Assembly: GCF_004346865.1 (NCBI RefSeq)
Contig: NZ_SMGR01000003.1
Location: 186,001-250,000 of the forward strand
Length of the DNA: 64,000 nucleotides
Origin: Shimia isoporae
Lineage (GTDB): Bacteria; Pseudomonadota; Alphaproteobacteria; Rhodobacterales; Rhodobacteraceae
Direction of reading: 5' to 3'
Program-made: the position numbers and the translations under genes
In this document: positions 1 to 64,000 of the stretch, one piece after another
Layout: each line of letters opens with the position of its first letter
Position numbering within the stretch: the stretch's first letter is position 1
Notes under the pieces: generated by a model
What the model was told of the DNA's origin: nothing
Seen by the model: only the letters and a program-made list of their open reading frames with translations
The model's database searches: none

Positions 1-997
1 CGCAAAGCTCAAGGTGTTCCGGCGCAATCCGGTTGGACAATCGGGCTGCCTCGGCCAGGTCACGGGTCACAATCACCGCTCCAAAATCACGCCAGCTCGC
101 GCCAGCAATATCGCGGCGTTCCAGTGTCTCAAGGCGCTTGTCCACGGCCTCCCCGACGGCTTGGGCAAATGCGCCATCGTCCGTGATCAGGATAGACTGC
201 GCGCTTTCGTCGTGCTCAGCCTGCGACAGCAGATCAAGCGCGATCCAGTCAGGTGTGTTGTCCTTGTCGGCAATCACCAAAATTTCGCTCGGCCCCGCGA
301 TCATGTCGATGCCGACTTTGCCAAAGACCCGCCGCTTGGCCGCTGCGACAAACGCGTTTCCGGGTCCTGTGATCTTGTCCACCGGTGCAATCGTTTCAGT
401 GCCATACGCCAACGCCGCCACCGCCTGTGCCCCGCCGATACGGTAAATTTCGTCTACTCCGGACAACCGGGCCGCCAGCAAAACCAGCGGGTTCGCCACA
501 CCATCCGGCGTCGGCACCACAATAGCCAGCCGCTCAACACCTGCTACTTTGGCAGGAATTGCGTTCATCAGCACCGACGACGGATAGCTCGCCAATCCTC
601 CGGGTACATAAAGACCCGCAGCCGAAACCGCCGTCCAGCGCCAGCCAAGTGTAGCGCCGCTTTCATCAGTCCAGCTGGCGTCCTCCGGTACCTGCCGCGC
701 GTGGTAGGCGCGGATTCGGTCGGCCGCCAGTTCCAGAGCCAAGCGCTCCTCATCGCTCACCTGCGCGCAATAGGCGTCGATCTCTTCGTCAGAAAACCGC
801 AAAGTTTCAGGCGTGAGCTCCAGGCGATCGAACTTTGACGTCAGTTCGATCACTGCCGCATCGCCCCGATGTCGCACGTCAGCAATGATATCGGCGACGA
901 CCGCATCCACATCCGGGCTGTCTTCGCGCTTGGCACCCAACAAAGCTACAAAGCGGGTTTCGAAATCCGCATCCGAGGTGTTCAAAAACTGAGGCAT
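1..997 (-). CDS. hisD: Histidinol dehydrogenase, 3' end outside window
   Basis: This enzyme makes the last two oxidations of histidine synthesis, L-histidinol to L-histidine, with NAD and a bound zinc ion in the cytoplasm. The first 332 residues are visible; the family is about 430 residues long, so roughly the last quarter lies outside the window. The central family signature is present (GPGNAFVAAAKR, then GIDMIAGPSEILVIAD) and the visible part ends at PEHLEL, a conserved stretch with active-site residues. The ATG at 997 is preceded by an AGGAG at a good distance. The gene follows a DUF2948 gene and murA on the same strand, an order common in Rhodobacterales, but a 246-base gap separates it from them, so it may have its own promoter. 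Confidence 0.97.
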   Translation of the reverse strand, partial: MPQFLNTSDADFETRFVALLGAKREDSPDVDAVVADIIADVRHRGDAAVIELTSKFDRLELTPETLRFSDEEIDAYCAQVSDEERLALELAADRIRAYHARQVPEDASWTDESGATLGWRWTAVSAAGLYVPGGLASYPSSVLMNAIPAKVAGVERLAIVVPTPDGVANPLVLLAARLSGVDEIYRIGGAQAVAALAYGTETIAPVDKITGPGNAFVAAAKRRVFGKVGIDMIAGPSEILVIADKDNTPDWIALDLLSQAEHDESAQSILITDDGAFAQAVGEAVDKRLETLERRDIAGASWRDFGAVIVTRDLAEAARLSNRIAPEHLELC

Positions 998-1243
998 AAA
1001 GAGACTCCTTTGGTGCAGGTCTCTTAGACCGCGCGGCTCTGTCTCTCAAGCTGCGTTCGCGACGCATGTCTCGGGTTTCAACTGCCCGATACCAATCGCG
1101 CAACGTCCGCACCCTTCATACATGCCGGAAACGAACTTGGCACCGACGCAATACCGACGTTTTGCAGACGGGTTGCAGACAAGACTGCCCCTTGAAAAAC
1201 AGGGACATTTACCACTTTCAACCGAATTGAGAACGAAGACGCG

Positions 1244-1723
1244 TTACACGTCGTGTTTGGGGGCTGACTTCGACGGCGCCGAATAGGGCCGTGTTACATC
1301 ACGCAGCGAAACTTCCAGAGCCTCAACCTGCAAACGGATGCCGCCATCCCCCGCCAGCATCAACTCGATCACACCTTCAGCGTCTTCTCCAGCTGTGTAA
1401 CCAACCGAGAGGAGCGAAAGAATTGTGTCCGCGTCACCGCGGGCAACGCCTTGACTGGCAACATGCAGCACATTCTCAATCACCAAAAGTGACTGCACCC
1501 GTTCCACTGCACGTTTGCGCGTCTCTGCTGCTTTCAAGTCTTCCCAACGAAACCGGTTGAGCAAGACCGCAAAACGGCGTTCACTCGGGATCCATTGCAT
1601 CTCGTTGGCCGGAAAGACCGCATCCTGCATCAGTGTAGACAGAACCTTCAGGTCTTCGGCGTCCAGCGCCCCAAGGTTCAACGGCTTGTCGCCCCCGTCT
1701 TCGAAACGTGCGTCTTCAGTCAC
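1244..1723 (-). CDS. DUF2948 family protein
   Basis: A 159-residue acidic, soluble protein with no signal peptide or membrane segment. It resembles the DUF2948 family, which is found in alphaproteobacteria directly after murA; its function is unknown. A recognisable stretch near residues 40-60 is rich in Trp, Arg and Phe ([20 protein letters not shown]). The start codon overlaps the murA stop by four bases (ATGA), so the two are very likely translated together. The position beside cell-wall synthesis is suggestive only. About 250 bases without a gene lie between its end and hisD; I see no RNA gene or clear terminator there. Confidence 0.85.
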
Positions 1724-2988
1724 CGGTCAGATACCCTTTCAATGTGGGCACCAACGCCCCCGAGTTTTTCCTCAATCCGCTCATAACCACGATCAAGGTG
1801 ATACACACGGCTTACCACGGTCTCACCCTCTGCGGCCATACCGGCGAGGATCAGCGAGACCGATGCCCGCAAATCGGTCGCCATTACCTGCGCACCCTTG
1901 AGCTTTTCAACCCCGTGCACTGTGGCCGTACCGCCATGAACCTCAATCGACGCGCCCATGCGGATCAGTTCCGGCGCGTGCATGAAACGGTTCTCGAAAA
2001 TCTTCTCTTCAAGCACCGAAGTGCCTTCGGCAATACACATCAGCGCCATGAATTGCGCCTGCAAGTCTGTCGGAAACCCCGGGAAAGGCTCAGTGGTCAC
2101 ATCTACGGCTTTAACCCGACCATTCTTGCGAGCCACTTTAAGACCCGCCTTGGTCTCGGCCACATCAATTCCCGCAAGATCCAGCTTCTCGGCAAAACTC
2201 TGTACCAGATCCATCCGTCCGCCGAGCAGCTCCACTTCTCCCCCACAGAATGCAGGAGCCAGCATAAAGGTACCCAGCTCGATCCGATCTGTAACGACCT
2301 GATGGGTCGCGCCATGCAGACGGTCTACGCCTTGAATGACTATTTCACTGCTGCCATCGCCCTCGATCTGCGCACCCATGGCACGCAGGCAATCCGCAAG
2401 GTCGACAATCTCCGGTTCCCGCGCGGCATTGCGAATAACGGTTGTGCCTTTGGCCAAAGTCGACGCCATCAGAATGTTCTCGGTCGCCCCGACAGACGCG
2501 AACGACAACTCCATCTCTGCGCCTTTCAAACCGTTAGGAGCCTTGGCGTGCAGATAGCCGTCCCGCAATTCGATCTCGGCGCCAAGCTTTTCCAGGCCGT
2601 ATATGTGCAAGTCCATTGGGCGGGCGCCAATCGCGCAACCACCAGGGAGCGACACAACCGCATGACCCAACCGCGCCAACATCGGTCCCAACACAAGGTT
2701 GGAGGCGCGCATCTTCCGCACAATGTCATAGTCCGCGACGTGGTTATCGAGGTTGTGCGAGCTCATCGCCTGCACCTTACCATCTTGCAATGAAGTCACT
2801 TCGGCGCCCAGCGACTGCAGCAAAAGCGTCATGGTCTTGATGTCGCTTAAACGGGGCGCATTGGTCAGCGTCAGCGGTTCTTCACTGAGAATCGTGGCGG
2901 GCATCAGCGTCAAGCAGGCATTCTTGGCGCCCGCGATCGGAATCTGCCCACTCAGCGGGCCATTCCCGCGCACAACTATAGAGTCCAT
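1720..2988 (-). CDS. murA: UDP-N-acetylglucosamine 1-carboxyvinyltransferase
   Basis: MurA transfers enolpyruvate from PEP to UDP-GlcNAc, the first committed step of peptidoglycan synthesis, in the cytoplasm. At 422 residues it has the usual family length. The catalytic loop cysteine is seen as Cys118 in [14 protein letters not shown], so it should be fosfomycin-sensitive as in typical Cys enzymes. The N-terminal substrate-binding Lys-Asn is in AGAKNACL (residues 20-27). The ATG at 2988 is preferred over an upstream in-frame TTG at 2991, because ATG gives a one-base TGATG overlap with the small gene before it. A four-base overlap couples it to the DUF2948 gene downstream. Confidence 0.97.
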
Positions 2989-3158
2989 CAATCCTGCCCT
3001 TTACTCTTCACTGCCTCTGTATCTCCCTCCGAAGACGCCGACCGCGCCTTTGCCTGCGCCTTGCGACGGCCCATGTTCGCCTTGAGCGCCGCTTTCAGCC
3101 GGTCCTCTTTTGTTAGCGCTTTTTGCGCTGGTTTTTTGGAGGGTGATTTGTGTTCCAT
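2988..3158 (-). CDS. Small basic protein upstream of murA (56 aa)
   Basis: This short gene encodes 56 residues rich in Lys, Ala and Arg, beginning [18 protein letters not shown] and ending KSKGQD. It has no membrane segment or cysteine; the composition suggests a highly charged, possibly nucleic-acid- or ribosome-associated protein, but that is inference. Support for it being real: an AAGGAA ribosome binding site six bases before the ATG, and a stop that overlaps the murA start (TGATG), the usual coupling in this operon. I do not recognise a named family. It is below the size that many annotation pipelines keep. Confidence 0.75.
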
Positions 3159-3245
3159 GCACTTTCCTTACATGAGGCATAAAAAACCGTCCAGATTGCG
3201 CTTGCACAGTCCGAAGTTTGAGTCTAAATCCCCGCCCACGGTAAT

Positions 3246-3320
3246 GCTGCTGTAGCTCAGTGGTAGAGCGCACCCTTGGTAAGGGTGAGGTCGGGAGTTC
3301 AATCCTCCCCAGCAGCACCA
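3246..3320 (+). tRNA. tRNA-Thr (anticodon GGU)
   Basis: A complete cloverleaf is visible. The acceptor stem GCTGCTG (3246-3252) pairs with CAGCAGC (3310-3316), followed by discriminator A and an encoded CCA. The D arm has GCTC/GAGC, the anticodon stem is CACCC/GGGTG with loop TTGGTAA, giving anticodon GGT, and the T arm contains GTTCAATCC. It therefore reads the Thr codons ACC and ACU. It lies divergent from the murA operon. No second copy of its 3' end was noticed in the window, so there is no sign of an integrated element here. Confidence 0.97.
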
Positions 3321-3986
3321 CCGGATCTTCCAAAAAATCGAACGCCAAGTTGCTGTCGCCTGAAATCCGTTTTGGCGACAAATCGACCCGATTTGCTGAT
3401 TCCCGACAGGTAAGAATCTTCCGACCTTATCGGCGAACATCCGCTTGATTCGAATCACTTTTGTTCGCAATTCGCCACCAATTTGGCGCAACGGTCGATT
3501 TTGTCCCCAAATTGAAACCAATCTCGTGTCACTATTTGTGTCTGGCGGGACACAAGCTTGCGAGCGCTGACACCAATTCATTGGTTCGTATTTGGAAACG
3601 ACAAATTGGCCAACACGAAATTTGTCACAATTCCCAATACCAGTTTGCGCAAATCTGGCCAAAATGTGGCGCAAATTCGTTCACATCTACCCAAAATCGC
3701 GCCCCATTTTCGCCGCAATCCGGAAACAATACGCAAAAAGCCCTGCATTCATTGAGTTGGTTAACAAATGGTTAACGCCACATTTCCGGTTCTTTTTCGT
3801 CTAATTCTAGATGTTTTTGTTTCAACGCCGCCTTGTTTCGCTCATATTTGAGCCACGCCTATCTGGGGGGCGTACGTTCTGGCTTGGGGCAGCCATTCAA
3901 CAATTGGGCACCTTTTTAGGGTGTTGGAATCCGTTCTGACTGAGCGGTGGGAATGATGCATTTCGCGATTCTTGGGATCGTGAGCC
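3321..3986. other. AT-rich intergenic region before the RTX gene
   Basis: About 660 bases without a convincing gene, clearly richer in A and T than the surroundings. It holds many short related words of the type AATTTGGCGCAA, CAAATTGGCC, TTTGCGCAAA and GGCCAAAATG, and one inverted repeat TTGTGTC-N6-GACACAA near 3535-3555. A perfect CtrA-type box lies at 3761-3776. Open frames crossing it on either strand lack ribosome binding sites or run through the tRNA, so I treat it as regulatory DNA, with the RTX gene promoter most likely in its right part. Confidence 0.6.
3761..3776. promoter_or_regulatory. CtrA-type binding box TTAA-N7-TTAAC
   Basis: The sequence TTAACAAATGGTTAAC matches the full alphaproteobacterial CtrA consensus TTAA-N7-TTAAC exactly. 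It lies about 235 bases before the start of the RTX-Hint gene. In Rhodobacterales the CtrA phosphorelay controls motility, gene transfer agent and some secreted proteins, so control of this surface or secreted protein is a reasonable inference. The distance to the start implies a long leader, or a promoter close to the box. Confidence 0.65.
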
Positions 3987-4010
3987 GTGCGCAGAGGAAA
4001 CGAGGGAACA

Positions 4011-7000
4011 ATGGCTGATCCGACAGGTCCTGGTATCGTCGATGGAACCGAAAACGACGATGTAATTGAAGTAGGTTTTGCTGACGGCGAAGGCGACGCA
4101 GTTGCAAACGCCGGTGCGGCAATCAGCGCGCAAGGCGGCGACGACCTTGTAGAAGGCGGCAATGGCGACGACACTATTTACGCTGGCAACGGCGATGACA
4201 CAGTGTACGCAGGTGCCGGCGACGACGAAGTGTTCGGAGATGAAAGCGACCCGCAAGACGCGCCTCAAGATGGCGATCTGGAACCGGGTGACGATCTGCT
4301 CGCCGGCGAAGCGGGCTCCGATACAATCCACGGCAACGGCGGCGACGACGTGATCTACGGCGGCTTCGCACCGTCCAGCGACACCGGTGGTGGCGTAACC
4401 GGCGGCATCGAAAGCTTCAATTGGAGCGAAGCAGGTGTTGCTGCCGACGGCGACGCGCTGAACGGTCCGGTCACCCAGGACACGGGCACCGTATCTGTAG
4501 AGTTCACCACAACTGTATCCGGTGGCGCGACCTCAGAATTTGATACCGCCGCCCAGCTTCTTGACGGCATTGACGCTGGTCCGACGACGGCGAACATCAA
4601 TAGCGCCCTGCGCATGGACACAGGCGCTGGTACCGGCGCATCTACAACCGCGGCGTTGGAATTCTCCGAAGCAGTAGAAAACGTTCAGTTCCGCATCAAC
4701 GATATCGACGGCAACGCCGTGTCCAAAGTGTGGGCCTACGACGTCGACGGAAACCGCCTCGAAGTCACTCTCACGGCGACGGCCGACACGAACCTGCATC
4801 TGACCGATGTAGATGGCGACGGCACCAACGAAGCCGCGATTTCAAGCGGCGCAAACCCCGGCGCGCCCGGCGACCCCGCGAACTCCGTTCTGGTCAGCAT
4901 CCCGGGACCGGTGGCACGTATCGAAATCATTACCATCAATCTGGACGATGAACCGGCCGACATCACGGTCTCGGACGTCTACTTCACGACTGAGACAGTC
5001 GTCGTATCCACCGAAGATGGCGACGATGTTCTGACCGGCGGCGAAGGCAGCGACCTTATCTACGGTCAGGACGGTGAAGATGAGATCACCGGCGGAGAAG
5101 GTGTCGACACCATCGACGGCGGCGCTGACGCAGACACAATCATTGGCGGCAGCACACTGGATCTCGTTAACGGCGGTGGCGACGGCGACGACGACGACAC
5201 CCTTGACCTGCGCGGTCTGGGACCGATCACCGTGGTCTATGATCCCGAGAACGGCGAAAACGGTGTAGCCGTGATCGACGAAACCGGCGAAGCCTTTGAA
5301 TTCTTTGACATCGAGAACATTCTTGCGGACGAAATTTCTGACCGTGACCGTGATGGCATCGTCGAGGGTTCAGCCGCAGCGGATCTGATGGATCTGAACT
5401 ACGACGGGGACCCGGATGGTGACTTTGTCGACAACGAGGACAACATTTTCCCGTCCAATGAACCAAACGATGACATTATCGTGGGCTTTGGTGGCGACGA
5501 CACCATTGTTGCAGCCGAGGGTGACGACATCGCCTTTGGTGGCGAAGGCAATGACATCATGGGGGGCGGCGCAGGTGACGACAGCATGGCTGGCGGCGCA
5601 GGCGACGACTACATGGAAGGCGCAACTGGCAACGATGTCCTCTACGGTCGCGATGGTCACGATACCCTCGCTGGTGGCGATGACGACGACTTGCTCGTCG
5701 GCGAACACGGCGACGACGTCCTTGCTGGCGGCGCGGGCGAAGACACGCTCGTCGGTGGCACAGGCAACGATACGCTGGACGGCTCTTCCGGCAACGACTT
5801 GATGAAGGGCAACGAAGGCGACGACCTTCTGGACTCCGGTGGCGGTGACGACACCGTACACGGCGGTGAAGGCAATGACTTCATCGAAGGCAACCCCGGA
5901 AACGACGAACTCTGGGGCGATGAGGGTGACGACACCATCTTCGGCAACGACGGTGACGACACCATCCACGGCGGCGCAGGCAACGACACCATCTCGACCG
6001 GACCGGGCGAAGATATTGTCGACGCTGGCGACGACCGTGACCTGATCATCGTTGTTGGCCAGGATGACCAGTTCATCGACGGTGCAGAAGGCGGTGACGA
6101 CTTCGACACGCTCGAAGTACGCGGCCGCGCCGAGATCGTTTACGATCCTATGAACGCAGAGAACGGTGTCGTGCACTACCTCGATGGCGACGGAGTTCGC
6201 ACGGGTATCACCACGACCTTCGTGAACATCGAAAACGTCGTGATCGTTGACACCAGCGAACTGGACGGCGTGGTCGAAGGCACCGATGGCGACGACCTGA
6301 TCGACGCCTCTTACATGGGTGATCCCGAAGGCGACCGGATCGACAACTTCGACGCTCTGGACAACTTCCTGGACGAACCTCTCGACTCCACAGTCCCGTC
6401 AAGCTTCTTTGAATTCCCCGGCGGCACGCCGCGTGGTGACGAGCGTGACGCGGTTGATGCGGGCGACGGCAACGATACCGTATTCTCCGGCCAAGGCGAC
6501 GACGTCGTTCACGGTGGTGCAGGCGACGACAGCATCGACGCTGGCGCGGGCTTTGATGATGTGTCCGGCGGCTCTGGAAACGACACCATCTTTGGTGGCA
6601 TCGGTACAGACAAACTGTTCGGTGAAGGCGACGACGACGTTCTTTACGGCGGTGATCAGTCCGACACCATCTACGGTGGCGACGGCAACGACGAACTCTG
6701 GGGTGAAGACGACGCCGACTCTCTGATCGGCGGCGAAGGTGACGACACCTTCGTTGGCGGGCAGGGTTCCGACACCATTGATGGTGGCGAAGGCAACGAC
6801 TCGATCCTTGCTGGTGACGGCGATGACGTGATCATGACCGGTAGCGGTGCCAACTATGTAGACGCCGGTTCCGGCGACAACATGGTGATGGCCGGTATCG
6901 GTGACGATACGCTGGTCGGCGGCTCCGGTGCGGACAGCATTGATGGCAACGGCGGCAACGACTTGATCATCGGTGGCGCGGGTGTTGACACCATCGACGG

Positions 7001-8261
7001 CGGCGAAGGCGATGACCGCATCACAGGCGGTACACCCGGTGTAACCGGTGTGGCCTCTGTCGGTCAGACACCGGACGACCTCAGTGGTGGGGCCGGCGAC
7101 GATATCATCAACGGTGACTCCGGGGACGACCGCATCAACGGCGGCGACGACAACGACAGCCTCGGCGGCGGTATCGGCGCAGACTCCATCAACGGTGGCG
7201 ACGGCGACGACGTTATCTATGGTGAAGATAGCTTCGATCTGGACACAGGCGAACTGGCTGACCGCCCGGACGACTTTGGCGCAGCCTTGGCCCTTGAACC
7301 TGGTGATGACAGCATCAACGCGGGCGCAGGTAACGACCTTGTCTTTGGCCAAGAAGGCGACGACTTGGTGCGCGGCGGTGAAGGCGACGACACCATCTCC
7401 GGTGGCATCGGCACCGATACGCTGGAAGGCGAAGACGATCAGGATACGTTCGTGATCGGCTCAGCCGAGGAAGGCATCGGCGACGAGATCTTCGGTGGCG
7501 ACGGCGGTGTTGACATGGACCGTCTCGACATTGCCGGCGAGCGTGGTGTTGACTGGCGTGTTGTTGACATGGTCACCGACAGCGACGGTAACGGCTTTGA
7601 CGGTACAATCGAGTTCCTCGATAGCTCCGGCGACGCACCGTTCGTAATCGGCACAGCAACCTTCGAGAACATCGAAATCGTCTGCTTCACACCGGGGACG
7701 AAGATCCTGACCCCGATGGGAGAAGTTTCGGTCGAAAACCTGTCCGAAGGCGATCTGGTTGTGACCCGCGACAACGGCTTGCAAGCCATCCGCTGGGCTG
7801 GCTCCCGCAGCCTGTCCGCGTCGGAACTGGCTGCACGTCCGGAACTGCGTCCGGTGATGATCCGCCAAGGTGCACTGGGTCCGAACCAACCAGAGCGCGA
7901 CATGATGGTCTCGCCAAACCACCGCATGCTGCTCGTTTCCGAGCAGGCGGAGCTCCTGTTTGAAGAGCGTGAGGTTCTGGTAGCGGCCAAACACCTGACC
8001 CACCTCAACGGTGTGGACGTTGTCGACGTCGAAGACGTGACCTACATCCACATCATGTGCGAACAGCACGAGGTGGTTCTTGCAGACGGCGCCTGGAGCG
8101 AAAGCTTCCAGCCGGGCGACTATTCCATGCAGGGCATCGAAGAAGAGCAGCGTGAAGAAATCTACGCACTCTTCCCGGAACTGCGCGAAGAAGAAGGCCT
8201 AGCGGCGTATACCGCTGCGCGCCTGTCGCTCAAGCGCCACGAGGCTAAGCTGCTCGCGTAA
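4011..8261 (+). CDS. Large RTX calcium-binding protein with C-terminal Hint domain
   Basis: A very acidic 1416-residue protein. Blocks of nine-residue RTX repeats (GGxGxDxhx) occur near residues 10-110, 335-390, 485-700 and 800-1160; such repeats fold into calcium-filled beta-rolls outside the cell. A non-repeat segment at about 110-330 looks like a beta-sandwich. A module with VYDPxNxENGV, an IEN motif and a DPxGDxxDN stretch appears twice, about 300 residues apart (near 410 and 711). The C-terminus from Cys1225 (CFTPGTKILTP) is a Hint-type (hedgehog/intein) domain to about 1360, followed by a charged tail. No N-terminal signal peptide is present, so type I export is likely, but no exporter genes are adjacent. 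The ATG at 4011 has a GAGGGA site; an upstream ATG at 3987 lacks one. Confidence 0.93.
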   Translation: MADPTGPGIVDGTENDDVIEVGFADGEGDAVANAGAAISAQGGDDLVEGGNGDDTIYAGNGDDTVYAGAGDDEVFGDESDPQDAPQDGDLEPGDDLLAGEAGSDTIHGNGGDDVIYGGFAPSSDTGGGVTGGIESFNWSEAGVAADGDALNGPVTQDTGTVSVEFTTTVSGGATSEFDTAAQLLDGIDAGPTTANINSALRMDTGAGTGASTTAALEFSEAVENVQFRINDIDGNAVSKVWAYDVDGNRLEVTLTATADTNLHLTDVDGDGTNEAAISSGANPGAPGDPANSVLVSIPGPVARIEIITINLDDEPADITVSDVYFTTETVVVSTEDGDDVLTGGEGSDLIYGQDGEDEITGGEGVDTIDGGADADTIIGGSTLDLVNGGGDGDDDDTLDLRGLGPITVVYDPENGENGVAVIDETGEAFEFFDIENILADEISDRDRDGIVEGSAAADLMDLNYDGDPDGDFVDNEDNIFPSNEPNDDIIVGFGGDDTIVAAEGDDIAFGGEGNDIMGGGAGDDSMAGGAGDDYMEGATGNDVLYGRDGHDTLAGGDDDDLLVGEHGDDVLAGGAGEDTLVGGTGNDTLDGSSGNDLMKGNEGDDLLDSGGGDDTVHGGEGNDFIEGNPGNDELWGDEGDDTIFGNDGDDTIHGGAGNDTISTGPGEDIVDAGDDRDLIIVVGQDDQFIDGAEGGDDFDTLEVRGRAEIVYDPMNAENGVVHYLDGDGVRTGITTTFVNIENVVIVDTSELDGVVEGTDGDDLIDASYMGDPEGDRIDNFDALDNFLDEPLDSTVPSSFFEFPGGTPRGDERDAVDAGDGNDTVFSGQGDDVVHGGAGDDSIDAGAGFDDVSGGSGNDTIFGGIGTDKLFGEGDDDVLYGGDQSDTIYGGDGNDELWGEDDADSLIGGEGDDTFVGGQGSDTIDGGEGNDSILAGDGDDVIMTGSGANYVDAGSGDNMVMAGIGDDTLVGGSGADSIDGNGGNDLIIGGAGVDTIDGGEGDDRITGGTPGVTGVASVGQTPDDLSGGAGDDIINGDSGDDRINGGDDNDSLGGGIGADSINGGDGDDVIYGEDSFDLDTGELADRPDDFGAALALEPGDDSINAGAGNDLVFGQEGDDLVRGGEGDDTISGGIGTDTLEGEDDQDTFVIGSAEEGIGDEIFGGDGGVDMDRLDIAGERGVDWRVVDMVTDSDGNGFDGTIEFLDSSGDAPFVIGTATFENIEIVCFTPGTKILTPMGEVSVENLSEGDLVVTRDNGLQAIRWAGSRSLSASELAARPELRPVMIRQGALGPNQPERDMMVSPNHRMLLVSEQAELLFEEREVLVAAKHLTHLNGVDVVDVEDVTYIHIMCEQHEVVLADGAWSESFQPGDYSMQGIEEEQREEIYALFPELREEEGLAAYTAARLSLKRHEAKLLA

Positions 8262-8291
8262 CCGCGACGGCACAATGTTTCGCTATGGGAT

Positions 8292-8324
8292 GGGTCGGCC
8301 GTGGGGGCCGGCCCTTCTCTTTTT
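8292..8324 (+). terminator. Rho-independent terminator of the RTX gene
   Basis: A nine-base stem (8292-8300 with 8306-8314, one G-T pair) closes a five-base loop and is followed by TTCTCTTTTT. It lies 30 bases after the RTX-Hint stop codon. Confidence 0.9.
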
Positions 8325-8417
8325 GGGAGCCTCTTCGCGTGCAAAGGGCTGGACAGCCTCCTGCCTAATGTCTTTGATCATTCCGACCACTCACCCAACC
8401 CAAAGGGGACACATGAC

Positions 8418-9194
8418 ATGCCGGCGCCAAAGAACACGTTTAAAGCGGCTCTCGCAAACAACCAGCCGCAGATCGGATGTTGGATGTCTTTCGCAGAGGC
8501 TTACGCAGCCGAACTCATGTCCACCACCGGCTTTGACTGGCTGGTGATTGATGGCGAACACGGTCCCAATGACCTGCGAAGCATCCGTGACCAACTTATG
8601 GTTATTGATCCCTCGCCCAGCCATGCCGTGGTCCGTGTGCCCTATGGGCAGGATTGGATCATAAAGCAGGCGCTTGATGCCGGCGCGCAAACCTTGCTCG
8701 TGCCGCTCGTCGATACAGCAGACCAGGCGCGCGAACTGGTTCGCGCCTGCCGCTATGCCCCAGAAGGCATTCGCGGCATGGGAGGCGCCGGTTCTCGCGT
8801 AACTGGGTTCGGCGCGATCCCGGACTATGTAACCACAGCAAACGATGAAATCTGTTTGTTAGTTCAAGCAGAAAGCCGACTCGCCATTGAAAACCTTGAT
8901 GAAATTCTGGCCGTTGAAGGAGTGGACGGTGTGTTCATCGGTCCCGCGGATCTCTCGGCCGATATGGGATACCCCGGCAACTCGGAAGCTGACGAGGTCC
9001 AGGACACCATCGAGGCTGCAATCAAGAAAACCCGGGCCGCTGGCAAGGCGGCAGGCATCCTGACACTCACTCTCGAAGGTGCCAAGAAGCATCTTGAGCA
9101 AGGCGCAACGTTCGTCGCGGTTGGCATGGACACACTCGTTCTTGCCAAGGCCGCGCGCGCATTGAGTGCCGACGCCAAAGCGTTTCTGGACTGA
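8418..9194 (+). CDS. HpcH/HpaI family aldolase
   Basis: A 258-residue class II (metal-dependent) aldolase of the HpcH/HpaI family, which splits 2-keto-3-deoxy acids such as 4-hydroxy-2-oxoheptanedioate or 2-keto-3-deoxy-sugar acids into pyruvate and an aldehyde. The family hallmarks are FDWLVIDGEHGPND near residue 37, GAQTLLVPLVDTADQA, the metal-binding Glu of VQAESRLAIEN and the following VFIGPADLSADMG. Length is normal. The ATG at 8418 follows an AAAGGGG site. The actual substrate cannot be told from sequence. It is followed after 22 bases by a channel gene on the same strand, but a functional link is not evident. Confidence 0.9.
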   Translation: MPAPKNTFKAALANNQPQIGCWMSFAEAYAAELMSTTGFDWLVIDGEHGPNDLRSIRDQLMVIDPSPSHAVVRVPYGQDWIIKQALDAGAQTLLVPLVDTADQARELVRACRYAPEGIRGMGGAGSRVTGFGAIPDYVTTANDEICLLVQAESRLAIENLDEILAVEGVDGVFIGPADLSADMGYPGNSEADEVQDTIEAAIKKTRAAGKAAGILTLTLEGAKKHLEQGATFVAVGMDTLVLAKAARALSADAKAFLD

Positions 9195-9216
9195 ACGACA
9201 AGAACGGAGACGACTT

Positions 9217-9690
9217 ATGAGCCAAGCGGACCAACTCATCTGGGGGTCGGTGGTCCTCAGTCTTTGCGCGGTGATTCACGTTGGCCTATTGGCGAGCATG
9301 ATCCCAATTCTGCAGGGCGTGGGACATCTGATCCGCAATCGCGGGCGCGCAATCCGCACAGCGATAATAACCGGTGTATCCTTTGCCCTGATCGTCTTTT
9401 CGCACACGATTCAGGTCTGGCTATGGGCGTATTCTCTGATGCATCTGGACGCCATCGAGTACTTCTATGACGCCCTGTATTTCTCACTCGTTACCTATAC
9501 CACAGTCGGCTACGGGGATCTGGTCCTGCCGGTCGATTTTCGGGTATTTGGTGCTTTCGGAGGCGTTTCAGGCATTCTTTGTTTCGGCCTCTCAACCGCC
9601 TTTCTGGTATCTCTTGTCAGCCGTTTGCTGCCGCGATCCTTTGAAAGCAAATTTGACTCTTTCCATAGCTCCGGCAACAAAGACGCATGA
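9217..9690 (+). CDS. Two-pore-domain-like potassium channel (Ion_trans_2)
   Basis: A 157-residue inner-membrane protein. Hydrophobic segments lie at about 10-32, 48-70 and 112-136, with a pore loop between the last two carrying the potassium selectivity filter TTVGYGD (residues 95-101). This is the Ion_trans_2 type of simple channel subunit, expected to work as a tetramer; no cytoplasmic RCK/TrkA domain is present, so gating is unknown. The ATG at 9217 has an ACGGAG site. Its stop overlaps the next gene by four bases (ATGA), which suggests co-translation with the DUF2478 protein. Confidence 0.88.
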   Translation: MSQADQLIWGSVVLSLCAVIHVGLLASMIPILQGVGHLIRNRGRAIRTAIITGVSFALIVFSHTIQVWLWAYSLMHLDAIEYFYDALYFSLVTYTTVGYGDLVLPVDFRVFGAFGGVSGILCFGLSTAFLVSLVSRLLPRSFESKFDSFHSSGNKDA

Positions 9691-10196
9691 TGAAAATCGC
9701 ATACACAATGGCGCATGGGCGCGGTGAACTTGATCTCTTGCTGGCAGAGCTGGCCAAGCGTCTGGAAGCACGGTCGATCGCCACCCGTGGCATCGTACAA
9801 ACCAATTCCGAATGTGCGCCGGATCAGCTGTGCGACATGGATGTTCAGATACTGCCGGACGGAGACATTATCCGCATCAGCCAATCCCTCGGCAAAGAGG
9901 CGCGCGGGTGTCGGCTTGATCCGGATGCTATGGCACATGCAGTGACCGAAGTCGCCCGCAGCATGCAATCTTCTTATGATGTGTTCCTGCTGAATAAATT
10001 CGGCAAGCAAGAAGCAGAGGGCAAAGGCTTTCGTGACCTTTTGGCGGAGGCCGCCGGAAATGGCGCGACAGTGATCGCGGGCACCAACCCTCTCAACGTC
10101 GAGAGTTTTACCCAATTTGCAGATGGAATGGCGACAGAAGTCGCACCTGACATCGACGCCCTGATGGCCTGGTACGACAAGGTAAACGCTTCCTAA
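9687..10196 (+). CDS. DUF2478 domain protein
   Basis: A 169-residue soluble protein resembling the DUF2478 family, distantly P-loop-NTPase/THEP1-like and often seen near molybdate genes. The N-terminus (MMKIAYTMAHGRGELDLLLA) has a short beta strand and a Gly-containing loop but no perfect Walker A, and a cluster CAPDQLCDMD carries two cysteines near residue 45. The stretch YDVFLLNKFGKQEAEGKGF is the best-conserved family feature. It overlaps the stop of the channel gene by ATGA, and its own stop overlaps, tail to tail, the AI-2E family transporter gene. No molybdenum genes are seen nearby, so the role is open. Confidence 0.75.
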   Translation: MMKIAYTMAHGRGELDLLLAELAKRLEARSIATRGIVQTNSECAPDQLCDMDVQILPDGDIIRISQSLGKEARGCRLDPDAMAHAVTEVARSMQSSYDVFLLNKFGKQEAEGKGFRDLLAEAAGNGATVIAGTNPLNVESFTQFADGMATEVAPDIDALMAWYDKVNAS

Positions 10197-11356
10197 GCGG
10201 CCTTTTCGTCTTCTGCTTCCAGATCACGCCAATCAGGCACGTCTCCATTGTTGGTCAGCATGATGGCCAACGGACGCGTGGTTTCAAAAAACGACATAAT
10301 CGTCATGATGCCCGAGGTCAGGATGACTGACAGGATGGCACCGATCAGCCCCCAAATTGCGGTCCAAGCCGCAAGGGACACCATCACTATGACCGGGCTA
10401 AGGTTCATAGACCGGCCCATCAGGCGTGGCTCCCAAAAATACCCGATACCAAACTGCGCCGCACTCAGCGATGTAAACAACCAGAGCACATTCCAACTCA
10501 ATCCAAGCTGGCCAATCGCGAACAACATGGGAAGCGCCATCGCGATCCAACTGCCAACATAGGGAATGTAGTTGAAGATCGCGGTGGTAACAGCAAAGAA
10601 AGCCGCAAACTCGATCCCAAAAATCTTGAAGATCACATAGCAGATCACACCCAGCACCACGTTGATCAGCGTCTTAGTGGTAAAGTAAGTGCCGATTTGG
10701 TCTGTGATCAGATCAATCGTGCGCCATACATTTTTACGGTTTTCCTCGATCGGTACGATGGCGGCAATCTTCGTCGAAATACTCTCCCGCTCAATCAGGA
10801 ACAGCACCGCATAAAGGAATACCAAGGCAAGGTAGCCTGCTGAATAGCTGACAGAATTCAGCGTTAGGCGGATCACGGACTGCAAGTCGAAGTTCTCGAA
10901 AATGATGCGGTCCAGAGACCGCCACGTAAGTTCGACTTCATAGTCAAATCGCGCCGCCATGTCCGAGACCAACGAGGAGAGCGCATCGGCATAGTCGGGA
11001 ATAGCGCGCACAACAGGGTCAAGGTTTCGCGCAAAAAACGCGATGATCGCCGTAAGTGCGATGAACAACACGATAGTTGTGATGGTCATGCGCGCCCAAG
11101 GTGGCACGAACTTGGAATAATAAGGTATTCGCTCCAGTTCGCGCGAGATTCCATCCATTAGAAAAGCCAACAACGCGCCAAGCACGATCGGCACCATGAT
11201 TGCTTGCGCCGCGTTCAAAAACCACCCTGTCGCTATCGTCGCTATGACGGCGAGGCTGGTTGCGGTGATCCGCAAAGGAACGCTTTGATCTTTCAACGGC
11301 TTATGCTCCGGCTCGGGAGGTTGGCCACATCCTATCTGTTGTGTGGTTCCGGACAA
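10193..11356 (-). CDS. AI-2E family (PerM-type) transporter
   Basis: A 387-residue inner-membrane protein of the AI-2E exporter/PerM superfamily, with about seven or eight transmembrane segments. These include a hydrophobic N-terminal pair (residues about 30-75), the family region FNYIPYVGSWIAMALPMLFA and the C-terminal LIGAILSVILTSGIMTIMSFF. Substrates of most members are unknown; the family name should not be read as proof of autoinducer export. The start is uncertain: the best frame begins with TTG at 11356 without a clear ribosome binding site. The stop shares four bases with the DUF2478 gene on the other strand. A TauE-type transporter gene lies 27 bases upstream. Confidence 0.85.
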   Translation of the reverse strand: MSGTTQQIGCGQPPEPEHKPLKDQSVPLRITATSLAVIATIATGWFLNAAQAIMVPIVLGALLAFLMDGISRELERIPYYSKFVPPWARMTITTIVLFIALTAIIAFFARNLDPVVRAIPDYADALSSLVSDMAARFDYEVELTWRSLDRIIFENFDLQSVIRLTLNSVSYSAGYLALVFLYAVLFLIERESISTKIAAIVPIEENRKNVWRTIDLITDQIGTYFTTKTLINVVLGVICYVIFKIFGIEFAAFFAVTTAIFNYIPYVGSWIAMALPMLFAIGQLGLSWNVLWLFTSLSAAQFGIGYFWEPRLMGRSMNLSPVIVMVSLAAWTAIWGLIGAILSVILTSGIMTIMSFFETTRPLAIMLTNNGDVPDWRDLEAEDEKAA

Positions 11357-11383
11357 GGTGAAACAGCGCGGGCCCGACCTCAG

Positions 11384-12151
11384 TCAGCCGAAAACCGCAC
11401 GGCGGATTAAATTGAGCGACGCAATCAGCAATACAAGCAAAGTCGCTTTTCTAAATCCGGCCTGGTCTATACGGCCTTGCATTTGGGCCCCCAGCCACAT
11501 GCCAGCTAACGCCGGAAACACTAATAAAAGCGAAAAAGGCGCTGTCTCCGCTCGCAGCACGCCAGAACCCACATGTGCGACGACAAGCAGAACCGCGCCA
11601 AGGCCATAGATCACACCCTGAACCCGCATCTGTTCGGATTTTTCTGTTCCCAGCGCTGTCAAATAGGCCACCGTCGGCGGCCCCCAAACGCCGGACATGC
11701 CGCCCAGGACACCGGCAAAAGTGCCAACCGCAATTTCCTTTCTTGCCGTTGGTTTAAAACTCGCGAGATTCAGGCCCACGAGTTGCACAATTGCAAACAG
11801 CGCCACCGGCACACCGATGATCAAAAGCATTACATGATTTGGCAAGACGCGCACAAACTGAGCGCTTATCAAAAGCGCGGCACCACCGAATATCAAGAAA
11901 AGCCGGAATCGCTTGATCGACTGCCAAGCCGCTTGCACTCCTTGCCCTAGGGCTTGCACGCCATTCGTAACCACTGTCGGCAGAATCAACCCAGCCAGAG
12001 CAAGCTCCGGTTCGAGAAATGAGCCTAACCCCGAAATCAGCACCATTGGCATCGCAAATCCCACCAGCCCCTTGATGGTGCCAGCCAAAACGGCAATGGC
12101 ACAACACAGGAAAAGTGTTGCAGGGGTGAAGTTTGCGAGAATTGCATCCAT
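11384..12151 (-). CDS. Sulfite exporter TauE/SafE family protein
   Basis: A 255-residue inner-membrane protein with about eight transmembrane segments arranged as two halves. Each half carries the family's glycine-rich motif: AGTIKGLVGFAMPMVLISG near residue 22 and AGVLGGMSGVWGPPTVAYL near residue 150. Family members export sulfite, sulfoacetate or related anions, or remain uncharacterised; the substrate cannot be fixed here. The ATG is at 12151. The gene is divergent from mcd, with about 140 bases between them, and reads toward the AI-2E family gene. Confidence 0.87.
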   Translation of the reverse strand: MDAILANFTPATLFLCCAIAVLAGTIKGLVGFAMPMVLISGLGSFLEPELALAGLILPTVVTNGVQALGQGVQAAWQSIKRFRLFLIFGGAALLISAQFVRVLPNHVMLLIIGVPVALFAIVQLVGLNLASFKPTARKEIAVGTFAGVLGGMSGVWGPPTVAYLTALGTEKSEQMRVQGVIYGLGAVLLVVAHVGSGVLRAETAPFSLLLVFPALAGMWLGAQMQGRIDQAGFRKATLLVLLIASLNLIRRAVFG

Positions 12152-12293
12152 AGTTTGCTATAGGCCGTATTCGCTGCACGTGCAAAATTTGGATGCGCAA
12201 CATATGAACAAAACGTCGCGTTAGTTGGCATTTTTGTTGCGCTGCAACTGCAAAAGAAATATGTCACAGTGCAGAAACAGAGGATACATTTCT

Positions 12294-13982
12294 ATGGCCC
12301 ATGATGGACAGGACCTGACGATGACAAGCCCCGTGATTCTTCCCGATTTGTTGGCTTTGACCGGCGCGGCTGTGGCCCCGGTTGAGGCACTTCTGGAAAC
12401 TGCGACCGCACGCGTGCGCGAAACGGTCTCTGTTGACGGCAAAGTCTCTGGCAAACTCATCGAGGAGAACCAGACCGCGGCGCATGGCCTGTCTTGGCTC
12501 GCCACATACGCCCAGTCGCTGAAGCAGATGCAGGCGTGGGCAGAACGACTGGACCAAGACGGCAAGTTTGGCGAGATTGAGCAACTGATCCACCAGATTG
12601 CCTTTGGTGAGTACCTTTGGCAGGTCTATGGCGGCATTCCTATGAGCCAAGGTGAGATCATCCGGATGCAGGATCTGGGTCTTTCGCAAGACGAACTGCG
12701 CGGTCTGATGCAGCCCCCGGTGATGACCTTGTGTGACTCTGGAAACTCACAAGCCGCGCGCATGCGCCTCGTCGAGCTGATGCAGGAACAATCCGCAAAT
12801 ATCATGTTCGGCGCCTCCGGTCTGGAGGAAGAACTGGAAATGATCCGCGAGCAATTCCGTCGCTTCGCAGTGGACCGCGTGGAACCGAATGCACATGAGT
12901 GGCACCTGAAAGATGAACTCATCCCGATGGAAATCATTGAAGAACTTGCGGAAATGGGCGTTTTTGGCCTGACAATTCCGGAAGAGTACGGCGGCTTTGG
13001 CTTGTCCAAAGCAAGCATGGTTGTGGTCTCGGAAGAACTGTCGCGTGGCTACATCGGCGTTGGTTCGTTGGGCACCCGCTCCGAAATTGCGGCAGAGCTG
13101 ATCCTTTGCGGCGGTACCGAAGAGCAGAAACAACAGTGGCTGCCCAAAATCGCCTCCGCTGAAATCCTGCCAACAGCTGTGTTTACCGAGCCGAACACGG
13201 GATCCGACCTTGGCTCACTGCGGACACGTGCGGTCAAAACCGAGGATGGCAACTGGGAGGTCACAGGCAACAAAACCTGGATCACTCACGCTGCGCGTAC
13301 TCACGTTATGACGTTGCTCGCACGAACCAATCCTGACACCACTGACCACCGTGGGCTGTCGATGTTCTTGGCCGAAAAGACACCGGGCACAGACGAAAAC
13401 CCGTTCCCGACCGAGGGAATGACCGGGGGCGAAATCGAGGTGCTCGGTTACCGCGGCATGAAGGAATACGAACTGGGCTTTGACGGCTTTAAGGTCAAAG
13501 GTGAAAACCTTCTAGGCGGTGAAGAAGGAAAAGGGTTCAAGCAGTTGATGGAAACTTTTGAATCCGCACGAATTCAGACTGCTGCCCGCGCGGTTGGAGT
13601 TGCCCAAGCCGCCATGGACGTGGGCATGCAATACGCCATCGACCGCAAGCAGTTTGGAAAATCGCTGATCAATTTCCCGCGCGTTGCTGGAAAACTGGCG
13701 ATGATGTGCGTTGAAATCATGGTCGCACGTCAATTGACCTACTTCTCCGCATGGGAGAAAGATCACGGCCATCGTTGCGACCTCGAAGCGGGAATGGCCA
13801 AACTTCTCGGCGCCCGCGTGGCTTGGGCCGCCGCGGACAATGCCTTGCAGATCCACGGTGGTAACGGTTTTGCTCTCGAGTACTCCGTGAGCCGAATTTT
13901 GTGCGATGCGCGTATCCTCAATATCTTTGAGGGCGCTGCTGAAATTCAGGCGCAGGTGATCGCCCGACGTCTTCTCGCGTAA
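12294..13982 (+). CDS. mcd: (2S)-methylsuccinyl-CoA dehydrogenase
   Basis: An acyl-CoA dehydrogenase of 562 residues with an N-terminal helical extension of about 170 residues. That extension separates methylsuccinyl-CoA dehydrogenase of the ethylmalonyl-CoA pathway from ordinary 380-residue family members. The core is normal: FAD/substrate motif TEPNTGSDLGSLRTRA, WITHAARTHV, and the catalytic Glu near the end in LNIFEGAAEIQ. It oxidises methylsuccinyl-CoA to mesaconyl-CoA during acetyl-CoA assimilation in organisms without isocitrate lyase. The start at 12294 has AGAGGA; an in-frame ATG at 12321 with AGGA is almost as good. A terminator follows at once, so it is probably a single-gene unit. 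A short-branched-chain acyl-CoA role is the main alternative. Confidence 0.87.
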   Translation: MAHDGQDLTMTSPVILPDLLALTGAAVAPVEALLETATARVRETVSVDGKVSGKLIEENQTAAHGLSWLATYAQSLKQMQAWAERLDQDGKFGEIEQLIHQIAFGEYLWQVYGGIPMSQGEIIRMQDLGLSQDELRGLMQPPVMTLCDSGNSQAARMRLVELMQEQSANIMFGASGLEEELEMIREQFRRFAVDRVEPNAHEWHLKDELIPMEIIEELAEMGVFGLTIPEEYGGFGLSKASMVVVSEELSRGYIGVGSLGTRSEIAAELILCGGTEEQKQQWLPKIASAEILPTAVFTEPNTGSDLGSLRTRAVKTEDGNWEVTGNKTWITHAARTHVMTLLARTNPDTTDHRGLSMFLAEKTPGTDENPFPTEGMTGGEIEVLGYRGMKEYELGFDGFKVKGENLLGGEEGKGFKQLMETFESARIQTAARAVGVAQAAMDVGMQYAIDRKQFGKSLINFPRVAGKLAMMCVEIMVARQLTYFSAWEKDHGHRCDLEAGMAKLLGARVAWAAADNALQIHGGNGFALEYSVSRILCDARILNIFEGAAEIQAQVIARRLLA

Positions 13983-14004
13983 ACTCGGTTTCACTCACGA
14001 AACA

Positions 14005-14039
14005 GCCCCGCCGGTCAGAGTGCCGTGCGGGGCTTTTTC
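14005..14039 (+). terminator. Rho-independent terminator of mcd
   Basis: AGCCCCGC (14005-14012) pairs with GCGGGGCT (14028-14035) and runs into TTTTT, 22 bases after the mcd stop. Confidence 0.88.
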
Positions 14040-14070
14040 GTGAGAAACACACTTCCGCATAACGTCGGTA

Positions 14071-14472
14071 TTACGTCGGTATTACGTTGGCGCGACGTTG
14101 GGCCTTCTCAGACCGCAATCCCATTGCCATTACGGCAGGTATTGTCAGGAAGATGATCCATTGTGGCATGACTGAAAGATTTCCCAGCAGTGTCAGACCG
14201 TAGAACACAAAGAGCGCTGCAAAGCAGATCTGCACAGCTATTATATGGAGTGCGAGGCCGCGGTTGGGTGACTTCGCAAGCGATGCGCAAACCACCGCAT
14301 AAACAAGCAAGATCGCTGTGATTGCATGCCAGATCACAGCCGCGACGCCTCGGACCCCGGGGTCAAGTGCACTCGCTTGAATCACGTCATGAATTTCCGG
14401 CCCGCCCATAAAGACATGCACATACGCCGTTAGCAAAAGCAGCCCGCCTGCAGAAGCCATCCAATAATTCAT
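14071..14472 (-). CDS. Small four-helix membrane protein, TetR-controlled
   Basis: A 133-residue inner-membrane protein with four hydrophobic segments (about residues 5-25, 43-65, 75-97 and 103-122). I do not recognise a named family with confidence. The ATG at 14472 is chosen because GGAGAGGG lies just before it; an in-frame ATG at 14487 sits inside the operator. It is divergent from the TetR gene, and a perfect palindrome (14487-14508) ends only 15 bases upstream of its start, so repression by that TetR protein is very likely. The last codons contain an 11-base tandem duplication (TAATACCGACG twice) in which the stop codon falls. Confidence 0.75.
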   Translation of the reverse strand: MNYWMASAGGLLLLTAYVHVFMGGPEIHDVIQASALDPGVRGVAAVIWHAITAILLVYAVVCASLAKSPNRGLALHIIAVQICFAALFVFYGLTLLGNLSVMPQWIIFLTIPAVMAMGLRSEKAQRRANVIPT

Positions 14473-14486
14473 ATTCCCTCTCCTCA

Positions 14487-14508
14487 AACCATACGATTCC
14501 GTATGGTT
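14487..14508. promoter_or_regulatory. Palindromic TetR operator, copy 1
   Basis: AACCATACG-ATTC-CGTATGGTT is a perfect nine-base inverted repeat with a four-base spacer. It lies just before the membrane protein gene. A second, less perfect copy lies about 50 bases away before the tetR gene. Confidence 0.85.
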
Positions 14509-14538
14509 GAGAATTTGGGCCGCGCGCTTGCGAGAGTC

Positions 14539-14557
14539 AATACGCTACCGTATGGTT
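14539..14557. promoter_or_regulatory. Palindromic TetR operator, copy 2
   Basis: AATACG-CTAC-CGTATGGTT keeps the right arm of copy 1 exactly, while the left arm keeps only the inner ATACG. It ends five bases before the tetR start codon, so it would block expression of the regulator itself. Confidence 0.8.
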
Positions 14558-14562
14558 GATGC

Positions 14563-15114
14563 ATGAGTAAACGACTATCAAAGCAGGACTGGCTGAAAGC
14601 CGGTTTCGTGGCACTTACCGAAGCAGGTGGAGGCGCGCTCAAGGCGGAGCCTATGGCGCGACGGCTCAAGACCACGAAGGGTTCGTTCTATTGGCACTTC
14701 AAAGACGTGCCAGCTTTTCATTCCGCGATCCTCAAGGAATGGGAGAGCAAAGCATACGCGGACATCGTCACGCAAATTGAAGAACAGGAATCGGCCGTTC
14801 ACAAGTTGCGGGCACTTGGCCAGATCGCTGTGTCAGGTGCGCCTGCCGATTACGGTGGCATAGCGTTGGAACCAGCGATACGCGCTTGGGGGCGCAGCGA
14901 CCCGAAGGTTGCGGAGGCCATCGCCCGTGTAGACGGTTTGCGCATGCAGTACTTGTCAGCATTGATGAAGGAAATCGGTCTAACCAATCCGGAACTGGTG
15001 CGGATTCTGTATGCTTCCGTGATTGGCATGGACGATCTTTCGTCGCGTGACGGCGAGATAAACGGCCCCGCCATGGGCACTCTGGTCGATTTGATTTTGG
15101 CACTCTATCAATAA
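14563..15114 (+). CDS. TetR/AcrR family repressor
   Basis: A 183-residue regulator. The N-terminal helix-turn-helix is seen at about residues 8-52, with the typical end of the TetR DNA-binding domain (MARRLKTTKGSFYWHFKD); the rest is the all-helical ligand-binding and dimer domain. It is expected to bind the two CGTATGG palindromes in the divergent promoter, repressing the small membrane protein and itself until a ligand binds. The ligand is unknown. The following lipoprotein gene starts three bases after its stop, so that gene is probably in the same transcript. Confidence 0.92.
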   Translation: MSKRLSKQDWLKAGFVALTEAGGGALKAEPMARRLKTTKGSFYWHFKDVPAFHSAILKEWESKAYADIVTQIEEQESAVHKLRALGQIAVSGAPADYGGIALEPAIRAWGRSDPKVAEAIARVDGLRMQYLSALMKEIGLTNPELVRILYASVIGMDDLSSRDGEINGPAMGTLVDLILALYQ

Positions 15115-15117
15115 GCC

Positions 15118-15522
15118 ATGAAGAAACTTGTTCTCTTTAGCTGCTTGCTGATCATAACCGCATGCGACCCCGGTGAAACGCTCGTCAAATACGGCGGCGG
15201 CAACTATGTCTGGCGCCTTGTCGAAGTTGACGGGCAACCAGTCACTTTTTCCAACGAAATCGCTTTTGGCCCGCATGGCAGCGTAAATGGAACGGGTCCC
15301 TGCACCCAATTTACTGCAGGGCAGAGGGCGCCCTACCCGTGGTTCGAAATTGAACTTGAGGACAACATCACTGCACCGGAATGCACGTTTTCCACTCAAG
15401 AACGCAAGTATTTCGCGGACCTAAAGGACATGCAGATCGTCGAGGTTTCTGGCCCCAATATGGTGCTAACCAACGAAGACGGGCGCGAGATGGTATTTGT
15501 CGGGATCACAGACGGCGGTTGA
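15118..15522 (+). CDS. META-like (HslJ-type) lipoprotein
   Basis: A 134-residue predicted lipoprotein. The first 16 residues are a signal sequence ending in a lipobox (LIITAC), with Cys16 as the lipidated residue. The mature part (W[10 protein letters not shown] near residue 32, [15 protein letters not shown] near 57 and [10 protein letters not shown] near 86) resembles the META/HslJ fold, with a conserved Cys pair. Such proteins sit in the periplasm or outer membrane and have poorly known roles. It probably shares the tetR transcript. Its last 17 bases overlap the end of recO on the other strand. Confidence 0.78.
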
Positions 15523-16228
15523 ACAAATCAACAAACCGACCGCGGGCCTCGGGCAAGGGGCGCAGCCCCAATTCGGGCGCGAGTTTTTCCGAGAGGAAAT
15601 AGCCCGTCGTTCTAAATGCTTGCGAAATCTCGTCATCGGGCGCTTCACCTTTACCCAGCATTACAGGCGGCAGCGGCAGCAAGCGATCCGCCCACTCCCC
15701 TGCTCCCTCGGCGGACACCGCGCGACCCGACTTGGGTGACACGAAGTCGAGGTGCCGATTGGTGCCTTTAACCGCACAGGCAGACAGGTCCAATCCGAAC
15801 CCCATTTCCTCCAGCAACGCCATTTCCCAACGCAGATACGCAAGCGGCCAGATATCGTTCTGACCCAATAAGTCCAGCAATTGCTCCGAACGTCGATAGA
15901 GGTCTCCATGCACTTCGCGTTCTGGCAAACAGAATGCCAAAAGAGCCGTGACTGCGTTCAGCCCCGCCAACGCCATTCGATCGGAGAGCACCGTTGCCCG
16001 CGATCTAACAGGCTCCACGGTGAAGCTGCCGAGGTGGTCCTCCAGCCGCGCTCTCCAGGTCACATCAAGCTGATGTCCGGGTTGCAGGATGGGCGTCATT
16101 TTCCGGCTGACCCCGCCACGTACCACGCCCGCATGGCGCCCATGCTCGGGAGTAAAGACCTCAAGGATGACCGAGGTTTCGCCGTGTTTTCGGGTCGAGA
16201 GCACAAAGCCCTGATCGCGCCAGTCCAT
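15506..16228 (-). CDS. recO: DNA repair protein RecO
   Basis: RecO binds single-stranded DNA and SSB and, with RecR, loads RecA at gaps in the RecF pathway. The 240-residue protein shows the N-terminal OB fold beginning [17 protein letters not shown] and the central helical part with [11 protein letters not shown] and [17 protein letters not shown]. The usual zinc-site cysteines are reduced: only LSACAVKG is seen, as in many alphaproteobacterial RecO. It is the last gene of the housekeeping cluster that starts at rsh, and lies after era and a DUF1491 gene. Confidence 0.93.
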
Positions 16229-16301
16229 CCGCGCCCTCCTTTGGCACAGGTAATCGCAAGCGCATTACAAATGGAAGAGCGGCTGGCGTTTTGTCAGACC
16301 G

Positions 16302-16631
16302 TCAATCCGCCAAACCCGGTTCATCAAGCAGGTGACGCCCTTGACGGTCCTCTACCTCGATCACCCAAGCATCGGCATCAAAACTGCGTTGCTTGGCCAA
16401 GGCAGCGTCAACATCTGCCTCCGCACCTTCAGACAGAACCACCCAGCGTCGCTCACCGCTCATTAGGTCGAACGAACGTTCAAACACCATGGCCTGCCCG
16501 TCCAGCGTATTCAGCTTGACCAACACCGCGCCTGCTGTGTCGTCGCCATGCGCCACAACAAAAGCCGGGATTTCGTAGGTGCGCAAACGTGCCAGATAGG
16601 CCTGAACCCAGAACTCTGCGGTCAGGCGCAT
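16302..16631 (-). CDS. DUF1491 family protein
   Basis: A 109-residue soluble protein of the DUF1491 family, found in alphaproteobacteria next to era and recO. It begins MRLTAEFWVQAYLARLRTYE and ends with a segment DADAWVIEVEDRQGRHLLDEP that is typical of the family. There is no signal peptide or known catalytic motif, and its function is unknown. Two bases separate it from the era stop, so it is in the same transcript. Confidence 0.88.
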   Translation of the reverse strand: MRLTAEFWVQAYLARLRTYEIPAFVVAHGDDTAGAVLVKLNTLDGQAMVFERSFDLMSGERRWVVLSEGAEADVDAALAKQRSFDADAWVIEVEDRQGRHLLDEPGLAD

Positions 16632-16633
16632 AA

Positions 16634-17542
16634 TCAGGCGTTGCCGTCGCGGAAATCGAGGCCCATTTCAGAATAGCGCTCTTTTTCCTCAAGCCAGTTG
16701 GGGCGTACTTTGACCTGCAAAAACAAGTGGATACGGCGCCCCATAAACTCTTCAAGTTCTTCACGCGACGCCTTGGAAACCGCCTTGATGGTCTCTCCCT
16801 TGTTGCCAAGGACAATGCCTTTGTGCCCGTCACGCATCACATAGATCATCTGATCCACTCGTGCGGACCCGTCTTTGCGCTCTTCCCAGCTCTCGGTTTC
16901 AACCGTCATCTGATAGGGCAATTCCTGATGGAGGCGGAGCGTCAGCTTTTCCCGGGTGATCTCAGCGGCGATCATACGCATCGGGAGGTCCGCAATTTGG
17001 TCTTCAGGATAGAGCCAAGGCCCTTCGGGAAGCTGACCTGCCAGCCATGCCTTCAGCGTGTCGCAGCCGTGGCCTTTCTCTGCCGAGATCATAAAGGTCT
17101 CGACGAAATCAAAGCGCTCGTTCAGATTCTTGGCCAGTGCCAGTAGATCTTCGGATTTCACGCGATCGATTTTGTTAATCGCCAACGCAACCTTGCGCCC
17201 CTGACCGATTTCTTCCAGACCTTCCAAAATCGTTTCTACGCCTTTTGTCACACCGCGGTGCGCTTCGATCATCAGCACGATAATGTCGGCGTCCGCTGCT
17301 CCGCCCCAAGCGGCGGCAACCATCGCCCTGTCAAGGCGGCGGCGGGGACGGAAAAGGCCCGGCGTGTCGACAAACACAATCTGACTTTCACCCTCAAGCG
17401 CCACGCCGCGAATACGGGCGCGGGTGGTCTGAACCTTGTGGGTCACAATCGAAACTTTGGCGCCCACCATTTGGTTTGTGAGCGTCGATTTGCCCGCATT
17501 GGGCTCTCCGATCAGTGCGACGAATCCGGCGCGTGTGGTCAT
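16634..17542 (-). CDS. era: GTPase Era
   Basis: Era is an essential GTPase that binds the 3' end of 16S rRNA during small-subunit maturation and links it to cell-cycle progress. The 302-residue protein has G1 at residues 12-19 (GEPNAGKS), G3 DTPG, G4 NKID and, in the last 80 residues, a type II KH domain with the loop GHKGIVLGNKGETIK. The start at 17542 (MTTRAGFVALIGEP) gives the normal length; the frame stays open far upstream, but that part overlaps the rnc coding sequence and has no family similarity. It follows rnc on the same strand with a gap of about 95 bases. Confidence 0.97.
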   Translation of the reverse strand: MTTRAGFVALIGEPNAGKSTLTNQMVGAKVSIVTHKVQTTRARIRGVALEGESQIVFVDTPGLFRPRRRLDRAMVAAAWGGAADADIIVLMIEAHRGVTKGVETILEGLEEIGQGRKVALAINKIDRVKSEDLLALAKNLNERFDFVETFMISAEKGHGCDTLKAWLAGQLPEGPWLYPEDQIADLPMRMIAAEITREKLTLRLHQELPYQMTVETESWEERKDGSARVDQMIYVMRDGHKGIVLGNKGETIKAVSKASREELEEFMGRRIHLFLQVKVRPNWLEEKERYSEMGLDFRDGNA

Positions 17543-17636
17543 TGGGTCAGCCTTTGTCTGGTTAAGGCGCGTCTGTAGCTCAAAACGAACTGTGGTTCTA
17601 GGGGGAGGACGCCTTCGCACTGAGATGAGCAGAAGC

Positions 17637-18320
17637 TCACCCCTTTTCAACCTCTGCCAAGAGTGCCTTTGCGGCGGCTTGTTCCGCTTTTCGCTTGGAA
17701 CTGTCGGTGGCCTCGGCGGATAACCCGTTTTCAAGGCGAACGGCAATTTTGAAGACCGGCGCATGATCGGGACCGGAGCGTTGGACCAGATCGTACTTTG
17801 GCGGCGGCAACTTGCGGGCCTGCGCCCATTCCTGAAGTGACGTCTTGGGATCGCGGGCATCAGCCTCGACGCTCTGCACTCGCGCGCCCCAAAGCCGCAG
17901 GATCATATCTCGCGCAATATCAAAACCGGCGTCGCGATAGACGGCGGCAATGACCGCCTCCATCGCATCACCCAATAATGCCTGCTTGCGTCGGCCACCG
18001 GACATCATCTCCGACCGCCCCAGCTTGAGCGCCGCGCCGAGATCGATATCGCGCGCCACATCCGCACAGGTTTCCTTACGCACCAACGCGTTGAAACGCG
18101 GGGCCAGTTGTCCCTCCGAAGCCGACTTGTCGTGTTCAAGCAAGGCTTCGGACATCACGAGGCCCAAAACACGGTCTCCCAGAAACTCCAGCCTTTGGTT
18201 GTCCTGTCGTGTCGGTGAACTCATGGACGAGTGCGTAACGGCGCGCACCAAAAGGTCGGGGCGTTCAAAGGTGTACCCCAGCCGCGCCTCGAGCGCTTTG
18301 AGTTCAGCAGACAGCTTCAC
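17637..18320 (-). CDS. rnc: Ribonuclease III
   Basis: RNase III cuts double-stranded RNA and processes rRNA precursors as a dimer. The 227-residue protein carries the signature [13 protein letters not shown] at residues 41-53, with catalytic Glu45 and Asp49, the second acidic pair in [12 protein letters not shown], and a C-terminal double-stranded RNA-binding domain from [11 protein letters not shown] to the end. Its start overlaps the stop of lepB by ATGA. Confidence 0.97.
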
Positions 18321-19153
18321 TCGATCGCCTTGAAAAAGCGATCACCGCGCCAGGTCCAGAAGAAGAACATGGAACGCCCCGCAGAAGAGAACATGATGCG
18401 GTCCGCGCGGCCGATCAGGTTTTCGTACGGTACGAAACCGACGCCATAGCGGTTCTGGGACACGCGGCTGTCGGTCGAGTTGTCGCGGTTGTCACCCATG
18501 AAGAAGTAGTGGCCCTGCGGCACGGTATAGACACCGCGGTTGTCTCCCGAAGTCTCACCGATATTCAAAACGCCATAGCTTTTGCCATTTGGCAGCGTTT
18601 CGATCTTGCGCGACTTCACACAAATACCGCCTTCGCCAACCGGGCCGTTTTCGCAGCCCGGGAAGCGGCGCTCCGGTCCTTGCGGCTCGGAAATTTCCTC
18701 AAAAACTCCGTCAGGCATTTGCTTGACCGGGACACCATTGATGTAAGGCAGACTGTCTTTGATCTGGATTTTGTCGCCGGGCAAACCGATCAGGCGCTTG
18801 ATGTAGTCTTGACCGGACACCGGATGACGGAACACCACGACATCGCCGCGCTCGGGTTCGCTGCCCATGATGCGGCTGTTGTCGCCATCCAGCCAACCAC
18901 AGATATCCTTGGCGTCAATGTTGATGCCAAGACGCTGAATGCGAATGGATGGGCAAGATGCGTAGGAATAGCCATAGGTCATCTTGTTCACGAAAAGAAA
19001 ATCGCCAATCAGCAGCGTATCTTTCATGGAGCCGGATGGAATCCAGAACGGCTGAAAGAACAGGGTGCGGAAGACACCCGCAATCAGAAGCGCATAGACA
19101 ATGGTCTTGATGGTTTCAACGATGCCGTTGTCCTGCTTGGCTTTATCGGCCAT
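18317..19153 (-). CDS. lepB: Signal peptidase I
   Basis: LepB removes signal peptides from exported proteins on the outer face of the inner membrane. The 278-residue protein has one N-terminal membrane anchor (about residues 13-35). The catalytic serine is Ser42 in [11 protein letters not shown] and the general base is Lys119 in [14 protein letters not shown]. The C-terminal family box is [11 protein letters not shown]. It lies between acpS and rnc in the usual alphaproteobacterial order and overlaps rnc by four bases. Confidence 0.97.
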
Positions 19154-19204
19154 GGGTCTCTCCGCGTTAGGTCGGGGGTTACATGCGACTGCAGGCGGGG
19201 CAAG

Positions 19205-19618
19205 TCAACCCGGCTTGGCCGCGACGGGGCGTGCTTCGATGACAACAAAGGCCTGCGCCCATGGATGATCGTCTGTCAACGTGACGTGAATGATGGCCTC
19301 ATGACCCTCCGGCGTCATTTCCTTGAGGCGCTCGGCGGCCCATCCGGTAACATGCATCACCGGTTGCCCTGTACGCAGGTTACTGACCGCCATGTCCTTC
19401 CAACTGATGCCCATACGCAACCCAGTGCCCAGCGCTTTGGAGCAGGCCTCCTTCGCTGCCCAGCGTTTGGCATAAGTGCCGACGGTATCCATTCGGCGCT
19501 CTGCCTTGGCCTGCTCAATCTCGGTGAACACACGATTTCGGAACCGGTCGCCGAACCGCTCCAGAGTACCGGCAATTCGGTCTATGTTTGCCAGATCGGT
19601 ACCCACACCGAGTATCAT
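19205..19618 (-). CDS. acpS: Holo-[acyl-carrier-protein] synthase
   Basis: AcpS moves the phosphopantetheine arm from CoA to acyl carrier protein, making it active for fatty acid synthesis. At 137 residues it has the family length. The magnesium ligands are Asp8 ([12 protein letters not shown]) and the Glu of [13 protein letters not shown]. The ATG at 19618 is chosen over an in-frame TTG at 19624, because it overlaps the stop of the upstream secreted-protein gene as ATGA and gives the classic MILGVGTD start. Confidence 0.96.
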
Positions 19619-20067
19619 GGCCAAAACGCTCCGATGCCTCCGGTGGATTGGTTCAGAGTGAACACAAGCCGTTGCGGCTTGGACGTGCCTGTTTCTCCAT
19701 CGTAGAGCCCCACATCCACCAGAAAAACCAAGCCTACCGAGGGGTCATAAGAGGCCTCGAGTGTGGAAAAGTCGACACCTGCAAACCCGAGGCCCTCGTC
19801 AAGCGATAGAACCCTGCACTGGCGACCGCCCACTTCGTCATAGGGCGGAGACAGGACTAAAAAATGATATGCGCCGCCTGCTGGTTCGATTGTGTCCAAG
19901 AGCGCAATACGCACGTCACCATTGGCAAAACTACGGCTATTCTCATCCCATGGTTCGACAATGGAATCCGCGCGGGCGCGCCAGTCACACTCAAAGACCT
20001 GTTGTGCGGCCAAAGGCGAGGCACAAAGGGTCAAAACGGCAAAGACCAATGTCTTGAGGCGGGTCAT
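19615..20067 (-). CDS. Secreted protein of unknown function
   Basis: A 150-residue protein with a clear signal peptide: [22 protein letters not shown], with cleavage expected after ...PLAA. The mature part has a single early Cys ([16 protein letters not shown]) and a second one ([13 protein letters not shown]), so one periplasmic disulfide is possible. I do not recognise a family. It is translationally coupled to acpS (ATGA overlap) inside the pdxJ-acpS block, where most relatives have fewer genes. Confidence 0.72.
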
Positions 20068-20137
20068 AAACGGCTTCCCAATCTGATTTTCAGGCAGCAA
20101 ATCCCAAATCCGAAGAAAAAGCGAGATGAAAGCGGTG

Positions 20138-20455
20138 TCAGCCGGAGGACGGAATCTCCAGATCGAATACTGTGATGCCCTTGCCCCCGCCGTTACACAT
20201 CGCAACCAGTCTGGACCCGAGCGCGATATGTTCAGGATGTTCAGCATAGGCAGCCAACGCCTCGGCGGATTCTGCGTCGAACATAAATCCGTGAGGAAAG
20301 TCCTGCGACTTTGCTTCGAAATCCCGATTTGGCCCCGCAACAAAATTGGAACAGCCGTCCAGCGTGTCCACCAGTTCGGCAAGTTTCGCAAGCACCACAT
20401 CCAGCGGAGCCTGTACATGTGGGCGGAGGTTCAACATCACGATATGTCGGATCAT
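20138..20455 (-). CDS. Dabb (stress-responsive alpha/beta barrel) protein
   Basis: A 105-residue protein starting [12 protein letters not shown], the typical first strand of the Dabb fold, with the later family stretch DFPHGFMFDAESAEALAAYAEHPEH. Dabb proteins are small dimeric ferredoxin-like folds; the family includes uncharacterised bacterial proteins and plant stress proteins. Nothing points to a specific reaction. Its ATG overlaps the stop of the membrane protein gene upstream by four bases. Confidence 0.85.
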   Translation of the reverse strand: MIRHIVMLNLRPHVQAPLDVVLAKLAELVDTLDGCSNFVAGPNRDFEAKSQDFPHGFMFDAESAEALAAYAEHPEHIALGSRLVAMCNGGGKGITVFDLEIPSSG

Positions 20456-20901
20456 GTGTCATCTGCCTTTGCACTTTTGACCCGCAGGCCGTTTTTCACG
20501 CCAAGCCAGAGAAAGCAGACGTTGGACAGATAGATCGCCAGCACCACAATAAGGCCGATTATCGCCAGACCAAAGGCACCTACTGCCGCGATCTGAGCGA
20601 ACATGTTCACCCCGGCCGTCACAAACAGCCCCAGAAAGATTATCGACGCGATCGCAGCATGAAGGGCGGTTGCAACAACGCTCGTTGGGACGCCGAGCCG
20701 CCAATAGGTTCCGGATGACAGAGCGGTTCCCGTCTCCTTTGCCAGCTGCTGTCCGACAACGACCGCTGCGGTTGCCGCTGGCAGCCAAGTGTTCAAACCC
20801 GCCGGCACGGTGATCCCAATCGCTCCCAACGCATAACCGACCGCCATTAGGCCAAGCACAGTTAGGACAAACACTATGGCGTATTTGCGCAAATTAATCA
20901 T
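20452..20901 (-). CDS. ABZJ_00895-type membrane protein
   Basis: A 149-residue inner-membrane protein with four hydrophobic segments (about 8-28, 38-53, 73-98 and 105-135). It resembles the small family named after ABZJ_00895, which is of unknown function. Its start overlaps the pdxJ stop (ATGA) and its stop overlaps the Dabb gene start, so it is an integral member of this operon. Confidence 0.72.
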
Positions 20902-21632
20902 GCGCGTGCCTCGTCCATGATGCGCCGCATTTCCACAATGGCGGGCTCCAGACCGAGGAAAATAGACTCCCCGATCAGGAAGTGGCCGATGTTGAGTTCC
21001 ATCACCTCTGGCAATGCCGCAATCGGGCCGACGGTTTCATATGTAAGGCCGTGCCCCGCATGGACCTCCAGCCCCAAAGAATGGGCGAATGTCGCCATTT
21101 CGGTCAGACGCTTCAGCTCCGCGTCGCGCTCGTCAAATCGGCCTTCGGCGTGAAAATCGCAATAGGCACCCGTGTGCAGCTCGATTACCTGCGCGCCAAT
21201 CCGGTTGGCGGCTTCGATCTGCGCGCGGTCGGCCGCAATAAAGATGGAAACCCGACATCCCACATCGCGCAGCGGCGCAATGAAGTGGGCCAGCTTGTTC
21301 TCTTCGCGCGCGACTTCAAGGCCACCTTCCGTGGTGCGTTCCTCGCGCTTTTCCGGCACGATGCAAACTGCATGTGGCTTGTGACGCAGGGCGATCGCCT
21401 GCATCTCGTCAGTGGCGGCCATCTCGAAATTCAGAGGCACGGTCAGTGCGTCCATGAGCGCATCGATGTCCGCATCCTCTATGTGGCGACGGTCTTCGCG
21501 CAAGTGGGCGGTTATCCCGTCAGCACCGGCCTCTTCGGCCAGCTTTGCGGCGCGGACCGGATCCGGATAGGCGGAGCCCCGAGCGTTCCGCACTGTGGCA
21601 ACGTGGTCGATGTTCACACCAAGGCGCAGCAT
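20898..21632 (-). CDS. pdxJ: Pyridoxine 5'-phosphate synthase
   Basis: PdxJ condenses 3-amino-1-hydroxyacetone phosphate with deoxyxylulose 5-phosphate to make pyridoxine phosphate, the last ring-forming step of vitamin B6 synthesis. The 244-residue protein begins with the signature [19 protein letters not shown] and has the barrel motifs [29 protein letters not shown] and [11 protein letters not shown]. The ATG at 21632 follows a perfect AGGAGG; the frame is open further upstream, but without similarity. It is coupled to the next gene by an ATGA overlap. Confidence 0.97.
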
Positions 21633-21698
21633 GGCGTTTCCTCCTATGATCGTTGGCCCGACACTACGGCGGCCTTTGAGCAAGGAAAACCGGTTTTT

Positions 21699-22379
21699 TC
21701 AGGATTTGGGCGCGTCGTTTTGCGCCTGTTCTTCTTGCGTGCGCGCAACCTGCTCTTCGGCCGCTGCGCGGACTTGCATGATCTTTTTCTGAAAGCGCGC
21801 AGAGCGGGATTTCTGGTATGCCCGGATCACCGGCACACTCAAGTAATATGCGATTGTCGCGGTAAGGATACCGGGAACAATGCCTCCGATAAGATAAGGG
21901 TAGAAGACCTCATCATAAAAAATCTTGAGACCATGCCAGTCGGCGACCCTGTCTGTGAAGATAGCAAAGAAGTTGTGCCACAGGTCCGAACCGGCATCGG
22001 CAAACTTGCGTCCGAGTGTCTTGTGCTCTCCGGCTTCGAACTCTGTGCCCAGCAGGAAATGCCCTGTTTTCAACGACACAACACCAATCGGCACATAGGT
22101 CAGCGGGTTGCCGAAAAATGTCGCCAGTAAAGCCGCCAACAGGTTGCCGTTGAGTATGCGCGCAAGAATGGCTGCCACAACAAAATGCAGACCGTAAAAC
22201 GGGGAGAAGGTGGTAAACACCCCGCACCACACGCCGCGCGCTATGGTTTCCGGTGTTCCGGGCAGGCGGCGCAACCTGTGCTGCACATAGCGGGCCGCCC
22301 GCGTCCATCCACCGCGCGGATAGAAAAACTCCCCCAGCACCTGGAAGAAAGGTCTTCTGTCGCGGCGTTTGAATACCAC
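21699..22379 (-). CDS. DUF2062 membrane protein
   Basis: A 226-residue inner-membrane protein of the DUF2062 family, with three or so hydrophobic segments (residues about 48-75, 78-100 and 163-185). The family motif ARGVWCGVFTTFSPFYGLH followed by GNPLTYVPIG is clear. The function is unknown. The start is GTG at 22379 with an AAGGAAG site. It stands between rsh and pdxJ, a position seen in many Rhodobacterales. Confidence 0.88.
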   Translation of the reverse strand: MVFKRRDRRPFFQVLGEFFYPRGGWTRAARYVQHRLRRLPGTPETIARGVWCGVFTTFSPFYGLHFVVAAILARILNGNLLAALLATFFGNPLTYVPIGVVSLKTGHFLLGTEFEAGEHKTLGRKFADAGSDLWHNFFAIFTDRVADWHGLKIFYDEVFYPYLIGGIVPGILTATIAYYLSVPVIRAYQKSRSARFQKKIMQVRAAAEEQVARTQEEQAQNDAPKS

Positions 22380-22396
22380 TTGGGCTTCCTTGGTTG

Positions 22397-24559
22397 TCAG
22401 GTCCCGCTGGGCGCGCGGGCCGGTTCCGGGTTGCGATAGCGTGCGATCTCTGCCACGTCGTTCTCAGCTTCCAGCGCCAGCATCAACTTGTGCAGATGTT
22501 CGGCATCCGCAAGTTCGACGCCGACCAGCAACCGATAAAAATCAGGCTTGCGATCCACAAACTCCAAGCTTGAGATATTGGCCTTGTTCTCGCCAATCAA
22601 TGTGCAAATACGTCCCAGCACCCCGGCGTCATTTCCAATCGTTATCCAGAGTTTGACCTCGAAGATCGGTTTGAACTTGCCGGATTGCCAATGCAGGTCG
22701 AGCCAGCGGTCCGGCTGGTCTTCGTAATTCGACAGGCTGTCACAATCGATGGCGTGCACCACCACACCTTGTCCGCGGTAGGTGATACCGACAATGCGTT
22801 CGCCAGGAAGCGGCTGACAACATTTTGCACGCTGGAAACTCTGGTCGGCGGCCAAACCGATAACCGCGCGCTCTGACGTGACTTCTTCCGCTTCGTCCGG
22901 TGCAAGCTCGGGATAGACCGCCTGCACGACCTCGACACCACTCAATTCGGCGGATCCGAGACGGGCTAGAACCTCGTCCTTGCCTTTGAGCCTGAAGTGC
23001 TTGGCCGCAATGTTGAGAGCCTTGTCCGTCGGCTTTTTGTTCACCTGTTCAAAAGCGGCAACGGCGAGTTGAGCGCCGAGCTTCACGTAACGCTCGCGGT
23101 CCATTTCCCGCAGAGCGCGCCGGATCGCCGTGCGAGCCTTCCCTGTCGTGGCAATGTCGAGCCATGTTGCCTGCGGCATTTGCCCTTCGGCTGTGATGAT
23201 TTCCACCGATTGACCGTTCTTGATCCGTGTCCAGAGAGGCACGCGGCGGTGATCGATCTTGGCCCCGACACAGGCATGGCCGATGCGGGTGTGAATGGCA
23301 TAGGCAAAATCGATAGGGGTCGCCCCGCGGGGCAGCTTTACGACTTCGCCCTTTGGCGTGAAGCAGAACACCTGATCCGAATACATCTCGAGCTTCACAG
23401 CCTCGAGGAAATCCTCGTGATCTTCTTCCGCGTCGAATTGCTCGGTCAGGCCCGAAATCCATTTCACCGGATCAACGGCAAATGGGTTTTCGCCCCTTAC
23501 CCCATCTTTGTACGACCAGTGCGCTGCAACGCCGGACTCTGCCACGTCGTGCATCTGTTGGGTGCGGATTTGCACTTCTACACGACGACCGTTCCGGCCT
23601 GAGACCGTTGTGTGAATCGAACGGTATCCGTTCGACTTGGGCTGGCTAATGTAGTCCTTGAACCGGCCGGGCACCGCCCGCCATCGCTGATGGATCACAC
23701 CCAGCACCCGATAACAGTCCTGCTCGCTGTCGGTAATGATACGGAAGCCATAGATGTCCGACAGACGCGAAAAGCCCTGATCCTTTTCCTGCATCTTGCG
23801 CCAGATCGAGTACGGCTTTTTGGCTCGCCCCATGACTTGCGCGTTGATGCCAGCTTCTGCCAGTTCGTGTTCCATATCGCCGGTGGTGCGTTCGATCACA
23901 TCTCCAGTTTCTTTCTGCAGAGTGATAAAGCGGCGGATGATCGAAGCGCGGCCATCCGCGTTCAGCACCTTGAAAGCAAGGTCTTCGAGCTCTTCGCGCA
24001 TCCATTGCATACCCATACGCCCTGCCAGCGGCGCGTAGATATCCATGGTTTCTCGAGCCTTCTGCGCCTGCTTTTCCGGACGCATTGCCTTGATGGTCCG
24101 CATGTTGTGCAGACGGTCTGCCAGCTTCACAAGGATCACCCTGAGATCCTTGGACATCGCCATGAAAAGCTTGCGGAAGTTTTCAGCCTGCTTGGTTTCT
24201 GTTGAACTCAGCTGCAGGTTTGTCAACTTTGTCACACCGTCGACAAGGTCGGCGACTTCATCCCCGAATTTCTCTGCCACGACGTCAAAGGAGGCTTTGG
24301 TATCCTCAATCGTGTCGTGCAGCAGCGCTGTGATAATCGAGGCATCGTCCAGATGCTGCTCGGCCAGAATACAAGCGACATCGATGGGATGGGTAAAGTA
24401 GGGCTCGCCTGAGTGACGAAACTGCCCTTCGTGCATCGCGCGGCCAAAGTCATAGGCCGCGCGGATCAACGCTTCGTTTGTGCGGGGGTTGTAGGCGCGA
24501 ACCAGCGCGACAAGATCATCTGCCGGAAAGAGGGCGACCTTGTCGTCGGTTTCGGCCAT
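22397..24559 (-). CDS. rsh: Bifunctional (p)ppGpp synthetase/hydrolase
   Basis: This is the single long Rel/Spo homologue that makes and degrades the alarmone (p)ppGpp in the stringent response. The 720 residues contain, in order, the HD hydrolase domain (His57, His81 and Asp82 in LLHDTIEDTKAS), the synthetase domain (YGFRIITDSEQDCYRV and SNGYRSIHTTVSG), a TGS domain from about 380 and a C-terminal ACT domain (about 645-715) that senses the ribosome or nutrient state. Both catalytic halves look intact. It follows rpoZ on the same strand, a near-universal pairing. Confidence 0.97.
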   Translation of the reverse strand: MAETDDKVALFPADDLVALVRAYNPRTNEALIRAAYDFGRAMHEGQFRHSGEPYFTHPIDVACILAEQHLDDASIITALLHDTIEDTKASFDVVAEKFGDEVADLVDGVTKLTNLQLSSTETKQAENFRKLFMAMSKDLRVILVKLADRLHNMRTIKAMRPEKQAQKARETMDIYAPLAGRMGMQWMREELEDLAFKVLNADGRASIIRRFITLQKETGDVIERTTGDMEHELAEAGINAQVMGRAKKPYSIWRKMQEKDQGFSRLSDIYGFRIITDSEQDCYRVLGVIHQRWRAVPGRFKDYISQPKSNGYRSIHTTVSGRNGRRVEVQIRTQQMHDVAESGVAAHWSYKDGVRGENPFAVDPVKWISGLTEQFDAEEDHEDFLEAVKLEMYSDQVFCFTPKGEVVKLPRGATPIDFAYAIHTRIGHACVGAKIDHRRVPLWTRIKNGQSVEIITAEGQMPQATWLDIATTGKARTAIRRALREMDRERYVKLGAQLAVAAFEQVNKKPTDKALNIAAKHFRLKGKDEVLARLGSAELSGVEVVQAVYPELAPDEAEEVTSERAVIGLAADQSFQRAKCCQPLPGERIVGITYRGQGVVVHAIDCDSLSNYEDQPDRWLDLHWQSGKFKPIFEVKLWITIGNDAGVLGRICTLIGENKANISSLEFVDRKPDFYRLLVGVELADAEHLHKLMLALEAENDVAEIARYRNPEPARAPSGT

Positions 24560-24584
24560 ACACGTTTCCCTTAAGCCTTACGGC

Positions 24585-24938
24585 TTAGCCCTGGCCTTGC
24601 GCTTCCATCAGCGCGCGCAGGAGCTTTTCTTCGGACATGTCGTCGTCAGCCGGCGCGTCCGCTTCGGCGCCCATCAGCAGAGCCATTTTGTCTTCTTCGG
24701 GCTCGTCGACCTCAATCTGGGTCTGGTTGGCCTCGATCAGACGTTCGCGCAGCTCGTCGGCGGTCTGGGTTTCTTCGGCGATCTCGCGCAGGGCAACAAC
24801 AGGGTTCTTGTCGTTGTCGCGGTCCAGCGTGATTGCAGCACCGGCGGACACTTCACGTGCGCGGTGGCTGGCAAGCATTACGAGTTCGAAACGGTTCGGA
24901 ACCTTGTCGACGCAGTCTTCAACGGTTACGCGGGCCAT
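24585..24938 (-). CDS. rpoZ: RNA polymerase omega subunit
   Basis: The omega subunit helps beta-prime fold and, in proteobacteria, forms one ppGpp binding site on the polymerase. The 117-residue protein starts [20 protein letters not shown] and has the conserved [11 protein letters not shown]. The tail is acidic and longer than in E. coli, as is usual for Rhodobacterales. The ATG at 24938 has a GGAG site. It is placed just upstream of rsh, tying ppGpp synthesis and sensing together. Confidence 0.97.
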
Positions 24939-25010
24939 GCGGCACTCCATTTTACGGTCTGATCAGAAGTGGTGTATCTAGTCGCAATTCTGAGTGGTGA
25001 CAAGCAGGTT

Positions 25011-25571
25011 TCAAAGGCTTTTTAACGCTTTGACGTCCTCAGCTGGCAGTTTCGCGTGCATTTGAGCCACAGTTTGCCCCAACAGCGGGTGTTTCCACTG
25101 CGCGGCAACGTCCATCAAGGGCCCTAGGACAAACGCCCGGTCCTGCAAACGCGGATGGGGGAGAATCAGTTGATCCGGTGTCGCTTGCACCTGCTCCTCA
25201 AGCGCCAGATCACGCCAGGATCGCTGAGTATCAAGGTCCGGAAGAACCACATCGCCGTACGCAATCAGATCGATATCCAGAGTCCGCATGCCCCACCTCG
25301 TTTCCCTTTCGCGTCCGAATTCGGCTTCTATCTCATGCAGTCTTGATAGCAGTTCATGCGGTTCGCGGTTGGTTGCGACAACCACAGCCGCGTTCACATA
25401 GTCGGGACCGGCGCCTGCCGGGAAACAGGGCGTTTCAAAGAATCGACTGACCCGAAGGAGAACAATTCCCTCGCCATTCAACCTCTGCAGCGCAGCGGAA
25501 AGCGTCTTTGTTGGTACACCAACATGTGAAGGCAGGTTCCCGCCGAGCGCTAAGAGTATGGTTTTACACAT
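25011..25571 (-). CDS. folK: HPPK (hydroxymethyl-dihydropterin pyrophosphokinase)
   Basis: FolK passes pyrophosphate from ATP to 6-hydroxymethyl-7,8-dihydropterin on the way to folate. The 186-residue protein begins ILLALGGNLPSH and carries the family signature RWGMRTLDIDLIAYGD, with the two magnesium-binding aspartates, and LPHPRLQDRAFVLGPL. It lies about 70 bases upstream of rpoZ. Confidence 0.95.
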   Translation of the reverse strand: MCKTILLALGGNLPSHVGVPTKTLSAALQRLNGEGIVLLRVSRFFETPCFPAGAGPDYVNAAVVVATNREPHELLSRLHEIEAEFGRERETRWGMRTLDIDLIAYGDVVLPDLDTQRSWRDLALEEQVQATPDQLILPHPRLQDRAFVLGPLMDVAAQWKHPLLGQTVAQMHAKLPAEDVKALKSL

Positions 25572-25724
25572 TTTTGCGTCACTTTTTTACCCACCTATAC
25601 CAAATAGACGGGGCCTGAACTTGATGCTGCCGCAAATATCACTACCCTTATAGTACTGTCACGCTCGTTCATTTTAACACTCACGGGACATTCCACGCGT
25701 GGCAGGCTCAGAAAGGACATTTTG

Positions 25725-26300
25725 ATGTTTTACAAAGACGAACGGCTCGCGCTGTTCATAGACGGGTCGAATCTCTATGCCGCCGCAAAGTCGCTCGGCT
25801 TCGACATCGACTACAAACTGTTGCGTGCCGAGTTCATGCGTCGTGGCAAGTTGCTGCGCGCTTTCTACTATACCGCCCTACTGGAGAACGACGAATATTC
25901 TCCGATCCGTCCTCTGGTGGACTGGCTGCATTACAACGGCTTCACCATGGTGACGAAGGCTGCGAAAGAATACACCGACAGCCAGGGCCGCCGTAAGGTC
26001 AAAGGCAACATGGACATCGAGCTGGCGGTCAACGCCATGGAACTCGCACCCCATGTCGATCACATCGTGCTGTTTTCCGGAGATGGGGATTTCCGGCCGC
26101 TCGTAGAGAGCCTGCAGCGTCAAGGTGTGCGCGTTTCGGTCGTATCCACGATCCGCAGCCAACCGCCGATGATTTCGGACGAGCTGCGCCGTCAGGCAGA
26201 CAACTTCATCGAGTTGGACGGCCTGCGCGAAGTGATCGGTCGCCCACCGCGCGATCCGATGCCGGAGCGTGAACGCGAAGAAGAATTCACCGCAAAGTGA
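25725..26300 (+). CDS. NYN domain protein (LabA/DUF88 type)
   Basis: A 191-residue protein of the NYN (PIN-like) nuclease fold. The acidic metal-binding residues are visible in LFIDGSNLYAA near residue 12, the middle Asp of GNMDIELAVNAMEL and FSGDGDFRPLVESL. Members are probable RNases or RNA-binding proteins; the LabA branch was linked to circadian gene control in cyanobacteria. The C-terminal tail is short and charged. The start at 25725 follows GAAAGGA. It is a single-gene unit with a strong terminator. Confidence 0.92.
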   Translation: MFYKDERLALFIDGSNLYAAAKSLGFDIDYKLLRAEFMRRGKLLRAFYYTALLENDEYSPIRPLVDWLHYNGFTMVTKAAKEYTDSQGRRKVKGNMDIELAVNAMELAPHVDHIVLFSGDGDFRPLVESLQRQGVRVSVVSTIRSQPPMISDELRRQADNFIELDGLREVIGRPPRDPMPEREREEEFTAK

Positions 26301-26309
26301 TACCTTCGA

Positions 26310-26336
26310 AACCGGGGCCGACGCGCCCCGGTTTTT
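26310..26336 (+). terminator. Rho-independent terminator of the NYN gene
   Basis: AACCGGGGC (26310-26318) pairs with GCCCCGGTT (26325-26333) and continues into a run of T, ten bases after the stop codon. It also lies close to the tail end of the cytochrome gene on the other strand. Confidence 0.92.
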
Positions 26337-26351
26337 CTTTTACCGATTTGA

Positions 26352-26798
26352 TTATCCCCCATTCACACCGTTGTGCATTTCGATAACCTCATCAGGCCAA
26401 GTGCTTTTGATGTAGGCCAGCACATCCAGAATATCCTGATCACTCAGTGTGTCTTCAAAGCCGGGCATATCGCTCTCATACCCCTGCCCCACAACTTTTT
26501 CCGTTCCAAACTTGGTTATTGCAAACAGCACATCATCCGCATGATGCCACGTATGTCCGCTTTCATCATGAGGAGGCGCAGGCATTCTCCCAGTGTCTTT
26601 TCGCCGTTTCCACTGCGGCTCACCCTCAAGGTCAGCGCCATGACAGGCCGCGCAGTTTTCCGCGTAAATCTCGACGCCGCGCGCCACGCTATCCGCATCC
26701 TTGTAGGGCAAAATACCTGCCTCAGCCGTCGATTGAGTCCACCAGACCCCAAGCGCTATTGCCGAAACCCCTGCCGCACCTGCCATGATCCAACGCAT
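26352..26798 (-). CDS. Monohaem cytochrome c, membrane-anchored
   Basis: A 148-residue class I cytochrome c. Residues 1-28 form an uncleaved anchor or signal sequence; the haem site is CAACH at 49-53, and Met111 in YESDMPGFED is the likely axial ligand. The C-terminal helix DILDVLAYIKSTWPDE is typical of small c-type electron carriers. The ATG at 26798 has a GGGAG site; the frame extends upstream without a plausible start. It is divergent from ispH. The partner oxidase or reductase cannot be told. Confidence 0.9.
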   Translation of the reverse strand: MRWIMAGAAGVSAIALGVWWTQSTAEAGILPYKDADSVARGVEIYAENCAACHGADLEGEPQWKRRKDTGRMPAPPHDESGHTWHHADDVLFAITKFGTEKVVGQGYESDMPGFEDTLSDQDILDVLAYIKSTWPDEVIEMHNGVNGG

Positions 26799-26916
26799 TC
26801 TTGTCTCCCGTATTGGTATTATCGGGGCGCGTAGCAGCCTCCCGCGCTGGAAGGTCAAGCCTCTGGACGAGGCGCGCGTGACGGCGTACCTGTGAGAGCG
26901 CGTTCGGGAGACAAAC

Positions 26917-27870
26917 ATGAGCAAACCACCGCTACAAATTCACCTTGCCGCGCCGCGCGGATTTTGCGCCGGTGTCGATCGCGCCATCAAGATCGTTGAA
27001 ATGGCTCTCATAAAGTGGGGTGCTCCGGTCTATGTGCGTCACGAAATTGTTCACAACAAATTTGTGGTCGACGGCCTGCGCGACAAGGGTGCGGTGTTTG
27101 TCGAGGAACTGGACGAATGCCCCAATGATCGGCCCGTGATTTTTTCGGCGCATGGCGTGGCCAAGGTCGTGCCTGCAGAGGCCGAACGACGCAACATGAT
27201 CTACGTCGATGCCACCTGTCCACTGGTGAGCAAAGTCCATATCGAAGCTGAACGGCACTCCGACAACGGATTGCAAATCATAATGATCGGCCATGCCGGA
27301 CATCCTGAGACCATCGGAACAATGGGACAACTCCCAGAGGGTGAAGTCCTGTTGGTGGAAACCGAGGATGACGTCGCAACGGTTGAGGTCCGAAACCCCG
27401 ACAAGCTTGCATTTGTGACGCAAACCACCCTGAGCGTGGACGACACAAAAGGCATTGTCGCCGCGCTGAACACCCGCTTTCCGAACATCGTGGGACCCCA
27501 CAAAGAAGACATCTGTTACGCGACAACCAACCGGCAGGAAGCCGTCAAGGAAGTGGCCCCGAAAGTGGACGCAATGCTGGTCGTCGGCGCGCCGAATTCC
27601 TCCAATTCAAAACGTCTGGTCGAGGTGGGAGCAAAGAACGGCTGTGACTATAGCCAGTTGGTACAACGCGCGGGAGACATTGATTGGCGGGCGCTGGAGG
27701 GCATAGGCACTTTGGGAATAACTGCCGGCGCAAGCGCGCCCGAAGTACTCGTGAACGAGGTCATCGACGCATTCCGCGAAAGGTTCGATGTGACTGTCGA
27801 TATCGTGGAAACCGCTGTGGAACGTGTAAACTTCAAAGTGCCGCGCGTTCTGCGTGACGTAGAGGTGTGA
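26917..27870 (+). CDS. ispH: 4-hydroxy-3-methylbut-2-enyl diphosphate reductase
   Basis: IspH, a [4Fe-4S] enzyme, makes IPP and DMAPP in the last step of the MEP isoprenoid pathway. The 317-residue protein has the cluster cysteines at Cys17 ([12 protein letters not shown]), in [12 protein letters not shown] and in AKNGCDYSQ-like surroundings, and the active-site Glu in the TQTTLSVDD region. The C-terminus [12 protein letters not shown] is typical. A GGGAG site precedes the ATG. The next gene begins with a GTG that overlaps the ispH stop. Confidence 0.97.
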
Positions 27871-28328
27871 CCCGATACGTATCCTTCGAGGCGCAAATCG
27901 TGCCAATGGAGTGGGGCAAATCGACCTATACGGTCTTGCCGCTGCCGGAATCCGTACTTGAGGCTCTAAACCATCCAAAGAGGGTCGAAGGAGAAATCGC
28001 GGATCATCCTGTAAATCTTGCGGTCAGCCGGGCTCCGGTAATCAGCGGAGCTTTCCTCTGGACCGGCAAATCACTTCTGAGCCGAATTGGGGTGTCACCC
28101 GATGACCTGCTAGACGTGCGCCTGAAGGCAGCCGATCCCGATTATGTGGACATGCCGGAAGATGTCGTCGCTCAGGTGCAAACTTCTGGCCTGGCCGAAC
28201 AGTGGGACGCCTTGACCGCAGGTAAAAAACGCGGCCTCCTTCACCCGATTGAAAGCGCGAAGCGCGCCGAGACACGCCAGAAACGGATTGACGCCCTTTT
28301 GGCGTCACTAAGGGAGAGCCGAGCATGA
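27867..28328 (+). CDS. DUF1905/YdeI (OmdA)-like protein
   Basis: A 153-residue soluble protein. The first 90 residues resemble DUF1905 ([24 protein letters not shown]), and the last 50 resemble the YdeI/OmpD-associated domain ([31 protein letters not shown]). The family has been linked to bacteriocin tolerance in a few species, but a general role is not known. It starts with GTG overlapping the ispH stop (GTGA) and overlaps the DUF3429 gene downstream by four bases. Confidence 0.83.
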
Positions 28329-28777
28329 TCCGGATACCCACTGCACCTCTACTGCTTGGACTTGCGGGGCTGATCCCTTTCGTCTGGGGAGCCCTGACGA
28401 TTTTGCAACCCTCCCTTCAGGATTGGGGGGCGGCAACGCTTGGCCCACGGTTTGTCGGACCCTATGTGCAATTGTTTTACGGGTCGGTGATCCTGAGTTT
28501 CATGTCCGGTGTCCTGTGGGGTTTCGCAACTAAGGCAGGTGGCGCACGTGCGGCGGTTGGGTACACGCTTTCTGTGATTCCGGCGCTCTGGGCATTCTTC
28601 ATGACCGGCGGCGGTCCGGTCAGCGCCGGCACAAACCTGTTGTTTGGTTTTGCCGGTTTGCTACTACTCGATTACGCATTTTTTCAGTGGGGCCTGACCC
28701 CGCCATGGTGGATGCGCCTGCGCCTGATTTTGACAGCCGTGGTTGTCACCTGCCTCGCAATCAGCATCGTTTATTGA
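28325..28777 (+). CDS. DUF3429 membrane protein
   Basis: A 150-residue inner-membrane protein with about five hydrophobic segments and a Trp-rich stretch (SFMSGVLWGF near residue 58 and ALWAFFM near 85) typical of DUF3429. The function is unknown. It is translationally coupled to the YdeI-like gene upstream (ATGA). Confidence 0.82.
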   Translation: MIRIPTAPLLLGLAGLIPFVWGALTILQPSLQDWGAATLGPRFVGPYVQLFYGSVILSFMSGVLWGFATKAGGARAAVGYTLSVIPALWAFFMTGGGPVSAGTNLLFGFAGLLLLDYAFFQWGLTPPWWMRLRLILTAVVVTCLAISIVY

Positions 28778-28800
28778 CCTAGCCAAACGGAGACAAATCT

Positions 28801-29415
28801 TTGATTTCCATACACTTTCTACTAACCGCATTTGTCGTCGTCATCGCACCCGGCACCGGAGTCATCTACACGCTTGCGATGGGTCTCGGCCAAGGCCCGA
28901 AGGCCGCAATTTGGGCTGCATTGGGATGCACCTTCGGGATATTGCCACACCTTGCGGCCGCCACATTGGGGTTGGCGGCGGTGCTTCATACGTCCGCAGT
29001 GTTATTCAACGTGGTCAAATTCGCGGGCGTCGCTTACTTGCTCTATCTCGCGTGGCAGGCGGTACGTAGCGATGGCGCACTGGCTGTGACAGCAGAGCGC
29101 AGGATTCAGGCAGGGTTCGTCATCGCCCGCCGGGGTGCCCTGATCAACATCTTGAACCCGAAATTATCGGTGTTCTTTCTTGCTCTTTTGCCGCCATTCC
29201 TGAGCGGCGTGCCCTCAACCGCCACTTTGGAGATGGCTGTGCTGGGCGGGATCTTCATGGCAATGACGTTTGCTGTATTTGTGCTTTACGGGCTGTTCGC
29301 CGCCAAAGCACGCGAATTGCTTCTTGGCAGTGAGCGGGTGATGCGTTGGTTGAACCGCAGCTTTGCCGCAATCTTTGTGGCCTTGGCGGGGCGTCTGGCA
29401 ATGGAGCGGGCATGA
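28801..29415 (+). CDS. LysE family translocator
   Basis: A 204-residue exporter of the LysE/RhtB superfamily with six membrane segments. The family motifs are APGTGVIYTLAMGLGQGPKA near residue 17 and NILNPKLSVFFLALLPPFL near residue 118. Substrates are usually amino acids such as homoserine or threonine, but cannot be assigned here. The start appears to be TTG at 28801, with an ACGGAG site ten bases before. Its stop overlaps the methyltransferase gene start (ATGA). Confidence 0.9.
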   Translation: MISIHFLLTAFVVVIAPGTGVIYTLAMGLGQGPKAAIWAALGCTFGILPHLAAATLGLAAVLHTSAVLFNVVKFAGVAYLLYLAWQAVRSDGALAVTAERRIQAGFVIARRGALINILNPKLSVFFLALLPPFLSGVPSTATLEMAVLGGIFMAMTFAVFVLYGLFAAKARELLLGSERVMRWLNRSFAAIFVALAGRLAMERA

Positions 29416-30017
29416 GCGATAAGGAAACGCTTGAGGTCTATGCACAGGCCGCAGGTAAATACGCGGAAAAATTTGCTCGCATCGACGACATCGACGTGGA
29501 TCAGTTCAGCGATCTGACCGCGTTCTTCGAGCGGCTTCCCGACAATGGTCTCGTCTTGGACTTTGGCTGCGGTCCGGGCCAATGGGCCGACAAAATTCGG
29601 ACTGCCGGCTATCGCGTCGAGGCAATGGATGCCTCCCCGGAAATGGCGGACCTTGCAAAGGCGGCCTTTGACCTCGACGTGACAGTGGGAACCTTTGAAA
29701 GCCTCGACGCGAACGCCCGATATGACGGCATCTGGGCAAACTTCTCTTTGTTGCACGCCCCGAAGTCGGAGTTTCCGCAGCACCTTCTGCGCGTTAAAAA
29801 TGCGCTAAAGCCCAGCGGCGCCCTTCATCTTGGAATGAAACTCGGCGAAGGCGAGGCGCGCGACCATTTGGGGCGGTTCTATAGTTACTATTCACCCGAG
29901 GAACTGACCGGGATTTTGGAAAACGCGGGTTTTACGGTGTTTCGGCAAAGAACAGGCAGTGGCACCGGTTTGGCTGGTACCAAGGACTCATTTGTCATAC
30001 TCACCGCGCATGGCTGA
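29412..30017 (+). CDS. Class I SAM-dependent methyltransferase
   Basis: A 201-residue Rossmann-fold methyltransferase. Motif I is [15 protein letters not shown] near residue 49, followed by the acidic residue of [15 protein letters not shown] and motif IV-like [18 protein letters not shown]. The substrate is unknown. Its start overlaps the LysE stop by four bases, and its last eight bases overlap the start of rnhA, so these genes form a tight run from ispH. Confidence 0.88.
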
Positions 30018-30468
30018 TTTGTTTGCATATACGGATGGCGCTTGCTCAGGAAATCCCGGCCCCGGCGGCTGGGGTGTCCTCATGCAGGCCAAGGATGGCG
30101 ACAGCGTCGTCAAAGAACGCCCGCTGAATGGTGGCGCCGCAGAAACCACCAACAACAAGATGGAGCTCATGGCAGCGATCATGGCGCTTGAAACGCTGGA
30201 GCGGCCCAGCAAGATCACGGTGGTCACAGACAGTTCTTACGTCAAAGACGGTGTCACAGGCTGGATCCACGGCTGGAAGCGCAACGGATGGAAAACGTCC
30301 GCCAAGAAACCTGTGAAAAACGTCGAGTTGTGGCAAAGGCTTGATGCGGCTCAGTCCCGACATGATGTCACTTGGGAATGGGTCAAAGGCCATGCCGGCC
30401 ATCCGGAAAACGAACGCGCCGACGAATTGGCACGCGAAGGAATGGCACCTTTCAAACCAAAAAAATAA
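30010..30468 (+). CDS. rnhA: Ribonuclease HI
   Basis: RNase HI removes RNA from RNA-DNA hybrids, including R-loops and primers. The 152-residue protein has the complete catalytic set: Asp9 ([14 protein letters not shown]), Glu52 ([10 protein letters not shown]), Asp74 (VVTDSSYV), His128 ([14 protein letters not shown]) and Asp138. The ATG at 30010 lies eight bases inside the end of the methyltransferase gene. A terminator follows directly. Confidence 0.97.
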
Positions 30469-30490
30469 GGCGCGGGATCGCCGCGCCTTT
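30469..30490 (+). terminator. Terminator between rnhA and the convergent glycosyltransferase gene
   Basis: GGCGCGG (30469-30475) pairs with CCGCGCC (30481-30487) around a five-base loop, followed by TTTCTCTGTTT. The stem begins directly after the rnhA stop codon. Confidence 0.8.
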
Positions 30491-30513
30491 CTCTGTTTAG
30501 CCGACTGCCCCCG

Positions 30514-31542
30514 TCAGGCGGCGTTTGCCGCGTTGGCAGCACTGACCTGATCACGGGCCTTGAGCTTGGCAAGGAAGGCTTTTGTCGCGGGTTGGCGGCG
30601 CGCTTTTCGCGCCATGCGCTGCGCCCAGTCAATTGCTGCCTCATGATGCTTGGCGAGCGTTTCGTCCTTCAGCAACTCCGTCTTGATCGCAATGGCCGCA
30701 TCAAACCGCTCTGCAAGGCGGGTGTCGGTCTCGTGGTTCTTGTCGAACTTGTCCCAGTAAGGCAGTTGCAGCTTGCCTTTCACATGATTGGCGCGGCCGC
30801 GGCGTTGCTTGTTCAGGAAGCCATCCAGTGAACGCAACGCGTAGTGGTTGAGTTGCGCCACGTCATAACCAAAGCCTTTGTCGATATGCAGAGCGCCTTT
30901 GATCTGGCGATCATCAAGCTTCGTGCCATCTGGTGTGACCCAGTTGATGTCAGTCGCATCCGGTTCGATGAACGGTCGGTGCACGCCCATCCGGTTGAAC
31001 TTGTCGTTGTTGCGATAGAGCGTTTTGAAAAATCGATGCGGGAGCATGTCTGCTGTTGGCACTTCCGGCTCAGCTTGCAGGAACTGCTGCGGCACCGGCG
31101 TATCCGAGATCTCCTCAATCCCCGCGTTGCCAAAAATGCGCCAGACCAGCGAAATCGCATCCGCTTCTGGATGGGTGTCGATCAACGCCTTGAACGTGCC
31201 GTCGCCAACCCCGATCTGCAGGAATTCGTCCACATCGACCACAAGGATATAGTCCGCATCCTGCACCACAGGCTCGTGCTGCGCCCACATCAATGCACTC
31301 TTGTGCGGACCGCGCTTCATTACGCGATTGAACCGGTGATGGATTTCGCCCATGCGGTTCAGGTTGCGCAGGATCAGGTCGGTCTGATCGCTGCAATCAT
31401 TGGTGAAAACCACAATGTCGGTCGCACCCAATGCTTTGTAATGCGCCACCCAGTCGAGGATATAGGCACCCTCGTCTTTCATGGTGGTGACAACTGTCAC
31501 CTTTGGTGCAGCGGAATCGCCGCCGAATCCGAAGAAAGCCAC
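30514..31542 (-). CDS. Family 2 glycosyltransferase (GT2-like)
   Basis: A 342-residue GT-A-fold protein. The N-terminus VTVVTTMKDEGAYILDWVAHY is the nucleotide-binding start of this subgroup, and the metal-binding DxD is seen in ILVVDVDEFLQIG near residue 105. No membrane segment is present. Such genes often act on capsule or other surface polysaccharide, but no polysaccharide cluster is adjacent. The start is GTG at 31542. The C-terminus is rich in Ala and Arg. Confidence 0.85.
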   Translation of the reverse strand: MAFFGFGGDSAAPKVTVVTTMKDEGAYILDWVAHYKALGATDIVVFTNDCSDQTDLILRNLNRMGEIHHRFNRVMKRGPHKSALMWAQHEPVVQDADYILVVDVDEFLQIGVGDGTFKALIDTHPEADAISLVWRIFGNAGIEEISDTPVPQQFLQAEPEVPTADMLPHRFFKTLYRNNDKFNRMGVHRPFIEPDATDINWVTPDGTKLDDRQIKGALHIDKGFGYDVAQLNHYALRSLDGFLNKQRRGRANHVKGKLQLPYWDKFDKNHETDTRLAERFDAAIAIKTELLKDETLAKHHEAAIDWAQRMARKARRQPATKAFLAKLKARDQVSAANAANAA

Positions 31543-31678
31543 TGTCTCTGCCTCATGCTCTTGGGCAGCTCATTTGACGGCCACCCCTGTATTGAGCGCA
31601 AATTAGCAAGCGGACGGGGCAGGCGTCTACATTTTTAATTGAATCAAGGGCTTTCGCGGCAGAAGAGTCACAGCCCGA

Positions 31679-31915
31679 CTATTTGCGGAAATGTGTCGGC
31701 ACGATGATCAAGGCGCCGACCGAGGAGATGATCGCATTCATCCCCGGACTGCCAAAACCGATGTGAAACATGCGCGAGATCATAAAAAACACGAACGCCC
31801 CACCCACGCAGATGATGATCGAGGGAATATAACCGTTGCGGGTGAAACCCGACCGTTCGGCCGCATATCCGATGATCCCCGCAATAATGACGGTTCCGAA
31901 AAAGGCAAAAAACAT
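31679..31915 (-). CDS. Small membrane protein (78 aa)
   Basis: A 78-residue protein with three hydrophobic stretches (about 2-18, 30-47 and 57-73) and glycine-rich turns, somewhat like the GlsB/YeaQ type of small membrane proteins but not clearly a member. An AGGGAGA site precedes the ATG at 31915, and it lies ten bases after fmt on the same strand, so it is probably the last gene of the def-fmt operon. Confidence 0.75.
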   Translation of the reverse strand: MFFAFFGTVIIAGIIGYAAERSGFTRNGYIPSIIICVGGAFVFFMISRMFHIGFGSPGMNAIISSVGALIIVPTHFRK

Positions 31916-31925
31916 GCGTGTCTCC

Positions 31926-32831
31926 CTAAAGGGTCTGACCTGCTGTCAGCGGAAAGCCCCGCAGGAACGTCTGCGCATCCTGCCCGCCTTTGCCCGCGCG
32001 TTGCAAGCGCAGCAACTGCACCGCGCCAGAGCCGCACGCCACTGTCAGAGCTTCGTCCAAAATGGTGCCCGCTGCCCCGTTGCCGGCGACAACGTGCGAC
32101 GCAAGCACCTTGACCCGCTGCCCCTCGATTTCGGTCCAGGCGCCCGGAAACGGCGACAGGCCACGAATTTTGCGATCCACCTCTTCCGCGGTTTCGCTCC
32201 AGTCGATTTTGGCTTCCGACTTGTCGATCTTTTCCGCGTAGGTCACGCCATCCTCTGGCTGTGGTTCGGGCGTTAGGTCATCCAGCAGCGCGAGCGTATC
32301 GACGATGGCTTCTGATCCAAGCACTGAAAGCCTGTCATGCAATTCCGCGGTGGTTTCTGTCTCGCCAATCGCAATTTCGCGCCGCAAAAGGACGTCGCCG
32401 GTGTCCAGCCCCGCATCCATCTGCATGATACAAACGCCAGTTTGCTTGTCTCCGGCCATAATCGCGCGATGGATTGGCGCCGCTCCGCGCCAGCGAGGCA
32501 GAAGGCTCGCATGAATGTTGAGGCAGCCTTTCGTTGGCGCATCCAGAATGGCTTGCGGCAGGATCAACCCATAGGCGACAACAACTGCAACATCCGCTTC
32601 CAGAGATGCAAACTCCGCCTGCGCAGTCTCGTTGCGCAAAGACACCGGATGACGCACGTCCAAACCCAACGCCTCGGCACGTGCCTGGACGGGTGTCGGT
32701 CTGTCTTTCTTGCCGCGTCCCGCGGGACGCGGCGGCTGGCAATAGACCGCGGCAATGTCGTGGCCCGCCGCGATCAGGGCATCCAAAACCGGTACCGAAA
32801 AATCCGGCGTTCCCATAAAAACAATACGCAT
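31926..32831 (-). CDS. fmt: Methionyl-tRNA formyltransferase
   Basis: Fmt formylates the initiator Met-tRNA using 10-formyl-tetrahydrofolate. The 301-residue protein begins [20 protein letters not shown] and has the catalytic signature with Asn-Ile-His and [17 protein letters not shown] near residue 107-130. The C-terminal OB-fold domain that grips the tRNA follows from about residue 205. It follows three deformylase-type genes, so addition and removal of the formyl group are encoded together. Confidence 0.97.
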
Positions 32832-32852
32832 CTGGTTCTCCTGCTCGGGGCC

Positions 32853-33347
32853 TTAGCGCAGCTTGCGCGCCTTGCGGATCAACATGTCCCGCTTGGTCTT
32901 GCTGAGATGGTCGAAATACATCTTCCCGTTGATGTGATCGATCTGGTGTTGCACCGAGGTCGCCCACAGACCGACAAAATCCTTCTCCACCGTCTCACCG
33001 TTCTCATCCATATAGCGCACGGTCACCGCGCGCGGGCGGCTGATCTTGGCCGAGACACCAACAAGGTTCGGGCTTGCCTCTTCGTGCTCGCGCGGCTGCA
33101 CCGAGGCGTGCAGAATTTCGGGGTTCGCCATGCGCACCGGCTGATTGCCTTCCTCGGTGGCGTCCACCACCGCAAGGCGCAGCATCACGCCGATTTGGTT
33201 TGCGCCCATGCCCACACCGGGCATCGCGTACATCGTCTCGATCAGATCATCCCAAACCTGCCGCACCTCATCGGTGATCTCTGTCACCGGCTCGGCTGCG
33301 GTCCGAAGACGTTTATCTGGCCATGGAATGCAGCGACGAACAGTCAT
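32853..33347 (-). CDS. Degenerate peptide deformylase-like protein
   Basis: A 164-residue protein with the overall deformylase sequence but damaged active-site motifs. Motif 1 is GVGMGANQ (residues 44-51) instead of GxGLAAPQ. Motif 2 (EGCLS) is replaced by EASPNLVGVSA near 90-100, without the metal-binding Cys. Motif 3 reads HQIDH (134-138), so the catalytic Glu is Gln. Both metal-ligand histidines remain. It is most likely inactive as a deformylase and may act as a binding or regulatory partner of the two upstream paralogues. Its start overlaps the previous gene by ATGA and the frame is intact, so it appears maintained rather than decaying. Confidence 0.88.
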   Translation of the reverse strand: MTVRRCIPWPDKRLRTAAEPVTEITDEVRQVWDDLIETMYAMPGVGMGANQIGVMLRLAVVDATEEGNQPVRMANPEILHASVQPREHEEASPNLVGVSAKISRPRAVTVRYMDENGETVEKDFVGLWATSVQHQIDHINGKMYFDHLSKTKRDMLIRKARKLR

Positions 33348-33835
33348 TTGAGAGCGTATCCTTCAAGTAGGGTTTTGCGCGTCATCGCGTCGAGACGGTC
33401 CAAAGTAACGATACCGTCCAGATGATCCATTTCATGCTGAATACAGCGGGCGGAAAAACCATCGAAGTCGCCGGTTTTTTCAACTCCGTTCTCGTCCCGC
33501 CAGACCACCGAGATCTGGGATGGACGCGCCACCGGCACCATCAGATCAGGGATGGAAAGACAGCCTTCTTCCACAGTCGACGAGCTGTCACTTCGGGCTG
33601 TGATCACCGGATCAACGAACACCATGGGCGTGCGATCACCTTCTTTCCAAGTGACGTCCATCACGAACAGACGCCGAAGGTCACCGACCTGCGGTCCCGC
33701 CAATCCCCGCCCAGGCGCTGCATACATGGTTTCCAGCATATCCGCCGCCAGCACACGGATGTCCGCGTCCCCCACAGCCTCACAGGCTGTGGACAGCCGG
33801 TCATCCGGCCAACGGACGATGGGGAGGACACTCAT
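33344..33835 (-). CDS. def: Peptide deformylase, second paralogue
   Basis: A 163-residue deformylase-type protein. It keeps the metal-binding EGCLS (residues 90-94) and HEMDH (134-138), while motif 1 is slightly changed to GRGLAGPQ (42-49). It should still be able to remove the N-formyl group from new proteins, perhaps with altered preference. The ATG at 33835 overlaps the stop of the first def gene (ATGA), and its own stop overlaps the third. Confidence 0.92.
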   Translation of the reverse strand: MSVLPIVRWPDDRLSTACEAVGDADIRVLAADMLETMYAAPGRGLAGPQVGDLRRLFVMDVTWKEGDRTPMVFVDPVITARSDSSSTVEEGCLSIPDLMVPVARPSQISVVWRDENGVEKTGDFDGFSARCIQHEMDHLDGIVTLDRLDAMTRKTLLEGYALK

Positions 33836-34344
33836 CCCCGTGCCAGCTCGCGCTTCATCTTCTGGGACTTGCGGGTCATCATCTGACGCTTCATTGGGCC
33901 AAGATAGTCGATGAACAGTTTGCCGTTCAGATGGTCGATCTCGTGCTGCACGCACGTCGCCCACAGCCCGTCAAAGTCTTTTTCCTGCGGATTGCCGTCC
34001 ATATCGATCCAGCCGACGCGAACCTCTTTGGGGCGCGTCACCTCGGCAAACTGCTCGGGAATCGACAGACATCCCTCTTCATAGACGTTGGTTTCCTCGG
34101 AGCTGCTCAAAACCTCGGGGTTGAACATCACCACCGGCTCCGGCTCGCCTTCCTTAACACAATCCATCACGATCAACCTATCCAGAACACCGACTTGCGG
34201 CGCGGCAAGGCCGATACCGGGGGCGTCGTACATGGTTTCCAGCATGTCTTCGGCCAGATTGCGCAACTCATCGCTCAGGTCGGCAACGGGCGCACAGGCC
34301 TTTTTCAGGCGGGGATCGGGGTGGATCAGGATTTGGCGTTTCAT
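33832..34344 (-). CDS. def: Peptide deformylase, canonical copy
   Basis: This 170-residue protein has all three motifs intact: GIGLAAPQ (43-50), EGCLS (90-94) and HEIDH (134-138). It is the expected main enzyme removing the formyl group from the initiator methionine. The ATG at 34344 is preferred over one at 34353, because a GAAGG lies just before it and MKRQILIHPDPRL is the typical family start. It heads the def-def-def-like-fmt operon and is divergent from the aminotransferase gene. Confidence 0.97.
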   Translation of the reverse strand: MKRQILIHPDPRLKKACAPVADLSDELRNLAEDMLETMYDAPGIGLAAPQVGVLDRLIVMDCVKEGEPEPVVMFNPEVLSSSEETNVYEEGCLSIPEQFAEVTRPKEVRVGWIDMDGNPQEKDFDGLWATCVQHEIDHLNGKLFIDYLGPMKRQMMTRKSQKMKRELARG

Positions 34345-34444
34345 GGCCTTCATCTAAGACAGCATTGCATTTGACGCAACGGGGTTGCGCACGGCCAGCA
34401 ATCCGCTAGCGTCACATCGTTCATCCGCAGCAAAGGACCCCCAA

Positions 34445-35617
34445 ATGAGCTTTGACGAGATCATCGACCGCTTTGGCACCCATTCCGTAAAATGGGACAT
34501 GATGGAGCCGATCTATGGCGTGCCTGCCAAAGACGGAATCGCGATGTGGGTGGCCGATATGGATTTCCGCCCGCCGCAATGCGTGTCGGATGCTCTAGTC
34601 AAAATGAACGAGATGGGTGTCTACGGATACTACGGTGATGATGCCGCCTATCTGGACGCCATCCGCTGGTGGATGAAAGAGCGCCACAGCTGGGACGTCG
34701 CACGCAACGAGATTTTTACGACACACGGTCTGGTGAACGGCACCGCGATGTGTGTGGACGCCTTTACCAACGCGGGTGACGGCGTCGTTCTGATGACGCC
34801 GGTTTATCACGCCTTCGCCAAGGTCATCAAAGCCGCCGGTCGCGAAGTTGTCGAATGTCAGCTTGCACTGAACGAGGGTCGCTACGAGATGGATTTCGAG
34901 GCGTGGGATGCGCAAATGAAGGGGCATGAAACCATGCTCATTCTCTGCTCGCCCCACAACCCCGGCGGCCGCGTCTGGACCCGCGACGAATTGCAGGGCG
35001 TTGCCGAATTCTGCAAACGTCACGACCTCATTCTGGTAAGCGACGAGATCCACCACGATCTGGTCTTTGCAGGCAACACCCATATCCCGATGGCCAATGT
35101 GGACGAGACCATCATGGACCGCCTGGTGATGATGACGGCCACCACCAAGACCTTCAACATCGCGGGCAGCCACTCCGGCAACGTGATCATCCCCGATCCT
35201 GACCTGCGCGCCAAATTCGGCGGACGCATGGCGGCTCTGGGCCTGTCGCCCAACAGCTTTGGCCTCTTCATGGCCGAAGCCGCCTACTCGCCCGAAGGTG
35301 CGGCTTGGGTGGATGATCTGGTGGTCTATCTGGATGGCAACCGCAAACTGTTGGACACTGCGATTGCGGACATTCCGGGGCTGGCGTCCATGGCGCTTGA
35401 GGCCACCTACCTCAGTTGGGTCGATTTCTCCGGCACCGGCATGGGGCGCGAAGAGTTCACCCGCCGTGTGGAAAAAGACGCAAGGATCGCAGTGAACCAC
35501 GGCCCGACGTTTGGCACAGGCGGCGAAAACTACCTCCGCTTCAACATCGCCACCCCCCGCGCGCGGGTGCAGGAAGCCTGCGAGCGACTTGCAGAAGCGT
35601 TTTCAGATTTGCAGTGA
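34445..35617 (+). CDS. PatB/MalY-type aminotransferase (cystathionine beta-lyase-like)
   Basis: A 390-residue fold-type I PLP enzyme of the MalY/PatB group, most of which cleave C-S bonds of cystathionine or cysteine conjugates. Seen are IAMWVADMDFRPP near residue 32, CSPHNPGGRVW near 170, SDEIHHDLVF near 200 and the PLP-binding lysine in TATTKTFNIAGSHSG near 233. The ATG at 34445 has AAAGGA ten bases before. It is the divergent neighbour of the def operon. Confidence 0.92.
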   Translation: MSFDEIIDRFGTHSVKWDMMEPIYGVPAKDGIAMWVADMDFRPPQCVSDALVKMNEMGVYGYYGDDAAYLDAIRWWMKERHSWDVARNEIFTTHGLVNGTAMCVDAFTNAGDGVVLMTPVYHAFAKVIKAAGREVVECQLALNEGRYEMDFEAWDAQMKGHETMLILCSPHNPGGRVWTRDELQGVAEFCKRHDLILVSDEIHHDLVFAGNTHIPMANVDETIMDRLVMMTATTKTFNIAGSHSGNVIIPDPDLRAKFGGRMAALGLSPNSFGLFMAEAAYSPEGAAWVDDLVVYLDGNRKLLDTAIADIPGLASMALEATYLSWVDFSGTGMGREEFTRRVEKDARIAVNHGPTFGTGGENYLRFNIATPRARVQEACERLAEAFSDLQ

Positions 35618-35629
35618 TTTAGGCGCACC

Positions 35630-35734
35630 AGCGCCCGAACCAAGGGGTAAAAGCGAAGCGCCCGCGTTTTGCCGGAGGCAAACCTCCGGTTTGACGGGGG
35701 CGGTTCGGGCGCTAGCCAAAGCGTTGCTTTGGCT
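35630..35734. repeat. Nested inverted-repeat element
   Basis: Three perfect inverted repeats are packed into about 105 bases. The outer arms AGCGCCCGAACC (35630-35641) and GGTTCGGGCGCT (35702-35713) match over 12 bases. Inside lies CCGGAGG-CAAA-CCTCCGG (35672-35689). Directly after comes AGCCAAAGC-GTT-GCTTTGGCT (35714-35734). The arrangement looks like a repeated extragenic palindrome unit. Only one copy is seen in this window, so being dispersed in the genome is an inference. A second role as terminator of the aminotransferase gene is possible. Confidence 0.7.
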
Positions 35735-35839
35735 GTTGGGGGAGAAGAACCTTGTACCAAAAATGAACGCTGACAGCGTCACCAACAAAAGTGCGTTCCG
35801 AAATTTTCGTTACAATGGACGCTTGTTTCAAAGCTACGT

Positions 35840-36114
35840 CTAGCTATTTCGTTTCTCATCTTGGATTGAAGGCCAAGCACCAAATTTGATTAGGAGAGCT
35901 TCAAGCGATTCTTTTACTAAGTCACAGTAGTTTTCGTCAAAGGGCTCAGTCAGCGTCTTCTCCAAAGCGCTAAGAAGCGAGTTTAGGGCCCAAAGTCGCC
36001 ATCATGTATTGCCGCAGTGTGCAGGTTTTCGCCGTTCTGTTCGTCTAGCGTTCGGGAAAGAAAGTTGAACAGAGTTAGAGCTGCGTCGGCATCAAGTTTT
36101 ATCTCTACATCCAT
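35840..36114 (-). pseudogene. Frameshifted small gene (about 91 codons)
   Basis: Reading minus from the ATG at 36114 (GGAA site nine bases before) gives MDVEIKLDADAALTLFNFLS and so on for 43 codons, then a TAA at 35983-35985. A one-base shift at the run GGGCCC lets translation go on as ALNSLLSALEKTL to a TAG at 35840, making a protein of about 91 acidic residues with heptad-like helices. The downstream part has no start of its own. I read this as a single gene broken by a recent one-base deletion or a sequencing error. I do not recognise a family. It is AT-richer than its neighbours, which may point to foreign origin. Confidence 0.55.
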
Positions 36115-36254
36115 TCGGTTTCCAATTTAGCCTCGAAGCTTAACCCTCGCTGACTTGTGGAGTTTGGCAATTTCGGATCCCAAACTGCCATTCATCGAAG
36201 CCCCAGCTGCCCCGTAGTCTCACCAAAGAGCAGCGGTCAGCGAAAGCTACAACC

Positions 36255-36608
36255 TCAGCCCTCTTTCCCCAACAACGCTACCGGCGCTTCGCTTGCCCGT
36301 TCAAAATCCACCGGCGCGCGGTCGGTCGCCAGTGTGTGGCGCTTGAACTCGTAGCGCATCTCTCCGCCTTGCTCTTCAGAAGCCACAATCAGGCATTGGT
36401 AAAGCTGCTTTCCACCGTCATAGACATCGACCAGCCCGCGCAAATGCGGGGCGTCTTCGATGTCCAGCGTAAAGCCGTCATCCTCAAACCGGATCACGCG
36501 AAAGCTGCGGCCACCTGCCTCGACACGCAGTTTGTGGCGCTGCTTCATCGCTTTTTTGCGGGCGGCATCAAGGCCGGCCTGAACCTCTGGGGGCAAATAG
36601 GTGCTCAT
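36255..36608 (-). CDS. Conserved-type hypothetical protein (117 aa)
   Basis: A 117-residue soluble protein without signal or membrane segments. It starts MSTYLPPEVQAGLDAARKKA and has basic residues at the N-terminus followed by a beta-rich part with alternating hydrophobic residues (FRVIRFEDDGFTLDIED and LYQCLIVASEEQGGEMRYEF). The second half suggests a small beta-sheet, PilZ-like in feel, but I cannot confirm this. It is divergent from the glutathione transferase gene. Confidence 0.7.
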   Translation of the reverse strand: MSTYLPPEVQAGLDAARKKAMKQRHKLRVEAGGRSFRVIRFEDDGFTLDIEDAPHLRGLVDVYDGGKQLYQCLIVASEEQGGEMRYEFKRHTLATDRAPVDFERASEAPVALLGKEG

Positions 36609-36814
36609 GACGAAGTCTCCGAATACACTGGTAAAAATCAGCGTCCATCACACCATGGTCAAGCCAAGAATTTGTAAACACGCGGTCTTTGGCGAAATGC
36701 CGCAGATCGGTCACGGTCTGTGCGCAGGCGCGCAGGTGTTTTGCGCTACCGTCTGTTTTTCCGCACAGATCCGGACGCTACATTGTCGTCAAACGACAGA
36801 TAACGGAGAACAAG

Positions 36815-37789
36815 ATGGGTCTTTTGGTAGACGGAAAATGGGTCGATCAATGGTATGACACCAAATCTTCCGGTGGAAAATTCGTGCGTTCCGCGAGTCA
36901 GTTTCGCAACTGGATCACCGCCGACGGATCCGCAGGTCCAAGCGGCTCGGACGGGTTCAAGGCCGAGAGCGGGCGCTATCATCTCTTTGTTTCCTATGCC
37001 TGTCCCTGGGCACACCGCACGCTGATCTTTCGCAAACTCAAAGGTCTGGAGGACCACATCGGGATGTCTGCCGTACATCCGGACATGCTGGGAGAAGGTT
37101 GGCACTTCGCAACAGATGATCACGGAGCAACAGGGGATATCCTGTACGGCCTGAGCCACGCGCACAACCTCTACACCAAGGCTGACCCGACCTATTCGGG
37201 GCGGGTGACGGTGCCGATCCTTTGGGACAAACAGCGCGAAACGATCGTAAGCAACGAAAGCGCCGAGATCATCCGCATGTTCAACAGCGCCTTTGATGGC
37301 ATCACGGGCAACACAGACGACTATTGGCCCGAAGGCCACCGTGACGAAATCGAAGAGGTCAACGCCCGAATTTACGACACCCTGAACAACGGTGTCTACA
37401 AATCCGGATTTGCCACCACGCAAGAAGCCTATGACGCAGCCGTTCACCCGCTTTTCGACACGCTCGACTGGCTCGAAGAGCGTCTGTCACATCAGCGCTA
37501 TCTCATGGGCGACGCACTGACCGAGGCGGACTGGCGGCTGTTCACCACATTGATCCGTTTTGATCCCGTCTATCATCTGCATTTCAAATGCAATCGCCGG
37601 CGTTTGATGGATTACCCCAATCTCTGGGCCTATACGCGGGAGCTTTATCAGGTGCCGGGCGTGCGCGAGACTGTGAACATGGAGCACATCGTGCGCCACT
37701 ATCACTACAGCCACGAAAGCATCAATCCGCATCGCATTGTGCCCATCAATCCGGTGATCGACTACGACGCGCCACACGGTCGCGGCTAG
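36815..37789 (+). CDS. Glutathionyl-hydroquinone reductase (YqjG-type GST)
   Basis: A 324-residue Xi-class glutathione transferase. The catalytic Cys63 lies in SYACPWAHRTL, the hallmark of enzymes that reduce glutathionyl-hydroquinones. The remaining signatures are SNESAEIIRMFNSAFD, the C-terminal helical domain and PNLWAYTRELYQVPGV. It should act in the cytoplasm in quinone or xenobiotic detoxification. The ATG at 36815 has ACGGAG. The cobC gene starts 67 bases downstream. Confidence 0.93.
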   Translation: MGLLVDGKWVDQWYDTKSSGGKFVRSASQFRNWITADGSAGPSGSDGFKAESGRYHLFVSYACPWAHRTLIFRKLKGLEDHIGMSAVHPDMLGEGWHFATDDHGATGDILYGLSHAHNLYTKADPTYSGRVTVPILWDKQRETIVSNESAEIIRMFNSAFDGITGNTDDYWPEGHRDEIEEVNARIYDTLNNGVYKSGFATTQEAYDAAVHPLFDTLDWLEERLSHQRYLMGDALTEADWRLFTTLIRFDPVYHLHFKCNRRRLMDYPNLWAYTRELYQVPGVRETVNMEHIVRHYHYSHESINPHRIVPINPVIDYDAPHGRG

Positions 37790-37810
37790 AAAGGCCGCTT
37801 GCCAAGCCAT

Positions 37811-37856
37811 CGGAAAATCGCCTATCCGCGAGAGCAGATAGGCAAAGGATTTTCCG
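37811..37856 (+). promoter_or_regulatory. Long hairpin enclosing the cobC ribosome binding site
   Basis: CGGAAAATC (37811-37819) pairs perfectly with GATTTTCCG (37848-37856) and, inside it, GCCTATC (37820-37826) pairs with GATAGGC (37837-37843). A four-base bulge on the 3' side holds the AAAG of the AAAGGA ribosome binding site, and the stem ends directly at the cobC ATG. If formed, the RNA would hide the start of translation. It does not look like a cobalamin riboswitch. Confidence 0.65.
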
Positions 37857-38816
37857 ATGTTGGCACAGGCGCAATCCGATAACTCGCCTCCCCGCGATCA
37901 TGGCGGCGGCATCGACGCGGCTGTGACCCAATACGGTGGAACGCGTGAGGACTGGCTCGACCTGTCCACCGGCATAAATCCTGTGCCTTATCCGCTACCG
38001 GAATTGACCGGCGCCGACTGGGCCGACTTGCCGGACAAGGCCGCACAGACTGCACTCATAGACGCCGCCCGCGCTTTCTGGAACGTGCCGGATGACGCCG
38101 CCATTCTGGCCGCGCCCGGCGCTTCCGCACTGATTGCGAGAATACCGGCGCTGGCCCCTTCGGCGCGGGTCGATATTCCAAAGCCGACCTACAACGAACA
38201 CGCTGCTGCGTTCGCGTCGCAGGGCTGGAAGATTTCCGGCGTCAACCCAACGGCCCGGGTGCTCGTGCACCCCAACAACCCGACCGGCAGACTTTGGAAC
38301 CTTGAGGACCTGACGGCTCCCCTCACCGTGATCGACGAAAGCTTCTGCGACGTGACGCCGGACAAAACGCTTATCGCGAACGCCGCCAGTAACGGTCGAA
38401 TTGTCCTCAAGAGCTTCGGCAAGTTCTGGGGTCTGGCAGGCGCGCGACTGGGCTTTGCAATCGGTGATCCCGTCCTGATCGCAAAACTCTCCGATCTGAC
38501 TGGCCCATGGGCCGTGTCAGGGCCCGCGCTGCGTGTTGGCGCAATGGCGCTGGGCGACTTCGCATGGGCTGAAAGAACCCGCGCACGATTGAAAGACGAC
38601 GCCGGCCGACTTGACGCTTTGCTCACCAGCAAAGGAGCAACACTCGCGGGCGGAACGACTCTGTTCCGGCTTTACGAGGTCGACGACGCCGCCACATGGC
38701 AGCACCGCCTTGCACAGGACCATGTCTGGTCACGCATTTTCCCCTATTCCCGAACCTACTTGCGACTGGGACTTCCCGCGCCAGACCGCTGGGACCAGTT
38801 GGAGGCCGCGCTATGA
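37857..38816 (+). CDS. cobC: Threonine-phosphate decarboxylase (cobalamin synthesis)
   Basis: This PLP enzyme makes (R)-1-amino-2-propanol phosphate for the nucleotide loop of cobalamin. The gene is called cobC in aerobic B12 producers and cobD in Salmonella. The 319-residue protein has [14 protein letters not shown] near residue 35, [13 protein letters not shown] near 134 and the PLP lysine in [17 protein letters not shown] near 184. Its stop overlaps the start of the CbiB-type gene (ATGA). Translation may be controlled by the hairpin at its start. Confidence 0.92.
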
Positions 38817-39721
38817 GCCACGCCGCAGTATTGTTTCTGGCCATGCTTCTGGACGCCTTGTTGGGAGAGCCCAAGGCGCTGTGGGACCGCACACCGCATC
38901 CTGCGGTGCTGATCGGGCGCCTGATCGGCAAAGCTGAACAGAGGTTGAATGCGGGTGACAACCGTTTTGCCAAAGGCCTTCTGCTGACCGCGGCGCTGGC
39001 CGTTGGAAGTTGGGCTCTTGGTGCATTCATCTCCGCGTTTGGCTGGTTGCCCGAGCTGCTGCTCGCCGCGATTCTGCTGGCCCAGCGTTCGCTCGTGGAT
39101 CATGTGCAGGCGGTTGGCGATGCGTTGCGGGTCTCCTTGGGTGACGGCAAGCGCGCCGTTGCCATGATCGTAAGCCGCGATACAGCCGCTATGGACGAGA
39201 GCGCCGTTTCCCGCTCCGCAATCGAAAGCGCTGCCGAGAATCTCAGTGACGGAGTGATTGCGCCTGCCTTCTGGTTTCTGGTCGCGGGTCTCCCGGGCCT
39301 GCTTGTCTACAAAGCCATCAACACCGCAGACAGCATGATCGGCTATCGCAATCCACGCTACGAACAGTTCGGCAAAGCAGCAGCCAAGCTTGACGACTTG
39401 CTCAACTGGATTCCGGCACGCCTGACCGCAGCCTTGATTGGTGTAACGCACCGCGTCATGTCCGACTGGCCGGCAATCGCTTCTGACGCCAGATTGCACC
39501 GGTCCCCCAACGCGGGCTGGCCGGAATCCGCAATGGCACGCGCGCTCGGCATCGCCATTGCAGGCCCACGCGCCTATGACGGCGAAATGCGGGAATTCCC
39601 ATTTGTGAATGCGCACGGCCGGCGCAGTCTTTCCGCCGATGACATTGATCTCGCATGTGGTGCGCTATGGCGCGCATGGGCGCTGGCACTTGCAACCGTA
39701 CTGGCAATCGCTCTCCTTTGA
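38813..39721 (+). CDS. cobD: Adenosylcobinamide-phosphate synthase (CbiB/CobD)
   Basis: This inner-membrane enzyme joins aminopropanol phosphate to adenosylcobyric acid. The 302-residue protein has four or five membrane segments and the family motifs [21 protein letters not shown] near the start, [20 protein letters not shown] near 140 and [18 protein letters not shown] near 175. It follows cobC with a four-base overlap, so the two consecutive pathway steps are made together. Confidence 0.95.
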
Positions 39722-39784
39722 GCCATTGCTCTGTGACGCAGGCCTGATAGGCTCGGATTGACAGATTAAGAGGTATTTTCACTC

Positions 39785-40954
39785 ATGCGTTTCCCTACCG
39801 CACTCTCCGCCCTCATCCTAAGCGCCAGCACTGCGATGGCCGAAGTGCCCTGCGGCGGCTCGTTCGGCAGCTTCGTCAATGGTCTCAAAAAGGAGGCCAT
39901 GGCCAAAGGGTATTCCAAATCTACAGTCGACAAGTTTTTCGCCTCTGCCCGTCAGGACCCTGCAACAATCAAAGCGGACCGTTCGCAGGGGGTCTTTCAA
40001 AAACCCTTTCTGGAATTCTCCCAGAGACTGATCAGTCAGAACCGCATCAACGTTGGGCAGGCCAAGTCCAAACAATACAACAACACCTTTAAGCGCATCG
40101 AAAAACAATACGGCGTGTCGCGCGGTGTGTTGTTGGCTTTCTGGGCCTTTGAAACCGACTACGGCTCGTTTCAGGGCAATTTCAACACGCTCAACTCGCT
40201 GGTGACGCTGTCACATGATTGTCGCCGCCCCGCTCTGTTCCGCCCGCAAGTCTTTGCTGCACTGGAGCTGTACACACGCGGCGATTTCAGCCCGACCAAA
40301 ACCACGGGCGCATGGGCAGGCGAGATCGGCATGGTCCAAATGCTGCCAGCCGACATCATCGAAAATGGCGTGGACGGCGATGGCGACGGCAAGGTACGTT
40401 TGAAAACCTCGGCGCAGGATGCGCTGATGTCCGGCGGCAAGATGCTGAGCCATCTCGGCTGGCGCAAAGGAGAACCGTGGCTACAGGAAGTCACGGTTCC
40501 GTCCAACCTGGACTGGTCCAAATCCGGTCTGGACACGACTCTAAACGCCCGCGAGTGGGCCAAAATGGGCGTAAAGCCCCGCTCTGGAAAGCTGGCAAAC
40601 CTGCCGGCTTCGCTTCTCCTTCCGCAAGGCCGCAACGGACCGGCTTTCCTCGCCTATCCGAACTTTCACGTATATTTCGAGTGGAACAAAAGCTTCGTTT
40701 ATGTGACCACCGCCGCCTATTTTGCCACCCGCCTAGAGGGCGCTCCACGATACAATATGGGCAACGCCGATCCCGGTCTTTCGGGCAACCAGATGAAAGC
40801 GCTCCAGAAAAAGCTGAAGGCCCGCGGGCATGATGTCGGCAAAGTCGATGGGATCCTTGGCAAGCTCACGCGCCGCGCGGTTCAAGCCGAGCAGAAACGT
40901 CTGGGCCTTCCGGCGGACGCCTGGCCAACTACGGAATTGCTGAACAAGCTGTGA
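39785..40954 (+). CDS. Lytic murein transglycosylase (MltB type) with PG-binding domain
   Basis: A 389-residue periplasmic enzyme that cleaves the glycan strand of peptidoglycan to form 1,6-anhydromuramic ends. A signal peptide covers residues 1-19 (cleavage after TAMA). The catalytic Glu123 lies in LAFWAFETDYGSF, followed by the family stretch GAWAGEIGMVQMLPADI. Residues about 330-389 form a peptidoglycan-binding domain of type 1 (LSGNQMKALQKKLKARG and LGKLTRRAVQAEQ). Confidence 0.94.
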   Translation: MRFPTALSALILSASTAMAEVPCGGSFGSFVNGLKKEAMAKGYSKSTVDKFFASARQDPATIKADRSQGVFQKPFLEFSQRLISQNRINVGQAKSKQYNNTFKRIEKQYGVSRGVLLAFWAFETDYGSFQGNFNTLNSLVTLSHDCRRPALFRPQVFAALELYTRGDFSPTKTTGAWAGEIGMVQMLPADIIENGVDGDGDGKVRLKTSAQDALMSGGKMLSHLGWRKGEPWLQEVTVPSNLDWSKSGLDTTLNAREWAKMGVKPRSGKLANLPASLLLPQGRNGPAFLAYPNFHVYFEWNKSFVYVTTAAYFATRLEGAPRYNMGNADPGLSGNQMKALQKKLKARGHDVGKVDGILGKLTRRAVQAEQKRLGLPADAWPTTELLNKL

Positions 40955-40957
40955 GCT

Positions 40958-41308
40958 TCACTGGCGGATGGGAAACCGCATCCCGTCCGCCGTCTGAACC
41001 ACAAGGCGACCGTCATTTTCGACGTAACGGTCACATCGCTCGACGCCGGTGACAAAAGTCACGCAGACAGTCGAGTTCTCGGCAACAACCCAATGGCCAT
41101 ACCAGGTTCCCCCACCGCCATAGACATACTGGTATTGACCGTTGCTATCGAAAACCGATTTTCCATCGTCGTAGAACGTGAGCGTCTGCCCAGACAAACG
41201 CGCATTCAATGACTCCGCGTCAAATGCCTGATCCCCCGGTTGGGTTTTCCAGTCCTGCGCGGCGACGGGTGTGGCTACGAGGGCAAGAACGGCGAATAGC
41301 GAGCGCAT
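40958..41308 (-). CDS. Secreted protein of unknown function (116 aa)
   Basis: A 116-residue protein with a signal peptide MRSLFAVLALVATPVAAQ. The mature part is beta-rich, with FYDDGKSVFDSNGQYQYVYGGGG, a Trp-containing turn (GTWYGHWVVAENSTVCVTF) and two cysteines likely joined by a disulfide. A pattern of this kind (colour-less small periplasmic domain with YDDG and W-x-G-x-W) recurs in Rhodobacteraceae, but I know no function. The ATG at 41308 has a perfect AGGAGG. Confidence 0.78.
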   Translation of the reverse strand: MRSLFAVLALVATPVAAQDWKTQPGDQAFDAESLNARLSGQTLTFYDDGKSVFDSNGQYQYVYGGGGTWYGHWVVAENSTVCVTFVTGVERCDRYVENDGRLVVQTADGMRFPIRQ

Positions 41309-41381
41309 GGCAACCTCCTGTTTGTGGTCAGCATAAGGGCGCAATTGCTCTCGCAGGTGTCACGTTGCAGTGAACGGCAGG

Positions 41382-44300
41382 TCAGGCCACAAGTGTCTCT
41401 GCCGCCTTCAGATCGACGCTCACAAGCTGGCTCACGCCCTGCTCAGCCATCGTCACACCGAACAGCCGGTCCATCCGCGCCATCGTTACCGCGTGGTGGG
41501 TGATGATCAGGAAGCGCGTGTTGGTGCGGCGGCACATCTCGTCCAGCAAGTCACAGAACCGCGTCACGTTGGCATCGTCCAGCGGCGCATCAACCTCGTC
41601 CAGCACACAGATCGGCGCCGGATTGGCGAGGAACACTGCAAAGATCAGCGCCATTGCTGTCAGCGTCTGCTCCCCACCGGACAACAGCGATAGGGTCGAC
41701 AGCTTTTTGCCCGGAGGCTGACACATGATTTCCAGACCGGCCTCAAGAGGGTCGTCGCTTTCCACCAGAACGAGGTTCGCCTCGCCCCCGCCAAACAGGT
41801 GGCGGAACAGCAAGCCAAAGTTGCTGTTCACTTGTTCAAAGGCAGTCAGCAGACGCTCGCGCCCTTCCTTGTTCAGGCTGGCGATCCCGTTTCGCAAAGT
41901 GGCGATCGCTTCCTCCAGATCGGTTTTTTCACCGGTCAGGGTGTCGAACTCTTCCTGGACTTCCTTAGCGTCTTCCTCTGCCCGCAGGTTCACGGCGCCC
42001 AGCGCATCGCGTTGACGCTTCAGGCGGTTCACATCGGCTTCAACCTGCGTTGCGTCCGGCATGTTGTCCGGATCGACATCCAGCCGTTCAAGCAACTCCT
42101 CAGGAGAAACTTCCTGATCTTCCATGATCCGTTCGGCGGCATAAGCAACAGTTTCCCGTGCCGCATCCGCCCTCGCTTCGCTTCTCGCCCGCGCTTCACG
42201 CGCCTCACCAGCCAGGCGCTCAGCCTCACGCGATGCGTGCTCTGCCTGCCGCGATGCTGTCTCCGCTTCAGCGAGGACATCGGCAGCCGATCTACGGCGT
42301 TCCTCGGCCTGATCGATCGCCTCGGACAACTCTTCGCGCTTGGCGGCAATTTCTTCAGGTGCGGCGCCTGCGTCGATCAGCTCCTCTTCGCTGGCGTCCT
42401 TACGCTCGGCCAGTTCGTTCATCCGCTTTTCGGCAGTTTCAAGGCGGTGGCGCCAACCGCTAATCTCTTTGGTGACTTCCTGAGAGCGCTTCAGGCGCGC
42501 CTCGCCTTCACGGCGCAACTCGTCATGTGACGACCGCCGCGACATCATCATGATCCGTGCCGCTTCGACGGTCATCTTGATGTCTTCTACCTCGGCTCGC
42601 GCGGCGTCAAGATCGCCCAAATCCGCCAAAGCGCGCTCCGCTTCCTGCAACTGGGCCCGCGCCGCCATGGCCTCTTCCTCGTGCCGCGTCACCGCAAGGC
42701 CCAGAGATTCAAGCCTGCCTTCCGCAAGGTTGCGGTCCGCTTCCGCGCGGCTCAAGGCACGGTTTGCGTCGGCCACAGCGCGATCCGCAGACCGGCGCGC
42801 CTCTCGTGCGGCCTGATCGACCTGCGCCAACTCCTGCAAACGCGATTGCAACGTTTCATGCGCTTGCACCGCGCCATCAGCCCGCGCCGTGGCTGCTGCC
42901 ATGGCCTGTTTCAACTCCTCAAGGCGGTTCAACTGCTGCAGGCGCAGTGCCGCCGCGCTCGGTGCATCTTCGGCCCAGGCGCGGTATCCGTCCCACCGCC
43001 AAAGGTCACCCTCAAGCGACACAAGGCGCTGACCGGGCTTAAGCAAAGGCTGCAACTGGATGGCATCTTCGGTGGCCACCAAGCCGATCTGGCTCATACG
43101 ACGTTCCAGAACCTCGGGCACAGACACATGCTCAACCAGCGACGTCACGCCAGCGGGCAAGGGCTGCACCTCATGATACTGTGGCAACACATACCAGCCC
43201 GAGGGCCCGTCTTCCTCGACTTCAGGCGCCCGAAGATCATCAGCCATAGCCGCGCCCAGCGCTTTCTCAAAGCCCTGTTGCACCTGAAGGCGATCCAGAA
43301 TTTGGCCACCTTCGGCAGTGTCACGTTCGACCAGTTTCGCCAGCGCCGTTGTCTCTGCGCGCAGCGCATTCAGCTCGCCTTCGGCCTCCGAGCGTTCCGC
43401 GCGGGCGTCAGCCTCTCGCGCTTGTGTTTCCGCGCGCTCTTCCTCGACTTCGGCAAGACGTTCCTCGGCGTCCTGTGCGGCATCGATGGCTTCGGCTTCG
43501 CTTTCCCGCGCCTCTTCAAGCCCCTCAGCCGCCCGTTCCAGCGCTTCCTTTGACTCGCTCACGGCGTCACGCGCTTTGGCCGCTTCGGCCTCGTTCTTGG
43601 CCTGCGTTTTTTGTGTGTCCTCGAGCAAACGGTGCGCCGACTGGTGCCGCGCCGCAAGTCGCGCCACATCTTCTGTCATTTCAGCCAGTTCGCTCTCACG
43701 TTCCTGCAAAACCGATGCCGCCTCGCGGGCCTCGTCCTGGGCCGCCTCGAGTTTTTCGGCCTGCCCCTCGCTGGCCTTCGCCAGTTCTTTCTGTTCCCAT
43801 TCGAGGCGCTCGATGGTTTCTCCTGCGTCGCGGTTCAGGCCCGCCTCGCGCTCCATGTCGCGCCCCAGTTGCAGAATGCGGTTCTTGAGCGTTTCGATGA
43901 TTTGCAGCGCGTGGGCTTCCTGATCATTCAGGCTGTCACGCTGGACCTGCAGTCGCTGCAAAACAGCCGCTGCAATGGCTTCTTCCTCACGCAAAGGCGG
44001 CAGAGCATCATCTTTTGCCTGCCGCTCCTTTGCAGCCACGCGGCTCAGACCTTCGGCCTGCGCTGCCTGCGTGGTGCGGGTTTTGAGTTCGTCGTCAGCC
44101 GCCGCGCGGGCTTCATCAGCCTCGCGCCACCGGCGGTAAAGCAGCATGCCTTCGGATTGGCGCAATTCTTCGCCAATCGCCCGATAGCGAGCCGCCTGAC
44201 GCGCTTGCCGCGCCAGTTGCCCCAACTGGTTGCCCAATTGTTCTATGACATCATCGACACGCGCCAGATTGGTTTCCGCACCCTTGAGTTTTAACTCAGC

Positions 44301-44837
44301 CTCGTGGCGACGCTGGTAAAGACCCGAGATACCCGCGGCCTCTTCAAGAATCCGTCGACGCGCCTTGGGCTTGGAGTTGATAAGTTCGGCGATTTGACCC
44401 TGCCGCACGAGTGCTGGTGAATGCGCACCTGTCGACGCGTCTGCAAACAGCATCTGCACATCGCGCGCCCGAACATCCTTGGTGTTCACCTTGTATGCGG
44501 ATCCGACATCACGGGTGATGCGACGAATGATTTCCAACGCGTCGTCATCATTGAACCCGGCTGGCGCGAGCCGTTCGGAATTGTCGATTTGCAGGCTGAC
44601 TTCCGCAAAATTGCGCGCAGGACGGGTCGCAGCACCGGCAAAAATCACATCTTCCATGCCGCCGCCGCGCATTGCTTTGGGGCGGTTTTCCCCCATAACC
44701 CAGCGCAGCGCTTCAAGCAGGTTGGACTTGCCGCATCCGTTCGGCCCAACCACACCCGTCAGACCATCCGCGATAATCAAATCGGTCGGATCGACAAAGC
44801 TTTTAAAGCCGGTCAGTCTGAGTTTCGAAAAGCGCAA
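41382..44837 (-). CDS. smc: Chromosome segregation ATPase SMC
   Basis: SMC is the core of the bacterial condensin that organises and separates chromosomes. The 1151-residue protein has Walker A at residues 31-38 (GPNGCGKS), two long coiled-coil arms, a hinge near residues 500-660, the signature LSGGEQTLTAMALIF and Walker B PICVLDEVDAPLD near the C-terminus. The start is best placed at a TTG (44837), giving MRFSKLRLTGFKSF; the frame is open another 37 codons upstream without similarity. The very acidic, Ala-rich arms explain long open frames on the other strand. Confidence 0.97.
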   Translation of the reverse strand: MRFSKLRLTGFKSFVDPTDLIIADGLTGVVGPNGCGKSNLLEALRWVMGENRPKAMRGGGMEDVIFAGAATRPARNFAEVSLQIDNSERLAPAGFNDDDALEIIRRITRDVGSAYKVNTKDVRARDVQMLFADASTGAHSPALVRQGQIAELINSKPKARRRILEEAAGISGLYQRRHEAELKLKGAETNLARVDDVIEQLGNQLGQLARQARQAARYRAIGEELRQSEGMLLYRRWREADEARAAADDELKTRTTQAAQAEGLSRVAAKERQAKDDALPPLREEEAIAAAVLQRLQVQRDSLNDQEAHALQIIETLKNRILQLGRDMEREAGLNRDAGETIERLEWEQKELAKASEGQAEKLEAAQDEAREAASVLQERESELAEMTEDVARLAARHQSAHRLLEDTQKTQAKNEAEAAKARDAVSESKEALERAAEGLEEARESEAEAIDAAQDAEERLAEVEEERAETQAREADARAERSEAEGELNALRAETTALAKLVERDTAEGGQILDRLQVQQGFEKALGAAMADDLRAPEVEEDGPSGWYVLPQYHEVQPLPAGVTSLVEHVSVPEVLERRMSQIGLVATEDAIQLQPLLKPGQRLVSLEGDLWRWDGYRAWAEDAPSAAALRLQQLNRLEELKQAMAAATARADGAVQAHETLQSRLQELAQVDQAAREARRSADRAVADANRALSRAEADRNLAEGRLESLGLAVTRHEEEAMAARAQLQEAERALADLGDLDAARAEVEDIKMTVEAARIMMMSRRSSHDELRREGEARLKRSQEVTKEISGWRHRLETAEKRMNELAERKDASEEELIDAGAAPEEIAAKREELSEAIDQAEERRRSAADVLAEAETASRQAEHASREAERLAGEAREARARSEARADAARETVAYAAERIMEDQEVSPEELLERLDVDPDNMPDATQVEADVNRLKRQRDALGAVNLRAEEDAKEVQEEFDTLTGEKTDLEEAIATLRNGIASLNKEGRERLLTAFEQVNSNFGLLFRHLFGGGEANLVLVESDDPLEAGLEIMCQPPGKKLSTLSLLSGGEQTLTAMALIFAVFLANPAPICVLDEVDAPLDDANVTRFCDLLDEMCRRTNTRFLIITHHAVTMARMDRLFGVTMAEQGVSQLVSVDLKAAETLVA

Positions 44838-45088
44838 AGCGGCGTTGGTCCCTGTCTGAGTGCCTTTGTTTTCTGGTCTGCCCGCGTGATTCCCGCAGTT
44901 TTCCAAGTCTGCAAAGGCCCAAGCGCTTGAGTCAACGCTTAACCACACGATGTGGCCGATGCGCCCGAGTTATCCACAAGATATTGGCTGAAAACCCAAC
45001 GAAACGCCGCGGCACCCCGCCGCTTGTGCCCTCAACAATGTCGGAAACAGCCTTGACCCCACAGGCAAAAAGCCGCCAAACAGGGCGG

Positions 45089-45260
45089 GCACGGTATGTT
45101 GCTACGCTTGCGCAGTGACTCGGGAATGAGGAACGGACTTTTCCAAAGCCTCAGCCGCCCCCGCGACTGTAAGTGGCGAGCGCGCGTTCAAAACCACTGG
45201 AGGCCAACTCCGGGAAGGGAATGCACCGCGTTGACCCACGAGCCAGGAGACCGGCCGTGC
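45089..45260 (+). promoter_or_regulatory. Cobalamin (B12) riboswitch
   Basis: The core is easy to recognise: CAGCCGCCCCCGCGACTGTAA at 45152-45172, the CCACTGG and GGGAAGG elements, and the B12 box GCCAGGAGACC at 45242-45252. The closing stem P1 pairs GCACGG (45089-45094) with CCGTGC (45255-45260). A small hairpin CCCGTC/GACGGG (45284-45301) comes just before the cbtB ribosome binding site and may serve as the switch for translation. Binding of adenosylcobalamin should turn off cbtBA. Confidence 0.93.
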
Positions 45261-45316
45261 AGACAGTGAAACCCTCTTGGACGCCCGTCGGGTGTGACGG
45301 GAAAGGAGAAAAGACT

Positions 45317-45487
45317 ATGACAACCAAGACCGCGACTATCGCCGCAACAGGTTCCAACACGCTGGCATTTGCTTTCACTCTGGTGGTTGGCCTCGGCCTG
45401 CTGACCGTTTCGGGCATGGCACAGGCAACTGTCCTGCACGATGCAGCACACGACCAGCGTCACGCAATGGCATTCCCCTGCCACTAA
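45317..45487 (+). CDS. cbtB: CbtB, small subunit of cobalt transporter
   Basis: A 56-residue single-span membrane protein (hydrophobic residues about 15-38) ending in a histidine-rich metal-binding tail HDAAHDQRHAMAFPCH. CbtB occurs with CbtA under B12 riboswitch control and is thought to help cobalt uptake for cobalamin synthesis. An AAAGGAG site precedes the ATG. It lies 56 bases after the riboswitch. Confidence 0.93.
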   Translation: MTTKTATIAATGSNTLAFAFTLVVGLGLLTVSGMAQATVLHDAAHDQRHAMAFPCH

Positions 45488-45506
45488 GCGCACGCCGCAC
45501 GGACCA

Positions 45507-46196
45507 ATGACCAAAAATCTGTTGTCCAGCGCTGTGTTCGCTGGCCTGATAGCAGGGCTGATTGCCGCTCTGCTACAGTTCTTTTTTGTCATCCCGCTTC
45601 TGCTGGAAGGCGAGCTCTACGAATCCGGCGCGCGCCTGCATTTCCATGCTGACGGTACGCCAAGTTCCGACAGGGGCGCGCCCGGCCTTGGCGGAGAAAC
45701 CGGTCGTCACCTCATGACCATCGGCTTCAACCTCGTGACCTACACTGGCTACGGCTTGCTAATGGTGGCGGCGATGGCCTTCGCTCGCGAACGCCGTGGC
45801 ACGGAAATCACCGCTCAGAATGGCATCATCTGGGGACTTGCAGGCTTTATTGCTGTGCAGCTCGCCCCTGCAATCGGCTTACCGCCAGAGCTTCCCGGCA
45901 CGCCAGCAGCAGAGCTGGGCCCGCGCCAGGTTTGGTGGATCAGCACCATCCTCGCGACCGCGGTCGGGCTGGCCCTGATCGCGTTCGGCCGCAGCCTACT
46001 GATGCACGCGGTGGGTCTCTTGGTTATTCTTGCGCCGCAGTTCGTCGGGGCACCGCATCTGGACACGTTCTGGGGCGTTGCGCCACCTGAACTTTCCGCG
46101 GAATTTGCCACCCAGAGCTTGGGATTTGCCGCCGTAGGCTGGGTAACTCTCGGCTATTTCTGCGCCTTCTTCCTCAAGCAAGGCGAAGCGGAATAA
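45507..46196 (+). CDS. cbtA: CbtA, cobalt transporter membrane subunit
   Basis: A 229-residue inner-membrane protein with five or six membrane segments and the family stretch FAGLIAGLIAALLQFFFVIPLLLEGELYE at the start (residues 9-37). Histidine-containing turns (LHFHADG and GRHLMTIG) may bind metal. It follows cbtB by 19 bases and shares the riboswitch, supporting a role in cobalt uptake for the cob pathway found 6 kb away. Confidence 0.92.
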   Translation: MTKNLLSSAVFAGLIAGLIAALLQFFFVIPLLLEGELYESGARLHFHADGTPSSDRGAPGLGGETGRHLMTIGFNLVTYTGYGLLMVAAMAFARERRGTEITAQNGIIWGLAGFIAVQLAPAIGLPPELPGTPAAELGPRQVWWISTILATAVGLALIAFGRSLLMHAVGLLVILAPQFVGAPHLDTFWGVAPPELSAEFATQSLGFAAVGWVTLGYFCAFFLKQGEAE

Positions 46197-46272
46197 ACCA
46201 TCGTCAGGAGGTGGCAGGGCTTCCTCCTGACCCGCTCGATGTGGACGCAGAAGCCGCATCGGCATGACAAGG

Positions 46273-46623
46273 TCAAAGCGCGGGGACGCGCCCCTTTAGG
46301 CAAAACCGCAATCGTCCGGCCGGTCGTGCATCGGGTATGTCTCCATCCGCCGCTTCCACATAAAGCCCAATCAACGCCAGTGTATCGGCAAGATCGGAGT
46401 CCGGCTCGATTCCCGCAAACAGATAGGCCGTCTTCTCCGGAGCCCGAAGTGCTATCGCCACAGGCTCCGAACAAACGTTCAAACAACTTACGGTTCTGAT
46501 AGCGACATCGCCGAGAGCCGGATTTGTCTGCGCCGCCTCGCGTAGCTTGGCGGCAAACGCGCCTCCGGAGGGATGCTCATTTTCTGAGCAACAGGTGTCG
46601 CAAACGAAAACTGTATGTGTCAC
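46273..46623 (-). CDS. DUF1636 metal-binding protein
   Basis: A 116-residue protein of the DUF1636 family, which is often found next to cobalamin or cobalt genes. Two cysteine pairs (FVCDTCCSENEHP near the start and SCLNVCSEPV near residue 60) are placed as in thioredoxin-like [2Fe-2S] ferredoxins, so an iron-sulfur or other metal site is likely. The start is taken as GTG at 46623, as no ATG fits. It is convergent with cbtBA. Confidence 0.82.
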   Translation of the reverse strand: MTHTVFVCDTCCSENEHPSGGAFAAKLREAAQTNPALGDVAIRTVSCLNVCSEPVAIALRAPEKTAYLFAGIEPDSDLADTLALIGLYVEAADGDIPDARPAGRLRFCLKGRVPAL

Positions 46624-46705
46624 GGCGCGGTCATTCCAATGGGCGATGCTGGACAGAGGCAAAGCGATGCCACAAATTGGCGCGCAAGACCAGAGGAGGA
46701 AATTC

Positions 46706-47164
46706 ATGACTGACATTCGCGTCGTTCCCGGCAACCCGCGTGACCCGCAGGCGACCCGCCTTTTGCAGGCCAGCCATGCCTTGATGCAGTCGCTCTTCTC
46801 TGCCGAAGACAACCATTTCCTGTCGATCGACGAACTTTGTGTCGACACGATCCGCTTTTTTGTCGCCAAGGAAGGCGAAACAACTCTCGGCTGTGCGGCT
46901 TTGGCCAACAAGGGCGACTACGGCGAGATCAAATCCATGTTTGTCGATCCCAATGCACGGGGCAAAGGCATCGCTCACAAATTGATGCACACCCTAGACC
47001 AGGAGGCGCGAACGCAAGGGCTTACAGTGCTGAAGCTGGAAACCGGAGACACCCTGACACAGGCGCATAGCCTCTATCATGCACACGGTTTCACGGATTG
47101 CGGGCCCTTTGGAGACTACGAAGAAAGCGACGCTTCGATCTTCATGACGAAAACGCTGGCCTAG
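46706..47164 (+). CDS. GNAT family N-acetyltransferase
   Basis: A 152-residue acetyltransferase of the GNAT fold. The acetyl-CoA binding loop is IKSMFVDPNARGKGIAHKLM near residue 77 (Gly-x-Gly form of motif A), followed by YHAHGFTDCGPFGDYEESD at the C-terminus. The substrate is unknown. The ATG at 46706 has a perfect AGGAGG. Its stop shares CTAG with the stop of the lipoprotein gene on the other strand. Confidence 0.92.
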   Translation: MTDIRVVPGNPRDPQATRLLQASHALMQSLFSAEDNHFLSIDELCVDTIRFFVAKEGETTLGCAALANKGDYGEIKSMFVDPNARGKGIAHKLMHTLDQEARTQGLTVLKLETGDTLTQAHSLYHAHGFTDCGPFGDYEESDASIFMTKTLA

Positions 47165-47556
47165 CTGCAATCCGGTTCAAGATAGGCCGTCGCGCCGCCT
47201 GACGGAACGAAGATGTCCACTACGTCACAGTCTTGTTCCTTCAGGTAACTCAATACCGGCGGCGGACCATCGTCCGCTGCACAATCCAATATGCCGGTGA
47301 CTTTGGCCGCGTCGCCCCGAATTTCGATGACGTCGCAGCCAGTGATCACTTCCATCGCGAGTTCAGCACGCCGCGCCACCCTACCAAGGCGCGGCGCGTA
47401 TTGGACGTTTACGCGGATCGCTTCGGCCAAACGCCCCTTTTGACGGACATCGAAGGTGCTGCCATCCACCGACACCCGAGTCACCTCGACACCGTGGTAG
47501 TGGGGACTCGGCATATTGCACGCCGACACAAAAACAAAAACAATCCACAAACGCAT
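47161..47556 (-). CDS. Small predicted lipoprotein
   Basis: A 131-residue protein whose first 12 residues are a signal sequence followed by a lipobox-like VSAC (MRLWIVFVFVSAC). The mature part has three further cysteines and a mainly beta pattern (VEVTRVSVDGSTFDVRQKG). I do not recognise a family. Tail-to-tail overlap of four bases with the GNAT gene. Confidence 0.68.
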   Translation of the reverse strand: MRLWIVFVFVSACNMPSPHYHGVEVTRVSVDGSTFDVRQKGRLAEAIRVNVQYAPRLGRVARRAELAMEVITGCDVIEIRGDAAKVTGILDCAADDGPPPVLSYLKEQDCDVVDIFVPSGGATAYLEPDCS

Positions 47557-47627
47557 GGCTCGAGCGTGCCAATTCAAGGTTAACGAACTCTTACCGCCCG
47601 AGGATGCCTTGCGCCGCCACCCCGCCT

Positions 47628-47648
47628 GTGGTCAAATCTTTTGACCAC
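47628..47648. promoter_or_regulatory. Palindromic operator before the GntR/FCD gene
   Basis: GTGGTCAAA-TCT-TTTGACCAC is a perfect nine-base inverted repeat holding the TGGTC...GACCA half sites usual for FadR-type regulators. It ends 15 bases before the gene start. It is followed by seven T, so the same sequence could also act as a terminator hairpin on the plus strand. Confidence 0.75.
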
Positions 47649-47663
47649 TTTTTTTCACATGAG

Positions 47664-48437
47664 ATGCCGATGCCGTTCCAGAAGGTCCAGCCTGAAAAAC
47701 TCTCCACCTCAGTTGTCCGCCAGATCGAACTCCTGATCTTGCGCGGCATCCTGCGACCGGGCGAAAGGCTCCCTGCGGAACGCGAGCTCAGCGAACGGCT
47801 TGGTGTCTCCAGACCGAGCCTGCGTGAGGCTATTTCCACGCTTCAGGACAAAGGCTTGCTTGCTTCCAAAGCCGGTGCCGGCATCTTCGTCGCCGACGTT
47901 CTTGGCAGCGCGTTTTCAGATTCTTTGGTGCAGCTTTTCGCCGCCCATGACGAGGCCGTGTTCGACTACATCTCTTTCCGCCGTGATATGGAAGGACTCG
48001 CTGCCGAACGCGCGGCAAAGCTGGCTTCGGACACTGATCTGCAGGTAATTCAGGCCGTCTTTGACAAGATGGAAGCCGCTCATCCCAAACGCAATCCGGC
48101 TGACGAGGCGCGTCTTGATGCCGATTTTCACCTCGCCATTATCGAAGCCAGCCACAATGTGATCATGCTGCATATGATGCGGTCGATGTACCAGCTTCTG
48201 CGCGAGGGGGTTTTTTACAACCGCACGATTATGTTCCGTCAGCGCACAACTCGCCATGAACTTCTGGAGCAGCATCGCGCCATCAACGCTGCGCTTCAGT
48301 CCCGCGACCCCGAAGCCGCCCGGGCGGCCGTTGAGGCGCACCTGAATTTCGTGGAGGTCGCTCTCTCGGACCACCAGAAATTTCTCCACAACGAATCCAT
48401 CGCCAAACAGCGTTTCGAACACGAAGCGACCCGTTGA
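47664..48437 (+). CDS. GntR family regulator, FadR/FCD type
   Basis: A 257-residue transcription factor. Residues about 8-70 form the winged helix-turn-helix (LPAERELSERLGVSRPSLREAI), and residues about 90-235 the all-helical FCD ligand domain with the metal-binding residues of LDADFHLAIIEASHN and the later LLEQHRAI histidine. Such regulators respond to organic acids such as lactate, pyruvate or glycolate. It probably binds the palindrome directly upstream and controls itself. A second in-frame ATG lies at 47670. Target genes outside this window are possible. Confidence 0.9.
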   Translation: MPMPFQKVQPEKLSTSVVRQIELLILRGILRPGERLPAERELSERLGVSRPSLREAISTLQDKGLLASKAGAGIFVADVLGSAFSDSLVQLFAAHDEAVFDYISFRRDMEGLAAERAAKLASDTDLQVIQAVFDKMEAAHPKRNPADEARLDADFHLAIIEASHNVIMLHMMRSMYQLLREGVFYNRTIMFRQRTTRHELLEQHRAINAALQSRDPEAARAAVEAHLNFVEVALSDHQKFLHNESIAKQRFEHEATR

Positions 48438-48494
48438 GTTCGCCCAGCGGCCGCAGTTGGCATCCGGTTAGGGCGACAGTGACCGTCTGAGCCC

Positions 48495-49478
48495 TCAGCC
48501 CACTTTCATCACGATCTTGCCGATGTGGCCGCTGCTTTCCATCCGCTGATGTGCCTGCACGGCTTCATCAAGTGTAAATTCGCTGTCCATAACCGGGGCA
48601 ACGCGCCCCGCATCCAGCAAGGGCCAGACATTCTCCGCCAGACTCTCGGCGATGCGGGCTTTGGCCAGATCACTTTGCGGGCGCAAGGTGCTGCCCGTAA
48701 TCGTCAAACGGCGCATCATCACCTGCGCAAAATTGAGTTCGACCTGTGGCCCTTGCAAAAAGGCAATCTGAACCAACCGTCCATCATCGGCCAGAGCTTT
48801 GACATTGCGGCCAATGTAGTCGCCCCCCACCATATCAAGGATCAGGTTCGCCCCGCCCTCGGCGCGCATCGCGTCAACAAAGTCCTCGGTGCGATAGTTG
48901 ATCGCTTTCTCTGCACCCAGCTTCACGCAAGCTGCACATTTCTCGTCTGAACCGGCGGTAGCAAACACCCGCGCGCCAAGAACGCTGGCCAGCTGGATCG
49001 CTGTTGTACCAATACCGCTTGAGCCGCCATGCACAAGGAAGCGCTCCCCGGCAATGAGCCCACCACGCTGGAACACATTGGACCAGACCGTAAAGAATGT
49101 TTCGGGCAGACAAGCGGCTTCACGCAGCGCCATCCCACGTGGGATGGGCAGGCAATGCGCGGCTGGCGTCAACGCGTAATCCGCGTACCCTCCACCGGGC
49201 AACAAGGCACATACCTCATCGCCTTCTGCCCAGTCCGAGACCCCGGCGCCCACGGCGGCGATGGTACCGGATGCCTCCAAGCCGGGCAGATCCGAGGCAG
49301 TCGGAGGAGGCGCATAAAGACCTGCGCGCTGCAACACATCCGGGCGGTTCACACCCGCATAGGCGATCTTGAGAAGAACCTCTCCGGGTCCGGGCTGTGG
49401 AATGGGGCGTTCGGTCATTTCCAGAACCTCCGCCGGTCCCGGTTTGGTGATCTCCACCGCACGCATCATAGAGCTCAT
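48495..49478 (-). CDS. NAD(P)H quinone oxidoreductase (PIG3/QOR-like)
   Basis: A 327-residue zinc-free medium-chain dehydrogenase/reductase. The substrate domain has YAGVNRPDVLQRAGLYAPPP, typical of the PIG3/TP53I3 branch, and the nucleotide loop is VHGGSSGIGTTAIQLA near residue 147. No structural or catalytic zinc cysteines are placed as in alcohol dehydrogenases. It likely reduces quinones or enals using NADPH in the cytoplasm. It is convergent with the GntR gene. Confidence 0.93.
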   Translation of the reverse strand: MSSMMRAVEITKPGPAEVLEMTERPIPQPGPGEVLLKIAYAGVNRPDVLQRAGLYAPPPTASDLPGLEASGTIAAVGAGVSDWAEGDEVCALLPGGGYADYALTPAAHCLPIPRGMALREAACLPETFFTVWSNVFQRGGLIAGERFLVHGGSSGIGTTAIQLASVLGARVFATAGSDEKCAACVKLGAEKAINYRTEDFVDAMRAEGGANLILDMVGGDYIGRNVKALADDGRLVQIAFLQGPQVELNFAQVMMRRLTITGSTLRPQSDLAKARIAESLAENVWPLLDAGRVAPVMDSEFTLDEAVQAHQRMESSGHIGKIVMKVG

Positions 49479-49578
49479 GTCAGGTCCTCAGCCGTCGTTT
49501 CGTTGATCAAAGATGTAGCACCGCCTCCAGCACAGGGAACAGAGACTTTTGGCGAAGATCCAAAAACAGAGCGCTGCG

Positions 49579-50271
49579 TCAGGACCGAGGCGGCGTCCAG
49601 CTTCCGGGCATGCCTTTTGGCATCTGCGGCGCCTTTATCCGGCCAAGCATCTCAAGCGGACCTGCCATCATCTTGCCAAGCGGGCTGTTGTTGAACTGGG
49701 CCTTGGTTTTTTCAAACTGCATGACGTTTTCAATGCGCCGATCCAGAAACGCCCAGGTCGCGGCCTGCCCTTCGCTGTCGTCGCCGAGCCAATACAAAAC
49801 TGTTGAGCCATAGACCGCGCTCAACGTTGCGCGCTTCGTATACCAGTTGAAGTCGCGGCTGGTGTCACCGATTGCGATCCAGATCGCATCGCAAGTGCCC
49901 CAAATCAGCTGCGCGCCTTGCGCGGCATGTTGCGGCAGCGAGAAAAGCGTCGTTCCGCGACGCACAACTTCGCGATCTGTGCACAGCTCCAACCGTTTTC
50001 GGACCGCAAACGTGATCTTCTCGCGGATTTTCATGGCGTCCAGATCGGCCTCCGCCATTGCTGCAACCATCTGCGAATCGCCGCGCAGGTGATATGCGAC
50101 CGCCAGATCAACGGCTCCGCGCGGACAGATTGCCCGTGCCACCGTTGGATCAACGCCGCTTTCCGTCACCGCGGCGGCGTAGGTCGCTTCCGACCAACCG
50201 TCAAAGGGCACATGCATCTCCGCTGCCTCTAGAAGGCGGGTTTTCAGGTCAGTCTGGGGGGCGTCAGTCAC
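49579..50271 (-). CDS. COQ9 family protein
   Basis: A 230-residue protein related to COQ9, a lipid-binding TetR-fold protein that helps ubiquinone synthesis, where it assists the hydroxylase COQ7. Recognisable are GWSEATYAAAVTESGVDP, PRGAVDLAVAYH and the later stretch FNWYTKRATLSAVYGSTVLYWLGDDS, which is the signature of the family. The start is GTG at 50271 with AGGAG. It is divergent from rpsU. Confidence 0.92.
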   Translation of the reverse strand: MTDAPQTDLKTRLLEAAEMHVPFDGWSEATYAAAVTESGVDPTVARAICPRGAVDLAVAYHLRGDSQMVAAMAEADLDAMKIREKITFAVRKRLELCTDREVVRRGTTLFSLPQHAAQGAQLIWGTCDAIWIAIGDTSRDFNWYTKRATLSAVYGSTVLYWLGDDSEGQAATWAFLDRRIENVMQFEKTKAQFNNSPLGKMMAGPLEMLGRIKAPQMPKGMPGSWTPPRS

Positions 50272-50392
50272 GGGGCTTCTCCTGCACTATGCTGCACTGG
50301 GTACGATACTAGACAAACTTTGGACCCTTTGCTATACGGCGGCCTCCTGCAATTTCATTGCAACTCAAACTTAGAAAGGTGGTGAAAACCAC

Positions 50393-50599
50393 ATGCAGGT
50401 TAGTGTTCGTGACAACAACGTCGATCAGGCGCTCCGTGCCCTGAAGAAAAAGCTGCAGCGTGAAGGCGTCTTCCGTGAAATGAAGCTCAAGCAACATTTC
50501 GAAAAGCCGTCCGAGAAAAAAGCGCGCGAGAAGGCTGAAGCGATCCGCCGTGCCCGTAAACTGGCACGTAAGAAAGCACAGCGCGAAGGTTTGCTTTAA
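50393..50599 (+). CDS. rpsU: 30S ribosomal protein S21
   Basis: A 68-residue, very basic ribosomal protein of the small subunit, needed for efficient initiation. It begins [20 protein letters not shown] and has the family's [20 protein letters not shown] and a C-terminal Arg/Lys-rich helix. A hairpin TGCAAT-TTC-ATTGCA (50348-50362) lies in its leader. A strong terminator follows. Confidence 0.98.
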
Positions 50600-50636
50600 G
50601 CACATCTTTGTTCCAGCTTTGGACACAAGAATAGAC

Positions 50637-50673
50637 AACCCCCGCAGCTCCGGCTCGCGGGGGTTTGTTTTTT
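50637..50673 (+). terminator. Rho-independent terminator of rpsU
   Basis: AACCCCCGC (50637-50645) pairs with GCGGGGGTT (50657-50665) and is followed by TGTTTTTTC. Confidence 0.93.
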
Positions 50674-50742
50674 CTGCGCCGGAAAACTAGATGTGGCGCG
50701 TAGAACGCTTGTGATGACAACCGCACACACCAAATTAGCACC

Positions 50743-51828
50743 ATGCAGAAACCGCCCTTTATCGAGACCGTCAAACAGCATCTGCCGACGCTGGTTTTCA
50801 TCATCATATTCGCCGGGCTTGTCGGCGCGTTCTACGGCTACATCATGACGCAAATTTTCGGGCGCGGCTTTCACTGGCTCTTGCTGGTTTACGGCGCCGT
50901 CCGAGGCATCTTCGTTGCCGTGGTTGTCACCGCGCTGGAACTTCTGGTGTATCGTCAAAAGGTTCAGAGACGCCTGCGGGCGATGGCCTTTGTTCCGGCT
51001 TTTCTGGTGCGCTCGCTGATCACCTGTTGGCATCTCGTCGTGGGGCTCACTCTCAGCCACATGGTCTTCAGTCCCGCTTGGGCAACACTGGACATCTGGA
51101 TACAGCGCGGCCTCTTGCGGGACTTCATCTTTGCTGCGGGTGCGGCGCTGATGATTCAGCTCATCCTGCAAACCCGCAGCCTCGTGGGCGGACGCACACT
51201 GCGACATTTTCTGATGGGGCGGTACAACCGGCCGGTCAAGGAAACACGGATATTTATGCTCGCTGACATCGTCGGTTTCACCGCGATCGCCGACAAAATC
51301 GGGGATCAGCGCAGCCTCGAGCTGGTGACCAATTTCTTCCTCGACATCGACCCGGCGATTCACCGCAACGGTGGCATGATCCACAATTACGTCGGCGACG
51401 AAGTTGTCGCGAGTTGGAGCGATCACGGTAAGGAGCAGAACAAGCGTGTGCTGCACTGCATTCAAGACATATTCAAAAAAATCGACGACGTCCGTGCGCA
51501 ATACATCGATGAATTCGGTGTCGCTCCAGCGCTGCGCATCGGCATGGCGCATGGTCCTGTCGCGGTGGGCGAATGTGGCGGCGAAAAAAGGCAGGTGATC
51601 TATATCGGCGACACCATCAACACCGCCAAGCGCTTGCAGGACGCCTGCAAACCTTATGGTGTCGGTGTCATGACCGATGCCGACACACTTGCGCGCATGG
51701 CCATCCCCGAAGGAATGCAAGCGACGGAAATGGGTCGCACAACCCTTAGAGGGCGCGAAACAGAGACCCTGATGATTGCCATAGGAACGGACAGCGGTCC
51801 TTATTCTCTACCTGCTTTGGGAAACTGA
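50743..51828 (+). CDS. Membrane-bound class III adenylate/guanylate cyclase
   Basis: A 361-residue protein with about four membrane segments in residues 15-145 and a class III cyclase domain from about 165. The first metal-binding Asp is in IFMLADIVGFTAIA and the second in HNYVGDEVVASW. The transition-state Asn and Arg are seen in INTAKRLQD. At the purine-selecting Lys position (GGxVxKxxGD) this protein has Asn (GGMIHNYVGD), so activity or base choice is uncertain. It may make cAMP in response to a membrane signal; no partner is adjacent. Confidence 0.88.
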   Translation: MQKPPFIETVKQHLPTLVFIIIFAGLVGAFYGYIMTQIFGRGFHWLLLVYGAVRGIFVAVVVTALELLVYRQKVQRRLRAMAFVPAFLVRSLITCWHLVVGLTLSHMVFSPAWATLDIWIQRGLLRDFIFAAGAALMIQLILQTRSLVGGRTLRHFLMGRYNRPVKETRIFMLADIVGFTAIADKIGDQRSLELVTNFFLDIDPAIHRNGGMIHNYVGDEVVASWSDHGKEQNKRVLHCIQDIFKKIDDVRAQYIDEFGVAPALRIGMAHGPVAVGECGGEKRQVIYIGDTINTAKRLQDACKPYGVGVMTDADTLARMAIPEGMQATEMGRTTLRGRETETLMIAIGTDSGPYSLPALGN

Positions 51829-51897
51829 TCCCGCCCCCCTGTCATTCTGCGCCGATGCCCTTAAGTTGTGAACAACCACATCAAACAGGGTATGCCA

Positions 51898-52767
51898 ATG
51901 ACCGATACTTATACGCCCCCCAAAGTCTGGACCTGGGACGCCGAAAGCGGCGGCAAATTTGCCAATATCAATCGCCCGATCGCGGGTGCGACCCACGACA
52001 AGGACCTGCCCCGCGGCGATCATCCGTTCCAGCTTTACTCACTGGCGACGCCGAATGGCGTCAAGGTGACCGTGATGTTCGAGGAATTGCTGGCGGCGGG
52101 GCACGCGGGTGCCGAATACGATGCCTATCTTATTAACATCGGAGAAGGCGACCAGTTCGGGTCGGGATTTGTCGATGTGAACCCCAACTCCAAAATCCCC
52201 GCTCTCATGGACTTGTCCGGCGACGGCGAAGTCCGAGTCTTTGAAAGCGGCGCAATCCTTCTGCATCTGGCGGAGAAATTCGATGCCTTCCTCGGCCCGA
52301 AAGAAAAGCGCGCCGAAATGATCAGCTGGCTTTTCTGGCAAATGGGCAGCGCCCCGTATCTGGGCGGCGGCTTTGGCCACTTCTACGCTTATGCGCCTGA
52401 AAAATGGGAATACCCGATCAACCGGTTTGCCATGGAAACCAAACGCCAGCTTGACGTGCTTGACCGGCAACTGGCCGAGAACCGCTATATCGCGGGTGAC
52501 GAATACACCATCGCCGATATTGCGATCTGGTCTTGGTACGGTGCTCTGGCTCTGGGGCGCCTCTATGAAGCCGCCGAATTCCTGGACGTGGAAAGCTACG
52601 AACACGTTCAGCGTTGGGCCAAGGAAATCAACGACCGTCCGGCGGTGAAGCGCGGGGTTAAAGTGAACCGTGCGTGGGGTGAACCCGAGCAGCAATTGCA
52701 CGAGCGCCACTCTGCTGAAGACTTCGATACCAAAACGCAGGACAAACTGGCACCCGAAGAGGGTTAA
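51898..52767 (+). CDS. yghU: Glutathione S-transferase, YghU type
   Basis: A 289-residue Nu-class glutathione transferase close in length to E. coli YghU (288). The thioredoxin-like domain begins after an N-terminal arm (FQLYSLATPNGVKVTVMFEEL), with VNPNSKIPALMD and VFESGAILLHLAEKF. The helical domain has DEYTIADIAIWSWYG. Such enzymes act as disulfide reductases with two bound glutathiones. The ATG at 51898 is preferred over one at 51892, since AGGG is nine bases away. Its last four bases overlap the MFS gene on the other strand. Confidence 0.93.
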   Translation: MTDTYTPPKVWTWDAESGGKFANINRPIAGATHDKDLPRGDHPFQLYSLATPNGVKVTVMFEELLAAGHAGAEYDAYLINIGEGDQFGSGFVDVNPNSKIPALMDLSGDGEVRVFESGAILLHLAEKFDAFLGPKEKRAEMISWLFWQMGSAPYLGGGFGHFYAYAPEKWEYPINRFAMETKRQLDVLDRQLAENRYIAGDEYTIADIAIWSWYGALALGRLYEAAEFLDVESYEHVQRWAKEINDRPAVKRGVKVNRAWGEPEQQLHERHSAEDFDTKTQDKLAPEEG

Positions 52768-53966
52768 ACGGCCCGCGGGCGCATCCGCCCGCCCTCCAGC
52801 AAATACAAAAGGGCGGCGGCACCCAGAGAGAGTGCCGCGCCCAAAACGGCAACACCGCTGTAGCCGATGATTTCCGCAAACCCTGCAAACAGTCCGGACG
52901 CCACCAGCGTTCCGCCAAAATGCGACATCGAGATGAGCGCGCTGCCCGCTCCCGGACGATGCTCCACCAACGACTGGATGTACCCGACCGGCACCGACAG
53001 AATGATACCCGCGCCGATGCCAAACGGCAGAACAAGCCACCACGCCGCTGCCATGTTTGGCACCACAGCCAGAGCGGCAAAACTCAGCGCGTAAATCGCC
53101 GCGCCGCCCAGAATAACCGCAACGCGCGAGAACCGTTTCAGCAACAACGCACCGCCCAGCATCACCGGCAGTTCCACCATTGCCACGCCGCCGGAAAACC
53201 ATCCGATATCGCTCTCCTGGCCGCCCAGTTGTGTGACCACCAGAAGCCCGAGCAGGATGCTGTAAAGCCCGTTTGCCGAGGTAACCGCCGTGATCAGCCC
53301 CAACCGGATCAGCACCGCCCGAGCAACAACCTCTCCGACTGCTTCCCAGAAAGTAAGGCCCGAACCATCACCAGTGTCGCCCATGTCCTTGGGCCACATC
53401 AGATAGACCACCACCAACACCAACACGTTTGCCACTGCCAAGGTCCAATAGACCGCCAGCAAATCCGCTCCTCGCGCCAGCGCCAAAGCCCACAGCGGCG
53501 GCGTGATCGCAAATGTGCCGGCAAAGCCAGCGCGCACCAGCGACAAGCCGACGTCCTTGTCGATACGCGGGTTGCGGTCTGCCGCGACTGCGGCAAGGGC
53601 GAAATACTGCGTGAAGGTCGTTGCGGCGATTGGGAACAGCACCATGTGGACCAGCACAAACGCCGCCGCCGTGGGCCAGGCTGCCATCAAAAAGCCCGCT
53701 GCTATTCCGACGCAAATGCAGGCGAGCAGAATTGCACGATAACGCTGCGTTTGATCCACAATTATGCCGATCACCACCGAAGCGATCACGCTGAAGAATG
53801 CGCCTGCGGTGACCACAAACGCATAAACCGCGTTACCAAATCCCAACCGCTCAATCGCAATCACGGATTGGAACGGCGCGACCGAAGCCACTGCTGGGCC
53901 CATAAGAAGGATGCAAAGAAAGGCGACCCTCAAAAGCGGGTCGTTCAGTGCGCGTAAAAATATCAA
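52764..53966 (-). CDS. MFS transporter
   Basis: A 400-residue inner-membrane permease with twelve predicted membrane segments, similar in layout to sugar-efflux (SetA-like) members of the major facilitator superfamily. A loop between halves carries GDTGDGSGLTFWEAVGEVV. The substrate is unknown. The start is TTG at 53966 with AGGA before it. The C-terminal codons contain a GC-rich hairpin (GCGGGCG-CATC-CGCCCGC, 52775-52792), and the stop overlaps that of yghU. Confidence 0.87.
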   Translation of the reverse strand: MIFLRALNDPLLRVAFLCILLMGPAVASVAPFQSVIAIERLGFGNAVYAFVVTAGAFFSVIASVVIGIIVDQTQRYRAILLACICVGIAAGFLMAAWPTAAAFVLVHMVLFPIAATTFTQYFALAAVAADRNPRIDKDVGLSLVRAGFAGTFAITPPLWALALARGADLLAVYWTLAVANVLVLVVVYLMWPKDMGDTGDGSGLTFWEAVGEVVARAVLIRLGLITAVTSANGLYSILLGLLVVTQLGGQESDIGWFSGGVAMVELPVMLGGALLLKRFSRVAVILGGAAIYALSFAALAVVPNMAAAWWLVLPFGIGAGIILSVPVGYIQSLVEHRPGAGSALISMSHFGGTLVASGLFAGFAEIIGYSGVAVLGAALSLGAAALLYLLEGGRMRPRAV

Positions 53967-54159
53967 GGCATGGTCCTAACAAGGCGCAACAATTGCGCTT
54001 GCCGAGGAAAACATGCTGACTTCAACATGGCAACTCTGTGATTCATGACGTGAAGCGGGCAAAGAAACCCCGCGTCGCGCGGCACTCATAACATTGGACA
54101 GGTCGACCCTTCTTCTCCAGACTTCTTGCAAAGATGCATGACAATCTCCGGAGGCTGAT

Positions 54160-55065
54160 ATGGACTTTCTGCGCACCCCTGACGACCGCTTCGACAACCT
54201 GCCGGACTACAACTTCGCACCTCACTATAAAACTGTGGACGACACAGAAGGCGGGCAATTGCGGGTGCATTATCTGGACGAAGGGCCTGATGATGCCGCA
54301 CCGATCCTGGTGATGCACGGCGAGCCGTCTTGGTGTTACCTGTACAGGCACATGATCCCGCTTTTCTCAGCTGCCGGCCATCGTGTCGTTGCGCCTGATC
54401 TGGTGGGTTTCGGGCGCTCGGACAAACCGACCAAACGCACTGATTACACTTATCAGCGCCACGTCGACTGGATGACAGACTGGTTGCAACAGGTCGACCT
54501 CACCAACATCACGTTGGTCTGCCAGGACTGGGGCGGGCTCATTGGCCTTCGCCTTGTCGCCGCCATGCCAGAACGATTTGCACGCATTGTTGTGGCCAAC
54601 ACGGCCCTTCCGACAGGCGATCAACCAATGGGCAAGGCATTCGAAGGATGGCGGGAATTTTCGCAGACTACGCCTGTCTTCAACACCGGCAAGATCATCT
54701 ACGGCGGCACCACTTCGAAATTGACCGAAGCCGAAATCGCCGCTTATGACGCGCCTTTCCCCGATGAAACGTACAAGGAAGGCGCGCGCCAATTCCCGAT
54801 GCTGGTCCCCGCCAGCCCCGACGATCCCGCCGCGCAGCCCAACCGCGACGCGTGGAAAGTGCTGATGGGTCTCGACATCCCCGTCCTCACCGCCTTTGGC
54901 TCGGATGACAAGATCATGGCAGGCGTGGACAAGGTCTTCCAGAAGCTGATGCCCGGCGCCGCTGGCCAGCCTCACACCATCCTCGAAGGCGGCAATCACT
55001 TCCTTCAGGAAGACGTCGCCCCCGAATTGTCGAAGGCGACTTTGGACTTTATCGAACGGACCTGA
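54160..55065 (+). CDS. Haloalkane dehalogenase, DhlA-like subfamily
   Basis: A 301-residue alpha/beta hydrolase that replaces halogen in haloalkanes by hydroxyl. The nucleophile is Asp123 in CQDWGGLIG, with the halide-holding Trp124 next to it; [11 protein letters not shown] at 53-63 forms the oxyanion hole; the base is His280 in [10 protein letters not shown]; the acid is Asp249 or Asp250 in [10 protein letters not shown] Trp at 164 (FEGWREF) could be the second halide ligand, as in the DhlA branch. No signal peptide. A CCGGAGG site precedes the ATG. Marine halogenated compounds would be a natural substrate. Confidence 0.88.
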
Positions 55066-55151
55066 CCCCTGGAAGCAGTAGAAATACTGTCTTTCCCACC
55101 ATCTTCTATTTCCTTATGTTGCAACCATCTGCAATCAAAGAGGTTTTTCCG

Positions 55152-55787
55152 ATGGCGTGGTCCGAAATCCTGACGTTTTCCTTTGTCGCAGCGCTTCTGG
55201 TCATGTCGCCCGGCCCAAACAGCGTGCTGATCGCCAAGACCGTGCCAACATCCGGTCGCGCCGCAGGCTTCGCCAATGTCACCGGGTTCGTTGCTGCCTT
55301 CTACCTGCATGGCGCCATGTCGGTGCTCGGCATCTCGATAATCCTGACGCAATCGGCGCTGGCCTTCTCAATCGTGAAATATCTCGGTGCAGCGTATCTC
55401 TGCTGGATCGGCATCAAGGCCCTGTTGGCGGCCTATCGCGGTGCAACACCCGTCGCTGACACTGCCCCCGCAAGACGCAGGCGCACCCTCGCCAAAGCCT
55501 TCACAGAAGGCTTCCTGACCAATGCGCTTAACCCCAAAGTCTCGATGTTCTACCTCGCGGCCTTTCCGCAGTTCATAGCGCTCGGCGAAACCACCGCCGC
55601 AGCCTCGTTCCTGCTGGTTTTCATTCACTCGATGATCAACGCTTTATGGTTCGGCGCGATGGTGCTGCTTCTCGACCGCCTCAGACATGCTGCGCAGAAC
55701 ACTCATTTCCAGCGCTGGCTAAAAGGTGTGACCGGCGTTGTTTTCCTTGGATTCGGCGCCAAACTTGCCACCATGCGCGTGACATGA
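55152..55787 (+). CDS. LysE family translocator
   Basis: A 211-residue exporter with six membrane segments. It shows LLVMSPGPNSVLIAKTV near residue 16 and TNALNPKVSMFYLAAFPQFI near residue 122, both typical of the LysE/RhtB superfamily. The substrate is not known. It lies downstream of the dehalogenase on the same strand, with 86 bases between, and is convergent with the carbamoyltransferase-like gene (one base between stops). Confidence 0.9.
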   Translation: MAWSEILTFSFVAALLVMSPGPNSVLIAKTVPTSGRAAGFANVTGFVAAFYLHGAMSVLGISIILTQSALAFSIVKYLGAAYLCWIGIKALLAAYRGATPVADTAPARRRRTLAKAFTEGFLTNALNPKVSMFYLAAFPQFIALGETTAAASFLLVFIHSMINALWFGAMVLLLDRLRHAAQNTHFQRWLKGVTGVVFLGFGAKLATMRVT

Positions 55788-55788
55788 C

Positions 55789-56640
55789 CTAGGTCAGGGC
55801 CTCCACCATCGCCGCGTTCTGAACATGCATCAGATACGCCTTCGCTTGAGTCGCGACGCAACTGGCATGCGCCATCGCCGCCGCGTCCACCTCTTCGCCG
55901 CGCGTCACAGGCGGGCAGGGAATGAAGTACACATCCGGTCGACAACGCTCCAATATCGCACCTGTCACCGAAAAACCTGCCACCTTCCGTCCCGCGGTCG
56001 ATGACCAGCAGTCGGTGACGATCACATCCGCTTCCAACAGCGCCGCCTCACTTTGAGTGACATCACAGCCGGGTGGCAGAGCATCCGGCCCAACTCCCTG
56101 CTCGACGGGGCACCACTGGGTCACCGAAATTGGCACCACCCGCGCCGCCTCGAGCCAGGACTGAACAATGTTGCCATTCGGCGCAGCCACTACAACCTTG
56201 AGCCCGTCGAGATGCCCTTTGCGCGACAGGACAAACGCCAAGTCACCAAGTATCTCGCACGGATGGTTGTCATTGGTCCGCAGGTTCAGCACCGGAAACG
56301 CGGCCGCCTCCGCAAAGGCCGCCAATCGTGACAAGCGCGGAGTGCGAACGGCCATCAGGTCACACCAGTTGCCGAGATAACCAGCCAGATCACCGACTGC
56401 CTCACCGCCCTCCAGCATCACGCCGGTGTCGACACAGATCGCGCCCATCTCTGCCGCCCCCAGCTTCACCGCCGTCGGATTGCGCCACCCCGGCAATTCG
56501 GCAATCAACCCGATCCGCCGACCTTGCAAAACCCGCGGCATGGCCCGTGCTTCCCAGTCCTGAGCGATTTGCAACGACCGCTCGAGCAAAGCCTCAAGCG
56601 CTGCCCGATCCAGATCATCCACTCGCAACAAATGCCGCAT
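55789..56640 (-). CDS. Divergent carbamoyltransferase-fold protein (OTC-like)
   Basis: A 283-residue protein with the two-domain pattern of aspartate/ornithine carbamoyltransferases, but with changed active-site motifs. The STRT carbamoyl-phosphate loop reads PGWRNPTAVKLG, HPCQ reads HPCE in NDNHPCEILGDL, the DxxxSMG ornithine loop reads DCWSSTAG, and HCLP reads PCPPVTRGEE. The fold is therefore clear, but normal carbamoyl transfer to ornithine is doubtful. The ATG at 56640 overlaps the stop of the GMC oxidoreductase gene (TGATG), tying the two together. It could be a transferase for another amine, or a binding protein. Confidence 0.8.
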   Translation of the reverse strand: MRHLLRVDDLDRAALEALLERSLQIAQDWEARAMPRVLQGRRIGLIAELPGWRNPTAVKLGAAEMGAICVDTGVMLEGGEAVGDLAGYLGNWCDLMAVRTPRLSRLAAFAEAAAFPVLNLRTNDNHPCEILGDLAFVLSRKGHLDGLKVVVAAPNGNIVQSWLEAARVVPISVTQWCPVEQGVGPDALPPGCDVTQSEAALLEADVIVTDCWSSTAGRKVAGFSVTGAILERCRPDVYFIPCPPVTRGEEVDAAAMAHASCVATQAKAYLMHVQNAAMVEALT

Positions 56641-58223
56641 CACCACGCCTGTGACAGCATCATTTCCGCCGCCTTTTCACCAATCATGATCGACGGCGCA
56701 TTTGTGTTGCCTGATGTGATCGTTGGCATCACCGAGGCATCCACAACCCGCAAGCCGGCCAGCCCCCGCATCCGCAGCTCTCCATCCAGCGGCGCAGCTG
56801 CATCACTGCCCATGCGCACGGTTCCAACGGGATGGAAAATCGTTGTACCTATGTCGCCCGCCGCATGCGCCAGCTCTGCATCGTCTTGTGCGGTGACCCC
56901 GGGCTTCATCTCTTCGGGCGCATATTTTGCCATCGGCCCCTGTGCCATGATCTGACGTGCCTGCCGGATCGCCGCCACAGCCACCGCACGGTCGCCTTCT
57001 GTTGCCAAGTAGTTCGGCGCAATCTCCGGTGCCTGAAACGGGTCCGCTGACCGGATGCGCACATGCCCACGGCTCTCGGGGCGCAGGTTGCAGACGCTCG
57101 CAGTGATGGCTGGGAAGTCATGCAGTGGCTGTCCAAACGCCTCCAGTGACAGGGGCTGAACATGGTACTCAAGATCAGGGGTCGCCAGATCCGGGCGCGA
57201 CTTGGTAAATGCGCCCAGCTGGCTCGGCGCCATCGACATGGGCCCGGTACGTTTTGCCAGATACTCCAGTCCAATCTTTGCCTTGCCCCACAGGGAATTC
57301 GCCATGGTATTGAGCGTCTTGGCCCCCTGAAGTTTCCACGCGCAGCGCAGTTGCAGGTGATCCTGTAGGTTGGAGCCGATACCTTCCACTTCGTGCTGCA
57401 CAGCAATCCCGTGTTCCCGAAGAATGTCGCCCGGCCCCACTCCGGACAGCTGCAAAATCTGGGGGGAGTTCACCGCGCCCGCAGACAACACGACGTCGCC
57501 ACCGCAACGCGCCTGCTTCAGGTCTCCGTTTTGCCGATACTCCACCCCAACCACGCGCCCGCGCTCTATCAGGAGGCGCAGGGTTTGCGCGTTCACCTCC
57601 ACCTTCAAACGGTCCTTGCGAGGACGCAAAAAAGCCTTGGCTGTATTCCACCGCCAGCCGCTCTTCTGATTGACCTTGAAATACCCGACGCCTTCGTTGT
57701 CGCCAGTGTTGAAATCATCCGTTCGGGGCACTCCTGCCGCCTCTGCGGCCGCCATCCAGTCATCGAGCACATCCCAATGCAGACGCTGGTTGTTCACATG
57801 CCACTCGCCGCCAGCACCATGCAGGTCCGACGGCCCGTCCATATAGTCCTCGGACTTCTTGAATAGTGGCAAAACGTCATCCCACCCCCAGCCCGCCAAT
57901 CCCATCTGACGCCAGCCGTCGTAGTCCGCAGCCTGCCCCCGCAGGTAAAGCATCCCGTTGATCGAACTGCACCCGCCCAAAACCTTGCCGCGCGGATAAA
58001 TCAACTGCCTGCCGTTCAAACCAGCGTCCGGCGCCGTTTTGTACATCCAATCAGTGCGGGGATTGCCGATGCAATACAGATATCCCATCGGGATATGAAT
58101 CCAGTGATACGTGTCGCGACCACCCGCCTCGAGCAACAGCACCTTGCGGCCGCCTTCGGCCAAGCGCGCAGCTACCACACAGCCGGCGCTGCCCGCGCCC
58201 ACAACGATATGATCCCAGTCCAA
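56640..58223 (-). CDS. GMC family oxidoreductase (choline dehydrogenase-like)
   Basis: A 527-residue FAD enzyme of the GMC family. The dinucleotide fold is VVGAGSAGCVVAARLAEGG at 6-24, the first family signature PRGKVLGGCSSINGMLYLRG near 78, and the active-site His and Asn are in FHPVGTVRMG near 464 and GNTNAPSIMIGEKAA near 508. It oxidises an alcohol to an aldehyde; choline, polyethylene glycol or other alcohols are possible. The start is TTG at 58223 with GAGGGG. It is coupled to the carbamoyltransferase-like gene and not to betaine genes, so a role in choline use is not supported by context. Confidence 0.92.
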   Translation of the reverse strand: MDWDHIVVGAGSAGCVVAARLAEGGRKVLLLEAGGRDTYHWIHIPMGYLYCIGNPRTDWMYKTAPDAGLNGRQLIYPRGKVLGGCSSINGMLYLRGQAADYDGWRQMGLAGWGWDDVLPLFKKSEDYMDGPSDLHGAGGEWHVNNQRLHWDVLDDWMAAAEAAGVPRTDDFNTGDNEGVGYFKVNQKSGWRWNTAKAFLRPRKDRLKVEVNAQTLRLLIERGRVVGVEYRQNGDLKQARCGGDVVLSAGAVNSPQILQLSGVGPGDILREHGIAVQHEVEGIGSNLQDHLQLRCAWKLQGAKTLNTMANSLWGKAKIGLEYLAKRTGPMSMAPSQLGAFTKSRPDLATPDLEYHVQPLSLEAFGQPLHDFPAITASVCNLRPESRGHVRIRSADPFQAPEIAPNYLATEGDRAVAVAAIRQARQIMAQGPMAKYAPEEMKPGVTAQDDAELAHAAGDIGTTIFHPVGTVRMGSDAAAPLDGELRMRGLAGLRVVDASVMPTITSGNTNAPSIMIGEKAAEMMLSQAW

Positions 58224-58340
58224 GCTACCCCTCTCCCAAGCCGTCCCGTTACCAGACTAGGCACGCCGGAAAGTGTCAACCGGACCGAAGCCCTCCCGGG
58301 CTTAAAACACCAAGGGAGCGAGACCGAGCACCTGCGTGCC

Positions 58341-59213
58341 TTAGGCTTCAGCCGGTTCCATATTCAGCTTCTCCGGATTGCGCATGACATAGATCCACTG
58401 CACCTGCCCCGCTGCGTTCGGGACAACCACCGTCAGCGTGTCCAAAACACCCGCAACAAACCGTGCCATTGCGGGCAAACCATTGGCCTTCACCAGCTCG
58501 AACCGCACGTCGGGAAGGTCTCGGTCTTTGGCCATAACCGACGTAAGCACCAGCATGATCTCCTCGGGTCCTCGTAGAACCCTCCGCGCTGCACGCACCT
58601 TGGCACCGCCATCGGTCACCGCCATCGCATCTGCGGCCAGCATCTTGAGTGCCGCCGCATGGTCCTGTGTGGCCGCGATAAAAAATTTCTGAAGCGCCGC
58701 AGCGGCTTCCTCGCGCGAGACATCAAACCGTGGCCCTTCCGACTGCAACCGCTTGTGCGCGCGGCTTACCATCTGACGACACGCCGCCTCCGTCCGCTCA
58801 AGCGTGGCGGCAATCTCTGCATAATCGGCATCAAACGCCTCGCGTAAAACAAATGCGGCCCGCTCAGCCGGTGCCAGCCTCTCCATCGCCCAAAGCAACG
58901 CCAGTTCGCATTCCTCTGCCAACTCGAACCCTGCTTCAGCTCCGGCATCGGCCGCCCCGATCAATGGTTCGGGCAGCCAAGGCCCGACGTAGTGCTCACG
59001 CCTCACCTGCGCTGACCGCAGCGTATCGATCGCGACGTTGGTCGCCACCCGTCGCAGCCATGCCCGCGGGTTGTCGACACTTCGCGCGCCAGAAAATCGA
59101 AGCCAGACCTCCTGCACCACATCTTCCGCTGCGTGACGCTCCCCGAGCATGCGGTATGACATGGACAACAAAGCCGGTCTCTCGGCCTCGAAAAGGTCCA
59201 CCATATCCTTCAT
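58341..59213 (-). CDS. ECF41-type RNA polymerase sigma factor with SnoaL-like tail
   Basis: A 290-residue ECF sigma factor. Region 2 spans about 8-75, a linker with WLPEPL at 79-84, region 4 spans about 100-155, and a C-terminal SnoaL-like domain covers about 170-290. That tail carries DGGAK (201-205) and NPEKL (279-283), close to the DGGGK and NPDKL motifs of group ECF41, in which the fused domain controls the sigma factor in place of an anti-sigma protein. It is the last gene of an operon with an AhpD-like gene, the usual ECF41 partner type. Upstream of the operon is an ECF41-like promoter, so it likely controls its own operon. Confidence 0.92.
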   Translation of the reverse strand: MKDMVDLFEAERPALLSMSYRMLGERHAAEDVVQEVWLRFSGARSVDNPRAWLRRVATNVAIDTLRSAQVRREHYVGPWLPEPLIGAADAGAEAGFELAEECELALLWAMERLAPAERAAFVLREAFDADYAEIAATLERTEAACRQMVSRAHKRLQSEGPRFDVSREEAAAALQKFFIAATQDHAAALKMLAADAMAVTDGGAKVRAARRVLRGPEEIMLVLTSVMAKDRDLPDVRFELVKANGLPAMARFVAGVLDTLTVVVPNAAGQVQWIYVMRNPEKLNMEPAEA

Positions 59214-59747
59214 TCAGGCCACCTCCCCAAGACGCCCGCCGACATCAATCCGCTGGCAGGCGTGGCCCTGCCCCAACCCGCGCTTGAACACCGGATAGAA
59301 CCGACCGGTCGCCGCCGCGAAACTTGCTGCCACAAGAGCATGATCGCCAAACCGCGCGCGTATCGTGTCCGCAAATTCATTGGCGTCATAAGAACGCGCA
59401 ATGGCTTGTTGGGCAAACTGAAAGCCCAGCCCCACGTCACCGGCGTCCGAAAAACGCGCCTCGATGGCCGCCAGAAGGTGATCTGCGGACACGCCTTGCT
59501 CCAACGCCATATCCACCACCAGCTGTCCGCACGGCCCGCAGTCTCCATCAAGCGTCGAAGCAAGCAGAGCCCCGAACCACACAGCGCGGGCAACCTGCGG
59601 TCCACGATGTTGAGACAGCATGGGAAACAGCGTCAATGCCAGTCCAGCCCCGACTGACGTATCGATCACCTCGTGCATATAATCGGTGTCATAGGCATAT
59701 TTCCGTCCAAAGGCCCGCGCGCCCGCATGTAAAACCGCTCTGATCAT
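59214..59747 (-). CDS. Carboxymuconolactone decarboxylase/AhpD-like protein
   Basis: A 177-residue helical protein with a CxxC pair (Cys70 and Cys73 in DGDCGPCGQLVVDMAL), as in the AhpD/CMD superfamily of thiol-active proteins. Such proteins are the usual neighbours of ECF41 sigma factors. The rest is all-helical (FADTIRARFGDHALVAASFAAATGRFY). The ATG at 59747 has AGGAGG and overlaps the stop of the membrane protein gene upstream. Its stop touches the sigma gene start. A redox or peroxide-related role is likely but unproven. Confidence 0.85.
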   Translation of the reverse strand: MIRAVLHAGARAFGRKYAYDTDYMHEVIDTSVGAGLALTLFPMLSQHRGPQVARAVWFGALLASTLDGDCGPCGQLVVDMALEQGVSADHLLAAIEARFSDAGDVGLGFQFAQQAIARSYDANEFADTIRARFGDHALVAASFAAATGRFYPVFKRGLGQGHACQRIDVGGRLGEVA

Positions 59748-60133
59748 GCCACCGCCTCCTCGCGACCAAAGCTGGCTGCAGCCCAAAGCGCCGCCCACGC
59801 CGGAGCTTGAATCCCAATCAGGTTAACCAGAGCAACAATATCGGCCGCGTATCCACGATGGACCGCCCAGATCCAGACGTGAAACACCGCGTGCAACACC
59901 GGAAACCCTGCGCCAAACAGCGCGACCTCACGGTTGCCTGCCTTTGCGCCTGCGATCAGGGCCATGCCCGACACCGCAAAGGCAATCGCCACATCCCGGA
60001 TGAAATGATCATTGTAGCCGCCGGTCGCCGCCACACCGGGCACCGCTTCAAACCACTGATGCGGTGCCACCCACATCACCACCGCGTTGCCCAAAAAGAA
60101 CAGGCCGCAGCCCCAAAGTACCGATTTTGTCAT
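59744..60133 (-). CDS. Four-helix membrane protein of the ECF41 operon
   Basis: A 129-residue inner-membrane protein with four hydrophobic segments (about 4-22, 47-65, 70-92 and 98-120). Histidines and tryptophans sit in the turns (APHQWFEAVPG, NDHFIRD and LHAVFHVWIWAVHRG), which could bind a metal or quinone. I do not recognise the family. It is the first gene after the ECF41-like promoter and is coupled to the AhpD-like gene by an ATGA overlap, so it is expected to be part of the same response. Confidence 0.78.
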   Translation of the reverse strand: MTKSVLWGCGLFFLGNAVVMWVAPHQWFEAVPGVAATGGYNDHFIRDVAIAFAVSGMALIAGAKAGNREVALFGAGFPVLHAVFHVWIWAVHRGYAADIVALVNLIGIQAPAWAALWAAASFGREEAVA

Positions 60134-60161
60134 CTGCAAATCTCCAAGCTGTTTCCCTTAA

Positions 60162-60188
60162 GACGAAACAGCCTGTCGATTTGTGACA
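60162..60188 (-). promoter_or_regulatory. ECF41-type promoter TGTCACA-N16-CGTC
   Basis: Read on the minus strand, TGTCACA (60188-60182) is followed by exactly 16 bases and CGTC (60165-60162). This matches the promoter described for ECF41 sigma factors. It begins just after the stop codon of the Lrp gene and lies 29 bases before the first gene of the operon that encodes the ECF41 protein, so it explains self-activation. Confidence 0.8.
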
Positions 60189-60189
60189 C

Positions 60190-60648
60190 TCACACAGGCA
60201 AAGCCGTGGTTTTGAAAACGGTGCGGAGAGCAAAGCTTGATTGCATCTGGGCGACGCCCGGCAAACGCGCCAGATGCTGACGGTGAATGCGTGCGAAATC
60301 TTCGGTGTTCTCGGCAACCACCTTGAGGATGTAATCCGCTGTGCCTGCCATCAGGTGACACTCAAGCACATCCGGTATCCGCGCCACCGCTTTTTCGAAG
60401 GCATCCAGCACTTCATCCGCCTGCCCCGACAGGGTGATTTCAACAAAAACCGTGGTTGGTACGTCCATCTTGCGGGGATCAAGCAGCGCAACATAGTCGC
60501 GAATATAGCCGTCCGCCTCCAGCCGGTGCACACGTCTGTGGCAGGCGCTTGCAGAGAGATTCACCCGCTCTGACAGCTCCGCATTGGAAATCCGCCCCTG
60601 CTTTTGCAGCACCATCAGGATGCGACGATCCGTTGAATCAATTGACAT
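60190..60648 (-). CDS. Lrp/AsnC family regulator (AldR-like)
   Basis: A 152-residue regulator with an N-terminal helix-turn-helix (QGRISNAELSERVNLSASAC near residue 17) and a C-terminal RAM ligand domain (VECHLMAGTADYILKVVAENTEDFARI-like region, residues about 95-125). It is divergent from ald. This arrangement is known for AldR/BkdR-type proteins that activate alanine dehydrogenase in response to alanine. The intergenic DNA has a 17-base palindrome that is a good operator candidate. Confidence 0.93.
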   Translation of the reverse strand: MSIDSTDRRILMVLQKQGRISNAELSERVNLSASACHRRVHRLEADGYIRDYVALLDPRKMDVPTTVFVEITLSGQADEVLDAFEKAVARIPDVLECHLMAGTADYILKVVAENTEDFARIHRQHLARLPGVAQMQSSFALRTVFKTTALPV

Positions 60649-60682
60649 GATACGGTGACTCCTTGCGTCTGGCTCTTAAGTA

Positions 60683-60699
60683 TTCGAAGATTCTTCGAA
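60683..60699. promoter_or_regulatory. Palindrome between lrp and ald
   Basis: TTCGAAGA-T-TCTTCGAA is a perfect eight-base inverted repeat around one base, in the divergent lrp-ald promoter region, with AT-rich flanks on the ald side. It is a plausible binding site for the Lrp-type regulator. Confidence 0.65.
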
Positions 60700-60784
60700 A
60701 GCCAAGTTTTCAAACTGCCTAAATTTCAAGCAAATTCTCCTGCCGCATTCCTACCTTTACCTAAAGTCACATCAGGAGAGCGAC

Positions 60785-61903
60785 ATGAAGATCGGCTGCC
60801 CAACAGAAATCAAACCACAGGAATTTCGCGTCGGCATGACGCCGGATGCCGCCCGCGAGGCGGTCGCACACGGCCACGACGTGCTCATCCAGTCGGGCGC
60901 CGGCAACGGCGCAGGCTTCACCGACGAAGACTACATCGCAGCCGGTGCACAGATCATCGGCACCGCACCGGAGGTCTTCGAAAAAGCCGACATGATTGTA
61001 AAGGTTAAGGAACCACAGGCGGACGAGCGCAAGATGCTGCGCGAAGGCCAGCTTCTCTTTACTTACCTGCACCTCGCCCCCGATCCCGAACAGACCAAAG
61101 ACCTCATGGAAAGCGGCTGTACTGCCATCGCCTATGAGACCGTGACCGACGCCAGCGGCGGCCTGCCGCTTCTGTCTCCCATGTCCGAAGTCGCTGGACG
61201 CCTTGCACCACAAGTCGGCTCTTGGACGCTGCAAAAGGCCAACGGTGGCCGCGGCGTCCTGATGGGCGGCGTGCCCGGTGTTGCACCTGCAAAAGTGGTG
61301 GTGATCGGCGGCGGCGTTGTTGGCACGCACGCTGCCAAGATCGCCGCAGGCATGGGCGCGGATGTGACCGTACTGGACCGCTCGCTCACCCGTCTGAAAT
61401 ATCTTGATGACGTTTTCGGCGGCACTTTCAAGAACCAGTATTCCACCGCAGGCGCCACCGCAGAGCTGGTGCGGGAGGCTGACATGGTGATCGGCGCGGT
61501 CCTGATCCCCGGTGCAGCAGCCCCAAAACTTGTCACCCGCGCGCAGCTGTCTGAAATGAAGCCGGGCGCGGCTCTGGTGGATGTCGCCATCGACCAGGGC
61601 GGCTGCTTCGAAACGTCCCGCGCTACCACACACGCGGACCCGATCTACGAAGTCGACGGCATCATGCACTACTGTGTAGCGAACATGCCCGGCGCAGTGG
61701 CACGGACCTCGACCCAAGCCCTTGGCAACGCAACTCTGCCTTTCCTGCTCAACCTTGCTGACAAAGGCTGGAAGCAGGCATGCGAGGACGATCCTCATCT
61801 GTTGAACGGACTGAACGTGCACGCAGGTCAGCTCACCTACTATGCCGTCGGCAAAGCGCTTGGCATCGATGTGATCTCGCCGGCGCTGGCTCTGAAAAAC
61901 TAA
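60785..61903 (+). CDS. ald: Alanine dehydrogenase
   Basis: Ald deaminates L-alanine to pyruvate and ammonia with NAD, and can run in reverse. The 372-residue protein begins MKIGCPTEIKPQEFRVGMTP and has the substrate lysine of MIVKVKEPQADE, the dinucleotide loop VVIGGGVVGTHAAKIAAGMG near residue 170 and the later VDVAIDQGGCFETSRATTH. Length is normal. An AGGAG site precedes the ATG. Control by the divergent Lrp protein is likely. A perfect 11-base hairpin follows eight bases after the stop. Confidence 0.97.
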   Translation: MKIGCPTEIKPQEFRVGMTPDAAREAVAHGHDVLIQSGAGNGAGFTDEDYIAAGAQIIGTAPEVFEKADMIVKVKEPQADERKMLREGQLLFTYLHLAPDPEQTKDLMESGCTAIAYETVTDASGGLPLLSPMSEVAGRLAPQVGSWTLQKANGGRGVLMGGVPGVAPAKVVVIGGGVVGTHAAKIAAGMGADVTVLDRSLTRLKYLDDVFGGTFKNQYSTAGATAELVREADMVIGAVLIPGAAAPKLVTRAQLSEMKPGAALVDVAIDQGGCFETSRATTHADPIYEVDGIMHYCVANMPGAVARTSTQALGNATLPFLLNLADKGWKQACEDDPHLLNGLNVHAGQLTYYAVGKALGIDVISPALALKN

Positions 61904-61904
61904 C

Positions 61905-62822
61905 TCATCCGGCAAGGCGCCACGGCGGCGCCTTGCCAATCCGCGCGATCAGAAAGTCGATCAATGCGCGTACTTTGGCCGACAGAACCGTGGTCTTGGG
62001 ATAGACCAGCCACAATACGGATCGATCCGCCACTTCCCACTCCGGCAGCACCCGAACCAGCCGCCCGTCAGCCAGTTCGGTATGAACATTCCACAGCGAG
62101 TTGGCCGAGATGCCTGCCCCGGCTACGGTTGCGATCCGCTGGCTTGCGCCATCATCTACGATCAAAGGACATCTCCCGGCACTCGGATCAAACAGCCCAG
62201 TTGCTCCATCCGGACCGTGCAAGCTCCGCGCTGCCATGCCCTGAAACCCGATCAACGCATGTTCCGCCAAGTCAGCAGGGCGTTCAGGCATGCCGTACGC
62301 CTCAAGATATGCCGGTGACGCCACCAGAATACGCTCGTCATCCGCCAGTTTGCGTCCCTTTAGAGATGTGTCTTCCAGCGCCGTATTGCGCAACGCCAGA
62401 TCAAAACTCCCCGCGATCAGATCCTGCGGATTGTCCGTCAGCCGCAAATCCAGCGTCAGTGCCGGGTGCTTGGCCAGAAACTCGGGCAAAACAGGCACCA
62501 CAAAGGCCTGCGCAAAAGTGCTGGACGCCGCAAACCGAAGCGTGCCCGTCAAAACCGTCTGTCCGCGACCCAGCGCAGCCAGCGCGGCGTCTTCCTGTGC
62601 CAAGATCTCCCGCGCATAGGGCAGAAACTCTGCTCCTTGCACAGACAGGGACACCTTGCGTGTACTGCGATGCAAAAGATCCGCGCCCAGCGCGTTTTCA
62701 AGCTTTGCCAATCGCGCACTCGCAACTGCTGGTGCCAGTCCCAGCTCCCGCCCCGCGGCACTGATATTGAGCATGTCTGCCGCTCGCACGAACAATCGTA
62801 CCGCCTCTGTATCCAATGCCAT
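61905..62822 (-). CDS. LysR family regulator
   Basis: A 305-residue LysR-type regulator. The winged helix is at residues 4-62 (LNISAAGRELGLAPAVASARLAKLE), followed by a periplasmic-binding-protein-like sensor domain from about 90. The signature LRFAASSTFAQAFVVPVLPEFL fits the group that often controls a nearby divergent gene; here that is a DUF1330 gene about 110 bases away. Its last codons contain an 11-base inverted repeat shared with the 3' end of ald. Confidence 0.93.
   Translation of the reverse strand: MALDTEAVRLFVRAADMLNISAAGRELGLAPAVASARLAKLENALGADLLHRSTRKVSLSVQGAEFLPYAREILAQEDAALAALGRGQTVLTGTLRFAASSTFAQAFVVPVLPEFLAKHPALTLDLRLTDNPQDLIAGSFDLALRNTALEDTSLKGRKLADDERILVASPAYLEAYGMPERPADLAEHALIGFQGMAARSLHGPDGATGLFDPSAGRCPLIVDDGASQRIATVAGAGISANSLWNVHTELADGRLVRVLPEWEVADRSVLWLVYPKTTVLSAKVRALIDFLIARIGKAPPWRLAG
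61911..61937. terminator. Hairpin between ald and LysR, inside LysR codons
   Basis: GGCAAGGCGCC (61911-61921) and GGCGCCTTGCC (61927-61937) form a perfect 11-base stem around five bases. It begins eight bases after the ald stop and lies within the last codons of the LysR gene. There is no T run, so a terminator or mRNA-stabilising role is inferred only. Confidence 0.5.
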
Positions 62823-62934
62823 TATTTAGATTTCCCGAATTATGAAGCTCGAAGATCGCCATTCCCGTGGGATTTCGACCTCAGTATATCTCAATCATGA
62901 AAAATGAACGCCAGAAACGCAAGGGAATGCAACA

Positions 62935-63237
62935 ATGACCTACTACTCTATACTCGCTGTAACCCCAACCAACGACGACTGGGTTGCCGACTATATCGGC
63001 CCCGCAAACAAACTTGTCGCGCACTACGGTGGCAAATACATCGCGCGCACCTCCAGCCACGAGCAAGTCGAAGGAGCGGACACTCCGGCGGCTCTGCGTA
63101 TCCTGATTGCGTGGCCGTCGCGACAGGCTGCGCTCGACTTCATGGCCGACCCCGAATACGCCCCACATCTCGCGGCTCGCACGGCTGGGTCTGAAAGTTT
63201 CCACTGGCTCGTCGAAGGCAAAGACGATCTGGCCTGA
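62935..63237 (+). CDS. DUF1330 family protein
   Basis: A 100-residue protein with a dimeric ferredoxin-like fold of the DUF1330 family: LVAHYGGKYIARTSSHEQVEG near residue 29 and ILIAWPSRQAALDFMADPEY near 58. The family's function is unknown. It stands divergent from a LysR gene, which may control it, and ends at a terminator. Confidence 0.88.
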   Translation: MTYYSILAVTPTNDDWVADYIGPANKLVAHYGGKYIARTSSHEQVEGADTPAALRILIAWPSRQAALDFMADPEYAPHLAARTAGSESFHWLVEGKDDLA

Positions 63238-63262
63238 AGCGTCCCGAAACAACAGTCAAAAA

Positions 63263-63290
63263 GGCGCCCCCCAAAGGGGCGTCTTTGTTC
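63263..63290 (+). terminator. Rho-independent terminator of the DUF1330 gene
   Basis: GGCGCCCC (63263-63270) pairs with GGGGCGTC (63276-63283, one G-T pair) around five bases, followed by TTTGTTC. Confidence 0.8.
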
Positions 63291-63376
63291 TTTTCACAGC
63301 GACGGAAGTCTTCGGGTGCAGCGTACCAACTATATCACCGGCATCTCCGGTCTCTCTAGCATCGTTGGACCAAACC

Positions 63377-63976
63377 ATGACCTCCCGTTTCTCTCCCTAT
63401 GGTCTCTGGACCCTCTTCGCCCTTCCACTCATCGCGTGGTCATGGATGGCCATGACCTCCACAAACCCGCGCATCGTGCATATGCTGGTGCACCCCACCG
63501 GCGAATGGTCTGCGCGACTGCTGATCATCACGATGATGATCACCCCGCTCGCCATGCTCTTCAAAGGAAAGGGGTGGACGCGCTGGCTTAAGAAAAACCG
63601 CCGCTACTTCGGTGTTGCGGCATTTGCCTACGCCGCGCTGCACACGGTCTTCTACCTGATCGACCGCGGCTCCCTGCCGCGCATCATCAACCATCTGGAT
63701 CGCACATGGATCTGGACCGGTTGGGTGGCATTTGTGATCTTCATTCCGCTGGCAGTCACGTCAACGGACGCTTGGGTCCGCAAACTTGGCACCTGGTGGA
63801 AGCCGCTCCAGCGCTGGACGTATGTCGCAGCGCTTTTCACGCTGGTCCACTGGGCAGCCCTGCACGATTGGAAAGAACCTGCCGCCGCCATCGTCCACTT
63901 CGCCCCACTCGCTGCTCTGGAAGCCTATAGACTATGGTACTGGTACTTGCGTCCGCGACCTGCGCGCGCGGCGTAG
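63377..63976 (+). CDS. MsrQ/YedZ-like haem b membrane protein
   Basis: A 199-residue inner-membrane protein of the ferric reductase-like transmembrane family. Five or six membrane segments are seen, with paired histidines suited to bind haem (YAALHTVFYLIDRG near residue 83 and ALFTLVHWAALHDW near 148). MsrQ passes electrons from the quinone pool to the periplasmic methionine sulfoxide reductase MsrP. No msrP is seen upstream and the window ends just after this gene, so the assignment to MsrQ is likely but not proved. The ATG at 63377 lacks a strong ribosome binding site. Confidence 0.8.
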   Translation: MTSRFSPYGLWTLFALPLIAWSWMAMTSTNPRIVHMLVHPTGEWSARLLIITMMITPLAMLFKGKGWTRWLKKNRRYFGVAAFAYAALHTVFYLIDRGSLPRIINHLDRTWIWTGWVAFVIFIPLAVTSTDAWVRKLGTWWKPLQRWTYVAALFTLVHWAALHDWKEPAAAIVHFAPLAALEAYRLWYWYLRPRPARAA

Positions 63977-64000
63977 GCGGCGACTGGCAAACACGAGATC

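Follow-up and report, generated by a model that had tools for sequence, protein, structure and literature searches.

ECF41 is a widespread group of sigma factors, and the locus described here gives a lead on what the group controls: what is the output of an ECF41 operon in which the sigma factor is accompanied by a membrane protein and a thiol protein? The window, a 64,000-nucleotide stretch of a Shimia isoporae contig (NZ_SMGR01000003.1), carries on its minus strand a three-gene unit, for which ORF translation gives the order promoter, M, A, S. M (59744..60133, minus strand, ATG start) encodes a 129-aa protein with four transmembrane helices from an unnamed, distantly DoxX-like family; A (59214..59747, minus strand) encodes a 177-aa probable divergent AhpD/CMD-fold protein with a CGPC motif; and S (58341..59213, minus strand) encodes a 290-aa ECF41 sigma factor with a C-terminal extension. 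M and A share an ATGA overlap, and the TGA of A abuts the ATG of S, so that both types of junction reported in an earlier, sequence-only reading of this DNA are present. That reading had also placed a four-helix membrane protein at the head of the operon, and M is indeed the first gene, with four transmembrane helices in its model. The operon is flanked by a GMC oxidoreductase gene on one side and by genes for an Lrp-type regulator and an alanine dehydrogenase on the other; none of these identified neighbors is an anti-sigma gene, in agreement with the earlier reading. We considered the three flanking genes as possible operon parts and rejected them, as the trio occurs together in only 6 of 39 M-A-S loci (L020, L021, and L082-L085, representing four genomes because L020/L085 and L021/L083 share contigs); some of the 39 do not extend far enough to include the flanks. 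The conserved entity is thus the three-gene unit.

We examined the assignment of S to ECF41. Sigma-70 region 2 spans residues 7-69 and region 4 residues 106-156 of 290, and the C-terminal extension beyond these two regions has the ~100 aa by which ECF41 proteins are recognized. The linker between regions 2 and 4 contains WLPEP (residues 79-83; 58965..58979, minus strand), a motif described as characteristic of ECF41 in the consulted sections of PMC3426412. The extension carries DGGAK (58599..58613, minus strand) and, at the C-terminus, NPEKL (58365..58379, minus strand), and the tail residues D201, G202, G203, N279, P280, and K282 are invariant among 13 aligned ECF41 sequences. When S and other ECF41 sequences, 13 in all, were combined into a profile, positions 4-286 matched Mycobacterium tuberculosis SigJ (PDB 5xe7) with an E-value of 6e-74. 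S also aligns over nearly its full length with the NCBIfam models TIGR02957 (SigX4; 280.6 bits, below the curated cut-off of 323.25) and NF007214 (SigJ; 267.5 bits, below the cut-off of 271), which are naming models of subfamilies rather than a definition of ECF41. Together, the full-length SigJ match, the linker motif, and the invariant tail residues bear out the earlier description of an ECF41 sigma factor with a DGGAK/NPEKL tail; of the strings that the same description gave for the group, DGGGK was not found in the two papers searched for it, nor NPDKL in the one paper searched. A search of the window's genome with S returned S itself and one sigma-like frame (E 6e-6) that aligns with residues 13-156 only. 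In a tree of 56 sigma factors, 33 from M-A-S operons fall into one supported clade (99/88) together with the sigma factor of an A-S operon (L062), the sigma factors of L025, L130, and L139 lie outside the main M-A-S clade, some of them on long branches. The nearest named relative in this tree is from Shimia aestuarii.

We compared the operon to other ECF41 loci. Of 295 genomes of the family, 22 encode an ECF41 protein (E <= 1e-30), 14 an A-like protein (E <= 0.001), and 7 M; in all 7, that of the window included, M heads an M-A-S operon. One further genome (G005, locus L062) has the promoter, A, and S without a recognizable M. The 14 other ECF41 loci of the family contain no M at E <= 1e-10; a canonical CMD gene lies beside the sigma gene in 12 of these M-less loci (upstream in 11, downstream in L070), and two have none. 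Given this recurrence and the CMD gene in most M-less loci, M-A-S is, as far as sequence comparison goes, a variant of the ECF41 system in which the M-A unit occupies the usual place of the CMD. A class-wide HMM search of 352 genomes found M in 21 and gave 22 M loci outside the window: 12 M-A-S operons, one M-A pair with promoter (L224, with no sigma gene in the stretch), two M genes next to a canonical CMD (L207, L208), and seven M genes alone, including one with a promoter (L218). A third scan, of genome_contigs, yielded 288 M relatives, of which the best 80 were kept. The M-A-S arrangement is found in 32 of these best 80 of 288 loci, a count that includes one locus where M and A form a single ORF (L139) and one where a second copy of M heads the operon (L108); by record title, the 32 belong to Rhodobacterales, Hyphomonadaceae, Rhodobiaceae, and others. 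Many loci come from metagenome-assembled genomes (MAGs), and the family and genome_contigs sets overlap, since four contigs occur in both: L083 and G204, L085 and G210, L093 and G277, and L097 and G186. The suggestion that the membrane gene is a conserved extra part of the ECF41 operon, which was to be checked by asking whether it stays with ECF41 genes elsewhere, is supported by these 32 loci.

The second gene encodes a probable thiol protein. Its CGPC motif (C70 and C73; 59529..59540, minus strand) was compared across 36 sequences, in which D69, C70, G71, C73, and a third cysteine, C164, are invariant. We modeled A alone, as the alignment obtained for a natural M-A fusion misplaced the rows of single-domain A proteins, and the resulting model is all-helical (pLDDT 92.9). 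The top 14 Foldseek chains for A comprise seven AhpD, CMD, or alkyl hydroperoxide reductase entries, three of the debrominase Bmp8, and four hypothetical Pseudomonas aeruginosa proteins, with a best E-value of 0.06; at E 0.001, neither the A nor the M model had a structural match. Comparison of A with canonical CMDs by hhalign gave a probability of 66 and an E-value of 5.7e-5. Searched against PDB sequences, the A profile matched 2gmy (hypothetical protein Atu0492; E 0.0073), which we take to be AhpD-like, and 7xw1 (E 0.56). A histidine follows the CxxC motif (CxxCxxxH) in 13 of 13 aligned canonical CMDs, and A has V77 instead. Pfam CMD does not match the A of the window at E <= 1; of the 36 relatives in the alignment, 5 reach E <= 0.1, the best with 4.1e-5. 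With neither this histidine nor a Pfam CMD match, peroxidase chemistry is not implied for A. Taken together, the model and the profile comparisons point to a divergent AhpD fold as the probable one for A, in line with the AhpD-like CxxC partner noticed earlier, whose CGPC motif is invariant.

M is predicted to span the membrane four times (model pLDDT 95.8). The mean number of Lys and Arg residues over 75 M proteins is 0.87 for the N-terminus, 1.88 for loop 2, and 2.51 for the C-terminus, which would lie inside, and 0.21 for loop 1 and 0.60 for loop 3, which would lie outside. The predicted topology thus places both termini in the cytoplasm and leaves only short cytoplasmic segments. Two polar motifs are conserved: N41-x-H43-F-x-x-D47 (59993..60013, minus strand) at the start of TM2, on the predicted periplasmic side, and H81-x3-H85 (59879..59893, minus strand) in TM3, the latter kept in 75 of 75 aligned M proteins. 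The pattern used in the genome_contigs scan contained N-x-H-F-x-x-D, and the invariance of these residues in the 75-protein alignment is therefore by construction. This alignment lacks six of the best 80 M proteins, which are fused (L139, L145, L149, L152), cut by a contig end (L106), or without a start codon that could be found (L160). The class HMM search is a fairer test of conservation, though its HMM was built from the 75-protein alignment: read by eye, H43, D47, H81, and H85 are present in 22 of 22 homologues found there without the pattern, and N41 in 17 of 22. From the order of the helices, the TM2 and TM3 residues should be near each other towards the periplasmic face, so that N41, H43, and D47 on one helix and H81 and H85 on the other should come close together in the folded protein. 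No Pfam family, DoxX_2 included, matches the M of the window at E <= 1, and NCBIfam returned one chance-level match at 0.11; with a cut-off of E <= 0.1, Pfam DoxX_2 matches 11 of the 75 proteins in the M alignment, the best at 6e-5. The M profile has no match among PDB sequences at E <= 1, and Foldseek gave no usable match for the M model (best E 0.25); NACHO/TMEM35A was discarded as a structural relative because its TM-score of 0.54 comes with an E-value of 1.4. The M family has no name of its own and resembles DoxX only distantly.

Several arrangements connect M to A independently of the sigma factor. M and A regions form one uninterrupted frame of 295-310 aa in L139, L145, L149, and L152; L149 and L152 are near-identical, leaving three distinct fusion proteins. 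A-M pairs without an adjacent sigma gene occur in L125, L142, and L146. A C-terminus of M located inside fits a cytoplasmic A and the M-A fusions. An AhpD/CMD-type partner accompanies M in 51 of the best 80 of 288 loci, namely A in 39 and a canonical CMD, counted when on the same strand within about 1.1 kb of M, in 12. In 33 of the best 80, M has neither A, sigma gene, nor promoter, and 7 of these 33 have a canonical CMD instead. L130 has S on one arm and M-A plus a cupin gene on the other, in divergent orientation, and both arms have a promoter. Sphingomonas-type loci show the order promoter-SDR-M-S followed by promoter-CMD (L141, L154, L160) or promoter-CMD-S-M (L140, L151). M also adjoins NmrA/SDR genes: neighboring ORFs (31 of 54 scanned) include 10 with matches to NmrA and NAD-binding families, 3 to CMD, 3 to SCO1-SenC, and 5 to DUF4345, after removal by eye of out-of-frame-looking ORFs, sigma genes, and a few others. 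CMD and NmrA/epimerase proteins are among the ECF41 partner types reported in the sections of PMC3426412 consulted. A-type proteins can also stand apart, as 5 of 5 fetched loci (L077-L081) have neither M nor S nearby at E <= 1e-10; these are five of the six weak matches among the 14 family matches to A. Judged by fusion and linkage, M and A belong together beyond their regulator.

Does M act as a sensor for S, or is it part of what S controls? An ECF41-type promoter precedes M without an adjacent sigma gene in L111, L132, L158, and L218 (in L158 only 8 bases before the chosen start codon, which is itself doubtful), and in each of the four genomes a full-length ECF41 gene lies elsewhere. Among 38 genomes in which M lacks both a sigma neighbor and the promoter, a search at E <= 1e-40 found an ECF41 protein in 18 and none in the other 20, an absence that may in part reflect incompleteness, some of these genomes being incomplete MAGs; the genomes of L152 and L224 are outside this search. 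The contrast between 4/4 and 18/38 is small (one-sided p about 0.07). M can thus be the target of an ECF41-type promoter away from a sigma gene and can exist in genomes where no ECF41 was found. Judged by its distribution across genomes, M looks less like a dedicated sensor than like an output acting together with A. The earlier idea of M as the sensor or the protected target is therefore less well supported, also in view of its short cytoplasmic segments and the four fusions to A. As a sensor, M would perceive a membrane or periplasmic signal and pass it on to the ECF41 tail, either by itself or by way of A. Its position as first gene, its tight linkage in the main M-A-S clade, the conserved polar residues on the predicted periplasmic side, and the failure of the main ECF41 study to find an inducing condition would all suit this role. 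Nevertheless we regard it as unlikely: the predicted cytoplasmic segments appear too short for an anti-sigma domain, M occurs under ECF41-type promoters unlinked to a sigma gene as well as in the 20 genomes without a detected ECF41, and no signaling role was seen for the partner proteins in the two systems described in the available portion of Wecke et al. (PMC3426412), both of which have a CMD partner. We see even less reason to regard the locus as an ordinary ECF41 operon with M as a passenger, or as an unspecific membrane anchor that does no chemistry itself. The M-less G005 operon speaks for such a view, as does the diversity of gene content near ECF41 genes (PMC3426412, as far as consulted), but H43, D47, H81, and H85 would hardly be retained in every homologue found without the pattern, nor would the linkage be repeated in several arrangements and fusions.

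The ECF41-type promoter TGTCACAAATCGACAGGCTGTTTCGTC (60162..60188, minus strand) consists of a -35 element TGTCACA (60182-60188), a 16-nucleotide spacer, and a -10 element CGTC (60162-60165). Its presence upstream of the first gene had been noted correctly, but its distance to the ATG of M is 28 bases, not 29. A scan of the window with spacers of 14-18 found one occurrence against 0.20 expected, and at least one match was present in 19 of 100 shuffled windows, so the motif match alone is weak evidence. In the window's genome there are 12 matches with spacers of 14-18 against 9 for the reversed pattern, and 3 sites with exact N16 against 1. The motif is thus not rare genome-wide, but its position is conserved, and its significance rests on position and conservation rather than on rarity. 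Among the M-A-S loci from the best 80 of 288 M relatives, 30 of 31 have the exact TGTCACA-N16-CGTC within 220 bases upstream of M (L106, whose contig begins within M, is left out of this count), against a mean of 0.01 and a maximum of 1 match per set in 200 dinucleotide-preserving shuffles of the same upstream regions. The 30 exact promoters have 28 distinct spacers, and the 31st locus (L091) has an N16 promoter with one mismatch. In the family set, the promoter is found at 8 of 8 A-S-bearing operons, with N16 in seven and N15 in G280. The 12 class-wide M-A-S loci have an exact promoter in six cases and one mismatch in six; single-mismatch N16 promoters are those of L091, L215, L216, L219, L221, L222, and L225. 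At M loci without a sigma gene (L207, L208, L209, L217), the best match has two to five mismatches. This positional conservation suggests that the operon carries a promoter of the type its own sigma factor would recognize, as had been proposed. A coincidental motif, with transcription of the operon starting from some other promoter, is scarcely credible, for even though only 7 of 22 exact N16 sites in the eight family genomes with the operon lie at the operon, the site is kept at the same position in 30 of 31 loci with spacers that nearly all differ. The other 15 sites in these eight genomes compare with 5 for the reversed pattern. By eye, no recurring gene lies downstream of these 15 sites and many sit inside ORFs, although the ORFs used for placement include some out-of-frame ones; the sites were accordingly set aside as a list of extra targets. 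The excess over the control is not accounted for, and further sigma targets beyond the operon are possible in the eight genomes.

We consider it likely that this ECF41 operon is autoregulated and that M and A, its output, form a membrane-associated thiol redox pair. S would be held back by its own SigJ-like C-terminal domain and, when active, would read TGTCACA-N16-CGTC in front of M, yielding more S together with its output. Dependence of this promoter type on ECF41 and inhibition of the sigma factor by its tail are reported in the parts of PMC3426412 and PMC8999054 consulted, and we extend both properties from the ECF41 group to S. The output would be a two-protein membrane unit. M, with its termini in the cytoplasm, would hold its conserved His, Asp, and Asn residues close to the periplasmic side of the membrane and may bind the substrate, or a metal or quinone. 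A, putatively an AhpD-fold protein of the cytoplasm that has a third cysteine besides those of CGPC, would dock on the cytoplasmic face of M, as suggested by fusion, linkage, and the conserved residues. On the same grounds, the pair may use its thiols for redox chemistry on a substrate in the membrane, candidates being a lipid or alkyl hydroperoxide, a quinone, or a similar electrophile. More tentatively, and with some doubt, M-A could represent a new family of membrane redox enzymes, composed of a His/Asp M subunit and a thiol A subunit that are sometimes one polypeptide, whose action on a membrane-borne oxidant or electrophile would be the real output of ECF41. If this were true, the CMD-only ECF41 systems would be a reduced form of the M-A type.

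The sigma group itself is already known, and the interesting part of the locus is the membrane family and its fusion to an AhpD-like protein. The consulted text of the main ECF41 study describes neither a condition that induces the system nor a phenotype that could be reproduced in the two species tested, and it reports no oxidative-stress phenotype for the ECF41 mutants of Rhodobacter sphaeroides and Bacillus licheniformis, where the partner is a CMD (PMC3426412). With no reproducible phenotype from the CMD type, the search can turn to the M-A type, which offers mutable residues and culturable relatives in which to seek the missing one. Conservation of a variant that includes a membrane protein, some of whose homologues are joined to the thiol protein in one chain, points to the membrane as a possible location of the substrate. 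The locus also provides a first context for the unnamed family M. A literature search for ECF41 together with DoxX gave no match. Fig. 2 of Wecke et al. (PMC3426412) draws hypothetical genes, and the 2021 reclassification of ECF sigma factors may describe similar loci, so we do not claim M-A-S as unpublished.

Finally, we compared the components and the locus to known systems. AhpD of P. aeruginosa (7xw1) resembles the all-helical model of A with a Foldseek probability of 1.00 and a TM-score of 0.71 by target length, but with an E-value of only 0.09. A has the CxxC motif in common with AhpD/CMD proteins and differs from them by its CGPC sequence, the lack of a His at +4, the third invariant Cys, and the lack of a Pfam CMD match of its own. 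M has four transmembrane helices like the DoxX-like proteins of Pfam DoxX_2, a family that does not match the M of the window though it does match some of its relatives. The likeness between S and M. tuberculosis SigJ (5xe7), which matches the ECF41 profile over its full length including the C-terminal domain, concerns the protein and not the locus. The closest locus-level counterparts are RSP_0606-ecf41Rsp of R. sphaeroides, ydfG and ecf41Bli of B. licheniformis, and SMb20029-rpoE9 of Sinorhizobium meliloti. In the sections of PMC3426412 and PMC6180224 that were available, these operons, like the one described here, have a sigma factor with a C-terminal extension, a TGTCACA-N16-CGTC-type promoter, and a linked partner gene with no anti-sigma gene. 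Their partner is one CMD gene, whereas in the Shimia operon a membrane protein and a 177-aa CGPC protein take its place.

The operon that encodes the four-helix membrane protein M, the CGPC protein A and the ECF41 sigma factor S is bordered in the window by a GMC oxidoreductase gene on its downstream side (56640-58223, minus strand) and by an Lrp-type regulator/alanine dehydrogenase region upstream (60190-61903). Synteny of these flanks was found in 6 of 39 loci, which represent four Shimia-type genomes. Other genes adjoin M elsewhere. A SCO1/SenC-type gene lies on its downstream side in loci L138, L142 and L158, apparently the source of the three SCO1-SenC matches among 31 scanned M neighbours. 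A small protein is encoded upstream of M in L121, L122, L136, L143 and L161, and it is apparently these loci that account for the DUF4345 matches (5/31).

The M and A regions are spanned by a single ORF in L139, L145, L149 and L152. Promoter and sigma gene adjoin the fusion in L139 (Reyranella); neither is found beside the ORF in the other three. The Rhodobiaceae locus L108 contains two M copies (5001-5384 and 8323-8691), only the second of which heads an M-A-S operon.

Away from the operon, eight genomes contain 15 exact TGTCACA-N16-CGTC sites, threefold the 5 obtained with the reversed pattern, and no downstream gene common to these 15 sites was seen. Within the 16-base spacer of the operon promoter, A is found at positions 1 (24 of 30 M-A-S loci) and 2 (27/30), and positions 11-13 are frequently C (25/30), T (21/30) and G (23/30). 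These frequent bases may represent a subgroup-specific promoter extension.
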